From Roseivirga spongicola (GTDB taxonomy: Bacteria; Bacteroidota; Bacteroidia; Cytophagales; Cyclobacteriaceae): a stretch of 64,000 bases of DNA. Location: positions 186,001 through 250,000 of the forward strand of contig NZ_LRPC01000001.1 of assembly GCF_001592965.1 (NCBI RefSeq), read 5' to 3'. A program made the position numbers and the translations under genes. The notes beneath the pieces are model-generated. The model was not told the DNA's origin. It searched no databases and saw nothing but the letters and a program-made list of their open reading frames with translations. Shown one piece after another: positions 1-64,000 of the stretch (positions are counted from its first letter, which is position 1; each line of letters starts with the position of its first letter).

Positions 1-1
1 A

Positions 2-943
2 CTTCCAGGCGATCAAACCACTTTAGGTTTCAGCATTCAAACCGTTCTTATAGGAATAGGAGCTGTAATAGGCTCATGGCTACCTTGGGCAATCACCAAC
101 TGGTTTGGTGTTGCTAATACTGCCGAGCCAGGCACCGTGCCTCCCAGCCTAATTATCTCATTCATCTGTGGAGCGGTAGTACTTATAGGCACCATTCTAA
201 TTACAGTGTTTACTACCAAAGAATATAGCCCTGAAGAAACTGCTGCCTTTGAAGAAGAAAGAGAGACTGAAGTTGAAAGCGCAGTAAAAAGAAAGGGCTT
301 TGGCCAAGTTCTAGAAGACATTGCTGCCATGCCAACCACCATGAAGCAGTTGGGTCTAGTTCAGTTCTTTTCATGGTTTGCTTTATTCGGAATGTGGGTT
401 TACACCACACCAGCAATTGCCCATCATATTTGGAAGCTCCCTATTGATGACACCTCAAGCCAAGCCTATCAAGATGCAGGTGATTGGGTAGGAATCATAT
501 TCGGCTTTTACAATTTAGTTTCTGCCATCTATGCATTTTTACTACCATCAATTGCTGCTAAAATTGGTAGAAAGAGCACACATGCAGTTTCATTAATTAT
601 TGGAGGCTTAGGGCTAATATCCATGTACTTCGCCCCAAACAAGTATTGGCTCATAGGCTCTATGTTCGGGGTTGGAATAGCTTGGGCAAGCATTCTGGCC
701 ATGCCATACGCTATTCTAGCAGGTTCTATTCCGCTTAAGAAAATGGGGATATATATGGGACTATTTAATTTCTTTATTGTTCTACCTCAAATTATCAATG
801 CCATTATAGGAGGGCCGATAGTAAAAAGCCTGTACGGAGGCAACCCAATGTTCGCCATTATCACCTCTGGCGTTTTTATGATACTGGCAGCTTTTACACT
901 ACGGTTTGTTAAAGACAAAGACGATCCTGCACTCACAGCATAA
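2..943 (+). CDS. MFS transporter, C-terminal part (truncated by window edge)
   Basis: The frame is open from base 2, so the start lies before the window. About 313 residues remain, with several hydrophobic segments and a charged central loop (around 245-300 nt, many Glu/Lys) typical of the loop between the two six-helix halves of a major facilitator. The glycine- and proline-rich C-terminal helices resemble the SLC45/GPH-like sugar transporters that Bacteroidota keep beside glycan genes (family placement is inference). It acts in the inner membrane, probably as a proton-coupled sugar importer. A strong hairpin with a T-run follows the stop, so it is the last gene of its transcript. Substrate cannot be read from the sequence. 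Confidence 0.75.
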   Translation, partial: LPGDQTTLGFSIQTVLIGIGAVIGSWLPWAITNWFGVANTAEPGTVPPSLIISFICGAVVLIGTILITVFTTKEYSPEETAAFEEERETEVESAVKRKGFGQVLEDIAAMPTTMKQLGLVQFFSWFALFGMWVYTTPAIAHHIWKLPIDDTSSQAYQDAGDWVGIIFGFYNLVSAIYAFLLPSIAAKIGRKSTHAVSLIIGGLGLISMYFAPNKYWLIGSMFGVGIAWASILAMPYAILAGSIPLKKMGIYMGLFNFFIVLPQIINAIIGGPIVKSLYGGNPMFAIITSGVFMILAAFTLRFVKDKDDPALTA

Positions 944-954
944 ACCAATCATTT

Positions 955-980
955 AAAAAGCAGCTTAACCGCTGCTTTTT
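955..980 (+). terminator. Rho-independent terminator after MFS gene
   Basis: A perfect 10-bp stem (AAAAAGCAGC / GCTGCTTTTT) with a 6-nt loop is followed by further T residues. It begins 12 bases after the MFS stop codon. Confidence 0.9.
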
Positions 981-1012
981 ATTTTTATCTTCACCACACA
1001 ACTCTAATACTA

Positions 1013-2470
1013 ATGAAAAAGACAACTATTTTATTTTTTGTATTGGTGCTTGTCTTTGGGTGTACACCTAAGAAAGACGACCAAGCCACCATTTTTAAGA
1101 AAATTAACGAGGAAGCTTTAGCCAATTCTGCGGCCTATGAAAACCTAGAAGAAGCTACTAAAACCATTGGCCACAGACTGACAGGGTCACCAGAAGGCGC
1201 CAAAGCTGAAGAATTCACCTACAACTTATTTAAAAGCTATGGGCTTGAAGTGGAATACCAACCCTTTGAGGTAGAGTCTTGGTCTAGAGGTGAGATTGAA
1301 GTTCAGATTGGCTCTAAAAATAAGCAAGAAGAAATGCCTGCAGTAACCCTTGCTCACTCTCCTGTTGAAGCAGATATCACAGCAGAAATAGTGGACATGG
1401 GCAACGGTGTAGATGCTGACTATGAAGCCAACCCTGATGCCGTGAAAGGTAAAATTGCGCTAGTCTATATTGGCACACTTCCGAATAGCCCAGAAGGAAC
1501 TCCCGGACTTCACAGATCTGAAAAAACTGCTCTAGCAACCAAGTATGGTGCTATTGGCATCATTATTATTAATCAAGTAGATGGTGGCGTTCTTCTGACA
1601 GGTACCGCTTCAGTTACTGGTAGCCTCATTACCATCCCTGCTGTTTGCATAGGCAAAGAAAATGGCATGGAGCTAAAAGAAACCTTGAAGAAGACTAAGC
1701 AATATGCTTCTATCAAAATGACGAACGAATCTGGTTTGATCAACGCTCGCAATGTAATTGCCACAATCAAAGGCAGTGAGTTACCTGAAGAAAAAGTTAT
1801 TGTTGGCGGCCACCTAGACTCATGGGATTTAGCCACTGGAGCAATAGATAATGGTATTGGCTCCTTTGCAATTATTGACATGGCCAGAACTTTTGCTGCA
1901 CTAGATTTACAGCCAAAGAGAACTATTCAGTTTGTAATGTTTATGGGTGAAGAAGAAGGATTGCTTGGTTCAAGATACATGGTTGATCAAGCCATTGAGA
2001 ATGGCACCATCAACCAGATTAAATATATCATGAACCAAGACATGTCTGGTAACCCTGCCGGATTTGGAACTGGAGGAAGACCTGAAGCGGAAGCTTTCTT
2101 CAAAGAAGTAGGAAAAGAAATCATGGCCATTGATTCTACTACATACAAAAATGTTGTTTCTAATGGCGCAGGCCTCCACAGCGACCATCAGCCGTTTATG
2201 CTTCAGGGCATACCTTATACTTCTCCAGCCTCTAGATTAGATAGAGCCATTTATGGCTGCTACCATGCAGATTGTGACGATTTCGATTTAGTGAACAAGG
2301 AGCACATGGTGAATAATGTAAGGTTTAGCTCAATGATGCTTTACGCTTTAGCCGATGCAGACCAGCTTCCAGCCCAAAAGCTCAATGATGCTGAAACAAA
2401 GGCATTTCTAGAAGGTCACAACCTTAAGCTAAAGCTTCAGATTGGTGGAGACTGGAGATGGGAAGATTAA
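1013..2470 (+). CDS. M28 family zinc aminopeptidase/carboxypeptidase, lipoprotein
   Basis: The 485-residue product starts with a lipoprotein signal peptide; the lipobox Cys is residue 17 (VFGC). Residues about 110-250 look like a PA (protease-associated) insert, followed by the M28 catalytic domain. Zinc ligands are visible: His267 in GGHLDSWD, Asp279 in AIDNG, the Glu pair in MGEEEG (313-314), the Asp in NQDMSG and the late His in YHADCDDFD. The layout matches carboxypeptidase Q/PGCP-like exopeptidases. It is expected to be anchored in the outer membrane or periplasmic face and to trim peptides. It starts 33 bp after the upstream terminator and runs into the TauE-like gene 16 bp later, suggesting co-transcription. 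Confidence 0.9.
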   Translation: MKKTTILFFVLVLVFGCTPKKDDQATIFKKINEEALANSAAYENLEEATKTIGHRLTGSPEGAKAEEFTYNLFKSYGLEVEYQPFEVESWSRGEIEVQIGSKNKQEEMPAVTLAHSPVEADITAEIVDMGNGVDADYEANPDAVKGKIALVYIGTLPNSPEGTPGLHRSEKTALATKYGAIGIIIINQVDGGVLLTGTASVTGSLITIPAVCIGKENGMELKETLKKTKQYASIKMTNESGLINARNVIATIKGSELPEEKVIVGGHLDSWDLATGAIDNGIGSFAIIDMARTFAALDLQPKRTIQFVMFMGEEEGLLGSRYMVDQAIENGTINQIKYIMNQDMSGNPAGFGTGGRPEAEAFFKEVGKEIMAIDSTTYKNVVSNGAGLHSDHQPFMLQGIPYTSPASRLDRAIYGCYHADCDDFDLVNKEHMVNNVRFSSMMLYALADADQLPAQKLNDAETKAFLEGHNLKLKLQIGGDWRWED

Positions 2471-2486
2471 TCTCTAGTTTTTAGAA

Positions 2487-3233
2487 ATGGACATAACGAA
2501 CATCCTCCTGCTTTTTGGTGTCGGTTTAATTGCCGGTGTTATTAACACTTTGGCAGGAGGAGGTTCATTGCTCACTTTGCCCGCACTTATTTTCCTTGGC
2601 CTACCTCCCAACATTGCCAATGCCACCAACAGAATCGGTGTCTTCTTCAATGGACTGATGTCTTGGGGTGGCTACCACTCCAAAGGAGTAAAAGCCGAGA
2701 AATATGATCTCTGGCTGGGTGCTACTTCTTTTATTGGAGCCATTTTAGGGTCTTATGTAGCGGTAGACATCAAAGGAGAAACCTTCAATAGAATCTTGGC
2801 GGCAATCATTGTGTTTATTGTAGCCTATATGGTTTTTGGCAAAAGACTAAAATCTGGATACCAAGTTAAAACCACCAAGAAGTCGAAAATCATTGGGCTC
2901 ATTACCTTCTTTTTTATTGGTATTTACGGTGGGTTTATTCAGGCCGGAGTAGGCTACCTAATCATTGCGTCCATGTCTTTCATCCACAACTATGGCATGG
3001 TAAAAATCAACATGATTAAGTCGTTGACAGTACTAATCTACACCCTTTCTGCCTTAGGAGTTTTCATCTATTCGGGACTGATTAACTGGGAATTAGGGCT
3101 TGCTTTGGCGGCTGGAAATGGTGCCGGAGGTTGGCTAACCAGCCGATGGAGCACCAAGGTAAACGAAAAGTACATCCGCTACTTTGTGATGGTTACAGCC
3201 ATCGCATTTGCCATTAAATTGTTCTTTGGGTAG
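2487..3233 (+). CDS. TSUP family (TauE/SafE-like) membrane permease
   Basis: The product has 248 residues and about eight hydrophobic segments. The N-terminal glycine-rich motif AGVINTLAGGGSLLTLPAL followed by NATNR is characteristic of TSUP proteins, and a second related half (QAGVGYLI) repeats it. Members move sulfite, sulfonates or small organosulfur anions across the inner membrane; the substrate here is unknown. It follows the M28 gene by 16 bp on the same strand, so the two are probably one transcript, although no functional link is evident. Confidence 0.88.
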   Translation: MDITNILLLFGVGLIAGVINTLAGGGSLLTLPALIFLGLPPNIANATNRIGVFFNGLMSWGGYHSKGVKAEKYDLWLGATSFIGAILGSYVAVDIKGETFNRILAAIIVFIVAYMVFGKRLKSGYQVKTTKKSKIIGLITFFFIGIYGGFIQAGVGYLIIASMSFIHNYGMVKINMIKSLTVLIYTLSALGVFIYSGLINWELGLALAAGNGAGGWLTSRWSTKVNEKYIRYFVMVTAIAFAIKLFFG

Positions 3234-3291
3234 AAGTCGAATAGAATAAAACTGCGTGAGCTTATTAGGGTTACACATTTCGCCCTTTTCC

Positions 3292-3311
3292 ATCCCGAGG
3301 AACCGAGGGAT
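3292..3311. repeat. Short palindromic intergenic repeat
   Basis: ATCCC and GGGAT arms enclose GAGGAACCGA. On the minus strand this reads as the TCCCTCGGTTCCTCGGG-type motif that I recall as dispersed in intergenic DNA of Bacteroidota. It lies between two convergent genes and could act as a weak hairpin at transcript ends. Confidence 0.4.
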
Positions 3312-3360
3312 CTACCAAGCAGCTAATTGAAGCACAATAAGGTTTTTAAGAGTTAAAAAC

Positions 3361-4011
3361 TCATGTCTTACCTTTGCGAGCATAATAAGCTTCAGCTTCT
3401 TCTAGCTTAGAAAGATCGTCCAGATCCTTATATCGTTTGGATTTTGCTTTCTCTTGCTTGAGTTCGTTTATGGAAATCACCGAAATACTTATTCCATCCA
3501 CCAATCTAATGACTGAATTATCATAAGCTTCTTGAAAGGTGACTTCATTGCTGATATTCAATCTGGTCATCAGTTCAACCAAAAAACCTGAGTCAGAAAA
3601 AGAAACTATTCTTTCCTCTTTAAGCTCAGTAATTGCCTCAACAGGAAATTCAAAACCTAAGCTTTCAATTGCCCTCTGAATACTCTGAAGGTTGTTGCTC
3701 TCCTTCGACACCCATAAATCCAGGTCTCCCGTAGACCGATTGTAACCATGGAAGTTGACTGCAAAGCCACCGACTACCATGTACTCCACTTCCTCCTGAT
3801 TGAAGGCGTCAATTACTTTCAAATAGAAATCATCTTTCTTCTTCAATAGTAAGCCCTTGGGTTCCTTCTGCACCGAATTAAACTTGTGCATTGTTTTGAC
3901 ATGCTTGAGCAACCAAAGAATCCGTTCCTTGGGTGTCCTTTCAAAGCCCTGTTCTAAAACATAGCGTTCAGCTTCGTCATGATTTTTATGAAACTTCACC
4001 TCCTTGGCCAT
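3361..4011 (-). CDS. Nucleotidyltransferase-fold protein
   Basis: About 216 residues from the Met at 4011; an in-frame Met at 4056 would add 15 residues but overlap the divergent regulator. The central motif MVVGGFAVNFHGYNRSTGDLDLWV is the signature of the minimal/AbiEii-type nucleotidyltransferase superfamily: the GG of the nucleotide-binding helix and the DxD metal-binding pair. An N-terminal helical segment of about 70 residues precedes it. No antitoxin-like partner gene is adjacent, so it is an orphan NTase; substrate and role are unknown. The gene is divergent from the Crp/Fnr gene with a gap of only 43 bp. Confidence 0.75.
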   Translation of the reverse strand: MAKEVKFHKNHDEAERYVLEQGFERTPKERILWLLKHVKTMHKFNSVQKEPKGLLLKKKDDFYLKVIDAFNQEEVEYMVVGGFAVNFHGYNRSTGDLDLWVSKESNNLQSIQRAIESLGFEFPVEAITELKEERIVSFSDSGFLVELMTRLNISNEVTFQEAYDNSVIRLVDGISISVISINELKQEKAKSKRYKDLDDLSKLEEAEAYYARKGKT

Positions 4012-4054
4012 ACTTAAAGCTATCAAAAATGATTCCCTTTTAATATTTTCCAAC

Positions 4055-4636
4055 ATGGAAGAAATGCATCATGGTCTTCGGAAGAGCATTGAAAAATTCG
4101 TGACCCTAAAAGATGAGGAATGGGAGGAAATTCGCTTCGCTTGGAAAAGCTTCTCCTTCCACAAAAACGAACCCGTAACTAGCATGGGTGAAGTAGAAAA
4201 GTATTTCTATTACATAGACAATGGACTACTCAGAGGCTATTTCGAGAAGAATGGCCAAGAGTACAACATGGGCTTTTCCTACAATGGCGAGTTCAGTGGA
4301 GTTTATGACTCACTAATTTTTCAGAAACCATCTGACTGGAATGTGGAAGCCTTGGAAGACACCGTTGGGCTCAAACTTCACCATAACCAATTGGTAGAGT
4401 TGCAAGAGAGATTTCCAGTAATCAAGGAATGGCTGTTCAAGTTCAACCAGCAAGTAATGTTTGGACTGGGCATATTTATAAGGAGCTTATTGGCCGATTC
4501 TGCGGAAGAGAAGTTTGAACGACTGATGACTCAGAGTCCACACATTATTCAGATTGTTCCGCAGAAACACTTAGCTTCATATTTAGGAATGACTCCCGAA
4601 ACTTTTTCCCGAATGAGAAAGAAATGGGCGACTTAA
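4055..4636 (+). CDS. Crp/Fnr family transcriptional regulator
   Basis: 193 residues from Met at 4055 (an upstream TTG-initiated reading would overlap the divergent gene). The N-terminal two thirds form a cNMP-binding-like beta roll (FHKNEPVTSMGEVEKYFYYIDNGLLRGYF). The C-terminal HTH ends KHLASYLGMTPETFSRMRKKW. Its recognition helix carries E-T-x-S-R, the residues FNR uses to read TTGAT half sites. There is no cysteine in the protein, so it does not carry an FNR-type iron-sulfur cluster. Immediately downstream is a perfect FNR-type palindrome before the DinB gene, making that gene a probable target. Confidence 0.88.
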   Translation: MEEMHHGLRKSIEKFVTLKDEEWEEIRFAWKSFSFHKNEPVTSMGEVEKYFYYIDNGLLRGYFEKNGQEYNMGFSYNGEFSGVYDSLIFQKPSDWNVEALEDTVGLKLHHNQLVELQERFPVIKEWLFKFNQQVMFGLGIFIRSLLADSAEEKFERLMTQSPHIIQIVPQKHLASYLGMTPETFSRMRKKWAT

Positions 4637-4637
4637 C

Positions 4638-4651
4638 TTGATCTATATCAA
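4638..4651 (+). promoter_or_regulatory. FNR/Crp-type operator upstream of dinB-like gene
   Basis: TTGAT-CTAT-ATCAA is an exact match to the classical FNR palindrome TTGATnnnnATCAA. It begins 2 bases after the stop codon of the Crp/Fnr regulator and 53 bases before the DinB start. The regulator's recognition helix has the matching ETxSR residues, so control of the DinB gene by its neighbour is a reasonable inference. Confidence 0.6.
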
Positions 4652-4690
4652 GACGAAACTTGTAGCGACTCACTTACTTTATCGCAAAAA

Positions 4691-5254
4691 ATGAAACTCA
4701 AAGCAACAACCCACATTCAGAACTCCGTAGAACAATGCGAAAAAGCCTTGGCCGAAGTAGAGCAACTCATCGCTGGTCTCGATGACAATACACTAAACAC
4801 TCAGGAAGCCGATGGAAAATGGAGTATCCTTCAGTGCTTAAAGCATTTAAGCATTGCTAACAAAATCTATGTTGAGAATATTAAAAAGGCACATCAGAAA
4901 TATCCTCAAGAGCCAGAAGAAACCTATTCTTCTCACTGGAAGGGCGATTACTTCACCAAAATGATCTCCCCTAAAGACACAGGCGAAGTAAAGAATAGTA
5001 TGAAGACAATGAAGTCTATGGATCCCGCAAATGCCCTTAACGCTACTGAAACCATAGAAGAGTTTTTCTCCACTCACCGAGAGCTAGCTGAACTAATCCG
5101 AAAGTCCAAAAACTACAGCCTAAACAAAGTGAAAGTGCCCACCGCCCTAGGTCCTTTGGTGAAACTCAGACTAGGCGATGCCTTTCGCTTTCTGCTAGGT
5201 CATCTCGACAGGCACGTTCTCCAGCTCAAAAGAATCAAAGCTGCGGTAGTCTAA
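4691..5254 (+). CDS. DinB-like four-helix protein
   Basis: 187 residues, predominantly helical. The pattern DGKWSILQCLKHLSIANKIYVENI and the C-terminal LGHLDRHVLQLKRI are typical of the DinB/YfiT superfamily, whose metal site uses spaced histidines (here in KHLS and in the C-terminal GHLDRH). Members include thiol-dependent S-transferases for bacillithiol or related thiols and stress-induced proteins. Biochemical activity is unknown here. It lies behind a Crp/Fnr regulator gene and an FNR-type box, so it is probably regulated by that protein. Confidence 0.8.
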   Translation: MKLKATTHIQNSVEQCEKALAEVEQLIAGLDDNTLNTQEADGKWSILQCLKHLSIANKIYVENIKKAHQKYPQEPEETYSSHWKGDYFTKMISPKDTGEVKNSMKTMKSMDPANALNATETIEEFFSTHRELAELIRKSKNYSLNKVKVPTALGPLVKLRLGDAFRFLLGHLDRHVLQLKRIKAAVV

Positions 5255-5282
5255 ACCTATATCTATTCGTTACCTTCAAGTA

Positions 5283-5462
5283 ATGAAGGATGAGAAGAAC
5301 ACTGGCTCCAGCAGACGACCGCGTGGTAGGGGAATAGGAACCGGAATTGCCATTGGAGTAGGAATAGGCGTTGCTATGGATAATCTAGCCATTGGCGTTG
5401 GAGTAGGTATTGCTATGGGCTTCGGGTTTGAATTTATTAATAGGCAAAAAAATAAGGACTAG
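5283..5462 (+). CDS. 59-residue glycine-zipper mini-protein
   Basis: The small frame begins ATG AAG GAT and encodes a basic N-terminus (KDEKNTGSSRRPRGRG). A glycine-rich hydrophobic run with repeated GIG/GVG/GIA motifs follows (two copies of G-V-G-I-A/G-V-A-M), ending in a charged tail (FINRQKNKD). The GxxxG-like spacing suggests a pair of membrane-packed helices. It lies 28 bp after the DinB gene on the same strand. I do not recognise a named family; many Bacteroidota carry similar glycine-zipper peptides of unknown function. Regular codon use and a clean start and stop support it as real. Confidence 0.6.
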   Translation: MKDEKNTGSSRRPRGRGIGTGIAIGVGIGVAMDNLAIGVGVGIAMGFGFEFINRQKNKD

Positions 5463-5502
5463 CAAAAACTAGCCCTTACGTCATTCTCTTAACTATCTAT
5501 CC

Positions 5503-7905
5503 CTAATCCTCTCTCAACCTTGTTGCAGGGTTAGAAAATGCTGCTTTAAAGGTTTGCATACTAATGGTTACAAAAGCAATGAGTAGCGCAATTCCGCCAG
5601 CAATAATAAATGGCAAGGCTCCTAAACCAATTCTGTATGCGTAGCCATCGAGCCAATCGCTCATAAAGTACCAGCCAATCGGAGCAGCCAGTAACATGGC
5701 TATTCCCACCAAAATGATAAACTCCTTACTCAAGGTTGAAACGATCTGATTAATAGACGCTCCAAGCACTTTTCTAATGCTAATTTCTTTACCCCTTTGA
5801 GCTACCGTAAATGATGCCAAGCCAAACAGACCAAGACAAGCAAGGAAAATTGCCAAACCTGAGAAGATAGTGAACAACTCGCTTCGCTGAGATTCAGACT
5901 CATAAAGAGTATCGAACCGCTCATTTAAGAAGTTGTACTGAATCGGTGAATTAGGCGAAAACTCTGCATACTTCTGCTCAATTTCTGCGACTGAGCTTCT
6001 CAAATTTTGACCTTCAATTTTGATGGAAAGGAAACGCATATTACTTCTATTGTTCGCCATAATTACCGGCACAATCTCACTCTGAAGCGACTCGAAGTGA
6101 AAGTCTTCAACCACACCAATTACTCTTCCAGCAACACCACCATAATTCATGCGTTTGCCAATAGCATCTTCAGGGCTAGACCAACCTATAATCTCTACCG
6201 ACTTCTCATTTAGAATAAAGTTGGCTGAATCTCTTTGCCAGTCATCGGTGAAGTTTCTACCAGCTACTACTTCCATCTGGTAATTCGAAACAAAATCAGG
6301 GTCTACCTGCAGCTGCTTAATTACCACCTGAGTAGGCTGCATTTGGCCATCCACCTCGGCTTGCGCACCTTGAGAATCGAGCAACTGACCAGAAGGCACA
6401 CGACTAGAACCTCCGGCAGATTTCACCCCAGCAATATTTTTAAGCTCATTCTTAAAAGTCTGGAAGTTGTTGCCAATTTCTTGACTCACATTCAAGATCA
6501 TCATTTGGTCTTTGTCATAGCCAAGATTCTTGTTCTGCATATAATTTAGCTGCTGAACTACCACAACCGTAGAGATAATCAAAACCACAGAAATTGAGAA
6601 CTGAGCCACTACAAGCACTCTCCTTAATAATCCCGACTTCCCTGGTGCAGAACCCTTACTGCCTCTCATTACTTCTAGCGGCTTAAATGCAGAAAGGTAG
6701 AATGCAGGATAGCTCCCTGCCAAAACACCCACCAACAAGGCAGCTCCAAAAATAATTGCGATTAGACCCGCATTTTGTACTAGGTTGAACTCTAAATTCA
6801 GTGAAGTAAAATCTCTAAAGAATGGCAGAATCACTGAAGTGAGCCCAACAGAGAGCAACAAAGCACAAAGGGTAAGTACAACAGATTCAGTCAAAAACTG
6901 ATTGATAAGGTTCCCTTTTCCGGCACCGAATACCTTTCTCATTCCTACTTCTTTGGCTCTTCTGGCCGATCTGGCCGTGGCCAAATTCATGTAGTTAATA
7001 CAGGCAATTAGCAGAATCAGTACCGCGATTGAAGTAAAGATGTAGACGTAAGTAATATCTGAATTCTCTCCTAATTCATCAGAAAGATTAGAATGTAAGT
7101 GAATATCTGTCAACTTCTGAACGTGTAGCCTAGTCCAGCTATTGGCATTTTCTCCCAGTTGAATGGTAAGAAACTCTTCCATTCTATCCATAATTCCATC
7201 GATAGACCCTGTTTCTGTCAATGTAAAAAGCGTAGTGAAGTTATTGCTTCCCCACGCGCCTAAGAGGTTTTCTCTTCCTCCATAGAATTGTTCTATCACT
7301 GAGAAATCACCCAACATATTCAGCTCAAAACTGGAATTGTCTGGCCAATCTTTATAGACTCCTTGCACTAATAATTCCGCTTGATCGAACACACGGATAG
7401 ACTTCCCCATTGGGTCTTCGTTACCGAAATATTTCTTGGCGAGGCTTTCAGAAAGCACCACTGATCCTGGTTTCTGCAAGGCTTCCTTCAGATTCCCCTG
7501 AAGAGTTTCGAAAGTAAGAATGTCCACAATTTCAGGATCGGCAAAAGCTAAATCAGTTTCATTGAAAAGCTTCTCACCGTATTCGATGGTGCCAGAAGTA
7601 GTGAGAAAACGACCAATTTTCTCTATGTCACCTTCATAATAATCTTTCAAATAATGACCAAATGGAGGGGCTAACCGTGAAAGATGTAAAGAAGTGGTTC
7701 CATCTTGACTCATGAATTCGCGAGTGAATCGGTAGGTTTCGTCAGCATTCTCATGAAACGTATCATAACTCATTTCCTCATTGATGTAAAGACCGATGAG
7801 TAAGCAGCAGGTAAGGCCTACAGAAAGACCTAAAATATTGATAAATGAGAATCCTTTGTGCTTCAGAAGATTTCTGAGCGCAACTTTAAAGTAATTTTTA
7901 AACAT
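5503..7905 (-). CDS. ABC transporter permease, FtsX/MacB-type
   Basis: 800 residues from the Met at 7905 (MFKNYFKVALRNLLKHKGFSF is the usual start for this family; a Met at 7929 would add 8). The order is: first transmembrane helix, large periplasmic MacB_PCD domain, three-helix FtsX core, a second TM helix and periplasmic domain, and a second FtsX core. This is the duplicated architecture common in Bacteroidota. The motifs NYMNLATARSARRAKEVGMRKVFGA and VAQRGKEISIRKVLGAS are the coupling-helix regions of the two halves. No ATPase gene is adjacent, so the partner must be encoded elsewhere. Substrate is unknown; relatives move antibiotics, lipoproteins or peptides. Confidence 0.92.
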   Translation of the reverse strand: MFKNYFKVALRNLLKHKGFSFINILGLSVGLTCCLLIGLYINEEMSYDTFHENADETYRFTREFMSQDGTTSLHLSRLAPPFGHYLKDYYEGDIEKIGRFLTTSGTIEYGEKLFNETDLAFADPEIVDILTFETLQGNLKEALQKPGSVVLSESLAKKYFGNEDPMGKSIRVFDQAELLVQGVYKDWPDNSSFELNMLGDFSVIEQFYGGRENLLGAWGSNNFTTLFTLTETGSIDGIMDRMEEFLTIQLGENANSWTRLHVQKLTDIHLHSNLSDELGENSDITYVYIFTSIAVLILLIACINYMNLATARSARRAKEVGMRKVFGAGKGNLINQFLTESVVLTLCALLLSVGLTSVILPFFRDFTSLNLEFNLVQNAGLIAIIFGAALLVGVLAGSYPAFYLSAFKPLEVMRGSKGSAPGKSGLLRRVLVVAQFSISVVLIISTVVVVQQLNYMQNKNLGYDKDQMMILNVSQEIGNNFQTFKNELKNIAGVKSAGGSSRVPSGQLLDSQGAQAEVDGQMQPTQVVIKQLQVDPDFVSNYQMEVVAGRNFTDDWQRDSANFILNEKSVEIIGWSSPEDAIGKRMNYGGVAGRVIGVVEDFHFESLQSEIVPVIMANNRSNMRFLSIKIEGQNLRSSVAEIEQKYAEFSPNSPIQYNFLNERFDTLYESESQRSELFTIFSGLAIFLACLGLFGLASFTVAQRGKEISIRKVLGASINQIVSTLSKEFIILVGIAMLLAAPIGWYFMSDWLDGYAYRIGLGALPFIIAGGIALLIAFVTISMQTFKAAFSNPATRLRED

Positions 7906-8057
7906 GACCGTTGGTTTGAGTTTTAACAACTCTCAATTAAACGAATTGAGAAACATATTCATAATGACCAAAAAAATATAGCAAGGTTGCAGCTTATCGG
8001 GTTATGGTAAGAACTACAATTATTTGAATGTTAAATCAGGATTTTGCAGCTTTGAAC

Positions 8058-8888
8058 ATGCGCTTCACCCTTACCACATGCATTATTTTACTGTCTCTAC
8101 TTGAAGTTCCCTCCATGGCGCAAGAATTTGAGGTAACTTCCTTCAACATCCGCTATGGCACTCCAGGTGATGGAGAAAATAAATGGAAAAGTAGAAGGGA
8201 CAGAGTAATGACCATCTTCAAGAAATACAGAGATGGAATAATTGCCACCCAAGAGGCCTTGCCTTTACAAATAGATCAAATTTTGGATGAAGTCTCTCAA
8301 CTCGATGTCGTCTTTAGGTCTAGAACCTTAGAAGAAAAGAAGGGGGAGTCTAATGCGGTATTCTACAACAAGAAAACCTGGAAAGTTGTCAATGATGAAA
8401 CATTTTGGTTTTCCGACACCCCAAACGAACCAGCAACCAAAAGCTGGGGCAATACACTACCTAGAATTGCTACTATCGTTGTTCTTGAACACAAAAGCAG
8501 TGGCAAGAAACTTCGGCTGCTTAATGCTCATTTAGACCATCGGTCGGACTATAGCAGAGAAAGAAGTGTTGAATTGATTCTTAGAAAATTAATGACAGAA
8601 GTGGAGCCAATGCCCACTATACTTTTAGGCGACCTGAACGAAACGCCTGAAGGTGAAAACATTCAACGAATAAAAGAATACTTTACTGATACCTATTCTG
8701 GAGATGAACTGGAAGGCTGTACTTATCACAACTGGAACGGAGGCAGCCATTGCGATAGAATAGACTATATTTTCTATCAAAAATCAGAAGGCTTAAGCTT
8801 GAATAGTTTTGAGATAGATAGATGGAAGAACAAATATTTCTACCCTTCTGACCACTATCCTATTGTCGCAAACTTTTCTTTCAACTAG
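8058..8888 (+). CDS. Secreted endonuclease/exonuclease/phosphatase family protein
   Basis: 276 residues from the Met at 8058, which gives a clear signal peptide (MRFTLTTCIILLSLLEVPSMA, cleavage near MAQ); an in-frame Met at 8028 would add 10 residues. EEP-fold motifs are in order: SFNIRYG, TQEALP (metal Glu), NAHLDHRSDYSRERS, LLGDLNETPEG and CDRIDYIF...SDHYPIVANF. These are the metal-binding and catalytic residues of the DNase I-like fold. It acts outside the cytoplasm and could be a nuclease or phosphodiesterase. The 3' end overlaps the convergent small membrane gene by 8 bp. Confidence 0.9.
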   Translation: MRFTLTTCIILLSLLEVPSMAQEFEVTSFNIRYGTPGDGENKWKSRRDRVMTIFKKYRDGIIATQEALPLQIDQILDEVSQLDVVFRSRTLEEKKGESNAVFYNKKTWKVVNDETFWFSDTPNEPATKSWGNTLPRIATIVVLEHKSSGKKLRLLNAHLDHRSDYSRERSVELILRKLMTEVEPMPTILLGDLNETPEGENIQRIKEYFTDTYSGDELEGCTYHNWNGGSHCDRIDYIFYQKSEGLSLNSFEIDRWKNKYFYPSDHYPIVANFSFN

Positions 8889-9084
8889 ACTGATTTTCTC
8901 TCTTCTTCTCTCTGAAATAGGAATAGATAAAATAAGGTAGTCCGAGAATAGTTGAGACCATAACTCCGATGAAAAATCCTTTTGCCCAACTATCCTGGTC
9001 AGAAAACAAGATGATCAATAGAGAGGCTAAGCCTATGGCAGAAAATATATAGATACTTAGAAGCTCCTTTTTAGACTTTAACAT
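8881..9084 (-). CDS. Small two-helix membrane protein, unknown
   Basis: 67 residues from the Met at 9084; a longer reading from 9126 would overlap the upstream gene by 56 bp. Two hydrophobic helices (IYIFSAIGLASLLIILF and FFIGVMVSTILGLPYFIYSYF) are separated by a short acidic loop and followed by a basic tail (REKKRENQ). It overlaps the end of the EamA gene by 14 bp and is probably translated with it. I do not recognise the family. Confidence 0.55.
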   Translation of the reverse strand: MLKSKKELLSIYIFSAIGLASLLIILFSDQDSWAKGFFIGVMVSTILGLPYFIYSYFREKKRENQSS

Positions 9085-9973
9085 TAGCGGCTTTTGCTTT
9101 GCGTCTATTATTAATAAATACTCCAAGTAAAATAGCTAATACTCCAATAATATGCCCTATCAACACAACTTCTCCGTCTAACACGCCCCATGTTAAAGCC
9201 ACTATAGGGATAAGATAAGTAACCGTACTACTAAATATTGGAGTAGTAAGCTGTACCAGCTTGTTGAAAAGTATTAGAGCCAAAGACGTACTCATAATAC
9301 CTAATAAACTTACATAGCCTAAGGCTTTTACCGCTCCTGGTTGAGTGGCCAATGTTACCGAAAAATCGGTTCCAAACACCAAGTAAAGTCCAGCTAAAGG
9401 CCCCACTAACAATATGCTAACACTAGTAATTACCAACGGACTCAAGTCGGCCAGATAATACTTAATCACATTAAGATTGGTTCCATAACAAGCCGTGGCC
9501 AGCACTACAAAAAAAGCATAGAAGTTAAACTCACTGAATTTACCTCCGCTTCCGGCAGTAAGCAGAACAACGGTCCCAATAAAAGCCAGCACTATCCCTA
9601 AATAATTGGCCTTATTAAACTTCTGCTTAAAGAAAAGTGCTCCAATTACAAGGGTGAAAATGGGAGTAAGGCCGTTGAGTACACCAGTAATACCACTATC
9701 TAAACGGGTTTGACCAATAGCAAAAAAGAATGCTGGGCCAAAAGTACCAACCATACCAATCAGGAACAGAAGTTTAACCTGCTTACTAGTTAGTTTCCTT
9801 ACTCTAGGAATGCTCACTGGCACCAAGAAAAGACAAGCTGCCAAAATTCTGATGGCTCCTACCTCACCGGCATCATAAACCTCTAAACCTCTTTTGATTA
9901 GAATAAAGCTGGTTCCCCACACCAAAGAAAGAATTACCAGAATACCCCAGGCTAAAACGTTGGTATTTTTCAT
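9071..9973 (-). CDS. EamA/DMT superfamily exporter
   Basis: 300 residues with ten hydrophobic helices arranged as two EamA repeats; the first begins LSLVWGTSFILIKRGLEVYDAGEVGAIR and the second near FYAFFVVLATACYGTNLNVIKYYL. The WGtsf and ...P...R signatures are those of drug/metabolite exporters such as RhaT/YdcZ-like efflux proteins. It acts in the inner membrane; the substrate cannot be predicted. The gene is followed with overlap by a small membrane protein and preceded by DusB on the same strand at 53 bp. Confidence 0.9.
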   Translation of the reverse strand: MKNTNVLAWGILVILSLVWGTSFILIKRGLEVYDAGEVGAIRILAACLFLVPVSIPRVRKLTSKQVKLLFLIGMVGTFGPAFFFAIGQTRLDSGITGVLNGLTPIFTLVIGALFFKQKFNKANYLGIVLAFIGTVVLLTAGSGGKFSEFNFYAFFVVLATACYGTNLNVIKYYLADLSPLVITSVSILLVGPLAGLYLVFGTDFSVTLATQPGAVKALGYVSLLGIMSTSLALILFNKLVQLTTPIFSSTVTYLIPIVALTWGVLDGEVVLIGHIIGVLAILLGVFINNRRKAKAANVKV

Positions 9974-10026
9974 GCTTCTAAAAGAAGCCCAAATGTAGAA
10001 TAATTAGTGAACGTTCCGAAGAGAAA

Positions 10027-11022
10027 TTAGGCCATTGAATAGGCATCTTCAAATATGCCTCCCACCTCATCTAAAATTCCGAATAGCTCTTCCGGATTTT
10101 CAGATTCAACCAATCGAGTTCTATAAGGCTTGAAGTTAGGAATACCTCTAAAGTAGTTAGTGTAATGCCTTCTCATTTCGTAAATACCCTGCTTCTCCCC
10201 TTTCCATTCCAGAGAAAACTCTAGGTGCTTTTTGGCAGTTCTGACTCTCTCATCCATAGAAGGTGGCGCGAGCAGTTCACCTGTTTTCATGAAATGCTTA
10301 ATTTCATTGAAGATCCACGGATAACCGATAGACGCACGGCCAATCATAATACCATCTACTTCAAACTTGTTTTTATACTCTAGTGCCTTTTCGGGTGAAT
10401 CAATATCTCCATTACCAAAAATTGGAATGTGAATATCTGGATGGTTCTTAACCTCAGCTATTTTAGTCCAATCGGCTATGCCTTTGTACATCTGCACTCG
10501 GGTTCTGCCATGAATGGTCAAAGCTTTGATTCCAACATCTTGCAGTCGCTTGGCAACTTCTACAATTTTAATGGTACTGTCATCCCAACCAAGGCGCGTT
10601 TTCACAGTAACTGGAAGGCTCACCTGCTTTACAATCTCCTCGGTCATCTTCTGCATTTTGGGAATATCTAGCAGAATTCCAGCCCCAGCCCCCTTGCATG
10701 CTACTTTCTTAACTGGGCAACCGTAATTAATATCTACCAATTCTGGCTGCGCTTCTTCAGCAATGGCAGCTGCTTGGCGCATAGATTCGATTTTATCGCC
10801 AAAAATCTGAATACCAATTGGGCGCTCATAGTCGTATATATCGAGCTTTTGAACACTCTTTTCAGCATTTCTAATGAGTCCTTCTGAAGAGATAAACTCG
10901 GTGTACATCAAATCTGCCCCGTTTTCTTTACACACCGCTCTAAACGGTGGGTCGCTCACATCTTCCATGGGAGCCAACAGCAACGGGAATTCACCAACCT
11001 CTATGTTTCCTATTCGTACCAA
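10027..11022 (-). CDS. dusB: tRNA-dihydrouridine synthase B
   Basis: 331 residues forming an FMN-binding TIM barrel with a C-terminal helical domain. The start LLLAPMEDVSDPPFR, the catalytic cysteine motif VDINYGCPVKKVACKGAGAGIL, the FMN-binding KTRLGWD and HGRTRVQMYKG, and GNGDI...DGIMIGRASIG are all present. It reduces specific uridines of tRNA to dihydrouridine. It is transcribed divergently from the CPBP protease gene with 35 bp between starts, so the two promoters must be close or overlapping. Confidence 0.96.
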   Translation of the reverse strand: MVRIGNIEVGEFPLLLAPMEDVSDPPFRAVCKENGADLMYTEFISSEGLIRNAEKSVQKLDIYDYERPIGIQIFGDKIESMRQAAAIAEEAQPELVDINYGCPVKKVACKGAGAGILLDIPKMQKMTEEIVKQVSLPVTVKTRLGWDDSTIKIVEVAKRLQDVGIKALTIHGRTRVQMYKGIADWTKIAEVKNHPDIHIPIFGNGDIDSPEKALEYKNKFEVDGIMIGRASIGYPWIFNEIKHFMKTGELLAPPSMDERVRTAKKHLEFSLEWKGEKQGIYEMRRHYTNYFRGIPNFKPYRTRLVESENPEELFGILDEVGGIFEDAYSMA

Positions 11023-11057
11023 GTGCTATTCAAATTTTAGCGTAAATTTACGCCATT

Positions 11058-12065
11058 ATGGTGAGAAATGATAACGAGAAAATAGAGGCAAGCATCGATT
11101 TAGCTTCTATGAGCGATGCAAAGGAGAAAGTAGCCGTAAGGAAGAAAACCAGAGAGATAGCTGCTGGCCAAAACCTGTTGATAGTAATTGGCTTTATGCT
11201 AGTTGGCTTTTTTGTTGGGCAGTTTATTGCTGGCGCAGTAGCCATAGGCTTAGCGGCTGCCAATGGAGCAGAACTTGGCGACATCTTGAACAACCCCAAT
11301 AGCCTTTACTCTTATATGAGTCTTACAGAAGCCTTGTCTTCTCAAATGCTATACACCCTGTTCTTTACATTTTTTACCCCTTGGTTCTATTTAAAGGTTG
11401 TAGCCAACAAGAAACTGGGCTCATTAAGTCCGAATAAAAAAATAGAACCGCTTCCATTAATTCTGACCGCAGCTGGCACCTTCGCCTTTATGATTGTCAA
11501 CTCTTATTTTATTGAATGGAATGAGGGGATACAATTTCCAGAATTTATGGCTGGTTTTGAAGAGTGGGCCAGAACTACAGAAGAGCAGTTAGCAGAAGCC
11601 ACTAAATACTTTACGTCTTTTAGCAATGTTGGTGAGTACCTCTTCGCTATGCTCGTTATCTCTATTCTTCCGGGCATTGGCGAGGAGCTAATGTTTAGAG
11701 GAGTGCTGCAAAACAGCTTCCAGAGGTGGACTAAAAACCCTCATATAGCCATTTGGGTAAGTGCTTTTATTTTTGGAGCTATTCACATGCAGTTCTTTGG
11801 CCTAGTTCCAAGAATGATGTTAGGAGCCGTTTTTGGCTATCTATATGTTTGGTCTGGAAATATTTGGTATCCTATAATTGCACATGCCATCAATAATGGA
11901 ATTGGAGTCACAATTGCCTATTCTGCTCAATTCTCCGAAAACGGTGTCAATTTAGACGATACGGAAGCCGTACCAGTAGTTGGCCAAATAGTAGCTGCAG
12001 TAGCCTTTGTTGCTATCATGGTTATTTTCAGAAATCTGTATCTTAGGCGAAAATCTTTAGAGTGA
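11058..12065 (+). CDS. CPBP family intramembrane glutamic protease
   Basis: 335 residues with about eight membrane segments. The three CPBP/Abi motifs are present: EELMFRGVLQNSF (the catalytic Glu pair), AIHMQFFGLVPRM (motif 2) and HAINNGIG (motif 3). It is related to Rce1/CAAX proteases and is located in the inner membrane; substrates are unknown. The stop overlaps the next start by 4 bp (GTGA), so it is translationally coupled to the DUF2007 gene and then CdsA. Confidence 0.92.
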   Translation: MVRNDNEKIEASIDLASMSDAKEKVAVRKKTREIAAGQNLLIVIGFMLVGFFVGQFIAGAVAIGLAAANGAELGDILNNPNSLYSYMSLTEALSSQMLYTLFFTFFTPWFYLKVVANKKLGSLSPNKKIEPLPLILTAAGTFAFMIVNSYFIEWNEGIQFPEFMAGFEEWARTTEEQLAEATKYFTSFSNVGEYLFAMLVISILPGIGEELMFRGVLQNSFQRWTKNPHIAIWVSAFIFGAIHMQFFGLVPRMMLGAVFGYLYVWSGNIWYPIIAHAINNGIGVTIAYSAQFSENGVNLDDTEAVPVVGQIVAAVAFVAIMVIFRNLYLRRKSLE

Positions 12066-12274
12066 GTAGCTGGCAAACCGTTTATACAACATCTGTCCCG
12101 CATCAGGCGGAAATCGTAAAAGACGTATTAATCAATGAAGGGTTTGCGGCTATTGTCTTCAACCTTCAAGACCATTCATACAAGTTTGGTCAGCTAGAGG
12201 TAAAGGTTAATCCGGATAGTGTTATGCGTGCTCTAAAAATCATCAACGAACAGATCAGCTTCAATAATGAATAA
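12062..12274 (+). CDS. DUF2007-type putative signal-transducing protein
   Basis: 70 residues with a GTG start inside the stop of the CPBP gene. The pattern W(Q)TVYTTSVPHQAEIVKDVLINEGF...LKIINE is that of the DUF2007 (putative prokaryotic signal transducing protein) family, a small alpha-beta fold. Function is unknown. It is sandwiched by overlaps between CPBP and cdsA, so all three are one operon. Confidence 0.8.
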   Translation: MSSWQTVYTTSVPHQAEIVKDVLINEGFAAIVFNLQDHSYKFGQLEVKVNPDSVMRALKIINEQISFNNE

Positions 12275-13079
12275 TCTGGCATTGAGAATTGTTACAGCTC
12301 TTATTGGCGTAGGCGCTATAATTGCTGCAACCGTTCTATCTCCATGGGCCTTTGCTATAGTCTTCGCCCTAATTATGTTACTCACACTAAAGGAGTTTTA
12401 CGGACTAGAGAAAAACTCAGGCAACCATCCGTACGAGGTTTGGGGCTTAACCTTTTCCCTTATTCTGTACGCCCTCATGTTCTGTTATTTTCAGCTAGAG
12501 CTTTCCACTAAACTGTTTTGGCTACTTCCAGCTCTATTTGCAACAGTACTAATTTATCCGCTTCAAGCTATAAAAAAGTCGCATGCCATTAACTGTACGG
12601 CTCTTTCAACCTTTGGTGTGGTATACATTGCCATTCCATTCTCATTACTACATAGTATTGGCTTTCTAGGAGGAACTTACAGCTATGTGCTCATTTTGGG
12701 TATTCTTTTTCTTCAGTGGGCAAACGATACTGGGGCTTACTTTGCAGGCAAGACTTTTGGAAAGCGAAAGCTTTTCGAACGCGTTTCTCCAAACAAAACT
12801 TGGGAAGGTAGCATTGGGGGTTTTTTACTGTCTTTGGTAATTGCTTACGGTTTTTACGAGCTATTTGGTGAAATCGGCTTAATGGAGTGGCTGGGATTGG
12901 GAGCAATCACGGCCATATTTGGCACATTGGGCGATTTAACCGAGTCTCTTTTTAAGCGAACATTGGCTATAAAAGACTCAGGAAGCATCTTGCCAGGGCA
13001 TGGAGGTTTTCTAGATAGATTCGATGGTTTACTGTTAAGTTTACCATTCACAACAGCCTATCTGCACTTGATACTTTAA
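12267..13079 (+). CDS. cdsA: Phosphatidate cytidylyltransferase
   Basis: 270 residues with eight or so membrane helices. The family signature is complete near the C-terminus: SPNKTWEGSIGGF, then GDLTESLFKRTLAIKDSGSILPGHGGFLDRFDGLL (Mg/CTP-binding residues). It makes CDP-diacylglycerol from phosphatidic acid and CTP, the precursor of all phospholipids. Its start overlaps the DUF2007 gene by 8 bp. Phosphatidylserine decarboxylase lies 1.4 kb downstream, so this is a phospholipid-synthesis neighbourhood. Confidence 0.95.
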   Translation: MNNLALRIVTALIGVGAIIAATVLSPWAFAIVFALIMLLTLKEFYGLEKNSGNHPYEVWGLTFSLILYALMFCYFQLELSTKLFWLLPALFATVLIYPLQAIKKSHAINCTALSTFGVVYIAIPFSLLHSIGFLGGTYSYVLILGILFLQWANDTGAYFAGKTFGKRKLFERVSPNKTWEGSIGGFLLSLVIAYGFYELFGEIGLMEWLGLGAITAIFGTLGDLTESLFKRTLAIKDSGSILPGHGGFLDRFDGLLLSLPFTTAYLHLIL

Positions 13080-13128
13080 TCGGGAAAATTAGCGCCTTGG
13101 TCTTGGACATATTCGCTTAAATTTTCCT

Positions 13129-13136
13129 TAATTTTG
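13129..13136 (+). promoter_or_regulatory. -7 promoter element (TAnnTTTG) of glutamate dehydrogenase gene
   Basis: TAATTTTG matches the Bacteroidota -7 consensus exactly and lies 25 bp before the start codon. A TTG at 13103 may be the -33 part, though the spacing of 23 is long. Confidence 0.5.
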
Positions 13137-13161
13137 ACCCGTCTTAAACAAAATATTCCCT

Positions 13162-14439
13162 ATGGGTTACATAGAACCGGCTCCGATTAAGGACAAATCA
13201 AATCCTTTCGAGTCAATGATGTCCAGGTTCAATATTGCAGCCGAGGTGCTGGGACTGGACGAACAAGTTTATAATGTTTTAAAGTCACCCTCAAAGCAAG
13301 TATCTGTTTCACTGCCTATCACTATGGACGATGGTTCCATTCAAGTGTTCGAAGGTCACCGTGTGATTCACTCCAACATTTTGGGGCCATCTAAAGGTGG
13401 TGTTCGCTATGCAATGGATGTTCACTTGGACGAGGTAAAAGCACTTGCTGCGTGGATGACATGGAAATGTGCCGTTGTGGACATTCCGTATGGTGGTGCA
13501 AAGGGTGGCATTAGATGTAACCCAAGAGCCATGTCTGCTGGAGAAATCGAAAGATTAACCCGTGCTTATACACAAGCAATGACTGGCGTTTTTGGTCCTG
13601 ATAGAGACATACCTGCACCAGATATGGGAACTGGCCCAAGAGAAATGGCCTGGCTGATGGATGAGTACTCACGCTCTATGGGAACCACGGTCAATGCTGT
13701 TGTAACGGGTAAGCCTTTGGTACTTGGTGGCTCTTTAGGCCGCGTAGAGGCTACTGGTAGAGGCGTTATGGTTTCTGCTTTAGCAGCCATGGAAAAACTT
13801 AAAATCAATCCTTACCACGCTACTATTGCAGTTCAAGGATTTGGAAACGTAGGTTCATTTGCTGCTCTTCTTTTAGAAGAAAGAGGCTGTACTGTAGTTT
13901 CTATAAGCGACATTTCTGGCGCGTATTACAACGAAAAAGGAATAGACATTAAGAAAGCCATTGAATACAGAGATGGCAATAAAGGAACTTTAGAAGGTTT
14001 TACTGGAGCCACCTTAATGGACAAGCCTGAAGACCTCCTTACTCTTGATGTAGATGTTTTAGTGCCTGCAGCCGTTGAAGATGTAATTCACCTTGGCAAC
14101 GTAGATCAAGTAAAAGCTAAGCTTATTGTAGAGGGTGCCAATGGCCCAACTTCTGCCGAAGCTGATAAAATTATAAATGAAAAAGGCATTATGGCAGTAC
14201 CAGACATTCTGGCCAACGCTGGTGGTGTAACTGTTTCATACTTTGAATGGGTACAAAACCGTTTAGGTTATAAATGGACTCGTGAAAGGGTAAACAGAAG
14301 ATCTGACAGAATTATGAAAGATGCCTTCGATAAAGTATACAATGCCTCTCAGAAGTACGACATACCTATGCGTATTGCAGCTTATGTTGTAGCAATTGAG
14401 AAAGTGGCTGAAACCTACAAGTTTAGAGGAGGTTTTTAA
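13162..14439 (+). CDS. Glu/Leu/Phe/Val dehydrogenase family, probable glutamate dehydrogenase
   Basis: 425 residues. The substrate-binding motif GGAKGGIRCNP (catalytic Lys around residue 113), the PAPDMGT segment, and the Rossmann GFGNVGSFAALLL are in the usual order, with the C-terminal NAGGVTVSYFEWVQN. Length and motifs fit hexameric catabolic GDH, which interconverts glutamate and 2-oxoglutarate with ammonia; coenzyme specificity is not certain from reading alone. It has its own -7 element and is followed 4 bp later by psd. Confidence 0.93.
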   Translation: MGYIEPAPIKDKSNPFESMMSRFNIAAEVLGLDEQVYNVLKSPSKQVSVSLPITMDDGSIQVFEGHRVIHSNILGPSKGGVRYAMDVHLDEVKALAAWMTWKCAVVDIPYGGAKGGIRCNPRAMSAGEIERLTRAYTQAMTGVFGPDRDIPAPDMGTGPREMAWLMDEYSRSMGTTVNAVVTGKPLVLGGSLGRVEATGRGVMVSALAAMEKLKINPYHATIAVQGFGNVGSFAALLLEERGCTVVSISDISGAYYNEKGIDIKKAIEYRDGNKGTLEGFTGATLMDKPEDLLTLDVDVLVPAAVEDVIHLGNVDQVKAKLIVEGANGPTSAEADKIINEKGIMAVPDILANAGGVTVSYFEWVQNRLGYKWTRERVNRRSDRIMKDAFDKVYNASQKYDIPMRIAAYVVAIEKVAETYKFRGGF

Positions 14440-14443
14440 TCTT

Positions 14444-15106
14444 ATGAAAGTACATCATGAAGGAAGAGGATTCTTAACAATCCTCTTCTTTGTTTTAATA
14501 GTGTTAAATGCCGGAATCATTTATCTGGCACCAATCCCCGAACTCATCAAATATATTGTTGGAGGAGTATCGCTAGCGGTTTTTCTTTTCTTTCTTCAGT
14601 TTTTCAGAAATCCTACCAGAAAAATTGAGCTCAATGAAAAGTACGTTTTAGCTCCTGCAGACGGAAAAGTTGTGGTGATTGAAACTACCACCGAAGACGA
14701 GTACTTTAAGGGCAAAGAGCGTATTCAGGTTTCAATATTTATGTCGCCAGTAAATGTGCACGTAAATAGAAACCCTGTAACTGGGCTCATTAAGTACTTC
14801 AAATATCACCCAGGTAAGTACTTGGTGGCTTGGCACCCTAAGTCGAGCACTGAAAATGAAAGAACTACCATAGTATACCAACTTCATAAAAACGTAGAAA
14901 TCCTGATACGTCAAGTAGCAGGAGCTGCCGCAAGAAGAATAAAATGGTATATAGAAGAAGGCAACAGCGTTATTCAGGGAAGAGAATTCGGTTTTATCAA
15001 ATTTGGCTCCAGGGTAGATTTATTCTTACCACTAGATGCTGAAGTTAAAGTTACCAATGGCCAAATTACCAAAGGTGGCCAAACTGTAATTGCGGAGTTA
15101 AAGTAA
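14444..15106 (+). CDS. psd: Phosphatidylserine decarboxylase, short (PSD-A) type
   Basis: 220 residues from Met at 14444; a longer frame would overlap the GDH gene. N-terminal hydrophobic helices are followed by PADGKVVVIE, the substrate-site segment FMSPVNVHVNRNPVTG, and the self-cleavage motif FGFIKFGSRVDLFLP, where the Gly-Ser bond is cut to make the pyruvoyl prosthetic group. It converts phosphatidylserine to phosphatidylethanolamine at the inner membrane. The stop codon lies in the loop of a terminator-like hairpin. Confidence 0.94.
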   Translation: MKVHHEGRGFLTILFFVLIVLNAGIIYLAPIPELIKYIVGGVSLAVFLFFLQFFRNPTRKIELNEKYVLAPADGKVVVIETTTEDEYFKGKERIQVSIFMSPVNVHVNRNPVTGLIKYFKYHPGKYLVAWHPKSSTENERTTIVYQLHKNVEILIRQVAGAAARRIKWYIEEGNSVIQGREFGFIKFGSRVDLFLPLDAEVKVTNGQITKGGQTVIAELK

Positions 15107-15119
15107 TCTCTTTAACTCC
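15094..15119 (+). terminator. Hairpin enclosing the psd stop codon
   Basis: A perfect 10-bp stem (GGAGTTAAAG / CTTTAACTCC) has a 6-nt loop, TAATCT, that contains the TAA stop of psd. Only a weak T-rich tail follows, so termination may be partial; 3'-end protection is an alternative role. Confidence 0.6.
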
Positions 15120-15203
15120 TCTCTTGCCATTTTCTTAGCGTTGACTGCCTTTGTTGGCCTTGTAACCAAAGTAAGTACACCAACTATCTCGTTCGTGAAA
15201 ACA

Positions 15204-15278
15204 CACCAACAAGGACATTAGCCTTGTGACCAACGAATAACGACTTACTTGTCGGTAAAAACACCAACAAGGGCATTA
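15204..15278. repeat. Intergenic direct repeats
   Basis: CACCAACAAGG(A/G)CATTA occurs at 15204-15220 and 15262-15278, the second touching the end of the fRMsr gene. A related GCCTTGT(A/G)ACCAA pair lies at 15157-15169 and 15221-15233. Repeats and partly inverted copies fill the 169-bp gap; function is unknown. Confidence 0.5.
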
Positions 15279-15758
15279 CAGCAGCCCTTCAACAACTCTC
15301 ATAAGTTTTTCTAGATGCTCCTGATCTACTGAATCAAAGTCATTAAGTTGGTCTGAATCTACATCAAGAATTAGAGCCACTTCTTCATCTTTCATAGCTG
15401 GCAAAACAATCTCCGATTTAGAATCTGAGCTACAAGCAATGTGTCCTGGAAACTCATCTACATTGGACACTAAGAGTGTTTCAGCTTTTTCCCAGCTAGT
15501 TCCGCAAACACCTTTTCCTTTCCTGATTCTCGTACAAGCAATTGGCCCTTGAAATGGTCCAAGCACCAATTCATCGTCTTTTACCAAGTAGAAACCTACC
15601 CAAAAGAAGCCCATACCATATTTAAGAGCCGAAGCAATATTAGCTAGGTTAGCAGTCAAGTCTGGTTCACCAGTTACCAAAGCTTCAATCTGAGGAATCA
15701 AGCTTTGATATTTTTCTTCTTTAGTAGCGGTATTGTTTACGATTAGCTCTTCTGCCAT
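15276..15758 (-). CDS. GAF-domain free methionine-(R)-sulfoxide reductase
   Basis: 160 residues forming one GAF domain. The three family cysteines are present with the expected spacing: Cys75 in IACTRI, Cys85 in KGVCGTSW and Cys109 in HIACSSDSKSEIVLP. The enzyme reduces free Met-R-sulfoxide, with thioredoxin as usual donor, in the cytoplasm. A TAnnTTTG -7 element and an inverted repeat lie just upstream, suggesting regulated expression. It stands alone between a repeat-rich gap and ribD. Confidence 0.93.
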   Translation of the reverse strand: MAEELIVNNTATKEEKYQSLIPQIEALVTGEPDLTANLANIASALKYGMGFFWVGFYLVKDDELVLGPFQGPIACTRIRKGKGVCGTSWEKAETLLVSNVDEFPGHIACSSDSKSEIVLPAMKDEEVALILDVDSDQLNDFDSVDQEHLEKLMRVVEGLL

Positions 15759-15777
15759 AACTCTTGATTTTGGAATG

Positions 15778-15785
15778 CAAAGGTA
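15778..15785 (-). promoter_or_regulatory. -7 promoter element of the fRMsr gene
   Basis: On the minus strand TACCTTTG matches TAnnTTTG exactly and lies 19 bp before the start codon. Confidence 0.55.
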
Positions 15786-15788
15786 ACC

Positions 15789-15813
15789 GAGAGAACGGAA
15801 ATTCGGTTCTCTC
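15789..15813. promoter_or_regulatory. Inverted repeat in the fRMsr promoter, possible operator
   Basis: GAGAGAAC and GTTCTCTC arms (8 bp, perfect) are separated by 9 bp and sit directly upstream of the -7 element, covering the region where the -33 contacts are expected. The position fits a repressor or activator site; the cognate regulator is unknown. Confidence 0.45.
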
Positions 15814-15936
15814 TAAGGTTGAAGTTTTTAACTCACATCTCCCGCCTTCCCTTGGGGAAGTTGATCATTGAAGCTCCTGAGCATATTCAGATATAGTATC
15901 TCATGTAGATAAAAAACAGGTATCCACCCCCTACCC

Positions 15937-15952
15937 CCCCCGCCAGCGGGGG
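15937..15952. repeat. REP-like GC palindrome 1
   Basis: CCCCCGC-CA-GCGGGGG is a perfect 7-bp-arm palindrome in an AT-rich gap. It shares the CCGC(C/T)(A/G)GCGG core with the pair about 100 bp downstream. Confidence 0.55.
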
Positions 15953-16044
15953 ACAGCTAAGGCCTAAACCTTAATACTACAAGCAAGTGAATCAGTTTCA
16001 TAACTACTTCTATCCGCATAAAACAGTACAGCATCGGTTAATGT

Positions 16045-16076
16045 CCTCCGCTGGCGGAGGTGCCGACAGGCGGAGG
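16045..16076. repeat. REP-like GC palindrome pair 2
   Basis: CCTCCGCTGGCGGAGG is followed by a partial second copy, TGCCGACAGGCGGAGG. Such elements are often present in many copies in intergenic DNA of Bacteroidota (recalled, not checked) and may be mobilised by REP-type transposases. Confidence 0.55.
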
Positions 16077-16134
16077 TGGAAGGTTAGTGTAATCCTTTGG
16101 GATTACGTTTGAACTCCTTGCTGATAATTGTAAA

Positions 16135-17196
16135 CTATTTCTGGTAAACCCGAAGCCTATCCCCCATCAGATCAGTTTCTGAGATCAATTGTCCTTTCAA
16201 CTGAGGAGCCTTAATTCCTTCTCCAAAATTACCCCTCGAGCTAAACACTTTAGCTTCATCCCAAAGGCCTTGTTCAATGAAAGCATTTAAGGTAGCCGCT
16301 CCACCTTCAATAATAAGCGACTGCACCTTTCTTTTTCCTAATTCTAAAACCAAGTCTTCCATGAAATTAGAAGGTTCTATAGCTATAAACTCGAGGTTAT
16401 TAGACTGCTCTGACTTACTATAATTGAAGACCAAGGTAGGAATATCCCCCTTGTGGAGGTTCAGGTCATCAACCAACTGAAGCTTTCTATCTACGAGTAT
16501 CCTTAGAGGGTCATTTCCCACCCAGCTTCGTACATTAAGTGTAGGGTTATCATAAAGCGCTGTATTTCGTCCCACCAAAATAGCATCTTCTTCGGCCCGC
16601 CATTGATGTACCATGCTTCGCGAATATGCATTACTGATCCACTTAGAGTCGAAGTTACCTCTGGCTACAAAACCATCGGCCGTTTCTGCCCACTTGAGTA
16701 TGATGTACGGTCGTTTCTTTTCGATGAGGGTGAAAAAGCGCACATTCTGAGCTAAAGCCTCTTGCTCTAGACAACCGGTTTCCACTTGAATTCCCGCTGC
16801 TTTCATTCTTTCAATACCTTGCCCTCCAACCAATGGATTGGAGTCAAAAGCGGCAATCACTACCCTTTTCACCTTTTTTGAAATAAGTAGATCAGCACAA
16901 GGTGGAGTTTTACCATGGTGAGCACAAGGTTCCAGCGTAACATAACAAGTCGCTTCGCTTAGTAATGACTCATCTTCAACTGAGTGGATGGCGTTAACTT
17001 CAGCATGGCCCTCGCCATATTTTCTGTGCCAACCTTCGCCAATAATTCTTCCTTCATGAACAATTACGCAGCCCACCATTGGGTTAGGGCTTACAAAACC
17101 TCTTCCCAAGGCAGCAAGCTCTAAGGCCCTTCGCATATAGCGAATATCGGCTTCATTGAAATTCTTTGATTCGATATTTCCTTTACTTTGTACCAT
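16135..17196 (-). CDS. ribD: Bifunctional riboflavin biosynthesis deaminase/reductase RibD
   Basis: 353 residues. The N-terminal zinc deaminase has HAEVNAI and PCAHHGKTPPCADLL (His and two Cys ligands). The C-terminal reductase carries ILKWAETADGFVA, the WRAEEDAILVGRNT segment and SLIIEGGAATLNAFIEQGLWDE. It performs the second and third steps of riboflavin synthesis from GTP. The Met at 17196 is chosen because a start at 17136 would remove the residues just before YMRRALELA. This start shares its CAT with the divergent ATG of prmC. Confidence 0.95.
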   Translation of the reverse strand: MVQSKGNIESKNFNEADIRYMRRALELAALGRGFVSPNPMVGCVIVHEGRIIGEGWHRKYGEGHAEVNAIHSVEDESLLSEATCYVTLEPCAHHGKTPPCADLLISKKVKRVVIAAFDSNPLVGGQGIERMKAAGIQVETGCLEQEALAQNVRFFTLIEKKRPYIILKWAETADGFVARGNFDSKWISNAYSRSMVHQWRAEEDAILVGRNTALYDNPTLNVRSWVGNDPLRILVDRKLQLVDDLNLHKGDIPTLVFNYSKSEQSNNLEFIAIEPSNFMEDLVLELGKRKVQSLIIEGGAATLNAFIEQGLWDEAKVFSSRGNFGEGIKAPQLKGQLISETDLMGDRLRVYQK

Positions 17197-18055
17197 GTCA
17201 GAAAAGCCCGCGAAGGATTTGCTGCGCCAAGTTATTAATGAATTGGCAAACTTGTATGAAGAGCGTGAAGTATCGGCCCTAGCCAGACATTATTTACACG
17301 ATCGATTTCATGTTGACTCTATGAAGTTAGCCATGAATAGCCCTATTCACTTCGATGAAAAGCTGATGCTTCACGATCTTAGACTGCTCCGAGCGGCTAC
17401 CCCTCTTCAGTATGTGGTAGGCTTTCGCGAATTCTACGGCCGTAGATTTAAATGCGGACCAGAAGCATTAATTCCTCGACCTGAAACGGAGGAGCTTGTA
17501 GATTGGATAATACAGGGAATTGGGGAACTGGGAAACTGGGAAATTAGTGTTTTAGATATAGGAACGGGGACTGGTTGTATTCCAATAACGCTTGGACTTG
17601 AGGCACCAAAAATCCAAACACAAGGGATAGATATATCTGAAGGAGCTTTGAGCTTAGCCAGTAAAAATGCAGAACAGTTGAAAGCCAATACAACTTTCCA
17701 TCAGTTAGACATTTTGAAGGAAGAGATTGAAGGAAGTTTCGATATTATAGTCAGCAACCCTCCATATATACCTGAGTCTGACAAAGCTCAAATGCACAGC
17801 AATGTGCTAGAGTACGAACCAGAACTTGCGTTATTTGTGCCGAATAACGATCCGCTTCTGTTTTACAGAACCATAGCACAAAAGGCCAAAACAGCTCTTT
17901 CTAAGAATGGTCAGCTCTATTTTGAAATCCACGAAGCTTATGGTGATGCCACTAAAGCCTTACTAGAGTCAGAAGGTTATTCGGACATAACCATCAAGCA
18001 AGATTTACAGGGAAAGGACCGAATGGTGAGGGCTTTTTATTCGAAGCAAGCCTGA
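17195..18055 (+). CDS. prmC: Peptide chain release factor glutamine methyltransferase PrmC
   Basis: 286 residues from Met at 17195; an earlier in-frame Met at 17156 lies deep in ribD. An N-terminal helical release-factor-binding domain leads to FREFYGRRFKCGPEALIPRPETEELVDW, the SAM motif VLDIGTGTGCIPITL and the catalytic SNPPYIPESD. It methylates the glutamine of the GGQ motif in release factors 1 and 2. Its start codon overlaps the divergent start codon of ribD by 2 bases, so each promoter must lie in the other gene. Confidence 0.95.
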   Translation: MSEKPAKDLLRQVINELANLYEEREVSALARHYLHDRFHVDSMKLAMNSPIHFDEKLMLHDLRLLRAATPLQYVVGFREFYGRRFKCGPEALIPRPETEELVDWIIQGIGELGNWEISVLDIGTGTGCIPITLGLEAPKIQTQGIDISEGALSLASKNAEQLKANTTFHQLDILKEEIEGSFDIIVSNPPYIPESDKAQMHSNVLEYEPELALFVPNNDPLLFYRTIAQKAKTALSKNGQLYFEIHEAYGDATKALLESEGYSDITIKQDLQGKDRMVRAFYSKQA

Positions 18056-18140
18056 CATCAATCTTCTTATTTTCTTTGATACTAATGTGAGTTTTCTTTA
18101 ATAACCAGCTATAGGAACTCCCTCCCTAACAGCACACTCA

Positions 18141-18200
18141 TTACTATTTTTATCGAAGTTTTACTATTTACATAGTTTATCTACTATTTTTATAGTAGAT
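18141..18200 (+). promoter_or_regulatory. Three-unit 20-bp operator array upstream of blaI-like gene
   Basis: Three consecutive 20-bp units start T/C-TACTAT at 18141, 18161 and 18181. The third is a perfect palindrome CTACTAT-N4-ATAGTAG (18181-18198), the second is ACTAT-N4-ATAGT, and the first keeps the left arm with a degraded right arm. The 20-bp phase is about two helical turns, placing repressor dimers on one face of DNA. The array ends 8 bp before the blaI-like start. Confidence 0.7.
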
Positions 18201-18208
18201 TAGAATCC

Positions 18209-18577
18209 ATGAAAGAATTAACAAAGGCAGAAGAGCGTGTAATGCAGATTGTCTGGGATCTTGAGAAAGCATTCACTCGCGAGGTATTAGAGCAATTCAA
18301 AAAAGAAAAGCCAAGCTACACCACAGTAGCTACCGTACTTACTGTTCTCGAGCAAAAGGGCTTTGTTGCTCATAAAATGCTTGGAAACAGCAAACAGTAT
18401 TACCCACTTATCAGCAAATCGAAATACTCTGACTTTGCCATGAGTAATGTAATGGGCAAGTACTTCGAAGGTTCACTCACCAGACTCGTCTCGTTCTTTG
18501 CCGACCGTAAGAAGATAGACATCAACGAGCTCGATGAGATCATTAAGATTCTAGAAAGCAAAAAAGAAGAGGAATAA
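18209..18577 (+). CDS. BlaI/MecI/CopY family transcriptional repressor
   Basis: 122 residues. The N-terminal winged helix begins LTKAEERVMQIVWDLEKAFTREVLEQF, then PSYTTVATVLTVLEQKGFV (recognition region), followed by a helical dimerisation tail. BlaI-type repressors bind palindromic operators as dimers and are inactivated by cleavage triggered by a membrane M56 protease. Here a three-unit palindromic array precedes the gene and two M56 genes follow it directly (stop/start overlap TAATG). The induction signal and wider target set are unknown; no beta-lactamase is encoded nearby. Confidence 0.93.
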   Translation: MKELTKAEERVMQIVWDLEKAFTREVLEQFKKEKPSYTTVATVLTVLEQKGFVAHKMLGNSKQYYPLISKSKYSDFAMSNVMGKYFEGSLTRLVSFFADRKKIDINELDEIIKILESKKEEE

Positions 18578-20343
18578 TGGAACAGTTACTAATCTGGAGC
18601 TTAAAAGCCAGCATTATATGCAGCTTCTTATTTTTAGCCTATTGGCTATTGTTTAGGAACAACTCAAGAGCCCAATTGAAGAGAGGCATTCTGCTCATCA
18701 TCCTACTCTGCACAGTCTCCTTCCCACTTATTCGGGTAGAATTGAAACTAGATTCTTTCAGACCTCAGCTTACTCAAATAATCCCTGCTCTTGACTCAGA
18801 AAGCACTGAATTAACAGTAGACAAATTAAGATTAGAGGAGGCTCAGGTAGAACCAACCATTGCAGAACCTTCATTCAGCTGGTGGAAATTGGCTATGAAC
18901 CTTTACCTAGCTGGTATTTTGGTATCAACCACGCTGCTAGCATTAGAAATATACAGATTATTCAGGCTGAAGAAATCTGGAACAAAGGGATCAATACTAA
19001 ACCGAAAGGTGATCTTTCATAGGAGAATACATTCTCCTTTCTCCTTTATGAAATGGATTTTTCTACCCGATGGCGCCAATTACAATTCCGATACGTGGAA
19101 GGCCATCAAAACACACGAAGAAGCACACATCCACCAATGGCACACAGCTGATCTATTGATTTCGAGAATTCTACTGATTTTCTGTTGGTACAATCCCTTC
19201 TGCTACTGGCTAAGCAGAAACATCAAGTTAAACCATGAAGCCCTTGCCGATTCAGAAACACTGAAAAGCATAAGCCTTAAAACCTACACCCAAACACTTC
19301 TCAACATCAGCCTTGCTCAACCAGAAAGACCCCTTGGCCATTATATGGCACTCAAGTCTTCTCTTTCTGCACGATTGATTTTAATGAAAACACAAAAAAC
19401 AAATACCATGAAGACAGTTAGAAATGTAATAGCATTCTCTCTTATAGGAACCTTGGCTTTTCTACAGGCTAATATCTATGGACAAGATAAAGAGCCCAAA
19501 AAAGAAGATATGTTTCGTAATGGAACATTATTCTTTACAACTGGTGGTGACGATGGTTCTACTTTCTCAACTATTAAGATTAAAGATCGATTTGAAAAAA
19601 ACGCGGATGGTTGGATTCAGAACTATGCTGCATCACAGTATATCCCAATTATATTGACTAAAAAAAGAGCCGATATAATTACAGCAATATCAAGTCAACA
19701 AGACGATGAACTTTTCCTTCAAAGCACCCTTTTAAAGCTATCAAAAACAAGAGAAGCCACAGAGTTACTAGAATCTCCAATTATTAGTATTAACAACAAG
19801 GTGCATACACAATTTGAGTTGACCACAGACGAGCTAGTGGCCATGTACGACCTTTCTAAAAACTGGTTCAACAATTATGTAAGACCTATATATCCAGAGC
19901 AAAAGTTCATCTCAGAGCCTGAGTTTATTAAGTATAAGTATATGATCATTCTCTCTCCTGACGATGAACAATTTCCATTCAATTCAGACGAGAGAGTACT
20001 TCAGGTTAGTGAAGTAGATCAACTTCCAAGCCCCAAAGGTGGCCTTGAACGCTTCTTAACCAATATTCTTAAGGAAGCCTCCTCCTCTGTAGACCTTTCT
20101 GTTCTAGATGAAGACGTTGCCTTTAACCTAGTAGTGGGAATAAATGGAGCGATCAGTAATTTAGAATTAGCTACTGAAGTAATTGGTGATGAAGCTACTC
20201 AAGACAAAAAATTTGAAGCACTTGGAGCCATCAATAAGCAGATACTTAACCTTTCCAATCTGTATGGATGGAACAGTGCCAAAAAAGCGGATAAGAGAGT
20301 AGCTACGAACTACCGATTAGAAATTCCTAAATCGTCATTCTAG
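18577..20343 (+). CDS. M56 family membrane metalloprotease (BlaR1-like), copy 1
   Basis: 588 residues. About three N-terminal membrane helices precede a cytoplasmic zinc protease with H180-E-E-A-H184 and a third ligand region NHEALAD (Glu221). A further membrane helix (around 430 nt after the protease, VIAFSLIGTLAFLQ) leads to a periplasmic region with a degenerate TonB-C-like end (EVDQLPSPKGGLERFL...FNLVVGINGAISNLELATEVIG). There is no penicillin-binding sensor. It presumably senses an extracytoplasmic signal and triggers loss of the BlaI repressor. It overlaps its neighbours by 1 bp on each side. Confidence 0.9.
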   Translation: MEQLLIWSLKASIICSFLFLAYWLLFRNNSRAQLKRGILLIILLCTVSFPLIRVELKLDSFRPQLTQIIPALDSESTELTVDKLRLEEAQVEPTIAEPSFSWWKLAMNLYLAGILVSTTLLALEIYRLFRLKKSGTKGSILNRKVIFHRRIHSPFSFMKWIFLPDGANYNSDTWKAIKTHEEAHIHQWHTADLLISRILLIFCWYNPFCYWLSRNIKLNHEALADSETLKSISLKTYTQTLLNISLAQPERPLGHYMALKSSLSARLILMKTQKTNTMKTVRNVIAFSLIGTLAFLQANIYGQDKEPKKEDMFRNGTLFFTTGGDDGSTFSTIKIKDRFEKNADGWIQNYAASQYIPIILTKKRADIITAISSQQDDELFLQSTLLKLSKTREATELLESPIISINNKVHTQFELTTDELVAMYDLSKNWFNNYVRPIYPEQKFISEPEFIKYKYMIILSPDDEQFPFNSDERVLQVSEVDQLPSPKGGLERFLTNILKEASSSVDLSVLDEDVAFNLVVGINGAISNLELATEVIGDEATQDKKFEALGAINKQILNLSNLYGWNSAKKADKRVATNYRLEIPKSSF

Positions 20344-22067
20344 TGGAAGCATTACTAATCTGGAGTCTAAAAAGTAGTGCGATACTAGCAATAGTATTTG
20401 CCTGCTACTACTTTCTTTTTAGAAACAATACCGTTTTTAAACTAAGGCGAACCCTTCTGTTACTCATTCTTGGGCTTAGCTGTTTGGCCCCATTATTCGA
20501 GATTCAGGTTCCTCAGGAAGAACAACCCGTAATTATTCAACAAGCCGCTCAACTGAGGTCTAGTACAATAGGCCAAATTAAGCTCACTCCAACAAAAGAA
20601 ACAGGGATTCAACCACACTCACTACCAGAGGAGCAGGCAAAAACCATCGACTGGAGAGCGATGATTCTGTATGCTTATCTCATTGGTATTTCGGTTTCTC
20701 TAGCGCTTCTTCTATTCGAGTTGGGGAAAGTAGTCTATTTAAAATTCACAGGAAGCCGAGCACCTGAGATGGGCAGAAATGTAATAGCTCATAGCTCGAT
20801 TACTTCTCCTTTCTCGTTCAACAAAACAATTTTCATTCCTAAGAACCATGACTTTTCAGGTGCTACTTGGAAAACCATTTCCATCCATGAACAAGCTCAT
20901 ATAGACAAAAGACACAGTTTAGATCTACTGTTCGCTCGCTTATTACAGTCACTCTTTTGGTTCAACCCAATCATCTATTTATTGCAAAAAGACTTGCGAA
21001 CAGTTCACGAAGCACAGGCCGATGAAGAAGTATTGAAAAACATCGGGTTTAGTGCTTATGCCCAAACACTAATGCAAGTGAGTTTACCTGGCTATCAATT
21101 ACCAGTAGCCCACTCCTTCGCAGTTATTTCATCGTTCTCTAAAAGGTTAAAACTTATGAAAACACACAGAACAAAACTCAAAACCACTCTATTGTCCATT
21201 GTGGCTATTTCCCTTTTCTCATTCGGAATTATTGGATGGAGCTCTTTGAAGGGGCAGGAGAAAGAACCTGACTCATCTTTTAACGCATCTCTTTCAATAG
21301 ATTTGGGCACTCAATCAGGTGAAATTAGAAGAACTTTCTTGAGACAGAAACTAACCACTGATCACCAAAGAATCTTAGAGTTACTAAAAAATGAAAACCC
21401 CGAAATTGACATTTTCTATTCATATTATTCTGAAGCCAATTTCAAACCATACTTTGACTCTTTCAAACCTGGATACAACCCTCTTTATATAGGCCACCTA
21501 TCAAAGGAACAAAAGGCTGAATTGAAAAAACTTCATCTTGAAGACCCCCAGCCGGAAAGAATATATGACCGTAATGACCTCACTAAATATAGAGAAATAA
21601 CCTACCAGGAGGCTTTCCCTAATATGGAAGAGACAATTGATTTGACTATGAACTATATAATGATTTATAGCCGAACAGGAGAAGGACTCAACCACATAAC
21701 GGAAAAAATATATGAACCTGACGAGGTAGACCAACTTCCAGAAGTTATGGGGGGAATTGAAAAGTTAGCCAAAGCCATTGCTTTAGACGTTAAAATCCCT
21801 GCAAACATTGAAAAGTCTCAGTTACCAGAATCAATCGACTTTGAGTTCGTTGTTGAAGGAGGCCAGACAATCTCGCATCTAAATCTTCTAAATGAATTAA
21901 AAGGCTCAGAAAAGAAGAATAAACCATACTATCTCTTTTTTGGACAAGTCCATGATCATCTCCGTGGCAAAATTGCAGCCATTTACCCTTGGAAGCGCGG
22001 CATCAAAGATGGTAAAGAGGTATTGGTTAGAATGAAGATTTCAATTCCTACAAAGTATATGTTGTAG
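20343..22067 (+). CDS. M56 family membrane metalloprotease (BlaR1-like), copy 2
   Basis: 574 residues with a GTG start at the last base of copy 1's stop. The first 30 residues nearly repeat copy 1 (MEALLIWSLK versus MEQLLIWSLK), showing tandem duplication. The zinc site is H182-E-Q-A-H186 with Glu223 in VHEAQADEE. The periplasmic part again ends in a degenerate TonB-C-like motif (EVDQLPEVMGGIEKLAKAI...FEFVVEGGQTIS) but the middle has diverged strongly, so the two copies probably sense different ligands. Confidence 0.88.
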   Translation: MEALLIWSLKSSAILAIVFACYYFLFRNNTVFKLRRTLLLLILGLSCLAPLFEIQVPQEEQPVIIQQAAQLRSSTIGQIKLTPTKETGIQPHSLPEEQAKTIDWRAMILYAYLIGISVSLALLLFELGKVVYLKFTGSRAPEMGRNVIAHSSITSPFSFNKTIFIPKNHDFSGATWKTISIHEQAHIDKRHSLDLLFARLLQSLFWFNPIIYLLQKDLRTVHEAQADEEVLKNIGFSAYAQTLMQVSLPGYQLPVAHSFAVISSFSKRLKLMKTHRTKLKTTLLSIVAISLFSFGIIGWSSLKGQEKEPDSSFNASLSIDLGTQSGEIRRTFLRQKLTTDHQRILELLKNENPEIDIFYSYYSEANFKPYFDSFKPGYNPLYIGHLSKEQKAELKKLHLEDPQPERIYDRNDLTKYREITYQEAFPNMEETIDLTMNYIMIYSRTGEGLNHITEKIYEPDEVDQLPEVMGGIEKLAKAIALDVKIPANIEKSQLPESIDFEFVVEGGQTISHLNLLNELKGSEKKNKPYYLFFGQVHDHLRGKIAAIYPWKRGIKDGKEVLVRMKISIPTKYML

Positions 22068-22164
22068 GAGTTTTGATTTAGTTAAGGTTGAATGGCTGTT
22101 AACTTAGTTGTTGACAGCCCTATTTTTTTAACTAAACAAATAGGCGAAATTATTATATTCGGAA

Positions 22165-23361
22165 ATGCACAGAATACTAGTCACTTCCCTCCTCTTTTTA
22201 TTGGCATACGAGCTGCCCGCCCAAGACCTAAAAACCATTGAAGTAGCTGAAGCTTACAAAGACAGATACCGCATCAATCTCAGCACTTTTGCAGAATCCA
22301 TTGAATATATTCGATTGGAAACCAGTGATGAGACACTATACTCTTACCCTACCGTACGGGGAATCCAAGGCGACTCCATCATTCTAGTTAAATCCATGAA
22401 CCGAACTTCGATTTTTAACAGAAAGACAGGTTCATTCATTCGAGATATAGGACACATAGGGCAAGACCCCGATAGTTATCAAAGACCTGGCCCTTTGGGC
22501 TTTAATACTGATAATGGAAATGTATTTGTTTATGGCTATCGTAAGATAATTGAATACTCTTTAGCAACAGATAGAATTGTACATGAAACCAATGTTCCCG
22601 ATTTAATGGAGATTGGTGGGGTTCGAACTACTTTTACAAGTGGCGCATATACAGACACTCAAATCAACATGAACTACTGGTCAGAGCAAGGATACTTTGT
22701 TGGCTTAGTAACAAATCTTTCAGGTAAAGACCCGATCAAAGTAGTCCTCTTCAGCCGTGACGGCCAGATTATAAAGTTCTTTGAAAACAAACAGACTTTT
22801 GAGAAAAAGGATCCAAAGCACATGAAAGTGCAGTCTAACTCCTATTATGAATTCGACAATGCCGGATATCATAAAGAGTATTTCTCAGATACTACTTTTC
22901 AATTCAACTCACAAAAAATTCAGCCTAAATACGTATTCAACAACGGAAAGTATAGCCCTCCCTACAAGAGGCAAGACTTTCTGACAGATGATGAAAGTAA
23001 CAGGCTAATGTTCATCAAGCTTCTTCAAGAAGACTCACATTTTGTTTATTTCGAATTGCATCATCAACAACAATACAGAGTTGGCCTATTCAACAAAAAG
23101 ACCAATCAAACGCTAATTTCTGACCCAGAGTCAGACGACTTAAACGGGTTCTATAACGACTTAGACAACTTTGTTCCCTTCATACCAAGCTTCCGAACTC
23201 AAGAAGGCTATTTGGTGGGAACAATAAGCGCAGAAGATGTCTACACCTGGTTTCAGTCCAATAAATCAAAGGCTAACAAGCTCCCTGAACATTTAAAGCG
23301 GTTTAAGAACATCGACCCAGAAGACAACCCGATAGTAATGATTGTAAAGCCTAAAAATTAA
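22165..23361 (+). CDS. Secreted 6-bladed beta-propeller protein
   Basis: 398 residues with an N-terminal signal peptide (MHRILVTSLLFLLAYELPAQ). The opening INLSTFAESIEYIRLETSDETLYSYPTV and repeated strands with FIRDIGHIGQDPDSYQ are typical of the Bacteroidota 6-bladed beta-propeller family (NHL/TolB-like). Such proteins are periplasmic or surface exposed; ligand and role are unknown. It follows the BlaI-M56-M56 operon by 97 bp on the same strand and could be its output or its sensed partner (inference). Confidence 0.8.
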   Translation: MHRILVTSLLFLLAYELPAQDLKTIEVAEAYKDRYRINLSTFAESIEYIRLETSDETLYSYPTVRGIQGDSIILVKSMNRTSIFNRKTGSFIRDIGHIGQDPDSYQRPGPLGFNTDNGNVFVYGYRKIIEYSLATDRIVHETNVPDLMEIGGVRTTFTSGAYTDTQINMNYWSEQGYFVGLVTNLSGKDPIKVVLFSRDGQIIKFFENKQTFEKKDPKHMKVQSNSYYEFDNAGYHKEYFSDTTFQFNSQKIQPKYVFNNGKYSPPYKRQDFLTDDESNRLMFIKLLQEDSHFVYFELHHQQQYRVGLFNKKTNQTLISDPESDDLNGFYNDLDNFVPFIPSFRTQEGYLVGTISAEDVYTWFQSNKSKANKLPEHLKRFKNIDPEDNPIVMIVKPKN

Positions 23362-23424
23362 TTATGTCTGGGGCATTTAGCGCTTGAAATGCTAACTACC
23401 CTAAATCGATAACTCAGAGATCAA

Positions 23425-24072
23425 TCACAAATATAAATCTGTTTTTAAGGTCTCTATCAGCCAGAATGGCTTTTGATTAGACTGGACTCTTACTTTTCCT
23501 TCTACCTCCGAGGTTAGCTCAAAAGGTTCTAGATACATCTCATTGTCTAAGTTGGAGTAAAAGCCTTCAGTTTTAAAGAATGTACCTTGTACTATCGGAT
23601 GAACGCCAAAGACATCGCCAATATTCACCCATTTCTGAAAGGCTCCTCTAGACTCATAAACCCATTTCTGATCATTGTAGTAAAGTACAGATTCCATGGC
23701 CTCAGCATAATCTCTGATGGTATCTAAGCAAGAGCTATTGAAAGTATCGGCCAAAACATTCACTGCCTTATGACCTTGGTCTTGCAAAACTATATAAGCT
23801 GAATTGAGAAGATCACTAGTTTCAAACAGCAACACCTCTACTGGTGATTGCGGCTTCAGTTTAGGCTTAAGCTCCTCCAATTGCTCAGGCCTGGCAACTA
23901 CAGCATCAACCTTTACGCCCCACTTAAGGACTGCGTCTACGGCATTAGAGGTGACCATTAGTTTTGGCGACCACTCAAGCAGAAGCTCTACAAACTCGAA
24001 GCTGAGTACAGAAGCATCATCAACCAGCAAAGCAGGTTCTTGTTCGTCTCTTACAATATGATGTGAAGACAT
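23425..24072 (-). CDS. Divergent thiamine pyrophosphokinase-like protein
   Basis: 215 residues. The segment MVTSNAVDAVLKWGVKVDAVVARPEQLEELK lines up by eye with the TPK pattern xADGAxNxLxxLGIxPDxxIGDxDSL, but the usual acidic GDxDS is replaced by VARPEQ. The remainder (a beta-rich C-terminal half) has no motif I know. TPK transfers pyrophosphate from ATP to thiamine; this protein would need other catalytic residues or be a non-enzymatic homologue. The neighbourhood contains a TPP riboswitch and a probable thiamine receptor, which supports the assignment. Confidence in the family is moderate. Confidence 0.5.
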   Translation of the reverse strand: MSSHHIVRDEQEPALLVDDASVLSFEFVELLLEWSPKLMVTSNAVDAVLKWGVKVDAVVARPEQLEELKPKLKPQSPVEVLLFETSDLLNSAYIVLQDQGHKAVNVLADTFNSSCLDTIRDYAEAMESVLYYNDQKWVYESRGAFQKWVNIGDVFGVHPIVQGTFFKTEGFYSNLDNEMYLEPFELTSEVEGKVRVQSNQKPFWLIETLKTDLYL

Positions 24073-24161
24073 ACGCGAAATTAAAAACAGAACCTCTGGC
24101 TATCGAGGTTCTCCTCAGTTTTCTACTCAAAAAGTTTCAGGAAGACTATTCAAAGAAACAG

Positions 24162-25160
24162 CTACACAACCCTGGCCTGCTGGGGTACTCTTATGCTTTC
24201 GCTATGGGCAATTTCGCTCCACACCAAAGCACTTGCTCCCAAAACAGCTGCATTTCTATCCATTAAGTCAGATAATCTAATCTCAATCTTACCCTTATAT
24301 CCTGGATACAAATACTCGTTGAAAGATTTTTTGGTGGCTTCTACAAGAATATCTCCTGCTTTTGCCAAACCTCCGAATAGAAATATTGCCTGTGGGCTTG
24401 TAACAGCGGCTGCATCGGCAAGCTTTAACCCCAATATATCTGACGTATAGGTGTAAGCTTCAAGTGCAATCGGGTCGCCCTCCAAAGCCATTTCGGTAAT
24501 TTTCTTTGAGGTGAGAGATTCGTAAGTGTAAGTTCTGAGCGGAGTATCTACATTATTGGTAGCGAGTAATTTGAAAACGGTTCTCTTAATTCCTGAAGCC
24601 GAAGCATAGGTTTCCAAGCACCCTCTCTTACCGCAATTACACTCTCTGCCATCAGGGTAAACATTTGTGTGCCCCAATTCGCCAGCCAAACCATCGTGAC
24701 CATATATGAGCTTTCCTCTGGTTACTAAGCCTGAGCCCAGGCCAGTTCCCAAGGTGATAACAATAAAGTCATCCATGTCTTTAGCTCCACCAAAGACCTT
24801 TTCTCCAATAGCTGCTGCATTAGCGTCATTAGTGAGCACCATAGGTAGGTCAAAGTACTCTTTGAACATATCTATAAATGGCACGATGCCCTTCCAATGC
24901 AAATTGGGGGCATGCTCAATAGTACCTTTGTAGTAATTGCCATTAGGCGCTCCAATACCTACTCCCAAAATCTCGATAGGCTCATTGAGCTCATCGAGGC
25001 TTTCATTAATAGCCTGACTTAAAGCATCCAGAAAAGATTTTATCTCTTTATGTGTATAGGTAGGAATTGAACCTTCCATCAACACATTACCTTCCACATC
25101 GGTAAGTCCGAATTTTGTGAAAGTTCCGCCAATATCTATCCCAATGGCCGTCTCTCTCAT
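24162..25160 (-). CDS. ROK family sugar kinase (glucokinase-like)
   Basis: 332 residues. The phosphate-1 motif IGIDIGGTFTKFGLTD, LTNDANAAAIGE (catalytic Asp), the ROK consensus LGTGLGSGLV...GELGH and the zinc-binding CNCGKRGCLETYAS are all present. Kinases of this type phosphorylate glucose, N-acetylmannosamine or related sugars in the cytoplasm; the exact sugar is not determined. It lies between the TonB receptor (separated by a terminator) and the TPK-like gene. Confidence 0.93.
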   Translation of the reverse strand: MRETAIGIDIGGTFTKFGLTDVEGNVLMEGSIPTYTHKEIKSFLDALSQAINESLDELNEPIEILGVGIGAPNGNYYKGTIEHAPNLHWKGIVPFIDMFKEYFDLPMVLTNDANAAAIGEKVFGGAKDMDDFIVITLGTGLGSGLVTRGKLIYGHDGLAGELGHTNVYPDGRECNCGKRGCLETYASASGIKRTVFKLLATNNVDTPLRTYTYESLTSKKITEMALEGDPIALEAYTYTSDILGLKLADAAAVTSPQAIFLFGGLAKAGDILVEATKKSFNEYLYPGYKGKIEIRLSDLMDRNAAVLGASALVWSEIAHSESIRVPQQARVV

Positions 25161-25309
25161 GACATCACTTTTTCATAACGATCAATACTGCCTGCGAAGT
25201 AATCGAAATTATCGATCTACGGCTACAGCATATCAAAATTAGTACAATATGAGGATTAGGAATTGATAAGCAGGAGCTTAGTCAATAGTTTTTAAGTAAA
25301 CGATTGCAT

Positions 25310-25346
25310 AAAAAAATCCCTCCAAGCTCAGGGGCTCGGAGGGATT
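25310..25346 (-). terminator. Terminator of the TonB receptor gene
   Basis: On the minus strand a 9-bp stem (AATCCCTCC / GGAGGGATT) with an additional inner GAGC pairing is followed by a run of seven T residues. It separates the receptor from the ROK kinase gene. Confidence 0.9.
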
Positions 25347-25359
25347 CAATTTTCTATGA

Positions 25360-27816
25360 TTAAAAGTCTAGTCCTACGGAAAACAAAAAGTTAGTGCCAG
25401 CTTGCGGATAGAAGTAATTCTCTCTCACTTCATAATCTGGACCACCAAAATAACCGAAGGTATAACCATTGGTTTCATACTTCTCGTTTAGCAGGTTATT
25501 CACCAATAGGCTCAAGTTTACTCTCTTAATAAACTTGGTATTGAAGCCATAATTGATTCTTAAATCATTGACAAAGAAGGCGTCAATCTTTCTATTTTCG
25601 TTAGAGGTATTATCCAAATACTGGTCGCCTACATACTTAGAAAGAATGGCTAATTCCAAGTTTGAAACTGGCGTGAAAGTAATTTGGCTACCAGCCACTA
25701 CTGAAGGAGAGAAACTAATATCAGTATCTTCAAATTCCGTTCTCACTTCGTTATACTCATCAAAGTTTGCTCCGTAGTCAAAAATCACCTCCTGGAAAGA
25801 CTTAATTTTGTTTCTACTCAAAGCAAGGTTTGCTTGAAAACCAAACCAAGAGTTTAGCTGCATTCCGCCAACAAGCTCAACACCCATTCTATAACTATCA
25901 GGCACATTTGTTCTAATGCTTCCTCCTACATCATTTACCTCGCCAGTAAGCACCAATTGGTTCTTATAGTCCATAAGGTAGTAGTTTGCTTCAAAAACCG
26001 TTCTACCTGTTCTTTTTCTATAACCAACCTCAATGTTATTTAGCGTTTCGTGCTTTGGCTCTGTGCCTGGAGTAGCATCAATAATATCAGATCTATTTGG
26101 CTCTTTATTTCCTACAGCAAATGAACCGTAAATACTACTACCCTCCGTCAAGTTATAGGTAGCACCAAATTTAGGGTTGACGAAAGTGAAGTCTGTGTCG
26201 AAGTCAATAACACGTTGGTCGTTATCTACCCCAAAGCCTGAGTAAGTAATTCTTCTCAACTGCAAGTCGCCAAACAAGTTAAGCCCTTCTGTTACCTGAT
26301 AATTCACCTTAGCATAAGTGTTGAAGTCTGACTTATCTGAACGGCTTTCATAATACCTTTCTCTTATGCTTCCGTTACTGGCATATTGTGCCCAAATAAC
26401 CTCTCCAAAATGTAGACCATCATATTCGTTGTATGCGCCACCTAGCGTAGCTTGAACATTAGAATTCTCGTAGTTCAAATCATAAGTAACTCCGTAGAAA
26501 TCATTATCTAACCACCTTCTTCTTATAAGGTCAGTTGAAGAAATAGTTACCCCACCAAGGGTAACATCTTGAAGCCCGTAGTCCGCTAGGTCATCATCTC
26601 TCCTAAACTCCTCATAGAATCCGGCACCTTTAGTATAGTGTAGTGCAGCGTTCACATTCCACTCGGCAGCCAATTCCTGACTAAAGTGAAATTGGTAGTG
26701 ATCTTGACCATAATCATCTACCTGATTATCGTACAAGTAGTAATTGAAAGTTCTGCCTGAGTTTCTAAGGTTTTCTGCCTGCTCTTGATCGTAACCATTA
26801 TTAGCAATCACCTCTTCTATACCAGCCGCATCATTGTTCAATTTAGCCTCTGGTGTACCCCACCAGCTTTGGTAGGTTTTCTCATCGCCACCAAAGTGAA
26901 TCAGTTGAAAACTAGTCTTTTCGCCAAAATATCCTCCAGAGATATAGTATGAAGTAAGATCTGAAGAAGCCCGGTCAATATACCCGTCAGAAGAAATCTT
27001 AGATAACCTACCCTCAAAAGCCCAGTTATTTTCTAACAGACCAGTACTGTAGATTGCATTATACTTTTGTGTATTGAATGAACCGTAGCTAGTATTTAGC
27101 TGAGCCTTTGGTTCTGTGCTAACTCCATTGGTTAAGATGTTCAGGGAAGCACCAAATGCTCCCGCTCCGTTGGTTGAAGTACCAACTCCTCTTTGTACCT
27201 GAATGGAAGAAGTAGAAGAGGCGATGTCTGGCATATTCACCCAGAAAGTACCTTGAGACTCTGAATCGTTAATAGGAATACCGTTGATGGTCACGTTTAT
27301 TCTAGCACCGTCACTCCCTCTGATTCTAATTCCGGTGTATCCCACACCAGCTCCAGCATCTGAAGCAGTAACTACCGAAGGAGTCCAGTTGAGCAAAAAC
27401 GGCAAGTCTTGACCAAGATTTTGCTTCTCAATTTCTTCGGCACTCACGTTAGTGAAAGTAGTAGGTGTTTTTTCAGTAGCTCTTGTACCAGTAACAATAA
27501 CGTCTTGCAGGTTTTGAGCTCTCTGGGTCAGTCTCAAACTAATGTTTTGATTACCCTGAACGGAGATACTCCTTTCAAGACTCGCAAAACCGATCATAGA
27601 GACCTTTAATACATAGTTACCAGTACTCACATTCTCCAAAGAGAACTCTCCCAACCTGTTGGTTGTAGTACCTTTGTTACTTGGAGTTAGCATTACACTT
27701 GCTCCATAAACAGGCTCACCAGTAGCGTCATCTACCACTTTACCTTTTACAACATTTTGCGCCAATGCTTGCGCCATTGTCAGTACTAAGACTGCCAATA
27801 AGTAAACTTTTCTCAT
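25360..27816 (-). CDS. TonB-dependent outer-membrane receptor, TPP-riboswitch controlled (probable thiamine uptake)
   Basis: 818 residues: signal peptide (MRKVYLLAVLVLTMAQALAQ), carboxypeptidase-regulatory-like domain (VVKGKVVDDATGEPVYGASV, about 22-110), plug domain with GTRATEKTPTT and RIRGSDGARINVTINGIPIND, then a 22-strand barrel ending NEKYETNGYTFGYF...FLFSVGLDF. It moves a ligand through the outer membrane using TonB energy. A TPP riboswitch in its leader is the evidence for thiamine or a precursor as ligand; such riboswitch-linked receptors are known in Bacteroidota (the OMR1 type of comparative-genomic studies). A terminator ends the transcript after this gene. Confidence 0.92.
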   Translation of the reverse strand: MRKVYLLAVLVLTMAQALAQNVVKGKVVDDATGEPVYGASVMLTPSNKGTTTNRLGEFSLENVSTGNYVLKVSMIGFASLERSISVQGNQNISLRLTQRAQNLQDVIVTGTRATEKTPTTFTNVSAEEIEKQNLGQDLPFLLNWTPSVVTASDAGAGVGYTGIRIRGSDGARINVTINGIPINDSESQGTFWVNMPDIASSTSSIQVQRGVGTSTNGAGAFGASLNILTNGVSTEPKAQLNTSYGSFNTQKYNAIYSTGLLENNWAFEGRLSKISSDGYIDRASSDLTSYYISGGYFGEKTSFQLIHFGGDEKTYQSWWGTPEAKLNNDAAGIEEVIANNGYDQEQAENLRNSGRTFNYYLYDNQVDDYGQDHYQFHFSQELAAEWNVNAALHYTKGAGFYEEFRRDDDLADYGLQDVTLGGVTISSTDLIRRRWLDNDFYGVTYDLNYENSNVQATLGGAYNEYDGLHFGEVIWAQYASNGSIRERYYESRSDKSDFNTYAKVNYQVTEGLNLFGDLQLRRITYSGFGVDNDQRVIDFDTDFTFVNPKFGATYNLTEGSSIYGSFAVGNKEPNRSDIIDATPGTEPKHETLNNIEVGYRKRTGRTVFEANYYLMDYKNQLVLTGEVNDVGGSIRTNVPDSYRMGVELVGGMQLNSWFGFQANLALSRNKIKSFQEVIFDYGANFDEYNEVRTEFEDTDISFSPSVVAGSQITFTPVSNLELAILSKYVGDQYLDNTSNENRKIDAFFVNDLRINYGFNTKFIKRVNLSLLVNNLLNEKYETNGYTFGYFGGPDYEVRENYFYPQAGTNFLFSVGLDF

Positions 27817-27877
27817 TTTTAATTTTAAAATGGTTCAACAATGGAGGCTAGGGGAAGCCTACCTAAACGTTAGACCA

Positions 27878-27972
27878 CCATATCCCTGCGACAGCATTAC
27901 CTGCATCAGGTTCAATGGGTATAATCTCAGCCCGTATTTCATTCCGATTATTCGGAAAAGGGCACCCCTTAA
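27878..27972 (-). promoter_or_regulatory. TPP riboswitch (THI element)
   Basis: Read on the minus strand, the conserved pieces occur in order: GGGGTGCC (27961-27968), CTGAGA (27925-27930), ACCC, TTGAACCTGATGCAGGT (27899-27915 region) and CGCAGGGATA (27881-27890). This is the thi-box core. An AGGCT/AGCCT hairpin between it and the start codon 60 bp later may be the expression platform. It should switch off the downstream TonB receptor when thiamine pyrophosphate is plentiful. Confidence 0.95.
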
Positions 27973-27980
27973 TTGTGGCG

Positions 27981-27988
27981 CAAAAGTA
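27981..27988 (-). promoter_or_regulatory. -7 promoter element of the riboswitch transcript
   Basis: On the minus strand TACTTTTG matches TAnnTTTG exactly and lies just before the 5' end of the riboswitch core, giving a predicted transcription start near 27974. Confidence 0.6.
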
Positions 27989-28016
27989 GCGATGAAAAAT
28001 TATAAAACCAGCCTAA

Positions 28017-28526
28017 CTAGATAATTGAATTAATCTTTTGGATTGCTGTATCCATGCGCTTGTGCTTATTACCCTGAATAACAGCATATAAAACACCCGC
28101 TTCTTTCAGAGCCTTTTCGTACAAATCGAAGAGTTCAGGTCTCTGACTAGGGTTTTCTCTCAATGGGTCGGGTTCATAAGGCATATCGAAGTGTGTCAGC
28201 AAATAAACACTCGCCTTATTCATTCCCAGCTGCTGAAGAATCCAAGGGTCGCATTCTCCATATTTGAACTCACTCCAGATTTTAATTACAAAAAGATCGG
28301 TATCTAAGAAGAGAATGTCTTTAGCCTTCTTTCTGTAATGCCGCTCAGACTCTAGCTGCCCTTTAGCAATGGCCACCAAATCTTTTTTCTCATAAGGTCT
28401 ATCAAGATCCGAGAGGAATTCTCGTGCATATTCTGGCACCCATAGCGTATTGAAGTGTTCTGCCAAACCTTTCGCCAATGTTGTTTTACCGGTGCTTTCC
28501 GGCCCCACAATTCCGACAGTTATCAT
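28017..28526 (-). CDS. NadR-like P-loop kinase
   Basis: 169 residues forming a single kinase domain. The P-loop is GPESTGKTTLAKGL, followed by VPEYAREFL, an arrangement typical of the ribosylnicotinamide kinase domain of NadR. DILFLDTDLFVIKIWSEFKYG is the substrate-site segment. The adenylyltransferase domain of full NadR is missing. It starts at the base after the stop of the PnuC gene, so they are one operon: import followed by phosphorylation trapping. The substrate could be nicotinamide riboside or, given the TPP riboswitch next door, thiamine. Confidence 0.85.
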   Translation of the reverse strand: MITVGIVGPESTGKTTLAKGLAEHFNTLWVPEYAREFLSDLDRPYEKKDLVAIAKGQLESERHYRKKAKDILFLDTDLFVIKIWSEFKYGECDPWILQQLGMNKASVYLLTHFDMPYEPDPLRENPSQRPELFDLYEKALKEAGVLYAVIQGNKHKRMDTAIQKINSII

Positions 28527-29165
28527 TTAAGCGCGGTTGAGGTTAAGGCTTTTCTTCCAGGCCAAGTAGCCCATAACAGCCATAACAATGTATATCAAAT
28601 AAAGTATTGAGTAGAAATAAAGTTCTTTGTAGAAGTAAATTCCTGTAGCCAGAATATCTATGGCAAACCAGTAATACCAGTTGTCTATTTTCTTTCTGGC
28701 TGTTAGCCACATAGCTGTTACACTCAGAATAGATGTAGTGCTATCCCAATACGGCAAACTCGGTTCATCTATCCCCTCAAACCAAGAAGGCAGCATTATT
28801 AAAAACTGAGCAAACAGATAAATACCTACCGCTGACGCAAGTAAATATACCCCTGCTTGCTTTACAGAAAGCCGTGTTACCGGTAAATCATCTTCCTTTT
28901 TGTCTTTTCCTTTTATCCAATGTACCCAACCATAAATATTAAGCACTAAGAAAAAAACATGAAGAAACAGATCGCCATAGAGCCTCGACTCGTAGAATAC
29001 AAATAGCGAAATAATTGTGTAGAGTATGCCGAATGGCCAAGTCCAGATGCTTTCCCGTATTAAATAGACAACGGCAAGTATTCCTGAGATAAAAGCAACT
29101 AAGCCCCAAAAATCGAATGCTTGAACATTGGCAACAATGTCTTGCCAAATCTGGCTGAGCTCCAT
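28527..29165 (-). CDS. PnuC/PnuT family vitamin transporter
   Basis: 212 residues with seven or so membrane helices. PnuC signatures are visible: IRESIWTWPFGILYTIISLFVFYESRLYGDLFLHVFFLVLNIYGWVHW and later DNWYYWFAIDILATGIYFYKELYFYSILY (the WxxW/NWYYW region). Members import nicotinamide riboside (PnuC), thiamine (PnuT) or riboflavin (PnuX) by facilitated diffusion. Which one applies cannot be read from motifs alone. It directly precedes a NadR-like kinase gene and is just upstream of the TPP-riboswitch transcript. Confidence 0.9.
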   Translation of the reverse strand: MELSQIWQDIVANVQAFDFWGLVAFISGILAVVYLIRESIWTWPFGILYTIISLFVFYESRLYGDLFLHVFFLVLNIYGWVHWIKGKDKKEDDLPVTRLSVKQAGVYLLASAVGIYLFAQFLIMLPSWFEGIDEPSLPYWDSTTSILSVTAMWLTARKKIDNWYYWFAIDILATGIYFYKELYFYSILYLIYIVMAVMGYLAWKKSLNLNRA

Positions 29166-29170
29166 GTCGC

Positions 29171-29178
29171 CAAAGATA
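29171..29178 (-). promoter_or_regulatory. -7 promoter element of the pnuC-type operon
   Basis: TATCTTTG on the minus strand matches TAnnTTTG exactly and lies 5 bp before the start codon, which predicts a leaderless or nearly leaderless mRNA. Confidence 0.5.
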
Positions 29179-29216
29179 TGATTAATTGGTATATTTCGTT
29201 GGTTGAAAAAGTATTT

Positions 29217-29747
29217 ATGGAGATGTACAAAGTAATAGCCGCCCTGATCATTATTCTATGGATTTTTCCTTTAATGACATCGGCTCAAGAGCGTAAGTAT
29301 AATGTAGAAACAGAAAGTGTTTCTGAGTATGTAGAAAAAATATTGAACGGCCCAATTACCAAAGAGGGGCTTCAGCAAATGCCATATAAAATCTGGTTCA
29401 ACACCAATTATAAAACCTATTTGGTAGATACTGAGACTCTCAAAAACATTAAGAAAAGAAATCTAAAAGGAGTGACTATAAAAGCCTTTATGGGCACTTG
29501 GTGTCACGATAGCAACCGTGAAATACCAAGATTGATGAGAGTTTGCGAAGAGCTCGGCATCTATGAAAATTTAGAACTCTATGGGGTTGATGTAAATAAA
29601 ACAAGCCAGCTAGAAGAAGAAAAGGGCTGGGATGTAAGAAAAACTCCGACCATCATTTTTTTGAGAGATGGAGAAGAAATAGCCAGAATTTTAGAAGAAC
29701 CTGAAATATCTTTCGAGCATTCTATGGAGTTAATTTTTAATCAATAA
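29217..29747 (+). CDS. Secreted thioredoxin-family protein with CHDS motif
   Basis: 176 residues from Met at 29217 (or two codons later at 29223), which gives a signal peptide (VIAALIIILWIFPLMTSAQ). The thioredoxin fold shows FMGTWCHDSNREIPRL in place of WCxxC, so the second active-site Cys is Ser, and the cis-Pro segment KTPTIIFLRDGEE. A single-cysteine site suggests a thiol carrier or structural role rather than a dithiol oxidoreductase. Its stop overlaps the next start (TAATG). It is divergent from the PnuC gene. Confidence 0.82.
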   Translation: MEMYKVIAALIIILWIFPLMTSAQERKYNVETESVSEYVEKILNGPITKEGLQQMPYKIWFNTNYKTYLVDTETLKNIKKRNLKGVTIKAFMGTWCHDSNREIPRLMRVCEELGIYENLELYGVDVNKTSQLEEEKGWDVRKTPTIIFLRDGEEIARILEEPEISFEHSMELIFNQ

Positions 29748-30907
29748 TGCTGAACAACCAAAAAGACCTCTTTAACCTACCAGACGACATAACTTACCTC
29801 AATTGCAGCTACATGTCTCCAATGCTAAAGAGTGTGGCCGAAGTAGGAGTCAGAGCACTTTATGGTAAGGAAGATCCAACCTCTGTAAAGCCAGAAGACT
29901 TCTTTAAAAACATCTCTGCTCTCAGAGCTGAGTTTGCTAAACTCATTAATGCAAAGTCTGGTAACGACTGTGCTATAGTGCCATCAGTGTCGTATGCCTT
30001 GGCCAATGTGGCTAAAAACTTAAAGGCTGGCCATGGAAATAACATTGTAATTGCCGATGAGCAATTTCCCAGCAATGTTTATGCTTGGAAGGAGCTAGAA
30101 AGAGAAAAAGGCATTGAGCTAAAATATGTTAGCGCACCAAATGTAAAAGAAGGCAGAGGCAAACTTTGGAATGAACGAATCCTAGAAACCATTGATTCGA
30201 ATACCAAGATGGTAGCTACTGGCCACGTGCATTGGGCCGATGGCACTAAATTCAACTTAAGCGCCATTAGAGAAAGAGCGGATGAAGTGGGCGCTATTCT
30301 TGTGATTGACGGAACTCAATCTATTGGAGCACTCCCCTTCGATGTACAGAAATTTAGACCCGATGCTGTTGTTGCATCAGGCTATAAATGGTTGATGGGG
30401 CCTTATTCTTCAGGCGTAGCCTACTTTGGTGAATATTTCAGAGATGGAAGGCCAATAGAAAATAACTGGATGAATCGCCTGAATAGCGAAGATTTCCGAA
30501 ACCTAATCAACTATCAAGACGAATATCAGCCCGGTGCCATCCGCTATGAGGTTGGAGAAAGCGCCAATTTTATTCTAACACCTATGCTCACTCGCGCTAT
30601 TCAACAAATAAATGAATGGAAGCCAGAGAATATTCAAGCTTACTGTAAAAACCTTACGGCACCTTTCCTGAATGAATTGCAAAACATTGGCATTATTGTA
30701 GAAGATGAAGCCTACAGAGCGGAACATTTGCTTGGCTTGAGACTTCCTGAGCACATGGTAATGGAAGACGTGAAAAAACGATTTGATGCTGAAAGAATCT
30801 TCGTTTCCATTCGAGGAAATTCAATACGTGTTTCTCCGCATTTGTATAATGGAAAAGCAGATTTACGAAGATTAACTGAGTGTTTTAAAGTAAGTAGACC
30901 CGCTTAA
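29747..30907 (+). CDS. Class V aminotransferase-fold protein (cysteine desulfurase-like)
   Basis: 386 residues of a PLP fold-type I enzyme. Key elements are SYALANVAKNL (cofactor phosphate loop), VIDGTQSIGALPFDVQKF and the Schiff-base lysine in VASGYKWLMGPYSSGVAYF. The C-terminal segment with SIRGNSIRVSPHLYN is typical of the class V kynureninase/cysteine-desulfurase group. The exact reaction cannot be assigned; no NifU/SufU partner is nearby. It overlaps the thioredoxin gene by 1 bp, so the two may work on sulfur together (inference). Confidence 0.82.
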   Translation: MLNNQKDLFNLPDDITYLNCSYMSPMLKSVAEVGVRALYGKEDPTSVKPEDFFKNISALRAEFAKLINAKSGNDCAIVPSVSYALANVAKNLKAGHGNNIVIADEQFPSNVYAWKELEREKGIELKYVSAPNVKEGRGKLWNERILETIDSNTKMVATGHVHWADGTKFNLSAIRERADEVGAILVIDGTQSIGALPFDVQKFRPDAVVASGYKWLMGPYSSGVAYFGEYFRDGRPIENNWMNRLNSEDFRNLINYQDEYQPGAIRYEVGESANFILTPMLTRAIQQINEWKPENIQAYCKNLTAPFLNELQNIGIIVEDEAYRAEHLLGLRLPEHMVMEDVKKRFDAERIFVSIRGNSIRVSPHLYNGKADLRRLTECFKVSRPA

Positions 30908-30972
30908 ATCACTTAATTTGAGGGATTGAAATTTATTTGTTGAACATATTTTTTTCAATCCTTCAATCTCTG

Positions 30973-30980
30973 TACTTTTG
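30973..30980 (+). promoter_or_regulatory. -7 promoter element of guaB
   Basis: TACTTTTG matches TAnnTTTG exactly, 31 bp before the guaB start codon. A T-rich stretch sits at the -33 distance instead of TTTG. Confidence 0.5.
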
Positions 30981-31011
30981 TCCCGCAAATAAAACCAAGT
31001 ATTTATTTGCT

Positions 31012-32481
31012 ATGCCACTCGATACTGACAAATTCCTCTTTGAAGCGCTAACCTATGACGATGTGCTTCTTCTGCCGGGTTACTCCGAAGTTTTACCAAG
31101 AAATACAGTCACCAAAACGCAGCTAACGCGAAATATTCAGCTCAATATTCCATTGGTTTCAGCAGCTATGGATACTGTTACTGAATACAAGCTGGCCATT
31201 GCTATGGCTCTTGAAGGTGGTCTTGGGTTCATTCATAAAAACATGACTGTAGAACAACAGGCCCTTCAAGTAAGAAAGGTAAAGCGTTCGCAGAGCGGAA
31301 TGATCTTAGACCCAATCACTCTTCATGTAGACAGCACTGCACGTGAGGCTGAGCTGATTATGCGTGAGAACAAAATTGGTGGTATTCCTGTGGTTGATGG
31401 CGACAAAAACCTTGTGGGCATTGTAACCAATAGAGACATGCGCTTTATCAAAGACATGACTACTCCGGTTCGTCAAATAATGAGTAAAGACAACCTTGTA
31501 ACTGCAAAAATGGGCATTAGCCTAGATGAAGCAGAAGGTGTACTTGAAGAATACAAAATTGAGAAGCTTCCTATTGTTGATGATAAAGGAAAGCTTACAG
31601 GCCTGATTACTTATAAGGATATCCTTAAAAACAGAAATAGACCAAATGCTTGTAAAGACAGCTATGGCAGGCTAAGAGTGGGTGCCGCAGTTGGTGTTAC
31701 TCCAGATATAGATGACAGAATTCAAGCCTTAGTAAATGCAGGTGTAGATGTAGTGAGTATTGATACCGCTCATGGCCACTCTAAAGGAGTTATCGAGACT
31801 GCTAAGCGTATTAAAAAAGCCTATGGTGACCTTGATGTTATTGTAGGAAACATTGCTACAGCTGAGGCTGCGAAAGCGCTAGTAGAAGCTGGTGCAGATG
31901 CTATTAAAGTAGGTGTTGGCCCTGGTAGTATTTGTACAACAAGAGTTATTGCGGGTGTTGGTATGCCGCAGCTTTCTGCAGTTTATGAGTCGGCTAAGGC
32001 TATTGCTGGTAGCGGTGTTCCAATTATTGCCGATGGTGGCATACGCTACTCTGGAGATGTGGTAAAAGCAATTGCTGCTGGTGCTAGCACCATCATGATT
32101 GGTTCGTTGTTAGCTGGAACTGAAGAAGCTCCTGGCGAAGTAATTCTTTACGAAGGCAGAAAATTCAAGTCTTACAGAGGCATGGGTTCTGTAGAAGCAA
32201 TGGAAGACGGATCTAAAGACCGCTACTTCCAAGATGCTGAAGACGACATTAAGAAGTTAGTACCTGAGGGCATTGTGGGCCGAGTACCTTACAAAGGTCT
32301 AGTTCAAGAAGTGCTTTACCAAATAGTTGGTGGACTACAAGCTGGTATGGGTTACTGTGGTGCTGCAGATATAGAAGCTATGCAACAGGCCAAGTTTGTG
32401 AAAATCACTGGAGCTGGCGTAAGAGAAAGCCATCCACACGATGTGTTTATCACAAGAGAAGCTCCTAACTATAGCAGGTAA
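31012..32481 (+). CDS. guaB: Inosine-5'-monophosphate dehydrogenase
   Basis: 489 residues from Met at 31012 ([30 protein letters not shown] is the standard N-terminus; an upstream in-frame Met overlaps the promoter). The TIM barrel is interrupted by two CBS domains (about 95-210). The catalytic loop [17 protein letters not shown] holds the active-site Cys, and the flap GMGSVEAME and NH2-terminal features are complete. It oxidises IMP to XMP with NAD, the committed step to GTP. A strong terminator follows. Confidence 0.97.
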
Positions 32482-32525
32482 TCTTTAGCACTCATTTCCA
32501 GTTTGACTGGGAATCTCAAAATATT

Positions 32526-32561
32526 AAGCCTGTCAGCTCTTGAATAGCTGACAGGCTTTTT
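32526..32561 (+). terminator. Terminator of guaB
   Basis: A 13-bp stem (AAGCCTGTCAGCT / AGCTGACAGGCTT) with a 7-nt loop and a T-run lies 45 bp after guaB. Confidence 0.92.
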
Positions 32562-32631
32562 GTCTTTAGATCGATTCAATTCAATATAACAGGCATATTG
32601 ATTATCTTTCTAATTACACACTACCAACCAC

Positions 32632-34209
32632 ATGAACCTGACAAAACTCTCCCCCGAAAAAATAGACCTCTTATTACAAGGAGAAACAGTAAAGGATGAA
32701 AAAAAGCAGAGCTTATCCTTCTTAAGAGAAAGTTCACAGGGAGGGTTTTATATACAAATCAATGACCTAGTTATTGAACGTGTTTTAATTCTCAATACTA
32801 ACTATGACCTACCTATTTACTTTACAGGAGAGAGTCAGTTTGACTACATTTTTATTGAAGGTCAGGCAAAAATCACAGGGTTAGTCTTTCAAGATAAAAC
32901 GAGAGCTATTTCAGTAACGACTATGAGTAATGCCCAAATAGATAAGTTAATATTTACCGAAAACGTTTCTATAGAGGACATCGATATATCTGGTAAATCT
33001 TTAATTGAAGAGGTTAGAGTTCATAACAATGCGCAAATTTCATGGATTGGTATTTCTGGAAGCGCGAAAGTAAACAACTTATGCTTTTTAGGTAATTGCA
33101 CAATTGGAGATGTTGACATCTATGAAACGGCCAAAGTGAAAAACATAGAAATTAATGAATTTGCATCTTGTGATGAAGTTAACATAGGTGAAAACTCTAT
33201 TGTGTATGATCTCGACCTTAAGGGCGACTCCAAAATATCTGAATTTACACTTTCGGAAAAGGCTATACTCAATGTATTCGAAATAACAGAAAACCCAGAA
33301 GTAACAGAAATAATCTTTGAAGGAGGTAAAATTGAAAACTACATAAAGTTTCACAAATGGACTTCAAACTCAGCGTTGCTCAGGAACTCAGGCACCAGCT
33401 TTCCACTCAAGTTCCTTATTCAAGATATATTAATAGGTCAAATTAGATTTATTGACTTTCATGTCAATTCAATAATTCAAATATCCAGACTAAGAGCGAA
33501 CGGAGACTATCAGGGCAAAAAAGAGATTGAGTTTCAAAACTGTACATTTTCCAAACTTGAGCTAATCGATAACTCTTTAGATACTTTTGATAGACTGGTT
33601 TTTAAGAATTCTGACATTACTTCCTGCTTCCTCTCACAAACCTCATTCCCCAATTCTGTTGCATCTACCTCTATATCACAAAATAGCCGTGCGAGTTTAA
33701 AGGAAAGCCATGTTCAAAAAAAACTCTTCTTCGAACAAGTTAAGACGATATATAATCGTCAAGGAAACAAAACAGAGTCCATAATATATCAAGCCAAAGA
33801 ACTCAATGCACATTATACAATTCTCAACTGGAATAAGAACTTTTGGGACAAACTCACACTCTGGTTCAACAAAAACACCACTAACTTTGGTACAAGTTGG
33901 ACAAGAGGATTCTTAGCACTATTGGTCACCACCATTCCTTTGTTTGTACTTCTGCTCTGGTCTACAAAAGGTGTAGTAGCTGTTTGGCCTTGGCAAATGA
34001 ACTCAGAAGACTTTGGGCTTTATGCCACTCAATATTTCGACTTTATTAATCCAACTTCTTATATCTGGAAAAGATGGGATTTTATTTATGAGTTAGAAGG
34101 TGGGGAAGTCCGCTGGGGAGTAAAACTCCTACTTCTTTTCTCTAAAGTCTTAATAGTCACTATTATCTATCAAATCATTCAAGCCTTTAGAAAGTTCGGA
34201 AGGAAATAG
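32632..34209 (+). CDS. Membrane-anchored beta-solenoid protein with sixteen 11-residue repeats
   Basis: 525 residues, no family recognised. Residues 68-243 are sixteen consecutive 11-residue units with no gaps, consensus (A/S)-x-I-x-x-(I/V/L)-x-(I/F)-x-x-(N/G); examples are AQISWIGISGS, AKVNNLCFLGN and AKVKNIEINEF. Alternating hydrophobic residues predict short beta strands stacked into a solenoid, recalling bactofilins or pentapeptide proteins but with a different period. Residues about 295-340 continue as pentapeptide-like (FQNCTFSKLEL, FKNSDITSCFL). Then come a helical linker and two membrane helices (about 425-445 and 500-520). It lacks a signal peptide, so the solenoid is probably cytosolic. 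The gene is AT-rich compared with neighbours and stands alone between terminators. Confidence 0.75.
   Translation: MNLTKLSPEKIDLLLQGETVKDEKKQSLSFLRESSQGGFYIQINDLVIERVLILNTNYDLPIYFTGESQFDYIFIEGQAKITGLVFQDKTRAISVTTMSNAQIDKLIFTENVSIEDIDISGKSLIEEVRVHNNAQISWIGISGSAKVNNLCFLGNCTIGDVDIYETAKVKNIEINEFASCDEVNIGENSIVYDLDLKGDSKISEFTLSEKAILNVFEITENPEVTEIIFEGGKIENYIKFHKWTSNSALLRNSGTSFPLKFLIQDILIGQIRFIDFHVNSIIQISRLRANGDYQGKKEIEFQNCTFSKLELIDNSLDTFDRLVFKNSDITSCFLSQTSFPNSVASTSISQNSRASLKESHVQKKLFFEQVKTIYNRQGNKTESIIYQAKELNAHYTILNWNKNFWDKLTLWFNKNTTNFGTSWTRGFLALLVTTIPLFVLLLWSTKGVVAVWPWQMNSEDFGLYATQYFDFINPTSYIWKRWDFIYELEGGEVRWGVKLLLLFSKVLIVTIIYQIIQAFRKFGRK
32833..33360 (+). repeat. Region coding sixteen tandem 11-residue repeats
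   Basis: The 33-bp units encode the 11-residue repeats. DNA-level identity between units is low while the hydrophobic pattern is kept, so the array is old and maintained by selection on structure rather than recently amplified. Confidence 0.75.
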
Positions 34210-34213
34210 ATCA

Positions 34214-34227
34214 GGGAGATTTCTCCC
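34214..34227. repeat. Short palindrome in dispersed-repeat-like sequence
   Basis: GGGAGA-TT-TCTCCC is followed by AATGAC...GGGAATGAC. Such GAGATTTCTCCC...AATGAC strings are, from memory, frequent in intergenic DNA of marine Bacteroidota. Confidence 0.4.
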
Positions 34228-34270
34228 AATGACCATCGGGATCGCGGGAATGACAATCACACAAAAACGA

Positions 34271-34298
34271 AAAGGCCACTCCTTGCGAAGTGGCCTTT
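34271..34298. terminator. Bidirectional terminator between repeat protein and secDF
   Basis: The arms AAAGGCCACT and AGTGGCCTTT form a perfect 10-bp stem with an 8-nt loop. A-rich and T-rich flanks on both sides suit convergent genes. Confidence 0.88.
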
Positions 34299-34347
34299 CT
34301 ATTTTCTAAAATCTAGTGTCTATTTGACGTCTAGCCTCTGAAATCTA

Positions 34348-37300
34348 TTATCCCTGCTGAGCAGATGCTTCTGCCTTTGCAGCAGCCTTAGCTCTTGCAG
34401 CAGCTTGCTCTTTATCGGCAGCAGCTCCAAGCGACTTCTTAGTTAAGTCAACTACAGTTGGAGTAGCAATAAATACAGATGAGTAAGTACCCACCAAAAT
34501 ACCGATCAACAAAGCGAATGAGAAACCTCTCAATACTTCACCACCAAAGATCAATAGAATCAACACTACAATCATTGTGGTAGCAGACGTAATCAACGTA
34601 CGGCTAACAGTTGAGTTAATTGAAATATTGAAGGTATTGATAAGGTCTTTAGAGCCTTTCAACTGAAGTGTTTCACGAATACGGTCAAACACAACCACGG
34701 TATCGTTTATCGAGTAACCAATAATGGTTAACAGTGCTGCTATAAATACCTGATCTATCTCAAATGAAATTCCGAACCAACCTGCAATGGCAAATGCTGA
34801 CATTACGATGATTGCATCGTGAATTAGGGCAACAATGGCACCCAGTGAGAACTGCCATCTTCTAAATCTGATGAGGATGTAAACGAAGATTGCAAGAATA
34901 GATAAACCGAAGGCTTCGAAAGAAGATTTCTTAATATCATCGGCAATAGTAGCTCCTACTTTAGAAGATGCTATAATGGTAAACTGACCATCTTGTAAGT
35001 CTACCGTTCCATCGATAAACTGTTTACCTGTAGCATCAGCCAAACCAGTTGTTAATGCGTCTTTAACATCCTGATCTGCCTCGGTAGACTCTTCATCTAC
35101 TCTGTATGAAGTAGTAATCTTCAAAATGTTACTTGCATCGTAAGTTTTCACCTCAACACCATCATCAGTAAATACTCCACTAGAAAGAGAAGTTTTAACA
35201 TCAGAAGCAGTCATTGGCTCATCGAACTGAACAACATAAGAACGACCTCCCTTGAAGTCTACACCAAGTCTCAATCCGCTTGTTAGAAGTGCAGCAATAC
35301 CTACTACAATAATCACAGAAGAGATCATGTAAGCCATTCTTCTCTTACCCAAGAAATCTAGGTTAATATTGCTCAGCATACCTTTAGAAAGAGGAGTTTC
35401 GAACGAAATATTGCTCTCGTTACCCTTTCTAGTCATCCAAGTAACAATTACTCTGGTAATGAATACTGCAGAGAAGAATGAACAGATAATACCGATGATT
35501 AGGGTAATAGCGAAACCTTTGATTGGGCCTTGACCTAACCAGAACAAGATAATACCTGTTAATAAAGTAGTTACGTTAGCATCAATGATTGAGCTGTAAG
35601 CTTTCTGATAACCAGAATTAATAGCCTGAAGCAATGGAACACCGTTTCTTAACTCTTCTCTAATTCTTTCGAAGATTAGTACGTTAGCATCAATCGACAT
35701 ACCAATGGTCAATACAATACCAGCAATACCAGGAAGTGTAAGTGCTGAACCAATGTTAGCCAAAATTCCAAGAATGAAGAAGATGTTGAACAATAGTGCA
35801 ACGTTAGCTACTAAACCACCTTTAGAGTAGTAGAAAATCATAAACACTACTACAATCAATAGACCTGCTACAATTGAAGTAACACCCTGCGCTTGTGCCT
35901 CTTTACCTAGAGTTGGACCTACAACAGCTTCTTCTACAATTCTGGTTGGAGCAGGAAGTGAACCTGCCTTCAAGATATTCGCTAAATCGTCAGCCTCTTC
36001 TTGAGTAAAATTACCTGAAATTTGAGAGCTACCATTCGCAATTTCTACCTGTACGGTTGGAGCAGTGTAAACGTAGTTATCCAAAACAACTGCCACACTT
36101 CTACCAATATTCTGAGCAGTAAGGTTTTTCCATTTTTTTGCACCTACTGTATTCATGTTCATGCTTACTGCAGGTTGTGCTCTGTCATCTAAAGACACTC
36201 TAGCATCTGTAACAACCTCACCAGTTAAAGGAGCCTCTCCTCTAGTAGCCTTAATTGCATACATCTGAAGTAACTCAGTGTCTTTAACTGGCTTAACAGA
36301 CCACTTAAAAGACACATTCGCAGGTATCAACCTTTTAATTCTCTCATGCTTTAACGCGCGGTTGATAGTACCTGTATCAGCTAAATTATAGTAAAAACCC
36401 TCGTATGGCCCTGATCTCATTAGGCTGAAGAAGCTTGAAACTCCTGAGTCTGAATCTAAGCTATTAGTATCTGAAGCCGTACTGTCATTTTGAGACATCT
36501 GAGCCTCCAATGAGTTAGAAGACTCATCATTGCTTGGGTTAGCTGTGGCCTCAGTATTAAGGCTAGTACCTTTTTGCTCTCTTTCAATTCTTAATAGCTC
36601 ATCATTGATTGCAGATAACGTTGGGTTAACTTCAGATGGAGAATAAACCTCCCAAAACTCGAGCTTTGCAACTCCTTGTAAAAGCTTTCTTACCCTTGCA
36701 GGGTTATCTACCCCTGGAAGCTCAATTTGAATTCTACCAGTTCCCTGAATTCTCTGAATGTTAGGTTGAGAAGTACCGAAACGGTCTACCCTAGTTCTCA
36801 AGATTTGAAATGCTCTGTCAATAGCTTGATCAACTTCTTCGTTGATAAGCTCCATTACATCTGAGTTAGAAGACTCGAAGCTGATTCTACCTCTGTTGGC
36901 AGCATTAGCAAACACTCTGCTCAACCTGCCCTCTGGAGCCACTTCGTTCCATGCCTCTTCAAACAATTGAGTGTATGAAGCTTGGCTATTTCTCTGACGC
37001 TCAGATGCAAGTTCTAAAGCCCTTTGGAAATCGGCATTTTGGCTGTTGCCAGAAAGACCTTTGATGATCTCAACTGGAGAAACTTCCAAAGTAACATGCA
37101 TTCCACCTTGAAGGTCAAGCCCAAGGTTTAACTCCTGCTCTTTGATGTCTTTGTAAGTAAATTCAGCACCTAAAAGGTTAAGTACTGGCTCCATCCAGAT
37201 AGAATCTAGATAAGCTTGTTTCTTTTGTTGGTCAATAATTCCAGCTTCGTCTTTAGCGTATTCAATGGCATCGGCCTGAATACCTCTAGAGAAGAAGGTA

Positions 37301-37371
37301 ATTGACAAATAATACACGCACAAAACCGTGATTATGACTGTCAAAAAGACAATGGTATTCTTATTTTTCAT
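34348..37371 (-). CDS. secDF: Protein translocase subunits SecD and SecF, fused
   Basis: 1007 residues, the fused form usual in Bacteroidota. The SecD half has an N-terminal helix, DLQGGMHVTLEVSPVE, a long periplasmic region with an acidic/Ser-rich insert near residues 270-310 (low complexity, many Asp/Ser/Asn), then the RND membrane core GIAGIVLTIGMSIDANVLIFERIREEL. The SecF half carries GVDFKGGRSYVVQF and GYSINDTVVVFDRIRE. The C-terminus is an Ala/Lys-rich tail. SecDF uses the proton gradient to pull secreted proteins after SecA/SecYEG. It is the last gene of a minus-strand run. Confidence 0.96.
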   Translation of the reverse strand: MKNKNTIVFLTVIITVLCVYYLSITFFSRGIQADAIEYAKDEAGIIDQQKKQAYLDSIWMEPVLNLLGAEFTYKDIKEQELNLGLDLQGGMHVTLEVSPVEIIKGLSGNSQNADFQRALELASERQRNSQASYTQLFEEAWNEVAPEGRLSRVFANAANRGRISFESSNSDVMELINEEVDQAIDRAFQILRTRVDRFGTSQPNIQRIQGTGRIQIELPGVDNPARVRKLLQGVAKLEFWEVYSPSEVNPTLSAINDELLRIEREQKGTSLNTEATANPSNDESSNSLEAQMSQNDSTASDTNSLDSDSGVSSFFSLMRSGPYEGFYYNLADTGTINRALKHERIKRLIPANVSFKWSVKPVKDTELLQMYAIKATRGEAPLTGEVVTDARVSLDDRAQPAVSMNMNTVGAKKWKNLTAQNIGRSVAVVLDNYVYTAPTVQVEIANGSSQISGNFTQEEADDLANILKAGSLPAPTRIVEEAVVGPTLGKEAQAQGVTSIVAGLLIVVVFMIFYYSKGGLVANVALLFNIFFILGILANIGSALTLPGIAGIVLTIGMSIDANVLIFERIREELRNGVPLLQAINSGYQKAYSSIIDANVTTLLTGIILFWLGQGPIKGFAITLIIGIICSFFSAVFITRVIVTWMTRKGNESNISFETPLSKGMLSNINLDFLGKRRMAYMISSVIIVVGIAALLTSGLRLGVDFKGGRSYVVQFDEPMTASDVKTSLSSGVFTDDGVEVKTYDASNILKITTSYRVDEESTEADQDVKDALTTGLADATGKQFIDGTVDLQDGQFTIIASSKVGATIADDIKKSSFEAFGLSILAIFVYILIRFRRWQFSLGAIVALIHDAIIVMSAFAIAGWFGISFEIDQVFIAALLTIIGYSINDTVVVFDRIRETLQLKGSKDLINTFNISINSTVSRTLITSATTMIVVLILLIFGGEVLRGFSFALLIGILVGTYSSVFIATPTVVDLTKKSLGAAADKEQAAARAKAAAKAEASAQQG

Positions 37372-37453
37372 ATTAGTAATTGTGTTTTTAGCAATAATTA
37401 GGGTAGTAAATAGAGGAGAACCTATGTTCTCAGTTTCCGAAACAAGGTGCTAA

Positions 37454-37816
37454 CTAGGGCGCGTTAGGCGATATGATTTGACGGAATAAGGTCTTATAGT
37501 AATGGGAATCACTAAGTGGCACATCTGTTACCGGATGCACCTCCTCTGGCGACTCATACTCTATTTCTGCTAAAAGAATTGCCTGAAAAGGCTCAATAGA
37601 AATACCACTTATAGGTAGTAGGGCGTTGCAGGTATATTCGTAAACTATGTCTTCTTGAGAAGAATCACTATCAGCATCTGATTGCTCTTGCTTATCTGCA
37701 ATCTCCTCACAATGCACGTTTACAACCTCCTGAGAAACAACAAAAACAGCCACAAAAAGCCCTAGCAAGAACACCAGTCCTTGTTTTAGCTTCTTTAGGT
37801 TGTTTTCGGTTCTCAT
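37454..37816 (-). CDS. Small secreted or single-helix protein of unknown function
   Basis: 120 residues from Met at 37816 (MRTENNLKKLKQG; an upstream Met would add 7). A basic N-terminus and a single hydrophobic helix (LVFLLGLFVAVFVVSQEVV) act as a signal or anchor. They are followed by an acidic Ser/Asp/Gln-rich stretch (EEIADKQEQSDADSDSSQED), two Cys and a Pro-rich C-terminus. No family is recognised. It lies between the uridine kinase gene (35 bp) and secDF (82 bp) on the same strand. Confidence 0.6.
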   Translation of the reverse strand: MRTENNLKKLKQGLVFLLGLFVAVFVVSQEVVNVHCEEIADKQEQSDADSDSSQEDIVYEYTCNALLPISGISIEPFQAILLAEIEYESPEEVHPVTDVPLSDSHYYKTLFRQIISPNAP

Positions 37817-37851
37817 AATGCGCAACAAATGTAGCAATTGATGTGAAAAAA

Positions 37852-38478
37852 TCAGCTCTTCACTGGTATTTTCGATGTAATGAGTGCCTTAATCACATTC
37901 AAAGCACTATCAAAGTTGGTATTATTTGGTACAATAAGGTCTGCCGTTTCTTTATACGGAGCAATATACTTCTGAAAAGATGGCATAATGTGGTTTTCAT
38001 ATTTGTAGAGCACATCGTCCGCATCATAGCCACGCTCCTCTCTATCTCTCTTTAACCTTCGCTGCAGCTTAATATAATCTTTAGCATCAATGAAAATCTT
38101 AAGATCTATCAGCTCCGCTATTTTTTTGTAATGGAAAATGAAAATCCCCTCTACTAAAATCACTGGCGCAGGTCTTCTGATGATTCTCTTAGGCTCCACA
38201 TTAGGATTATTGAAGGTATATTCTTCCTTTTCAATTTCTTTACCCTCGCTTAGCGCCTTCAGGTCACTCGCAAAATGTTCGTAATCTATAGACTCAGGTC
38301 TATCGAAATTGTGCTGGCCATTTTTATCTACCAGTTGATACTCGCGCGGCATATAGTAATCGTCTTGAGCTAGACAAGTAACCGACTTTGCATCAAAATT
38401 CTTCTTGAGTTGGCTTAGAAAAAGGGTTTTACCCGAACCGCTTCCACCAGTAATACCAATGATGTATGGTTTTTCCAT
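37852..38478 (-). CDS. udk: Uridine kinase
   Basis: 208 residues. The P-loop GITGGSGSGKTLFLSQL, DDYYMPREYQ, the NFDRPESIDYE motif and VILVEGIFIFHYKKIAELIDLKIFIDA with RRLKRDREERGY are the uridine/cytidine kinase hallmarks. It phosphorylates uridine and cytidine for pyrimidine salvage. It lies 26 bp after rdgB on the same strand. Confidence 0.93.
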   Translation of the reverse strand: MEKPYIIGITGGSGSGKTLFLSQLKKNFDAKSVTCLAQDDYYMPREYQLVDKNGQHNFDRPESIDYEHFASDLKALSEGKEIEKEEYTFNNPNVEPKRIIRRPAPVILVEGIFIFHYKKIAELIDLKIFIDAKDYIKLQRRLKRDREERGYDADDVLYKYENHIMPSFQKYIAPYKETADLIVPNNTNFDSALNVIKALITSKIPVKS

Positions 38479-38504
38479 CGTGCAAATTTAGAAAGGCAAA
38501 TGAA

Positions 38505-39086
38505 TTATGTAGTGCTTTTTAAGAATTGAACGAGCTTTTCTAATGCTCTTTTTCTGTGGCTAATAGTATTCTTCACTTCTGAAGAGAGTTCGGCAAATGT
38601 TTTTTCATAACCTAGAGGGATAAAAATTGGGTCGTAGCCAAAACCTTCTGCGCCAGACATCTCAGGAGCTATTTGACCGTCTACAATGCCTTCGAACTGT
38701 TGTTCTTTACCCTCCAAATCAATGTAAGTGATAACGGCTCTGAATCTCGCCTCTCTATTGTTAGTCTGTCCCTCGAGTTCGGAAAGTACTTTAGACATAT
38801 TAGCGACCGCATCTCTGCTGCCTGCATAATGAGCCGTATGAACGCCTGGCTTACCATTTAGTGCGACTACTTCCAAACCAGAGTCGTCAGAAAACACAGG
38901 AATTCTATATTTCTGGAAGATGTATTGCGCTTTCTCCAAAGAGTTCTCCTCTAGTGTCTCATGAGTTTCGGGAATATCTCCTTCAAAGCCAATATCAGAA
39001 AGGGATAGCAACTCAATGCTATCCCCTAATATTTCCTTTACTTCTTGAAGTTTATGGGCGTTGTTTGTGGTGAAGCAAATCTTCAT
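38505..39086 (-). CDS. rdgB: Non-canonical purine NTP pyrophosphatase (RdgB/HAM1)
   Basis: 193 residues. TTNNAHKLQEVKEIL at the N-terminus, SDDSGLEVVALNGKPGVHTAHYAG (substrate pocket and metal Glu/Asp) and GAEGFGYDPIFIPLGYEKTFAEL...ISHRKRAL are complete. It removes ITP, XTP and dITP from the nucleotide pool. It sits 11 bp downstream of the FKBP gene in the same operon. Confidence 0.96.
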   Translation of the reverse strand: MKICFTTNNAHKLQEVKEILGDSIELLSLSDIGFEGDIPETHETLEENSLEKAQYIFQKYRIPVFSDDSGLEVVALNGKPGVHTAHYAGSRDAVANMSKVLSELEGQTNNREARFRAVITYIDLEGKEQQFEGIVDGQIAPEMSGAEGFGYDPIFIPLGYEKTFAELSSEVKNTISHRKRALEKLVQFLKSTT

Positions 39087-39097
39087 TCCAAAATAGC

Positions 39098-39565
39098 TTA
39101 TCTAATATCTACCACAGTAACGTCAAACAACAATACTGAATTAGCTGGTATTGTCGTCCCTTGGCGCGAGCTTCCGTACCCGTATTTCGATGGAATAAAA
39201 AGCGTAGCACTAGCTCCTTTATTCAGCTCTTGAAAACCAAGCTCCCATCCCTGAATTACCGATCCTGCTCCCACAACAAAGTCAATAGTTCCAGAGTCGA
39301 ATTCAGTTCCATCTAAAAGATAGCCTCGGTAGTCAGCATACACTGAGCTTGCAAACTCCGCATTATCGCCAGTACCAGACTGGCTAATAGCGTAATAGAT
39401 ACCTGTCTCACCAATCTGCTCGGCAGTGATATTATTATCTGCTAAATACTCGGTAATAAGTTGCCTGTCGATGGCCAACTGCTCTTGCTCATCAAACACC
39501 TCTTCGGAATCGCAGGCCATGAAAGCCGCGAGAACTATCACCAACAAAAACTTAATCTTATTCAT
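39098..39565 (-). CDS. FKBP-type peptidyl-prolyl isomerase lipoprotein
   Basis: 155 residues with a lipoprotein signal (lipobox FMAC, Cys near residue 18), a helical linker and one FKBP domain (DYRGYLLDGTEFDSG...FVVGAGSVIQGWELGFQELNKGASATLFIPSKYGYGSS). The active-site aromatic residues Y, F, W and Y are kept. It should assist folding of exported proteins at the outer membrane or in the periplasm. Its start overlaps the next FKBP gene's stop by 1 bp. Confidence 0.92.
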   Translation of the reverse strand: MNKIKFLLVIVLAAFMACDSEEVFDEQEQLAIDRQLITEYLADNNITAEQIGETGIYYAISQSGTGDNAEFASSVYADYRGYLLDGTEFDSGTIDFVVGAGSVIQGWELGFQELNKGASATLFIPSKYGYGSSRQGTTIPANSVLLFDVTVVDIR

Positions 39566-40440
39566 TATTCAAAATCAACTACTTCAATATCAAATACCAA
39601 CACAGCGTTTGGAGGGATGGGACCACCAGTATTTCTAGCACCGTATGCATACTGAGAAGGTATTAAAAGCTTAGCTTTTCCTCCTTTATCTACTTTCGGC
39701 ACTCCTAAATCCCAACCTTGAATTACTTCTCTGTTACCTAAAGTAAACTCGTATGGCTTGTATTCTCTTTGAGCATTATACACGTTATTTTCTTGAGCTA
39801 ATTGCTCATTACTTGTATCTACCAAGGTGCCATCTAACAATCTTACTGCGTAATCTACCTTAACTAGGTCACCGTTTTCAGGATACTCACCGTTTCCAGA
39901 CTCCAAAGTTACAACGGCAATACCCTCTTCAGTGTAGTTAGCTTCTAAATTATTGTTAACAAGGTACTCTTCTATAATACCTTTATCTATCTCTTTCTGC
40001 TCAGCCTGAAACTTTTCAACAAAAGCCTGCTCAGTAGCTATTTCATTAACTTTGAAATTCCACATTACTACTTTCGAGCTGTCTTCTGCAGTAACAGGAA
40101 AACCAGTAAGTTGAGCATACTCTGCAAATGGCATTTTAATTTGAACGCTATCTCCAGGGCCACAAAGCTTAAACACCTCAGAAAGGTTTGGAGGTAAGCT
40201 CGAAGCAGGGTTTAGAAAATAGCCAGGTTCGTTGCCAGAATCATAGAGCACTGAATCTTCCAAGGTGTGTGTCATTACCACATTCATGATTTCTCCTTCT
40301 TCAGCTCTTTTATCGCTACCTTCATTAAGCTTTCTGTACTTTAATCCAGACTCTAGCTCAGTGAATTCAGGAGTGGAATCACAGGCAAAAACAGTTGCCA
40401 GAAGCGCTCCAGCTAACATTACACTTTTTACTTTTCTCAT
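39565..40440 (-). CDS. FKBP-type isomerase lipoprotein, two-domain
   Basis: 291 residues, lipobox VFAC (Cys about residue 20). The N-terminal half (about 30-140) resembles a degenerate FKBP domain lacking the usual active-site pattern. The C-terminal half has the complete form (YAVRLLDGTLVDTS...FTLGNREVIQGWDLGVPKVDKGGKAKLLIPSQYAYGARNTGGPIPPNAVLVFDIEVVDF). It resembles the gliding-associated GldI-type periplasmic isomerases, although that is an analogy. It overlaps nrnA by 4 bp (ATGA). Confidence 0.9.
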   Translation of the reverse strand: MRKVKSVMLAGALLATVFACDSTPEFTELESGLKYRKLNEGSDKRAEEGEIMNVVMTHTLEDSVLYDSGNEPGYFLNPASSLPPNLSEVFKLCGPGDSVQIKMPFAEYAQLTGFPVTAEDSSKVVMWNFKVNEIATEQAFVEKFQAEQKEIDKGIIEEYLVNNNLEANYTEEGIAVVTLESGNGEYPENGDLVKVDYAVRLLDGTLVDTSNEQLAQENNVYNAQREYKPYEFTLGNREVIQGWDLGVPKVDKGGKAKLLIPSQYAYGARNTGGPIPPNAVLVFDIEVVDFE

Positions 40441-41462
40441 ACTTTTTTTGATTCTTCTTCTAGTTGTTGGGCATACTCAGGAAGTATGCTTTTAAATAAT
40501 TTCATAGTCTCTTCTAGAGACATTTCTACTCTTCCTCCTGCTGCATTTCTATGACCTCCGCCATTGAAAAATCTGGCAGCCACCTCGTTTGCAGGGAACT
40601 CTCCAATAGAACGCAGAGAGATCTTAACCTTGTCTTCAGACTCTTTAAATAACCCTGCTAGTGTTACACCTTCTATAGAAAGTGCATAATTCACGAGTCC
40701 TTCCGTGTCTCCGGTTTTTGACTCAAACCTAGCAAGCTCTTCTTCTGTAATGGCAAAGTAAGCCACCTGATATTCAGGTATGATTTTAAGATTTTCGCTC
40801 AAAGCATAGCCAATAAACCTTAATCGGTTTAGAGAGTTTTTGTCGTAAATATTCTTGGAAACCCGACTGTTATCTGCGCCTTTCTCGATTAACTGAGCAA
40901 CCACTTCATGCACATTCTTTGTGGTATTGGGGTGCCTGAATCCACCAGTATCTGTCATAATACCAGCGTACAGGCATTCGGCAATATCTTTATCTATGAG
41001 CTCTTCATAGCCAAGGCTTACCAGTAGTTCATAGCAAAGCTCACAAGTAGCTGCCGCCTCGGTACTCCAATAACGGAAATCGGCAAAGTCTTCTGGGTCT
41101 AGGTGATGGTCTACATTTACCTTGTAGCCAGGTGCTTGGCGAACCATCTCTCCTAATTCATTAATTCTGCTTAGCACAGAAAAGTCTAACGCGAAAATGA
41201 TATCTGCATCATTTACCCATTGCTGACAATCTTGTGGGGTTTCATCTGTAAAAATCTTTACCTCATCATTGCCTTTCATCCAATGTAAAAAACCAGGATA
41301 ATCAGAAGGAGTAATAACCGTAATATCATGTCCCAGCTTCTTAAGCAAATTGGCCATTCCTAAAGACGAACCTAATGCATCGGCATCTGGCTTATCGTGA
41401 GTAGTAATGACGATTCTGGAGGGTTTAGCGAGTTTTTCTTTAAGTAGTTCTATCTCTTGCAT
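40437..41462 (-). CDS. nrnA: DHH-family oligoribonuclease/pAp phosphatase NrnA
   Basis: 341 residues from Met at 41462 (MQEIELLKEKLAKPSR; an earlier Met at 41510 adds 16 non-conserved residues). The DHH motif series is present: ITTHDKPDADALGSS, ALDFSV (metal Asp), VNVDHHLDPEDFAD, and the DHHA1 end FFNGGGHRNAAGGRVE. It degrades very short RNAs and hydrolyses 3'-phosphoadenosine 5'-phosphate. It is the first gene of the minus-strand run that ends with secDF. Confidence 0.94.
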   Translation of the reverse strand: MQEIELLKEKLAKPSRIVITTHDKPDADALGSSLGMANLLKKLGHDITVITPSDYPGFLHWMKGNDEVKIFTDETPQDCQQWVNDADIIFALDFSVLSRINELGEMVRQAPGYKVNVDHHLDPEDFADFRYWSTEAAATCELCYELLVSLGYEELIDKDIAECLYAGIMTDTGGFRHPNTTKNVHEVVAQLIEKGADNSRVSKNIYDKNSLNRLRFIGYALSENLKIIPEYQVAYFAITEEELARFESKTGDTEGLVNYALSIEGVTLAGLFKESEDKVKISLRSIGEFPANEVAARFFNGGGHRNAAGGRVEMSLEETMKLFKSILPEYAQQLEEESKKV

Positions 41463-41604
41463 GCAATCAGCAACCCTGCGGGTCTTTGAAAGAAGGGGCA
41501 AAGTTGACAAGAATTGTTTTACTAAACAATGCTAGTCCTTGATTATCTGATTATTAAGAATTTAAAAGAAATGGAGGCGAACAGTGTAAATCGAAATTAT
41601 CTTC

Positions 41605-41612
41605 TATTTTTG
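41605..41612 (+). promoter_or_regulatory. -7 promoter element of ndk
   Basis: TATTTTTG matches TAnnTTTG exactly, 40 bp before the ndk start codon. Confidence 0.5.
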
Positions 41613-41652
41613 CGACCGAATTTTGAAACGCAACGACTTTAAATAAAGAAAA

Positions 41653-42072
41653 ATGGCAGGAAACAGAACATTTACAATGATTAAGCCTGATGCTGTAGCT
41701 GATGGCAACATGGGAGCAATTTTGAAAATGATTGAAGATGCAGGCTTCAAAATCATTTCTATGAAGTACACTAGACTTTCTGCTGATTTGGCTGGTAAGT
41801 TTTACGAAGTACATAAAGAAAGACCATTTTATGGTGAGTTAGTAGAGTACATGTCATCTGGTTCTATTGTGGCTGCAATTCTTGAAAAAGACAATGCCGT
41901 TGCAGATTTCAGAACTTTGATTGGTGCTACTAACCCTGCAGAAGCAGCTGAAGGAACCATCAGAAAACTGTATGCTAAATCTATTGGTGAAAACGCAGTT
42001 CACGGTTCTGATTCAGATGAGAATGCTCAAATTGAGGGCAACTTCTTCTTCAGCCAATTCGAGAGATTCTAA
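41653..42072 (+). CDS. ndk: Nucleoside diphosphate kinase
   Basis: 139 residues. [22 protein letters not shown](S)[30 protein letters not shown] and the active-site His in [16 protein letters not shown] are all present. It balances nucleoside triphosphate pools by transferring phosphate from ATP. It is monocistronic, with its own promoter and a bidirectional terminator. Confidence 0.97.
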
Positions 42073-42096
42073 TTAAGAATCTGCTAAAGATTTAAC

Positions 42097-42125
42097 AAAA
42101 AAGCGACTTTAAGGTCGCTTTTTTT
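42097..42125. terminator. Bidirectional terminator shared by ndk and the S9 fusion gene
   Basis: AAAAAAGCGAC and GTCGCTTTTTT pair perfectly over 11 bp around a 6-nt loop. The TAA stop of the convergent S9 gene (42109-42111) lies within the loop and adjoining bases. Confidence 0.9.
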
Positions 42126-45100
42126 GTTGCTCTTGCTCTTTAGCGATTTCATAATTCACTTCTCTAAGCCATTCGAAGAGTACGGAATACTTTTGAGCTA
42201 AAGCTTGTACCCCTTGCATTCTAGAACTTGACAAACTGTGACCTTCACTAAGTTTGGTTTGTAGGAGTAACACATTATCGTCAGTTTTAGTAGCACGTAG
42301 CTTTGCAACCATTTTAGCTGCTTCCCAAAACCCCACATTTTTATCTTCTAAACCTATTTGAAACATAAGTTTAGGATAAGCTTGTGGCTTAATATTCTCA
42401 TAAGGAGAGTATTGGAGCATGTAATTAAAATCTTTCTTTCTCCTAGGATTCCCCCATTCGTCAAACTCATCTACTGTTAAAGGCAGTGACTCATCGAGCA
42501 TTGTATTAATTACATCGAGAAATGGAACGTCCAAAAAAGCACCTGCAAACATTTCAGGACGCTCATTAATTACAGCTGCCATCAATAGTCCTCCTGCACT
42601 TCCTCCATTGGCAAAAAACCTCTGAGAGTGCCCAATACCCGTGTATTTCATAAAATCTACAGCATCAATAAGATCATAGAAAGAGTTCATTTTATTGAAT
42701 TGCTTACCTTGTACATACCAGTCATCCCCCAACTCATCACCACCACGTACATGAACATATGCATAAATAAACCCTTCTTCTATCAAGGGCTCAATAGACG
42801 CATTATGTGTGAGGCGGTTTCCTAAACCATACGCACCGTAGGCATCAATAAAAACTGGTCTATTTTCAAGATTCTTCATTTTATCTGATCCAAAATAGAC
42901 AATAGAGACAGGTATTTGAGCTCCATCTCTGGCTTGAACCCAAAGTAATTTCACCCTAAAGAAACTACTCAAATCATAACCCTTTCTTTTCGAAACTGTC
43001 TCGCTCTTACTTTTTTTATTATTCATATTGAACAGAACGCGCTGAGTACTGTAGTTCGGAGCCGTTTCAAAATACCGAAGAGTGTCTGTATCTATGTTTA
43101 CATTTCTTCCCAGAGCATAGGCCCGAAGCTTATCATGGTCTGACTCTATTCTGTACTTATCGCCAGTAAACCTGTTTCTAACCTCAATATATTGATGCAT
43201 CTGTTCTCTCTTAAGAAAAACAAAAAAGTTGCGAAACACGGCATAGTCTTCTAGAACAACCCCTTCCGCTGGCTCTTCAACATCTATTAGGTGTTTAATG
43301 CTAAAGCTTGTGGTATCTGCAACCATTAGCTTTCCGTTTGGCGCATTTTGGTTTGTAAGCACATACATTTTATCCTCCACAGGAGAAATAGAATGCACTT
43401 CCCGCCCCTTTGTAGCACTAATTAGTTTGAAATCATATGGTACTTTATTCCTAGCCATATATAAATCTCTACTAGTAGCAGATCTACTTGATACAAATAA
43501 GAACTCCTTATTGAATGATTTCCATATCGCTACATTCCTAGCTGGGTCTGGCTCATGAAAAAAAGTCGTGTCTTGAGAGAATTGATCTCCAATTCGATGA
43601 TATAAAATGGAGTGTTTTCGATTAGTACTCTTGTCTTTGCTTGAATAAAAAAAACCTTTTGAATCTTCAGACCACATAAAATCAGAGCTATTGCTGCTAG
43701 AATCTTGTAGAACTTCACCTGAAGTCAAATCCGTAATATATGTAGTAAGTGAACCATTGCCTACCGTATCTATTGCATAAGCCAAGTATTGATTATTCGG
43801 GCTTACATCATAAAAACCGAACTGAAAGTAATCAGCACTATCTGCTATTGAAGTAAGATTCAAAAGCACCTCTTTTGGAGCCCCAGATTCATTCTTTCTC
43901 CTATAAATGGTTCTATGATCATTATATCCTTCATATAGTGACCAGTACCAATACCCATAGTCTAAGACAGAATCTGTTTTACTCTCTACATCCATTTTAT
44001 TGAATATCTCATTCGACAATTCCCTAATATTCTTTCTAAGTGGAATCAAATAATTATCGGTATAGACATTCTCCGCTTTTATATAATCCATGATTTTTGA
44101 ATTGGATTTTGGGTTACGATCCTTTAACCAAGAATAATTATCTACTAGGTTCTTCCCATGCAAAGTGATTTGAGTTGGTATAACTTCAGCCACAGGAGGC
44201 TTAAGGCTTTCATCTCTCATATGCTTTATTGCAAATTGCTTTTCAAGAGAGTCCGTCATTTCCATGTGGCTTCTTATTTCCGAGTCAATAGCTGCAATGG
44301 GGTTGGTTCGCTCGTAAGTCTTCCAGAATTCAGGATTGTACTCAACGGCATAATCGTAAAGCGAATTGGCATCATGATTAAGAAAACTTTCTGTGGGCAG
44401 AATGGATTGGATAGCAGAGTTTGACTCTGTTACATACATTTCGGCAATAGTAGCATAAGGAGTAGTTTGTTGACTAACCGTGTCTTTAAAAATAAACTCA
44501 TCTTTTCTGAAAATACGGTCTACTTGCCACCTAGAGTCAAGGTTCCTTTTATAGTCTACATTTACCTCATAGCCATAGTGTTGAATATTCATGTCACCAA
44601 GATTGCAAATATGCCTTCTATAGTCTTGCTCTACTCGGTAAGCTAGCTTTACTATTGCATAAGAATCTTGGTCTATATAGATTTCGCCTGAGAGAATATC
44701 GGACCGACTGGTTCTTTTCCCCTTAGCTTTTTTGTCCTGAATTGTTTTCAAAGAAGCTGGCTCTTTCTTAGGCTCGAACCTAATTAGGTAGGTCCAACCC
44801 TTATTCTCCAAATACTCTTCAAATAGTTCGTATTGATAGCTTTTGAAAGACTTCTTATCTAAAAAATAATGAATGTACTTTACTAGGTCCTTACTCACTA
44901 TCCCTAAAGGACCTCCTTCTATATTAGCCTCTAACCCTTCTTTTGTTAGATTTAGACTCGATCTTGAATCATGAATTTTAACTTTATCTTCTCTAGCCGT
45001 TCTATGCCCAAAATGATCGTGTAACCGCTCTCCCCAATGAGAGTAGAGTGACCTAAATGAAGGAATGCCACCTATAGTCCCCACCCTACTATTACTTAGC

Positions 45101-45654
45101 AAAACACCCCCATAGATAGACTGCCTAAAGCGCTTGCCTGTATATCCCGTTTGGGAATAAGTAACAGATGCATCAGAAAACTTGATAGTCGCCCCGTTTT
45201 CTTCTATCCTTTCTCTGTAATAAGCATCATAAATAAACTGGCCTTTCGGATAGTTAACCTTAATTCTGTTCAATGCTTTCTTTAGAACCCTTTTTGGGTT
45301 CTTCTGCCTTCCACGAGAAACCACAACATCTGCCAATTCTTGAATATGGATTTTCAAAAACACTCTATTCTCTTCTTGCTCTCGCAGGCTAGATATTGGA
45401 ACCTCTTTTGGTTCATAGCCAATACAGGAAAAAACGAGTGTATCATTCCGATAAGCATAAGGTATTTTTATGGCAAAGCTTCCATCTTCTTCAGAGATGC
45501 TCCCCAAATAGGTATGCTTTATTCTCAGTGTGGCAAATGGAATTAGCTCATCACTACCATGCATATAGACCTGCCCTTTAAAGCGCTTGTCAGTCTGAGC
45601 AAAAACAGAATAGGAAACCAAAAGGTATAGAAATAGAGATGCGAAGAACCTCAA
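42109..45654 (-). CDS. Fusion of a carboxypeptidase-regulatory-domain protein with an S9 oligopeptidase
   Basis: 1181 residues. Signal peptide (about 1-19), then a carboxypeptidase-regulatory-like domain (FKGQVYMHGSDELIPFATLRIKHTYLGSISEEDGSFAI, 24-110). A DUF5686-like outer-envelope region runs to about residue 480, ending FWKTYERTNPIAAI...LEKQF where related stand-alone proteins end. From about 485 it is an S9A oligopeptidase B: PP(V)AEVIPTQITLHGKNLVDNYSWLKDR, a seven-bladed propeller, and the hydrolase with Ser1019 (GGSAGG), Asp1104 (GLEDKNV) and His1139 (EGHSLSSSR). It would place a peptidase on an exported, envelope-bound module. The reading frame is uninterrupted. Confidence 0.88.
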   Translation of the reverse strand: MRFFASLFLYLLVSYSVFAQTDKRFKGQVYMHGSDELIPFATLRIKHTYLGSISEEDGSFAIKIPYAYRNDTLVFSCIGYEPKEVPISSLREQEENRVFLKIHIQELADVVVSRGRQKNPKRVLKKALNRIKVNYPKGQFIYDAYYRERIEENGATIKFSDASVTYSQTGYTGKRFRQSIYGGVLLSNSRVGTIGGIPSFRSLYSHWGERLHDHFGHRTAREDKVKIHDSRSSLNLTKEGLEANIEGGPLGIVSKDLVKYIHYFLDKKSFKSYQYELFEEYLENKGWTYLIRFEPKKEPASLKTIQDKKAKGKRTSRSDILSGEIYIDQDSYAIVKLAYRVEQDYRRHICNLGDMNIQHYGYEVNVDYKRNLDSRWQVDRIFRKDEFIFKDTVSQQTTPYATIAEMYVTESNSAIQSILPTESFLNHDANSLYDYAVEYNPEFWKTYERTNPIAAIDSEIRSHMEMTDSLEKQFAIKHMRDESLKPPVAEVIPTQITLHGKNLVDNYSWLKDRNPKSNSKIMDYIKAENVYTDNYLIPLRKNIRELSNEIFNKMDVESKTDSVLDYGYWYWSLYEGYNDHRTIYRRKNESGAPKEVLLNLTSIADSADYFQFGFYDVSPNNQYLAYAIDTVGNGSLTTYITDLTSGEVLQDSSSNSSDFMWSEDSKGFFYSSKDKSTNRKHSILYHRIGDQFSQDTTFFHEPDPARNVAIWKSFNKEFLFVSSRSATSRDLYMARNKVPYDFKLISATKGREVHSISPVEDKMYVLTNQNAPNGKLMVADTTSFSIKHLIDVEEPAEGVVLEDYAVFRNFFVFLKREQMHQYIEVRNRFTGDKYRIESDHDKLRAYALGRNVNIDTDTLRYFETAPNYSTQRVLFNMNNKKSKSETVSKRKGYDLSSFFRVKLLWVQARDGAQIPVSIVYFGSDKMKNLENRPVFIDAYGAYGLGNRLTHNASIEPLIEEGFIYAYVHVRGGDELGDDWYVQGKQFNKMNSFYDLIDAVDFMKYTGIGHSQRFFANGGSAGGLLMAAVINERPEMFAGAFLDVPFLDVINTMLDESLPLTVDEFDEWGNPRRKKDFNYMLQYSPYENIKPQAYPKLMFQIGLEDKNVGFWEAAKMVAKLRATKTDDNVLLLQTKLSEGHSLSSSRMQGVQALAQKYSVLFEWLREVNYEIAKEQEQQKKRP

Positions 45655-46063
45655 AACGTTTTTATTATGTGTGAAAAAAATAATAGACTTTTTCTATTAT
45701 TAAACTTAATTATAAACACTAAGAACTCCGTTGTTATTGCATCATAATCATTTCCTTTTTTTGAGAAGAGATAAGGCTAATCAGTTATTTCCGTCTGTTA
45801 TAACTAACCATATTGAAAAACTCTCTAGATATTTTACTCTAGAAAAATGACCTTCTAAAAGGCCAAGGGGATTTACTTCGAAAGAATGTTTATACTAAAT
45901 GCAAACTGGAAGAAATACTCTTTCGATTAGGCTATTACAGTGAAGAACGTGGCACCCAACAAGGCTAAGTTACCTTCCCACGCCTAGCTTCAACCAAAAA
46001 AACTGATAGAGCAACAGTTACCAAACAGAATAGCCTCTCAACAAAGGAAAGTTCAGTACATTC
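45655..46063. other. Gene-free AT-rich region
   Basis: 409 bp without a credible frame, between the S9 fusion (start at 45654) and the flippase-like gene's end. It contains one inverted repeat (listed separately) and a CTCTAGA direct repeat near 45820-45845. I see no tRNA, IS end or long structure, and suspect a decayed gene or promoter-distal leader. Confidence 0.5.
45679..45701. repeat. AT-rich inverted repeat upstream of S9 fusion gene
   Basis: AATAATAG and CTATTATT arms separated by 7 bp lie 25 bp upstream of the fusion gene's start. The position suits an operator, but no regulator is known. Confidence 0.35.
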
Positions 46064-47095
46064 TTATTTATCGGACTTCCACCACCTCGGCATCAAAATA
46101 ACACCAGCTATTAAATAAGGATAATAGGTGGATAGCCTCCAAAGTACACTTGAAACGAAGGTGTATTTACCTGCAAAGTCTTGATAAAAGACACTAAACA
46201 TCAATTCCGCTGTACCTGCATTACCTGGCGATGGAGAAACCAGCATTACCACCCACATTACTAAATGCCTACTCAACATGAGCAGCTGGTTATCCAAGGT
46301 TAGATCGGCAAAGCCTCCAACCCACGCATTAACCAAGGCAAACTTGAATATCCAGATGAGATAAGTAAGACCAAGTAGTTTCAACCAATAAAGGAGAGAC
46401 TGCCCCTTTAGCACCTGAGAAGCCAAAATCATTTCATCACTTTGTTTCATCACAGGAGCTCTCCATTTTTGAAACCACCTCAGATTCATAATACTGGAAA
46501 GAATTTTCCGTACTGTCTTAGGAAAAAACAGTAGAGCAGAAAGCATAAAGGCAGTATAAGCAACCACCGAAGAATAGCTAAGCCAAAAGACCTTGCTCAC
46601 ACCATCCTCTAACCATTCATTGGTGGTGTCGACCAATGGAAAAACACTTTCAGAGGCTCCCAAAATAACTAGCGGAGAGGCAGTTAGAAAAAACAGATTA
46701 TCCAAAATGGCAAGCAATAACGAATAGGCAAGTGCCTTTCCAAATGACTGACCTTCTTTGAATATTATGAAAATCAAAACAGCTGCAGCACCAATCACTG
46801 GCGGTGTTACTCCGATAGCAAACTCCCACAACAAGACAACCCGAATAGCTGGATAAAAATCAATTTCAGAATGAGATAGTAGTCGTACCCTAAGAGCATT
46901 CAATCCATCCTTAAAAACTATAAATAGCAGAACTATTAGAATATTAACTAAACGAAAATCTGAAAAGAGAAGCAGGGATTCTTTTGAAAATTGATCATCG
47001 CGATATGCGAGAAAAGAAATAATTACGAAACCGAGTAAAACAGGCAGCCAAACGCTTTTGGGGTTGAGAACTTTTTGCGCCTTGCCGTTATCCAT
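46064..47095 (-). CDS. Flippase-like lysylphosphatidylglycerol-synthase TM domain protein
   Basis: 343 residues, eight or more membrane helices, no soluble C-terminal synthase domain. Signatures of the LPG_synthase_TM/UPF0104 (AglD-like) family are FKDGLNALRVRLLSHSEIDFYPAIRVVLLWEFAIGVTP and the C-terminal SPSPGNAGTAELMFSVFY. Related proteins move or modify lipids in the cytoplasmic membrane; the reaction is unknown. It overlaps the scpA start region by 8 bp at its 5' end, so they are co-transcribed. Confidence 0.85.
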   Translation of the reverse strand: MDNGKAQKVLNPKSVWLPVLLGFVIISFLAYRDDQFSKESLLLFSDFRLVNILIVLLFIVFKDGLNALRVRLLSHSEIDFYPAIRVVLLWEFAIGVTPPVIGAAAVLIFIIFKEGQSFGKALAYSLLLAILDNLFFLTASPLVILGASESVFPLVDTTNEWLEDGVSKVFWLSYSSVVAYTAFMLSALLFFPKTVRKILSSIMNLRWFQKWRAPVMKQSDEMILASQVLKGQSLLYWLKLLGLTYLIWIFKFALVNAWVGGFADLTLDNQLLMLSRHLVMWVVMLVSPSPGNAGTAELMFSVFYQDFAGKYTFVSSVLWRLSTYYPYLIAGVILMPRWWKSDK

Positions 47096-47852
47096 TTTGA
47101 TCTTGCGTCACCAGGTCTTCTTCGATTTTTTCTATCCAGAAATTATTGAAGCCTTCCCCAAGGTGCATGGTAATTTGTCTCATTTGCAGTAGATCCAAAA
47201 TAGAGAGGAAGTTGAATATTACAGCAATTTTGTTTGGCTCCATGGCAATCAATTCTTCAAAAGAAAGCCTTGGTGCTTCCTGAAGCTTCTCAATAATATA
47301 GTCTCGCTGCCCTGATATAGTATAAGGATACTGGACTACTTCATGCTTTGGCTTATTCTGCTCGTATTCATAACGAGACATTAATCGTTGATATACCTTC
47401 AGCAGCTTATACAAATCGACATCTTGAAGTTCAGATTCCACATCATTCCCTTCTGCCAACTTCTTAAGCTCGCGAACAATATTACCTCTAGATTCCTTTT
47501 GAGATCGAGCCAACTCCATATTGCTCAACTCATCAACAACCGATTTATATTTTTTGTACTCCAAAAGATGTTTCACCAACTCTTCCCTAGGGTCAACCTC
47601 ATTTCCTTCTTCGTCCAAAACGGGGCGTGGCAACAACATTTTCGCCTTAATTCTCATTAGCGTTGCTGCCACAAGAATAAACTCGCTGGCTACCTCCACA
47701 TTCATTTGTTCTAAATGATGCAGGTAATCTAAAAAGTCTTTGGTGATGGTATGAATAGGTATATCGTGAATATCTAGCTCGTCTCGCTGTATGAAGAACA
47801 ACAGCAGATCGAAGGGGCCTTCAAAAAGAGGGAGCTTAATTTCGAAACTCAC
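47088..47852 (-). CDS. scpA: Segregation and condensation protein A
   Basis: 254 residues with a GTG start. The kleisin features are an N-terminal LPLFEGPFDLLLFFIQRDELDIHDIPIHTITKDFLDYL, EFILVAATLMRIKAKMLLPR, and a C-terminal winged-helix AVIFNFLSILDLLQMRQITM. It bridges SMC heads with ScpB in chromosome condensation. A TAnnTTTG element lies 20 bp upstream of its start. The flippase gene follows with an 8-bp overlap. Confidence 0.94.
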   Translation of the reverse strand: MSFEIKLPLFEGPFDLLLFFIQRDELDIHDIPIHTITKDFLDYLHHLEQMNVEVASEFILVAATLMRIKAKMLLPRPVLDEEGNEVDPREELVKHLLEYKKYKSVVDELSNMELARSQKESRGNIVRELKKLAEGNDVESELQDVDLYKLLKVYQRLMSRYEYEQNKPKHEVVQYPYTISGQRDYIIEKLQEAPRLSFEELIAMEPNKIAVIFNFLSILDLLQMRQITMHLGEGFNNFWIEKIEEDLVTQDQNG

Positions 47853-47872
47853 GGATACAAAATCTTTTGAAT

Positions 47873-47880
47873 CAAATATA
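47873..47880 (-). promoter_or_regulatory. -7 promoter element of scpA
   Basis: TATATTTG on the minus strand matches TAnnTTTG exactly and lies 20 bp before the GTG start codon. Confidence 0.55.
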
Positions 47881-47998
47881 TAGAGATTGAAAGAACTGCG
47901 CCTTTAGTGCCAAAATTATTTTTAATTTTACGCCTTATTGAAAATCTATGGCAAACATTTAACGCGCATGTTTGTTCATTAGACATCCAAATTAAAGA

Positions 47999-49933
47999 AT
48001 GTTGATTAAGCCGGGACCACTCCTTTCAAAAATTGATTCTCCTGCCGATTTAAAGAAGCTAGATCAAACTCAGTTAGTTCAAATTTGCGATGAACTGAGA
48101 CAGTATATTGTAGATAATGTCTCCGTTTATGGCGGCCACTTTGGGGCTAGTCTTGGCGTAGTAGAAATGACTGTAGCCATTCACTACATCTTCAACACCC
48201 CAACAGATCAGTTGGTGTGGGATGTAGGGCACCAGGCTTATGGACATAAAATTTTAACTGGCAGAAGGGATAACTTCCACACTAATAGATTGTACAAAGG
48301 ACTTTCTGGCTTCCCGAAAAGAAAGGAAAGTGAGTATGACACCTTTGGCGTAGGCCACTCTTCAACTTCTATTTCTGGTGCGTTAGGAATGGCAATTGCC
48401 AACCAATATAAGAAGGACGATCGCCAACACATTGCCGTTATTGGTGATGGTGCCATGACGGGCGGTCTGGCCTTTGAAGGAATGAACCACGCTGGCTCTA
48501 CAAATGCCAACCTGCTCATTATACTGAATGACAACTGCATGTCTATCGACCCAAATGTAGGTGCACTGAAAGATTATCTGACAGATGTAACTACTTCTGG
48601 AACCTACAATAAGGTAAAAGACGATGTATGGAAGCTTCTCAGTAAATTCTCAAAATTTGGTAAGAGTGCTCAAGAGATTATTTCAAAAGTAGAGCATTCA
48701 ATGAAAGCAATGCTCTTGAAGCAAAGCAATCTATTCGAATCACTCAATCTAAGATATTTCGGTCCGGTAGATGGTCACGATGTTCATCACCTAACCCATG
48801 TTCTGAACGACCTTAAGAACATTCCTGGCCCAAAAATCCTTCACTGTGTAACAGTAAAGGGCAAGGGCTACAAACCAGCCGAAGAAGGGAATGCCACTAA
48901 ATGGCATGCTCCAGGCAAGTTCGACAAAGTAACTGGAGAGGTTTTCAAGAAAGTTCATGACAAGCCTCAGCCACCAAAATACCAAGATGTCTTCGGTCAT
49001 ACCTTGGTTGAATTAGCCGAAAAGAATGACAAAATCATGGGAGTTACTCCTGCCATGCCATCAGGTTCTTCAATGAACATTATGATGAAAGCCATGCCAG
49101 AAAGAGCTTTCGATGTGGGTATTGCAGAGCAACACGCAGTTACTTTTTCGGCAGGTTTAGCTACACAAGGCTTGATGCCTTTCTGCAACATATACAGCAC
49201 CTTTATGCAAAGGGCGTACGATCAAGTGATCCACGATGTGTGTATTCAGGATTTACCAGTGAATTTCTGTCTAGACAGGGCCGGTTTTGCAGGAGCCGAT
49301 GGGCCTACTCACCACGGAGCTTATGACATCGCCTACATGCGTTGTATTCCTAACATGATTCTTGCTGCTCCAATGAATGAAGCAGAGCTTAGAAACATGA
49401 TGTATACTGCTCAACTTCCTAGAGAAGGACAAGCATTCACCATTCGTTACCCAAGAGGAACAGGTGTTATGCCAGAGTGGAAAACTGAGATGGAGAAAAT
49501 GACTATCGGAACTGGAAGAAAGATTTCTGAAGGTGAAGATTTAGCCATTCTTACCTTAGGCCATATTGGTAATTATGCCATTGAAGCGAAGGAAATGCTG
49601 AAGGGCACTGGTGCCAACCCAGCTCATTACGATATGCGCTTTGTAAAACCTTTGGACGAAGAACTACTTCACGATATTTTCAGAAATTATAAGAAGGTAA
49701 TCACTGTTGAGGATGGCTGCATTGTGGGTGGATTTGGTAGTGCCGTACTAGAGTTTATGGCAGCTAACAACTATTCGGCCCAAGTGAAAATACTAGGTAT
49801 TCCAGATAGAATAGTTGAGCATGGAACTCAGCTCGAGCTTCATGCCGAGTGCGGATTCGATCCATCAGGTATTGCTGAAACAGTAAAACAAATGTTAGGG
49901 GTTAAAGCTACCACCCCGTATGCCAGCAATTAA
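47999..49933 (+). CDS. dxs: 1-Deoxy-D-xylulose-5-phosphate synthase
   Basis: 644 residues. The transketolase-like order is complete: GGHFGASLGVVEMTVAIHYIFNTPTDQLVWDVGHQAYGHKILTGR, the thiamine pyrophosphate motif IGDGAMTGGLAFEGMNHAG...NDNCMSI, and the catalytic Glu/His segment DVGIAEQHAVTFSAGLATQG with FNCTYSTFMQRAYDQ-like NIYSTFMQRAYDQVIHDV. It makes DXP from pyruvate and glyceraldehyde 3-phosphate, entering both isoprenoid (MEP) and thiamine/PLP synthesis. The 3' end overlaps the hydrolase gene by 14 bp. Confidence 0.97.
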   Translation: MLIKPGPLLSKIDSPADLKKLDQTQLVQICDELRQYIVDNVSVYGGHFGASLGVVEMTVAIHYIFNTPTDQLVWDVGHQAYGHKILTGRRDNFHTNRLYKGLSGFPKRKESEYDTFGVGHSSTSISGALGMAIANQYKKDDRQHIAVIGDGAMTGGLAFEGMNHAGSTNANLLIILNDNCMSIDPNVGALKDYLTDVTTSGTYNKVKDDVWKLLSKFSKFGKSAQEIISKVEHSMKAMLLKQSNLFESLNLRYFGPVDGHDVHHLTHVLNDLKNIPGPKILHCVTVKGKGYKPAEEGNATKWHAPGKFDKVTGEVFKKVHDKPQPPKYQDVFGHTLVELAEKNDKIMGVTPAMPSGSSMNIMMKAMPERAFDVGIAEQHAVTFSAGLATQGLMPFCNIYSTFMQRAYDQVIHDVCIQDLPVNFCLDRAGFAGADGPTHHGAYDIAYMRCIPNMILAAPMNEAELRNMMYTAQLPREGQAFTIRYPRGTGVMPEWKTEMEKMTIGTGRKISEGEDLAILTLGHIGNYAIEAKEMLKGTGANPAHYDMRFVKPLDEELLHDIFRNYKKVITVEDGCIVGGFGSAVLEFMAANNYSAQVKILGIPDRIVEHGTQLELHAECGFDPSGIAETVKQMLGVKATTPYASN

Positions 49934-50696
49934 TTTCAAAGTTCAAGGAAAAGGTACAGCCATTGTCCTAATTCACGGCTTCTGTGAGACGCTAGAGATG
50001 TGGAACAACATAGTGTCCGAGTTAGCCAAAGATTATAGGGTCTTTTCAATAGATTTACCCGGTTTTGGTGGCTCTCCCCTGCCTAAAGAACAAGTCAGCA
50101 TTGAGCTTATCGCTAAATCCGTTGCCGACTGGGCTAAAGAACAAGGCATTGACAGGGCGGCATTTATTGGACATTCCTTAGGTGGATATGTGGCTCTTGC
50201 ACTGGCTGAATTATACCCCGACCTCATCAACGGAATAGGACTCGCCCACTCTAATGCGTACGCTGACCCAGAAGAGGGCAAGATCAATAGAGATAAGGTA
50301 GTGAAGTTTATAGAGCGACATGGGCACGAAAAGTGGATAGAAACCTTTGCTCCTAGTCTCTTTGCTAAAGAGAATGTTGACCATTGCCAAGCAGCCATTA
50401 AAATGGTTACGGAAATGGGAGTAAACACTCAGGCCGAAACTATTATTGCCTACACCTTAGCCATGAAGGACAGGAAAGACCGATTTGAAGTTTGGAGAAA
50501 CATTGAAGGCCATTGCCTTTTTATTGGAGGCACTGAAGACTCTAGAATAAGCCCAGAAATATCAGAAGAGCATATTTACGCACGCGAAAAAGTAGACGGA
50601 CATATTTTACCTGGCATAGGACACATGGGTATGTTTGAAGACCAACCTAACTTCATCGAAATTGTAAGCACTTACTTACACAAAGCATCACATTAA
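49920..50696 (+). CDS. Alpha/beta hydrolase
   Basis: 258 residues. The oxyanion loop IHGFCETLEMW, the nucleophile elbow AFIGHSLGGYVALALAE (Ser about 86), a late Asp in IGGTEDSRI and His in LPGIGHMGMFEDQP form the usual triad. The reaction is not specified; esterases, lipases and thioesterases share this pattern. It overlaps the end of dxs by 14 bp and is co-transcribed with it. Confidence 0.9.
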   Translation: MPAINFKVQGKGTAIVLIHGFCETLEMWNNIVSELAKDYRVFSIDLPGFGGSPLPKEQVSIELIAKSVADWAKEQGIDRAAFIGHSLGGYVALALAELYPDLINGIGLAHSNAYADPEEGKINRDKVVKFIERHGHEKWIETFAPSLFAKENVDHCQAAIKMVTEMGVNTQAETIIAYTLAMKDRKDRFEVWRNIEGHCLFIGGTEDSRISPEISEEHIYAREKVDGHILPGIGHMGMFEDQPNFIEIVSTYLHKASH

Positions 50697-50993
50697 TTAA
50701 GCTTGACTGAGTGCCTGTGTCAACTCTCTTTTCGTCACCACTCCAGCCTTTTTCCATTTTATCTCTCCTCCTTGGAATAAAATAAGGGTCGGAATACTTC
50801 TAACACCAAACCGCTGAGCTATCGGCTGATTCTTATCAACATCAATCTTAATTACCTTCACTTTGTCTCCAAGCTCTTGAGCTACCTCTTTAAGAACCGG
50901 AGCCATCATTTGACATGGCCCACACCAGTCAGCATAAAAGTCTACTAACACTGGCTGATCTTGGCTTACTAAAGCATCAAATTTTCCTTTCAT
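50697..50993 (-). CDS. trxA: Thioredoxin
   Basis: 98 residues, a single thioredoxin domain: VDFYADWCGPCQMMAPVL (dithiol WCGPC), the cis-Pro segment RSIPTLILFQGGE, and no signal peptide. It serves as general cytoplasmic disulfide reductant, including for the fRMsr of this window. It begins immediately after the convergent hydrolase gene and is divergent from the desaturase gene. Confidence 0.95.
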   Translation of the reverse strand: MKGKFDALVSQDQPVLVDFYADWCGPCQMMAPVLKEVAQELGDKVKVIKIDVDKNQPIAQRFGVRSIPTLILFQGGEIKWKKAGVVTKRELTQALSQA

Positions 50994-51067
50994 AGCGACA
51001 AATTTAATCCACCTAAAAACAGCAGACAGATTTTATTTGTTCCTATTTTCAAATTTGAACACCTCGT

Positions 51068-51844
51068 ATGTATCAATATGACTTTACTGAACCAGAAAAC
51101 TTCCTGATCCTCACAGGATTGATGTTTCTCATAGTCGTATTTAGGTACACCTTTGTTGCCGGTATTTTCTATTTGGTTTTCTATATAATTGATCCGAAAT
51201 CTACCCGAAGCAGAAAGATCTTTCAAACCAGCGCCTCCAAAGAGCAATTGAAAAAGGAAATATTCTGGTCTACTTTTACCTCAATCTTGTTCGCTTTAGC
51301 AGGTGCGGGAATGGTCGTTCTCTGGCAACTAGGCCATACAGCAATTTATGAATACATAGACCAATATGGTTGGTGGTGGATACCAATAAGCTTTCTTATA
51401 GCCACATTTATTCATGAGACTTACTATTATTGGCTGCATAGATGGATGCACAAACCAAAAGTTTACCGACTAATTCATAAAACACATCACGACAGCCACA
51501 TAACCTCTCCATGGACAAGCTTTTCTTTCCACCCTGGAGAAGGGGTTTTACAGTCTCTGATCATACCAGTAATCGTTTTATTCTTACCGATGCACTATTG
51601 GACTATTGTCACCCTGCTCACCTTTATGACACTGACGAGTGCTATCAACCATTCTAATGTAGAAATATACCCAAAGGGCTTTTATAAACATTGGCTAGGG
51701 AAATGGCTTATTGGCGCCACGCATCATAGCCTGCACCATACTCAATACAGATATAACTTTGGCCTATACTTTACTTTTTGGGATAAATGGATGAAAACAG
51801 AAAGTGCTAAATATGAAGGGAATTTTGAGAAGCACACAAACTAA
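51068..51844 (+). CDS. Sterol desaturase/fatty acid hydroxylase family protein
   Basis: 258 residues with about five membrane helices and the tripartite di-iron His motif: HETYYYWLHRWMH, HKTHHDSH and the later HHSLHHTQY. Members hydroxylate or desaturate lipids, carotenoids or sterols, and Bacteroidota use them for hydroxy-fatty acids and pigments. The substrate is not known. A candidate sRNA gene lies downstream on the opposite strand. Confidence 0.92.
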   Translation: MYQYDFTEPENFLILTGLMFLIVVFRYTFVAGIFYLVFYIIDPKSTRSRKIFQTSASKEQLKKEIFWSTFTSILFALAGAGMVVLWQLGHTAIYEYIDQYGWWWIPISFLIATFIHETYYYWLHRWMHKPKVYRLIHKTHHDSHITSPWTSFSFHPGEGVLQSLIIPVIVLFLPMHYWTIVTLLTFMTLTSAINHSNVEIYPKGFYKHWLGKWLIGATHHSLHHTQYRYNFGLYFTFWDKWMKTESAKYEGNFEKHTN

Positions 51845-51874
51845 AGAATGGATCAACTAAGAGGGGCGTAAAAT

Positions 51875-52020
51875 AAAAGAGTCACTCCCGTTGGAGCGAC
51901 TCCCTTTCACCTAAACACCTGGGTAACTAACTACTCATAGTGAACCTTTCGGTTCCTACACCCAGACTTATCTTTATTGCTTTCGCGATTTGTCTTATCT
52001 ATCAGAGGATTAACCTCTTG
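51875..52020 (-). ncRNA. Candidate small RNA with own promoter and terminator
   Basis: About 146 nt on the minus strand. The 5' part has hairpin AGAGG-TTAAT-CCTCT (52004-52018). The middle holds a GNRA-capped hairpin GAACC-GAAA-GGTTC (51942-51955) closed by ACCCAG/CTGGGT-type outer pairing (51919-51924 with 51960-51965). The 3' end is the terminator hairpin GAGTC-A-CTCC...GGAG-C-GACTC (51879-51902) followed by T-rich sequence. A perfect TAnnTTTG -7 element sits just upstream. No frame in it is convincing as a peptide. A 3'-UTR structure of the upstream ALDH gene is the main alternative. I cannot assign it to a family. Confidence 0.6.
51879..51902 (-). terminator. Terminator hairpin of the candidate sRNA
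   Basis: The arms GAGTC-A-CTCC and GGAG-C-GACTC pair over 9 bp with one mismatch and a 4-nt loop. On the minus strand the tail is TTTTATTTTA. Confidence 0.7.
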
Positions 52021-52026
52021 TGAAAT

Positions 52027-52034
52027 CAAAGTTA
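52027..52034 (-). promoter_or_regulatory. -7 promoter element of the candidate sRNA
   Basis: TAACTTTG on the minus strand matches TAnnTTTG exactly; a TTTA at the -33 distance is one base off TTTG. Confidence 0.5.
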
Positions 52035-52150
52035 GTAGTATTTTCTGTTAAATAAAATTTAATATATCAATAATTCGAAAAACTTAATTCCTATACCATC
52101 AATAATTCATTAAGTGTTTCGAATACATTTTTATGCATTTCATAACACTA

Positions 52151-53593
52151 CTATAGCCTGATACAGATATTTTGCTTTTCCGCGAAAAAATTTAACGCAT
52201 CCCATCCACCTTCTCTTCCGACACCGCTATTTTTCACACCTCCAAACGGAGTCCTGAGGTCTCTAAAGAGCCAACAATTCACCCAAACAATCCCACTCTT
52301 AATTTTCGAAGAAAAGCCGTAAGCTCTATTGAGATTGTTGGTCCACACAGAGGCAGAAAGCCCATAGGGAGTAGAATTAGCCATATTTAGCACCTCTTCT
52401 TCAGTATCAAATGGTGTAAGCGTAACTACAGGACCAAAGATTTCTTCCTGATTAGTTCGACAATTGAAGGGCAAATTTTCAAATACCGCAGGCTGTAAAT
52501 AATAACCTCCTGAATAGTCGCCTTCTAGCTCTACCACATCGCCTCCACAAAGTAATTTTCCTCCTTCTTTTTTTGCTAAATCAATGTAAGATCTAACCTT
52601 CCCAAAATGAGACTCAGAAACAAGCGCTCCTACCTGACTTTCAGGCTCATAAGGAGAACCCACTTTCAGTTTTGAAGCCTTTGCTACGAAGGCGTCTCTA
52701 AACTTCTCATAAATTGGCCTTTCAATAAAGATCCTTGATCCACAGAGACAAATCTGACCCTGGTTGGCGAAGCTTGAGTGCAATGAAGTCTTCAAAGCTT
52801 TTTCAAAATCACAATCGGCAAAAATAATGTTCGGATTTTTTCCGCCTAGCTCCAAAGATATTTTCTTGAACATTGGAGCCGCAGTTGCAGCAATTCGCTT
52901 ACCCGTTTGTGTGCCTCCCGTAAAGGAGATTGCCTTGGTTTCTTTATGCTCAACAATCGCTTGGCCCACTTTAGGCCCCAAGCCGTGAACAATATTCAAA
53001 ACCCCTTTTGGCAAACCCGCTTCAATACAGAGTTTCGAAAACAGAAAGGCTGTCATTGGAGTGATTTCAGAAGGTTTGGCTACCACCGTATTTCCCACAG
53101 CAAGAGCAGGCGCAATCTTCCAAGTGAACAGGTACAAAGGAAGGTTCCAAGGTGAAATACATCCTATAACTCCTATTGGTGACCTTAAAGTCATATTGAT
53201 GGCATCACCATCGGTTTGGTGAGCCTCAGTAGATTCATGAAGAATAGCAGTAGCAAAAAACCGCATGTTAGCTGAAGCACGAGGAATATCTACCGACTTA
53301 GCCAGCTTTACCGGCTTTCCATTGTCTTTGGCCTCAGCCATGGCCAGCATGTCAAGATTCTCATCGATCAAATCAGCAATTTTCAGCATGATCCGTGAAC
53401 GCTCTTCCCTAGAGGTATTTGACCAGGCTGGAAAGGCCTTATCAGCTGACTGAACAGCAGCTTCAACATCCTTTTGAGCAGAGTCCGGAATCTCGCCATA
53501 TACCTTTCCGGTAGCTGGCTCAATATTTTCTAAGTATTCACCCGACTGAGGTTCAATTAATTCACCAGCTATGTAGTTGAGTATTCTTTCCAT
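52151..53593 (-). CDS. Aldehyde dehydrogenase, probable 2-aminomuconic semialdehyde dehydrogenase
   Basis: 480 residues from Met at 53593 (MERILNYIAGELIEP; an upstream Met at 53620 adds 9). Cofactor and catalytic elements are complete: GVIGCISPWNLPLYLF, KPSEITPMTAFLFS, ISFTGGTQTGKRI, LELGGKN (Glu) and NQGQICLCGSR (nucleophile Cys). The C-terminal WVNCWLFRDLRTPFGG is characteristic of the 2-hydroxymuconic/2-aminomuconic semialdehyde group (AmnC/XylG). With the ACMS decarboxylase encoded divergently nearby it fits step AMS to 2-aminomuconate of tryptophan degradation. It starts 1 bp after the SDR stop. Confidence 0.88.
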   Translation of the reverse strand: MERILNYIAGELIEPQSGEYLENIEPATGKVYGEIPDSAQKDVEAAVQSADKAFPAWSNTSREERSRIMLKIADLIDENLDMLAMAEAKDNGKPVKLAKSVDIPRASANMRFFATAILHESTEAHQTDGDAINMTLRSPIGVIGCISPWNLPLYLFTWKIAPALAVGNTVVAKPSEITPMTAFLFSKLCIEAGLPKGVLNIVHGLGPKVGQAIVEHKETKAISFTGGTQTGKRIAATAAPMFKKISLELGGKNPNIIFADCDFEKALKTSLHSSFANQGQICLCGSRIFIERPIYEKFRDAFVAKASKLKVGSPYEPESQVGALVSESHFGKVRSYIDLAKKEGGKLLCGGDVVELEGDYSGGYYLQPAVFENLPFNCRTNQEEIFGPVVTLTPFDTEEEVLNMANSTPYGLSASVWTNNLNRAYGFSSKIKSGIVWVNCWLFRDLRTPFGGVKNSGVGREGGWDALNFFAEKQNICIRL

Positions 53594-53594
53594 A

Positions 53595-54389
53595 TTACAA
53601 GCACCCCGTTCTTCCACCATCTACAGGAACATTGATTCCATTAATATAGCCTGCTGCTGGAGAAGCCAAGAAGGCAGCCGCTGCTGCTACCTCAGACGCA
53701 TCAGCAAAACGTCTGGCAGGAATCTCAGATTTCATTTCATCCTCAACCTCCTCAACCGTTCTTTCACTTTTCTTTGCCTTGTTCTCAATAATTGAAGCTA
53801 AGCGCTGGGTCGAAGTAGCACCTGGTAATACATTATTCACCGTTATACCGAATTGGCCAAGCTCATTGGCTAAAGTTTTCGACCAATTAGCCACAGCCCC
53901 ACGAATGGTGTTTGAAACCCCCAAACCTGGGATTGGCATTTTCACTGAGGTAGAAATCACGTTAACGATTCTTCCATAGCTAGCTTCTTTCATAGCAGGC
54001 ACACATGCTTGAGCCAAAATCTGGTTACACACCAAATGCTGATTGAAAGCAATTCTGAACGCCTCTACGTCAGCATCAATCGCCTGTCCCGCAGGCGGAC
54101 CACCAGTATTATTGATTAGTATGTGATACTGATTACCATCAGCTAAATGAGCATCGATTGTAGATTTCAGCTCGGTGGGCTTGGCAAAATCAGCAACAAG
54201 GATTTGATGGTTCTGCCCTGAGGCTTTGAACAAACCTTGTTTAACTTCCTCCAGCTTTTGCTCGTTTCTGGCACAAAGGGTTACACTACAGCCAAGATTG
54301 GCTAACTCTTCTGCAATGGCCTTTCCTATCCCTTGCGTACTTCCGCAAACTAAGGCCGACTTTCCTTTTAAATTTAAATCCATAGACAT
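53595..54389 (-). CDS. Short-chain dehydrogenase homologue lacking the YxxxK motif
   Basis: 264 residues (Met at 54389, or 54383). The Rossmann motif GSTQGIGKAIAEEL, the NNTGG segment and the end FLASPAAGYINGINVPVDGG are those of classical SDRs. Where YxxxK is expected it reads ISTSVKMPIPGLGVSNTIRGAV, so Tyr and Lys are replaced by Ser/Asn and Arg. It may be a divergent reductase or a non-canonical dehydrogenase. Its 3' end abuts the ALDH gene and its -7 element lies 12 bp upstream, so the two form an operon divergent from the kynurenine genes. Confidence 0.85.
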   Translation of the reverse strand: MSMDLNLKGKSALVCGSTQGIGKAIAEELANLGCSVTLCARNEQKLEEVKQGLFKASGQNHQILVADFAKPTELKSTIDAHLADGNQYHILINNTGGPPAGQAIDADVEAFRIAFNQHLVCNQILAQACVPAMKEASYGRIVNVISTSVKMPIPGLGVSNTIRGAVANWSKTLANELGQFGITVNNVLPGATSTQRLASIIENKAKKSERTVEEVEDEMKSEIPARRFADASEVAAAAAFLASPAAGYINGINVPVDGGRTGCL

Positions 54390-54400
54390 TGGGGTTCATT

Positions 54401-54408
54401 CAAAGTTA
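54401..54408 (-). promoter_or_regulatory. -7 promoter element of the SDR-ALDH operon
   Basis: TAACTTTG on the minus strand matches TAnnTTTG exactly, 12 bp before the Met at 54389. Confidence 0.55.
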
Positions 54409-54474
54409 TGAAAATCGAATTTAGGCATGAGCCGATTTTTGGGTAAATTCGGGCACATCAAATGGAGAGAAACA

Positions 54475-55005
54475 ATGTCAATCAGAAGACCATTTAACCT
54501 GACCCAATGGATTGAAGAGAATCGCGACAAACTGAAACCACCTGTCGGTAACAAAAACCTATATCCTGAAGGCACCGACTACATTGTGATGATTGTTGCC
54601 GGCCCAAACGCTCGCAAGGATTACCATTACAACGAAACCGAAGAGCTTTTCTACCAGCTTGAAGGTAACATAACAGTTCGTATTCAGGAAGATGGTAAAG
54701 CCGTTGACATTCCTCTTGGCCCTGGCGACATGTACTTACATCCGCCTAAAGTGCCACACTCTCCTATTCGCTCAGAAGGCTCCTTAGGCTTAGTTATTGA
54801 AAGAGTCAGAAAACCTGAGCACACCGATGGACTGATGTGGTTCTGCGACAACTGCAACACCAAGCTTCACGACACTTACTTTCCGCTAACAAATATTGAA
54901 AAAGATTTCCTTCCAAGATTCAAAGAATTCTATGGCTCTGAAGAACTCCGCACCTGCAAAAACTGCGGCCATGTAATGGAGACGGATCCTAGGTTTGTGG
55001 AATAG
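54475..55005 (+). CDS. nbaC: 3-Hydroxyanthranilate 3,4-dioxygenase
   Basis: 176 residues from Met at 54475 (MSIRRPFNLTQWIEENR; a longer reading adds non-conserved residues). A cupin fold with the iron ligands in DYHYNETEELFYQLEGN (His, Glu) and PKVPHSPIR (His), plus a C-terminal rubredoxin-like iron site with CDNC and CKNCG, is the bacterial HAAO. It opens 3-hydroxyanthranilate to 2-amino-3-carboxymuconate semialdehyde. It is first in a plus-strand operon with ACMS decarboxylase, kynureninase and kynurenine monooxygenase. Confidence 0.95.
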   Translation: MSIRRPFNLTQWIEENRDKLKPPVGNKNLYPEGTDYIVMIVAGPNARKDYHYNETEELFYQLEGNITVRIQEDGKAVDIPLGPGDMYLHPPKVPHSPIRSEGSLGLVIERVRKPEHTDGLMWFCDNCNTKLHDTYFPLTNIEKDFLPRFKEFYGSEELRTCKNCGHVMETDPRFVE

Positions 55006-55018
55006 TCAAAAGGCATTA

Positions 55019-55036
55019 GTCATTGGTCATTGGTCA
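55019..55036 (+). repeat. Left inverted-repeat copy (GTCATTGGTC motif)
   Basis: GTCATTGGTC is directly followed by ATTGGTCA, 14 bp after the HAAO stop. The reverse complement of the motif occurs twice at the right end. Confidence 0.6.
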
Positions 55037-55084
55037 ATCGAAAAGAATAAGGAAATTGTATTTCAACAAATAAAACCACACATT

Positions 55085-55450
55085 ATGAAATTGGAAGAAT
55101 TACGAGTTTATAAACGAGCGGATGAGTTGTCTGACAAAATCTGGAATCTAGTATTAGACATGAATCATTTTGAGAAAGACACATTAGGTAAACAACTAGC
55201 CAGAAGTGCTGACTCCATTAGTGCAAACATTGCGGAAGGCTTTGGGCGGTACTTCTACAAAGAAAATCGACAATTCTGTTTCTATTCAAGAGGTTCGTTG
55301 CTGGAAACAAAAAGTTGGATTAACAAATGCCGTAGAAGAAATATCATTTCACCTGAAAATTTTGAGCAATTGATCAAAGAACTTGAGGAAGTTCACATTT
55401 CACTGAATGCCTATATTAAAACGATTGGAAAATCACCGAATCACAGTTAG
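55085..55450 (+). CDS. Four-helix-bundle protein (23S rRNA IVS / S23-like)
   Basis: 121 residues from Met at 55085 (MKLEELRVYKRADELSDKIW; an upstream in-frame Met overlaps the repeat). The sequence pattern LEELRVYKRA...LGKQLARSADSISANIAEGFGR...RGSLLETKSWI is that of the four-helix-bundle family first found in 23S rRNA intervening sequences. These proteins form pentameric bundles; their role is unknown. It sits between HAAO and the ACMS decarboxylase genes and is flanked by inverted repeats, so it looks inserted rather than part of the pathway. Confidence 0.88.
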   Translation: MKLEELRVYKRADELSDKIWNLVLDMNHFEKDTLGKQLARSADSISANIAEGFGRYFYKENRQFCFYSRGSLLETKSWINKCRRRNIISPENFEQLIKELEEVHISLNAYIKTIGKSPNHS

Positions 55451-55456
55451 CAAAAC

Positions 55457-55480
55457 AACCAATGACTTTTGACCAATGAC
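55457..55480 (-). repeat. Right inverted-repeat copies, overlapping next start codon
   Basis: AACCAATGAC-TTTT-GACCAATGAC is the inverse of the left-end motif. The ATG within the second copy (55476-55478) is the start codon of the ACMS decarboxylase gene. Confidence 0.6.
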
Positions 55481-56495
55481 AAGACTCAAGATAGACATGC
55501 ATACCCACATCATTCCAGAGCATTTGCCTAAATGGGCGGATAAGTTCGGATATGGTGATTTCATTCATCTGCATCACCATAAGGAGGGCGCAGCTATGAT
55601 GATGAAGGGGGCAAAGTTCTTCAGGGAAATTCAGGCGAATTGTTGGGACCCGGAAATCAGGATGGAGGAATACGCCCAGCATGGTACACAGGTTCAGGTG
55701 ATCTCGACTATCCCAGTACTATTTTCTTATGACGCCAAACCAGACGATGGGCTAGAAATCTCTCGCTTCCTGAATGACCACATGGCGGAAATTTGCCATA
55801 AGTACTCCAAAAACTATATCGGACTGGCCACCATTCCTATGCAAGATGAAGATTTGGCCATCCAAGAATTGAAGAGATGCAAGGAAGAACTCGGTCTACC
55901 AGGCATTCAGATTGGCTCTAACATAAATGATAAAAATTTAAGCTCGCCACGTTTCTTCCCTATTTTTCAGGCCTGCCAAGAATTGGGCATGAGTGTGATG
56001 ATTCACCCGTGGAACATGATGGGCTTCCATAGTATTGAGCGCTATTGGCTGCCATGGCTGGTAGGTATGCCAGCAGAAACATCGAGGGCTGCTTGCTCGC
56101 TAATCTTTGGAGGAGTATTAGAAAGACTCCCCGATTTACGCATCAATTTTTCGCATGCCGGAGGTTCGTTTTTACCAACCTTAGGTAGAATTGAACATGG
56201 CTTCAATTGCCGACCAGACTTGGTGGCTATTGACAACCCCGTTAACCCGAGAGAGTACTTGGGCAAGTTTTGGGTAGACTCTATTACGCACGATGCGGAC
56301 TTACTAGAATACGTTTTAAAAGTGCAGGGCTCTAAACGGATCACTCTGGGTTCCGACTATCCCTTTCCGTTAGGTGACTTGGAAATAGGCGCTTACATTG
56401 AAGAAATGAATCTTTCGGAAGAAGTAGTTGAAGACATTTTCTGCAATGCCGCTTTAGAATGGCTCAACTTAGACAAAAAGCAATTTGAGCAATGA
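55476..56495 (+). CDS. 2-Amino-3-carboxymuconate-6-semialdehyde decarboxylase
   Basis: 339 residues of an amidohydrolase TIM barrel. The metal motif is KIDMHTHIIPEHLPKW, and further ligand and catalytic residues lie in MIHPWNMMG (His), NFSHAGGSFLP (His) and ITLGSDYPFPLGD (Asp). The length and HxH...H...H...D spacing match ACMSD. It decarboxylates ACMS to 2-aminomuconate semialdehyde, diverting flux from quinolinate to catabolism. The start codon lies inside an inverted-repeat copy. Its end overlaps the methyltransferase gene by 4 bp (ATGA). Confidence 0.93.
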   Translation: MTRLKIDMHTHIIPEHLPKWADKFGYGDFIHLHHHKEGAAMMMKGAKFFREIQANCWDPEIRMEEYAQHGTQVQVISTIPVLFSYDAKPDDGLEISRFLNDHMAEICHKYSKNYIGLATIPMQDEDLAIQELKRCKEELGLPGIQIGSNINDKNLSSPRFFPIFQACQELGMSVMIHPWNMMGFHSIERYWLPWLVGMPAETSRAACSLIFGGVLERLPDLRINFSHAGGSFLPTLGRIEHGFNCRPDLVAIDNPVNPREYLGKFWVDSITHDADLLEYVLKVQGSKRITLGSDYPFPLGDLEIGAYIEEMNLSEEVVEDIFCNAALEWLNLDKKQFEQ

Positions 56496-56989
56496 AGCAC
56501 ACTGCCATTTCTTTCTTAGATACTCCCATTGGAAAGCTCAAGATTGTGGGCGATGAACTGGCCATCAAATTGGTAGCGTTTACTGATGAAGAGGAACGTT
56601 CTACAGATGGTAAAGTACCGGTGGTGGTTCGGAATTGTAAGTTTCAACTGAAGGAGTATTTCGAAGGAAAAAGAAAAGAATTTGACCTACCGCTCGATCC
56701 CAACGGTACGGAGTTCCAAAAAGAGGTATGGCAAGAGTTGTTGCAAATTCCTTTTGGAAGAACCTCTACCTATGCCAAGCAAGCGATAAAGTTAGGCGAT
56801 TTGAAAAAGAACAGAGCTGTAGGAACAGCCAATGGCAAAAACCCAATTGCTATCATTATTCCCTGCCATAGAATTATTGGGTCAGATGGCAGTTTAACAG
56901 GCTATGCGGGAGGCCTTGAAAGAAAAGAGTGGTTGCTAAAACATGAGCACTCACTTCCCGGTTTTAATCAACTGAAACTATTCGGATGA
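56492..56989 (+). CDS. ogt: Methylated-DNA-protein-cysteine methyltransferase
   Basis: 165 residues. DNA-binding WQELLQIPFGRTSTYAKQA, the arginine-finger/AVGTANGKNP segment and the alkyl-acceptor motif IIPCHRIIGSDGSLTGYAGGLERKEWLLKHE are complete. It repairs O6-methylguanine by suicidal transfer to the Cys. It overlaps both neighbours (ATGA at each end), so it is translated as part of the kynurenine operon, where its presence has no obvious metabolic reason. Confidence 0.94.
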   Translation: MKHTAISFLDTPIGKLKIVGDELAIKLVAFTDEEERSTDGKVPVVVRNCKFQLKEYFEGKRKEFDLPLDPNGTEFQKEVWQELLQIPFGRTSTYAKQAIKLGDLKKNRAVGTANGKNPIAIIIPCHRIIGSDGSLTGYAGGLERKEWLLKHEHSLPGFNQLKLFG

Positions 56990-58272
56990 CATACGAGAAC
57001 TCACTCACCTTTGCACAAAAAGCAGATCAGGAAGATCCATTAAGAAAATGGAGATCGGAATTTCACTTCCCTCAAATCAACGGGCAAGACGCCTATTATT
57101 TCACTGGTAACTCACTTGGGCTTCAACCTAAAAGAACTAGAAGCTTTGTTGAAGAAGAAATGAAGAAATGGGAAACCTATGGTGTAGAAGGCCATTTTGT
57201 TCCTAAAGAAAGACCTTGGTTAAAGTTTCACGAAGCAAGTAAAGAATCGCTCGCAAAAATTGTAGGTGCCAAGCCTATTGAAGTGGTTTCTATGAATAAC
57301 CTTTCGGTGAATCTGCATTTGCTCATGGTCTCATTTTACAGACCAACCAAGGAGCGTTTCAAAATCATCTGTGAGGCAGGAGCTTTCCCTTCAGATCAAT
57401 ATATGTTCGAAAGTCAATTACACTTTCACGGACTTAACCCCGATGAAGCGCTTATTGAGCTAAAACCAAGAGAAGGAGAAAACAAACTACATATTGAAGA
57501 CATTCTTTCTGCTATAGATGAGCACAGCAATGAGTTGGCATTAGTGCTTTTTGGAGGACTGCAATATTATACCGGTCAGCTTTTCGACATGAAAACGATC
57601 ACAGAAGCGGGTCACAAAGCTGGAGCATTTGTTGGCTATGACTTAGCTCATGCTGCAGGGAACGTTCCACTCCAACTCCACGATTGGAATGTAGACTTCG
57701 CTACTTGGTGTTCTTACAAATACCTGAACTCTGGTCCAGGCAACGTAAGTGGCATCTTTGTACATGAAAGGTTCGCCCATGACACCGATTTACCGCGTTT
57801 TGCAGGTTGGTGGGGACACGATGAAGGTGAACGCTTCCAAATGAAAAAGGGCTTTAAGCCGATGCCTGGAGCCGATGGTTGGCAGTTGAGTAACGTAAAT
57901 GTTATTGGTACGGCCGCTCACTTGGCTTCGCTTCAAATTTTCGATGAAGTAGGAATGGAAGCTTTGCGCGAGAAGAGTTTAAAACTGACGGGTTATTTGG
58001 AGTTCATCATAGACCAATTGAGTGGTGAAGACAAACTATTTGAGATAATTACCCCGAGAAATCCAGAAGAAAGAGGTGCCCAACTCTGTATTTTCTTTCA
58101 CAGGAATGGGAAGTTGATGTTCGACTATTTGGTGGAACAAGGAGTAATTGGCGACTGGCGTGAACCAAATGTAATTCGTATTGCCCCCGCTCCTTTGTAT
58201 AACTCTTTTGAAGATGTTTACCATTTTGGCAGACTATTGAAAGAAGCGATAGAGAAATATGCTGATGCCTAA
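56986..58272 (+). CDS. kynU: Kynureninase
   Basis: 428 residues of a PLP fold-type I enzyme. YYFTGNSLGLQPKRTRSFVEEEMKKWETYGVEGHF at the N-terminus, GYDLAHAAGNVPLQLHDWNVDFATWCSYKYLNSGPGNVSGIFVHERF (Schiff-base Lys in CSYKYLNSGPG) and PLYNSFEDVYHFGRLL are characteristic of KynU. It cleaves 3-hydroxykynurenine or kynurenine to (hydroxy)anthranilate and alanine. It is followed by a palindrome-containing 130-bp gap before kmo. Confidence 0.95.
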   Translation: MTYENSLTFAQKADQEDPLRKWRSEFHFPQINGQDAYYFTGNSLGLQPKRTRSFVEEEMKKWETYGVEGHFVPKERPWLKFHEASKESLAKIVGAKPIEVVSMNNLSVNLHLLMVSFYRPTKERFKIICEAGAFPSDQYMFESQLHFHGLNPDEALIELKPREGENKLHIEDILSAIDEHSNELALVLFGGLQYYTGQLFDMKTITEAGHKAGAFVGYDLAHAAGNVPLQLHDWNVDFATWCSYKYLNSGPGNVSGIFVHERFAHDTDLPRFAGWWGHDEGERFQMKKGFKPMPGADGWQLSNVNVIGTAAHLASLQIFDEVGMEALREKSLKLTGYLEFIIDQLSGEDKLFEIITPRNPEERGAQLCIFFHRNGKLMFDYLVEQGVIGDWREPNVIRIAPAPLYNSFEDVYHFGRLLKEAIEKYADA

Positions 58273-58339
58273 TAGAGAAATAGCATATGATTTTAATGTT
58301 TCATTTACACTCGATTAGAAGAGATGAAGCTATTGAGAA

Positions 58340-58379
58340 CCTTCCTTTTCTACCTCAACCCTAAAGGGAGAAAGGAAGG
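58340..58379 (+). repeat. Hairpin-forming inverted repeat before kmo
   Basis: CCTTCCTTT and AAAGGAAGG arms with an inner CCCT/AGGG pairing span 40 bp between kynU and kmo. It may be an operonic hairpin that tunes mRNA between the two genes, or a dispersed element. Confidence 0.5.
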
Positions 58380-58402
58380 ATTCAACTATGATTTTTTGAC
58401 CT

Positions 58403-59725
58403 ATGAGTAGAAAAGTAACTGTACTCGGAGCCGGACTTGTTGGTTCATTACTATCTATTTTTTTAGCTAAAAGAGGCTATAAAGTAGAAGCATTTGAAGG
58501 CCGTCCGGACTTAAGAAAGTCTGACATCTCGGCTGGCAGATCTATCAACTTAGCTTTGAGTCACAGAGGTATTAAGGCATTAAACGCTCTTGGGCTTAAT
58601 GAAGAGGTTAAGGAACGCTGTATTCCTATGCCTGGCCGTATGATCCATGACCTAGAGGGCAGCTTGGATTTTCATCCTTATGGGAAAGAAGGTCAGTTTA
58701 TCAACTCAGTTTCCAGAGGTGGCCTGAATGAACTTTTGCTCGATGAAGCTGAAAAAGCTGGTGTAACCATTCACTTCAACCACAAATGTAACGATGTAAA
58801 CTATAGAACTACGGAAGCGCATTTCCACTCGCCAGAAGGGGAAAAAGCGGTTTCATCTGACTTTATTTTTGGTGCCGATGGTGCGTTTAGTGCTTTGCGC
58901 AACTCATTTATGCGCGGCGAAAGGTTCAACTATGAGCAGCATTACATAACTGCTGGCTATAAAGAACTTCATATCCCCCCTACCGAAAACGGTGAGTTTG
59001 CCATAGACCCCAACGCGCTTCACATTTGGCCCAGAGGAAAGTTTATGCTGATTGCATTACCTAATCTGGATAAGAGTTTTACAGTGACACTTTTTCTTCC
59101 ATTTGAAGGAGAAACGTCTTTTGAGTCGCTTCCGAACGATGAAGCAGTACTGGCATTCTTCAATAAAGAATTTGCCGATGCGGTGCCATTAATGCCAGAA
59201 TTGCTACATGACTTCAACAACAACCCAACTTCGGGATTAGTGACTGTCCGTTGTTACCCTTGGACTCGAGGAAACTGCACTTTAATTGGTGATGCAGCCC
59301 ATGCTATTGTGCCGTTTTATGGCCAAGGCATGAATGCTGGTTTTGAAGACTGCCATGTGCTCGACCAGCTTTTGGGAGAACATGGCGAGCTTAGTACGGA
59401 GCTTCTAAAAAAGTATCAAGAATTACGCAAACCCGATGCAGAAGCTATTGCAGATTTAGCATTGTACAATTTTATAGAGATGCGTGATAAGGTGGCCGAC
59501 CCTAAATTCATACTTCAAAAGAAGATTGAAAAAAGACTGAATGAACTCTTTCCTGAGCAATGGCTTCCACTCTACCCAATGGTAACGTTCAGTGATTTGC
59601 GCTATTCCGAAGCACTAGAAATAGGGCGAAAGCAACAGCAAATTATGAACAAAGTAATGGAGTACCCAGGCATAGAAGTGGCTTGGGAGAATCTGGATTT
59701 TGAGTCGATTGTTAATCAGTTGTAA
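58403..59725 (+). CDS. kmo: Kynurenine 3-monooxygenase
   Basis: 440 residues, flavin monooxygenase. GAGLVGSLLSIFLAKRGYKVEAFEGRPDLR (FAD-binding GxGxxG), SAGRSINLALSHRGIKAL, and the second FAD motif TLIGDAAHAIVPFYGQGMNAGFEDCHVLD are complete, with the C-terminal hydrophobic region usual for KMO. It hydroxylates L-kynurenine to 3-hydroxykynurenine with NADPH. It closes the kynurenine operon; its 3' end overlaps the convergent AraC gene by 14 bp. Confidence 0.95.
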   Translation: MSRKVTVLGAGLVGSLLSIFLAKRGYKVEAFEGRPDLRKSDISAGRSINLALSHRGIKALNALGLNEEVKERCIPMPGRMIHDLEGSLDFHPYGKEGQFINSVSRGGLNELLLDEAEKAGVTIHFNHKCNDVNYRTTEAHFHSPEGEKAVSSDFIFGADGAFSALRNSFMRGERFNYEQHYITAGYKELHIPPTENGEFAIDPNALHIWPRGKFMLIALPNLDKSFTVTLFLPFEGETSFESLPNDEAVLAFFNKEFADAVPLMPELLHDFNNNPTSGLVTVRCYPWTRGNCTLIGDAAHAIVPFYGQGMNAGFEDCHVLDQLLGEHGELSTELLKKYQELRKPDAEAIADLALYNFIEMRDKVADPKFILQKKIEKRLNELFPEQWLPLYPMVTFSDLRYSEALEIGRKQQQIMNKVMEYPGIEVAWENLDFESIVNQL

Positions 59726-60575
59726 TCTTTCTTCTTTCAATTAAAGGAGTACTGCCCTTCACCAATTTAAAAGTCCTATTAAAATTAGATAGGTTATTAA
59801 AGCCCACTTCATAGGCAATTTGAGCAACGGAAAGTTCAGTAGTCCGAAGTAGTTCAGTAGCCTTTTGCAGCCTGATTTCATTAAGGAAATTCAGGTAGGT
59901 TTTTCGGGTGTGCTGCTTAAAGTAACGGCAAAAAGCTGCCTTGTTCATGTGAACCACATCAGCCACTTCTTCTAATTGAATCGGTCGATGATAGTTTTCT
60001 AGGGTGAACTTGAAAACATCGTCCAGCCTTCTCCCTTGGTTTTCTGTAATAGACTTTTGTGGTAATTGGCTTAGTGGCTGAAGCTCCGTTTTCCCCAATT
60101 CATCAATCAAACAAAGAGTTTGCCCAAGTCTAGAAAGTGGATTTGCTCGAAAGACTTCATCTATTTGATGAATCAGTTTTTGACTTTCTTCAGGGTTTAT
60201 CTTGAGTCCACGGTAAGCAGCCAAAAGTAGACCTTCTAACTGACTCAATTCAGGCAAAATAGCCTGTCCTTTTCTAATTAAATCAGGCTTGAAGAAGATA
60301 GACTTAGCCAAAATCCTCAAACTATCTTTCTCATAATACTCAGCTCTGCTCCTAAAAACATGAGGCACATTACTCCCCATCAAAAAGACTTCATTAGGCT
60401 TAAACTCTCCGAGATAATCTCCGTAAATCAGAGTTCCTTCCCCCTTTACAATCCATGTTAATTGCAACTCTGGGTGCTGATGCAGTTTATCGTAAAAGTA
60501 AGGCTCATCATCAATCTGTAGATGGAATGAGCTGTCTTCAACCTTAGGTATTTTAAAAGGTAGCGCCTTCATCAA
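59712..60575 (-). CDS. AraC family transcriptional regulator
   Basis: 287 residues. The N-terminal cupin (KLHQHPELQLTWIVKGEGTLIYGDYLGEFKPNEVFLMGSNVPHVFRS) senses a small ligand; the C-terminal pair of HTHs reads LEEVADVVHMNKAAFCRYFKQHTRKTYLNFLNEIRLQKATELLRTTELSVAQIAYEVGFNNLSNFNRTFKLVKGSTP. It is divergent from the hydroxyproline operon (121 bp between starts) and convergent with kmo, so it most likely activates the hydroxyproline genes. Confidence 0.92.
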   Translation of the reverse strand: MMKALPFKIPKVEDSSFHLQIDDEPYFYDKLHQHPELQLTWIVKGEGTLIYGDYLGEFKPNEVFLMGSNVPHVFRSRAEYYEKDSLRILAKSIFFKPDLIRKGQAILPELSQLEGLLLAAYRGLKINPEESQKLIHQIDEVFRANPLSRLGQTLCLIDELGKTELQPLSQLPQKSITENQGRRLDDVFKFTLENYHRPIQLEEVADVVHMNKAAFCRYFKQHTRKTYLNFLNEIRLQKATELLRTTELSVAQIAYEVGFNNLSNFNRTFKLVKGSTPLIERRKITTD

Positions 60576-60673
60576 TGAAATCTAAACACTTTATATTCAA
60601 CTGAACTGACAAAAATGCAAATATTTCACTATTAATGATCAATTTCTACGAAGCAAGCCTTTGAGAACTGGCG

Positions 60674-60681
60674 TAGTTTTG
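60674..60681 (+). promoter_or_regulatory. -7 promoter element of the hydroxyproline operon
   Basis: TAGTTTTG matches TAnnTTTG exactly, 15 bp before the start of the DHDPS-family gene. Confidence 0.55.
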
Positions 60682-60696
60682 AGAAAATTTTAAGCC

Positions 60697-61611
60697 ATGA
60701 AAGTGAATTGGGAAGGAGTTTACCCTGCAGTTACCACCAAGTTTACCACAGATGACCGACTGGATAATGAAATGTTTGCCAAAAACATAGAAGCTCAGCT
60801 CAATGCTGGAGTTGATGGGATAATTCTGGGAGGAACATTAGGAGAAGCCAGCTCATTGATGGAAGATGAGAAAGATGAGTTAGTGAAATACACAGCAGAG
60901 CTAGCTAAAGGCAAAGTGCCAGTGGTGATGAATATTGCTGAGCAAACTACCAAAGGAGCTATTAAGGCAGCAGAAAAGGCCAAAGCCAATGGTGCCGATG
61001 GCTTAATGATGCTCCCTCCTATGCGCTATAAAGCCGATGACCTTGAAACCGTAACTTATTTTAAAGCGGTAGCCAACTCAACAGACCTTCCAATTATGAT
61101 CTACAATAACCCTGTAGACTATAAAATTGAAGTCACGTTAGACATGTTCGAATCTCTATCTGAATGTGAAAACATTCAGGCAGTAAAGGAATCTACCAGA
61201 GATATTTCTAATGTCACCAGAATGAAAACCCGTTTTGGGAATCGATTTAAAATACTTTCTGGTGTAGACACCTTGGCCTTAGAAAGCCTTTTAATGGGAG
61301 CTGATGGCTGGGTTGCAGGACTTGTTTGCGCTTTCCCTACAGAAACCGTAGCGATCTACAGATTACAAAAGGCTGGAAGAATTGCCGAGGCAATAGAAAT
61401 CTACAGATGGTTTTTACCGCTTCTAGAGCTAGACATTAATCCTAAATTGGTTCAGAATATCAAACTAGCCGAAGTGGCTACAGGCATTGGAACTGAAACT
61501 GTGCGCCCTCCAAGGCTTCCTCTACAAGGAGTGGAAAGAGACAGCGTTTTAAGTATTATAAAAGAAGGTGTTGAAAATAGACCATCCCTTCCAGTCTACT
61601 TGAATTTATAA
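60697..61611 (+). CDS. Dihydrodipicolinate synthase family protein, probable hydroxyproline-pathway deaminase
   Basis: 304 residues of an NAL/DHDPS TIM barrel. GGTLGEASSL, MIYNNPVDY (catalytic Tyr) and IQAVKESTRD (Schiff-base Lys) are present. Together with the downstream 2-oxoglutarate semialdehyde dehydrogenase and 4-hydroxyproline epimerase it fits 1-pyrroline-4-hydroxy-2-carboxylate deaminase, which forms 2,5-dioxopentanoate. The context, not a diagnostic motif, supports this; another aldolase specificity remains possible. Confidence 0.82.
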   Translation: MKVNWEGVYPAVTTKFTTDDRLDNEMFAKNIEAQLNAGVDGIILGGTLGEASSLMEDEKDELVKYTAELAKGKVPVVMNIAEQTTKGAIKAAEKAKANGADGLMMLPPMRYKADDLETVTYFKAVANSTDLPIMIYNNPVDYKIEVTLDMFESLSECENIQAVKESTRDISNVTRMKTRFGNRFKILSGVDTLALESLLMGADGWVAGLVCAFPTETVAIYRLQKAGRIAEAIEIYRWFLPLLELDINPKLVQNIKLAEVATGIGTETVRPPRLPLQGVERDSVLSIIKEGVENRPSLPVYLNL

Positions 61612-61612
61612 G

Positions 61613-63181
61613 ATGATTACAGGACAAAACTTTATAGGAAAAAGCCCAGCCTCTACTGGCAGCAAAAACTTAACATCGTATAACCCTGCCTCTGGAGAAG
61701 CATTTAAAGAGGTATTTGTAGAAGCTACGGAAAAAGAAGTTAATGAGGCCGTAGACTTAGCTGTGAAAGCGTTCAAAGCTTATCGAAAGAAAAGCTCTAC
61801 CGAAAGAGCTAATTTCTTAAGAGCAATTGCCAAGAACATAATGGATTTAGACCATGTGCTAGTAGAGCGTGCAATGGCCGAAACTGCTCTTCCAGAAGGC
61901 AGAATTCAAGGTGAACGAGGCAGAACATGCAATCAGCTAAATGCCTTTGCCGACATTATTGAGGAGGGTTCGTGGGTAAACGCCAGAATTGACACCGCCA
62001 TTCCCGATAGGCAACCCATTCCTAAACCTGACCTAAGAAAGATGGAAATGCCAATTGGCCCGATCGCTGTTTTTGGTGCTAGTAATTTCCCATTGGCATT
62101 TTCTACCGCAGGAGGCGACACCGCTTCTGCTCTAGCCGCAGGCAACCCTGTGATTGTAAAAGGACACGAATCTCATTTGGGTACTAATGAATTGGTAAGC
62201 CGGGCAATATTAAAGGCTGCCGAAGAAACTGGTATGCCAGATGGTGTTTTCTCTATGGTGAATGGGGGAATCTCTGTTGGCCAACAATTGGTGAAAGATG
62301 AAAGAATTAAAGCGGTTGGTTTTACAGGATCGTTTAGGGGAGGTAGAGCCCTCATGGATAGCGCGGCCGCACGTAAAAACCCAATTCCTGTCTATGCGGA
62401 AATGGGCAGCACTAACCCTGTCATTGCATTCCCAGAAAAACTCACGCAAGAGGCAGCCGTTTTAGCGCAAACCTTGGCCAGCTCGGTAACTTTAGGCGTT
62501 GGGCAATTCTGTACTAGTCCTGGTCTTTTACTAGCCATTAAATCAGACGCATTAGATGCTTTCAAAGCCGAACTAGCCACAGCGCTTTCTTCCACTCCAA
62601 AAGGAGTGATGTTAAACGAAAGCATTGGAAAATCTTATGAAAGAACAGGTAATGAAGTAAGAAATCATCAAACAGTAACTTCTTCTTCTGAAAAAATAGA
62701 AGCTGGTGCAGCTGCTACGGTAAGCGTTTCTGGAGCTGATTTTATGGCAAACCCAGAATTGCATCACGAAGTATTCGGCCCATTCATTATTGTTGTAGAA
62801 TGCGCTGACCAATCCGAGTTACCTCAAGTTGTAGATGCCCTAGACGGACAACTTACAGGGTCCATTCTTGCTACTGATTCAGACCTCGTGAATTATGAGG
62901 AAGTAATTAATAGTCTAAGAGAAAAGGTGGGCAGAATTATTTACAACGGCATGCCGACTGGGGTTGAAGTTTGCCCAGCTATGCACCATGGTGGACCGTA
63001 CCCGTCTAGCAGTAATGGCCGATACACATCAGTGGGCTACGATGCCATAACTCGGTTTACCAGACCAGTGGCCTTTCAATCGTGGCCAAACAGCGTTCTA
63101 CCTGAAGAACTTAAGGACTCTAATCCAAAAGGAATCAGCAGGTTGATAAACGGTGAGCTCACCAATAAAGCGATAGAATGA
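61613..63181 (+). CDS. 2-Oxoglutarate semialdehyde dehydrogenase-like (NADP) aldehyde dehydrogenase
   Basis: 522 residues, longer than usual ALDHs as in the KGSADH type III group. The cofactor segment FGASNFPLAFSTAGGDTASALAAGNPVIVKGHESHLGTNE, VGFTGSFRGGRAL, YAEMGSTNP (catalytic Glu) and LGVGQFCTSPGLL (nucleophile Cys) are complete. It oxidises 2,5-dioxopentanoate to 2-oxoglutarate. It begins 1 bp after the DHDPS-family stop and ends 41 bp before the epimerase, all in one operon. Confidence 0.9.
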   Translation: MITGQNFIGKSPASTGSKNLTSYNPASGEAFKEVFVEATEKEVNEAVDLAVKAFKAYRKKSSTERANFLRAIAKNIMDLDHVLVERAMAETALPEGRIQGERGRTCNQLNAFADIIEEGSWVNARIDTAIPDRQPIPKPDLRKMEMPIGPIAVFGASNFPLAFSTAGGDTASALAAGNPVIVKGHESHLGTNELVSRAILKAAEETGMPDGVFSMVNGGISVGQQLVKDERIKAVGFTGSFRGGRALMDSAAARKNPIPVYAEMGSTNPVIAFPEKLTQEAAVLAQTLASSVTLGVGQFCTSPGLLLAIKSDALDAFKAELATALSSTPKGVMLNESIGKSYERTGNEVRNHQTVTSSSEKIEAGAAATVSVSGADFMANPELHHEVFGPFIIVVECADQSELPQVVDALDGQLTGSILATDSDLVNYEEVINSLREKVGRIIYNGMPTGVEVCPAMHHGGPYPSSSNGRYTSVGYDAITRFTRPVAFQSWPNSVLPEELKDSNPKGISRLINGELTNKAIE

Positions 63182-63222
63182 TGAAAACATTGGCTGCTAG
63201 CTACTCCTCAATGAACTAGAAG

Positions 63223-64000
63223 ATGAATAAGAGATTCTTTTGTATAGACGCCCATACCTGTGGAAACCCTGTTAGGCTAGTGACTGGTGGAGGCCCCTTA
63301 CTTATGGGGGCTAACATGAGCGAAAAGAGACAGCACTTTTTAGAGGAATACGACTGGATAAGGAAGGGGCTAATGTTCGAGCCGCGAGGACATGATATGA
63401 TGTCCGGCAGCATACTTTATCCTCCCAGTGACCCCATCAATGATATAGGAGTGCTATTCATCGAAACCAGCGGCTGTTTACCTATGTGTGGGCATGGTAC
63501 TATTGGTACTGTAACTATCATGATTGAAGAAGGGCTCGTTAAGCCTAAAACACCTGGAAAGCTGAGACTGGAAACACCAGCTGGACTAGTACTCATAGAC
63601 TTTGAGCAGAAGGGGAAAAAAGTAAGTAGTGTAAGGCTAACCAACGTACCTGCCTACTTGGCTGCAGAAGAAATAAAAGTAGATTGTCCAGATTTAGGAC
63701 AACTTACTGTCGATGTAGCCTATGGTGGTAATTTTTATGCAATTGTAGATCCACAAGAGAATTACCAAGACATGGCCAATTACTCGGCCAACGACCTAGT
63801 TAATTGGAGTAGGGTGCTGAGGGAAAGAATAAATGCATCTCACACTTTCCAACACCCAGAAAACGAAACCATTCGCGGGCTTTCTCACATTTTATGGACA
63901 GGTAATCCCACAAGAGACAATTCTACTGCTAGAAATGCAGTTTTCTATGGAGACAAAGCAATAGACAGGTCTCCATGCGGTACCGGCACCTCAGCTAGAA
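63223..64000 (+). CDS. 4-Hydroxyproline 2-epimerase (3' end beyond the window)
   Basis: The frame from Met at 63223 (MNKRFFCIDAHTCGNP) stays open to base 64000, giving 259 residues of about 335 expected. Both catalytic cysteines of proline-racemase enzymes are visible: MCGHGTIG and PCGTGTSA. CIDAHTCGNPVRLVTGG and GGNFYAIVD also match. Having Cys at both positions separates it from the trans-3-hydroxyproline dehydratases (Thr at one). It converts trans-4-hydroxy-L-proline to the cis-D form, the first step of the pathway. The rest lies to the right. Confidence 0.93.
   Translation, partial: MNKRFFCIDAHTCGNPVRLVTGGGPLLMGANMSEKRQHFLEEYDWIRKGLMFEPRGHDMMSGSILYPPSDPINDIGVLFIETSGCLPMCGHGTIGTVTIMIEEGLVKPKTPGKLRLETPAGLVLIDFEQKGKKVSSVRLTNVPAYLAAEEIKVDCPDLGQLTVDVAYGGNFYAIVDPQENYQDMANYSANDLVNWSRVLRERINASHTFQHPENETIRGLSHILWTGNPTRDNSTARNAVFYGDKAIDRSPCGTGTSAR

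What the first reader, a model, noticed from the sequence alone, without database searches (positions are those of the whole stretch)
32632..34209. Membrane protein built on sixteen gap-free 11-residue repeats
Residues 68-243 divide exactly into sixteen 11-residue units with consensus (A/S)xIxx(I/V/L)x(I/F)xx(N/G). That period differs from the pentapeptide fold (5) and from hexapeptide solenoids (6). A shift to pentapeptide-like sequence follows, then two membrane helices. The gene is alone, AT-rich, lacks a recognised family and sits between terminators, which fits an accessory or newly acquired system such as a membrane-linked sensor or polymer-forming scaffold.
Basis: seen in the sequence. 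Interest (0 to 1): 0.7.

Follow-up and report, generated by a model that had tools for sequence, protein, structure and literature searches.

The report
Membrane-anchored beta-solenoid with 11-residue repeats
A bacterium of the Bacteroidota carries a stand-alone gene for a membrane protein whose main part is predicted to be a long beta-coil built of sixteen 11-residue units, probably a five-plus-six variant of the pentapeptide-repeat coil, and it belongs to a scattered, unnamed family whose job is still unknown.

Summary
Residues 68-243 are sixteen gap-free 11-residue units; period 11 explains 56% of hydropathy variance, against at most 23% in 10,000 shuffles. Two nearly full-length orthologues (32-33% identity) keep the period. 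AlphaFold2 gives a confident beta-solenoid there.

The gene belongs to an unnamed Bacteroidota family: a variable solenoid, a TPR-like linker and a conserved hydrophobic C-terminal module (36 of 341 genomes of the order, own included). Five of 10 relatives scanned carry Pfam Pentapeptide_3 above its cut-off; their core residues are spaced 5,6,5,6, so they too have period 11. The 11-mer is most likely a pentapeptide plus a hexapeptide, two per roughly 22-residue coil. Against this: the window's repeats match no Pfam family, profile comparison with Pentapeptide_3 relatives failed, and no solved structure matched.

The gene fills a variable guaB-secDF slot, empty in the closest congener. Function is inferred only: a membrane-tethered binding/sensor protein, possibly a defence effector. 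Verdict: genuine, moderately interesting variant of a known kind.

The parts
32632..34206 (+). gene for the 525-aa protein (P0001); stop at 34207-34209
   Evidence: nearly full-length orthologues at 32-33% identity in two other genera of the family, the same two found again in named records
32632..32832 (+). N-terminal lead-in of the solenoid (residues 1-67), with a short helix at 8-15
   Evidence: AlphaFold2 secondary structure
32833..33360 (+). sixteen 11-residue units (residues 68-243), consensus about AxIxxLxIxGN, predicted beta-solenoid
33361..33651 (+). less regular continuation of the solenoid, possibly pentapeptide-like (residues 244-340)
   Evidence: strands (block pLDDT 48-88); sub-threshold Pentapeptide_4 match at 300-340, E 0.28
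33718..33855 (+). helical linker (residues 363-408), TPR-like in its first half, conserved in the family
   Evidence: alignments A1, A6; profile A1 weakly matches an engineered consensus TPR protein, E 0.0036; helices but at low pLDDT
33907..33963 (+). predicted membrane helix 1 (residues 426-444)
   Evidence: hydropathy 2.20
33964..34125 (+). loop between the two hydrophobic stretches (residues 445-498), with F471-x-x-P474; the P is conserved in at least 90% of 32 relatives
34126..34206 (+). predicted membrane helix 2 (499-517) and conserved YQIIQAFRKFGRK tail
   Evidence: hydropathy 2.05; invariant Q, F, R
32526..32558 (+). terminator-like hairpin after guaB; a like hairpin stands at the empty site of the closest congener
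34270..34299 (.). terminator-like hairpin on both strands, between this gene and secDF; a like hairpin stands at the empty site

Best explanation
The gene encodes an accessory inner-membrane protein. Its N-terminal two thirds form a cytoplasmic beta-solenoid of the pentapeptide kind in which every second pentapeptide carries one extra residue: the 11-mer A-x-I-x-x / L-x-I-x-x-N is one five-residue face plus one six-residue face, and two 11-mers make a four-sided coil of about 22 residues. A TPR-like helical linker joins the solenoid to a conserved membrane hairpin. Most likely the solenoid binds a partner in the cytoplasm and the hairpin tethers that complex to the membrane or, as an oligomer, passes a signal to it or perturbs it. 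The gene is an accessory gene that sits, in this genome, in the guaB-secDF slot. Shown: sequence period, family, slot. Predicted: solenoid, membrane helices. Inferred: 5+6 faces, coil size, cytoplasmic topology (no hydrophobic stretch at the N-terminus, basic C-terminal tail), function.
For: Period 11 far beyond shuffles. The two orthologues keep it, with period-11 power 0.63 and 0.81 in their best 110-residue windows, 0 of 300 shuffle scans reaching either. Between anchors that I chose, the three proteins have 166, 165 and 209 residues, that is 15.1, 15.0 and 19.0 units. AlphaFold2 models of the window protein and of the L067 orthologue show mostly one 7-8-residue strand plus a 3-4-residue turn per unit, with core block pLDDT of 90-97; strand lengths 8 and 7 alternate over the six units from 101 to 166, as a 22-residue coil would give. 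Relatives sharing the C-terminal module, own genome included: 36 of 341 order genomes, 12 of 395 phylum genomes. 5 of the 10 relatives scanned exceed the Pentapeptide_3 cut-off and show 5,6,5,6 spacing. Slot: the closest congener G015 (secDF 90% identical) has guaB and secDF about 190 bases apart, with two hairpins and no gene.
Against: No pentapeptide model reaches its cut-off on the window protein. hhalign of 44-residue repeat tiles gave no support for relatedness: window 11-mers against Pentapeptide_3 tiles Probab 0.03, against GGxF 11-mers 0.10, against hexapeptide tiles (control) 0.05. No Foldseek match in the PDB at E <= 0.001 for either model; among the 50 rows shown for L067 the best pentapeptide protein was AlbG (E 3.9, TMt 0.35), and none stands among the 50 rows shown for the window model. 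Pooled repeat similarity at lag 22 is not higher than at lag 11 (0.634 against 0.661, 8 proteins). The 8/7 strand alternation stops after residue 166. The membrane module was modelled with low confidence (blocks 26-56); of 32 family proteins, hydrophobic stretch 1 passes my threshold in 31 but stretch 2 in only 18, so two membrane helices are not certain for the family. Only three sequences entered the models. 19 of 33 family proteins do not show period 11 strongly. Nothing tests the function.
Confidence: 0.45

Rival explanations
1. A beta-solenoid class unrelated to pentapeptide proteins, in which each 11-mer is a repeat of its own kind (two-sided coil of 11 or 22 residues). The shared C-terminal module then shows domain exchange rather than a common solenoid origin.
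For: No Pfam match of the 11-mers; no PDB match at E <= 0.001; profile comparison with Pentapeptide_3 tiles failed; in the window model most units are one unbroken 7-8-residue strand, whereas pentapeptide coils have short strands broken at each corner (recalled).
Against: Relatives with the same module carry Pentapeptide_3 solenoids with the same period 11 from 5+6 steps, and L006 mixes 5,5,5 and 5,6,5,6 in one solenoid. The inward pattern A-x-I / L-x-I fits the i-2 and i positions of pentapeptides (recalled).
Confidence: 0.25
2. Defence or toxin-like effector: the solenoid senses a phage product or a partner protein and the membrane hairpin then damages the membrane (abortive infection).
For: Scattered distribution and a variable slot. 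Of 10 neighbours that I picked for a closer look, 5, at 4 of the 18 placed loci, match defence or defence-candidate models: PDC-S49, PDC-M65A, PDC-M65B, PD-Lambda-2_B, REase_I. In L096 the relative overlaps the end of an XRE-IrrE gene resembling PD-lambda-2 B.
Against: No PADLOC model matches the 6 family members tested at E <= 1. No neighbour recurs at the same place in more than 3 of 18 loci. 69 control neighbours gave 25 PADLOC families against 26 for 67 true neighbours (21 of the 25 are GajB helicase models), so enrichment is not shown. The window gene itself lies between housekeeping genes.
Confidence: 0.2
3. A channel or transport subunit gated by the cytoplasmic solenoid.
For: A helix-loop-helix with a conserved proline in the loop and an invariant Q-x-x-x-(A/S)-F-R tail could be a pore module.
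Against: No channel family in Pfam matches the window protein or the 10 relatives scanned; the membrane part is poorly modelled.
Confidence: 0.1
4. Polymer-forming or scaffold protein like a bactofilin, tethered to the membrane.
For: A solenoid could stack end to end; L067 has a sub-threshold Bactofilin match (E 0.25, 12.0 bits, cut-off 27.9).
Against: The window protein has no Bactofilin match at E <= 10. The genome has three bactofilins above the cut-off elsewhere.
Confidence: 0.08

Closest known systems
Pentapeptide repeat proteins, above all the Pfam Pentapeptide_3 (PF13576) type
   Same: Five relatives with the same C-terminal module are above-cut-off members, with alternate 5 and 6 spacing and period 11.
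   Different: The window's 11-mers match no pentapeptide model; the core is I/V/L rather than F; by eye, the small residue stands before the 5-step in the window unit but before the 6-step in L013.
HglK-like membrane pentapeptide proteins of cyanobacteria (review PMC8145042, passages seen)
   Same: Pentapeptide-type region plus membrane helices in one chain.
   Different: HglK is described with four N-terminal membrane regions and C-terminal classic AXLXX repeats; here the membrane part is C-terminal and the repeats are 11-mers.
Bactofilins (PF04519)
   Same: Beta-solenoid, polymer-forming in known members (recalled).
   Different: No significant match; linker and membrane part present here.
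Left-handed hexapeptide solenoids (PF00132, GlmU)
   Same: Chance-level matches to GlmU.
   Different: No period 6 (F 0.16).
PD-lambda-2 defence system (PMC9519451, passages seen)
   Same: One relative (L029 in L096) follows an XRE-peptidase gene like its B component.
   Different: The third component there is described as related to a P4 phage antitoxin; the window gene has no such neighbours.

Membership tests
Pentapeptide repeat proteins (PF00805/PF13576/PF13599) | score above the Pfam cut-off | tested here: not met
   Pentapeptide_4 11.7 bits against cut-off 38, E 0.28, at residues 300-340 only; no other pentapeptide model at E <= 10
Pentapeptide repeat proteins (PF00805/PF13576/PF13599) | at least eight contiguous pentapeptides (definition in the abstract of PMC8145042) | tested here: not met
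   period 5 F 0.34 against period 11 F 21.2 over residues 68-243
Pentapeptide repeat proteins (PF00805/PF13576/PF13599) | right-handed four-sided beta-helix | tested here: inconclusive
   beta-solenoid with high pLDDT, but handedness and sides cannot be read from the outputs; PDB matches weak
Pentapeptide_3-like 5+6 repeats | core residues spaced 5,6,5,6 | tested here: met
   window columns 3 and 8 of the 11-mer; F-F gaps 5,6,5,6 in five relatives
Pentapeptide_3-like 5+6 repeats | profile similarity to Pentapeptide_3 tiles | tested here: not met
   hhalign Probab 0.03; 40 against 18 tiles, L006 not among them
Unnamed Bacteroidota family: solenoid + TPR-like linker + hydrophobic C-terminal module | conserved C-terminal module | tested here: met
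   alignment A6 of 32 sequences; Q, F and R of the Q-x-x-x-(A/S)-F-R tail invariant
Bactofilin (PF04519) | score above the Pfam cut-off | tested here: not met
   no match for the window protein at E <= 10
Hexapeptide solenoid (PF00132) | period 6 and Pfam match | tested here: not met
Known anti-phage systems (PADLOC 2.0.0) | match to a system protein | tested here: not met
   0 families at E <= 1 for the window protein and 5 relatives
Membrane channels | ion conduction | not testable with these tools
   needs an experiment

The most novel reading that the evidence does not exclude
A membrane-anchored beta-solenoid class with 22-residue coils made of two 11-mers, for which no solved structure was found. 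Its length changes by whole units, and it is coupled through a TPR-like linker to an undescribed membrane module shared across Bacteroidota. The solenoid is the fast-changing recognition part of a stand-alone sensor/effector that moves between chromosomal slots, some of them beside defence genes.
Probability: 0.2. Interest if true: 0.65.

Novelty: new variant of a known kind. Interest (0 to 1): 0.4.

Why it matters
If true, it would show that the pentapeptide coil tolerates a regular extra residue every second face, giving a coil geometry for which the searches here found no solved structure, and so a new regular scaffold for protein design. It also describes a scattered family without a Pfam or NCBIfam model for its membrane module, with one conserved module and highly variable solenoids, a pattern one might expect of recognition proteins, and names relatives on which function can be tested.

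Tried and rejected
Hexapeptide or GlmU-like solenoid: only chance-level matches and no period 6. Bactofilin: not matched. PHROGs: only weak matches for 4 proteins (best E 0.014 for L018, 0.02 for L067 to a tail fibre family, 0.032 for P0001). Phage or plasmid carriage: no tblastn match of P0001 at E <= 0.001 in 72,556 plasmid or 50,697 phage records, nor of L067 in phages, nor of the L018 module in plasmids; the Pentapeptide_3 relative L005 matches 26 plasmid records, and the 10 listed are all annotated 'pentapeptide repeat-containing protein'. Conserved neighbours: of 174 neighbours at 18 of the 20 loci fetched (2 could not be placed by my tail match) 18 pairs are similar, at 21-40% identity; three loci (L094, L096, L104) share a similar gene at -4, nothing is shared more widely in one place. 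Coil size from repeat similarity at lags 11, 22, 33 and more: no odd/even signal. Profile comparison of repeat tiles: six comparisons, the best only Probab 0.23 (Pentapeptide_3 against GGxF tiles); tile sets were chosen by hand, one L005 tile is out of register, and a bactofilin set was prepared but not compared. Sequence search of the PDB with the C-terminal profile and single proteins gave only weak matches (L067 to Borrelia BB0238 at E 0.0064). A single-sequence scan of genome contigs found nothing; the alignment scan found only the two orthologues already seen. First regular expressions for extracting relatives were wrong and were repeated.

Papers: PMC8145042, PMC9519451 and PMC7159879 were seen as found passages; others only as search listings. 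These eight searches showed no paper on an 11-residue pentapeptide variant or on this membrane family, which says little, since only open PMC text is held. Confidence in the best explanation was lowered from 0.5 to 0.45 on rechecking (second hydrophobic stretch in only 18 of 32 proteins).

Full report
What is there. The ORF at 32632-34209 (+) encodes 525 residues. Residues 68-243 form sixteen 11-residue units with no gap. Period 11 explains 56% of the hydropathy variance; the mean of 10,000 shuffles is 5.7% and the maximum 23%. In 14 of 16 units positions 3, 6 and 8 are all I, V, L, F, M or C; the best of 20,000 shuffles, best register each time, gave 7.

Relatives. The own genome has one copy. 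Own genome counted, 8 of 59 near genomes match P0001 at E <= 0.001 and 13 of 390 family genomes at E <= 1e-5. Only two besides the window match over nearly the full length: G457 (32%) and G422 (33%). Contig lengths show that they are the two loci found again in genome contigs, a Bacteroidia MAG (L066) and Agaribacillus aureus (L067). Both keep period 11 (best-window power 0.63 and 0.81; 0 of 300 shuffle scans reached either). In L067 units such as GEAQTGDLQIF recur almost unchanged. Distances between anchors that I chose are 166, 165 and 209 residues, that is 15.1, 15.0 and 19.0 units.

The rest of the family shares mainly the C-terminal part. A profile of that part (A1, 7 sequences) finds 36 of 341 genomes of the order, and a wider one (A6, 32 sequences) finds 12 of 395 genomes of the phylum, the own genome counted in both. 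It comprises a TPR-like stretch (weak match of A1 to an engineered consensus TPR protein, E 0.0036), a T-N-x-x-G-x-S-W segment, a hydrophobic stretch, a loop with a conserved proline, a second, weaker hydrophobic stretch and a Q-x-x-x-(A/S)-F-R tail whose Q, F and R are invariant. No Pfam or NCBIfam model above its cut-off covers it in the proteins scanned (window protein and 10 relatives for Pfam; window protein and 6 for NCBIfam). The first hydrophobic stretch passes my threshold in 31 of 32 proteins, the second in 18 of 32, so the two-helix picture is good for the window protein and its orthologue L059 but not certain for all; L060 (the L067 orthologue) shows only the second.

What the 11-mer is. 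Of the 10 relatives scanned, 5 (L005, L006, L013, L063, L065) carry Pentapeptide_3 above its cut-off. These five also show period 11 (at most 2 of 300 shuffle scans reached each), because their core phenylalanines are spaced 5,6,5,6; L006 changes from 5,5,5 to 5,6,5,6 within one solenoid. Other relatives (L004, L016, L018) have F-x-x-x-F-x-I-like 11-mers with a period 11 that none of 300 shuffle scans reached. The window unit A-x-I-x-x-L-x-I-x-x-N has core residues at 3 and 8, the same 5 and 6 steps. I conclude that the 11-mer is most likely a pentapeptide-type face pair with one extra residue. Against this, profile comparison failed, no pentapeptide model is reached in the window, and 19 of the 33 proteins tested do not show period 11 strongly.

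Structure. AlphaFold2 with three sequences gives, for the window protein, block pLDDT of 90-97 over residues 51-220 and mostly one strand of 7-8 residues plus a turn of 3-4 per unit; for L067 block pLDDT of 90 or more over residues 101-250. Strand lengths 8 and 7 alternate over the six units from 101 to 166 and then stop alternating: weak evidence that two units make one turn. Foldseek found no PDB match at E <= 0.001 for either model (80 and 94 matches at E <= 10) and none in the viral library (best E 0.013, prob 0.99, an unnamed phage protein). Whole models with poor membrane parts were searched, so a missed solenoid match is possible. The membrane part is not resolved (blocks of 26-56). The solenoid region is acidic in the window protein (net -17 over 316 residues).

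Place in the genome. secDF was found in 19 of 19 genomes of the genus, own included. In 4 of the 18 others guaB lies within the fetched flank beside secDF: G015 with about 190 bases and no gene between, G009 with about 430 bases, G018 with a 214-codon open frame and G002 with a 294-codon open frame (by eye the last two look HNH-like and AstE-like, not tested). In the other 14 guaB was not seen in the flank; five of them show only a short 35-57% match to part of guaB. G015 is the closest (secDF 90%) and has both hairpins. The window gene therefore sits in a slot of variable content. Its GC is low (0.352 against a mean of 0.414), but GC3 is not unusual, so the AT-richness may largely follow from the amino acids and is weak evidence for recent arrival. 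Whether the gene was gained here or lost in G015 is not settled.

Function. No neighbour recurs at the same place in more than 3 of 18 relatives' loci. Some neighbours match defence-type models: 67 neighbours at +-1 and +-2 gave 26 PADLOC families, several of them from one restriction-type protein; 10 neighbours looked at singly gave 5 matches at 4 loci. 69 control neighbours gave 25 families, 21 of them GajB helicase models. That is suggestive, not tested enrichment. L096 is notable: the relative overlaps the end of an XRE-IrrE gene like the B component of PD-lambda-2. I commit to a membrane-tethered binding or sensor protein as the most likely role, with an effector role as the liveliest rival; neither is tested.

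Verdict. Confirmed observation; interpretation partly right; a new variant of a known kind.

Noticed in passing
window 32482-34347; L069, L071, L076, L077: The guaB-secDF junction is a slot of variable content between two hairpins: empty in G015, different open frames in G018 and G002.
   Followed up: partly
L096:5650-8910: A relative (L029) overlaps the end of an XRE-IrrE gene resembling PD-lambda-2 B, preceded by a small ORF without a Pfam match; a possible three-gene toxin-antitoxin-like operon with a solenoid membrane protein as third member.
   Followed up: partly
L094:3417-9179: A relative (L064) lies just after a PDC-M65A/B pair (E 1.9e-135 and 2.1e-298), a candidate defence system in PADLOC.
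   Followed up: no
L106:6088-8703: The relative L007 is short (253 aa, no long solenoid) and directly follows transposase-like ORFs (HTH_29, DDE_3), as if an insertion element had cut the gene.
   Followed up: no
L009:1501-2025: A second, broken homologue with several stops in G031; described only.
   Followed up: no
L022, L032: By eye, the same C-terminal module follows long helical, charged stretches in or instead of a solenoid (both frames are cut by the end of the stretch), so it may be a general membrane output module.
   Followed up: no
L125, L126, L127; L134-L138: The window's genome also holds three bactofilins and three open frames with Pentapeptide_3 matches above the cut-off elsewhere.
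   Followed up: no
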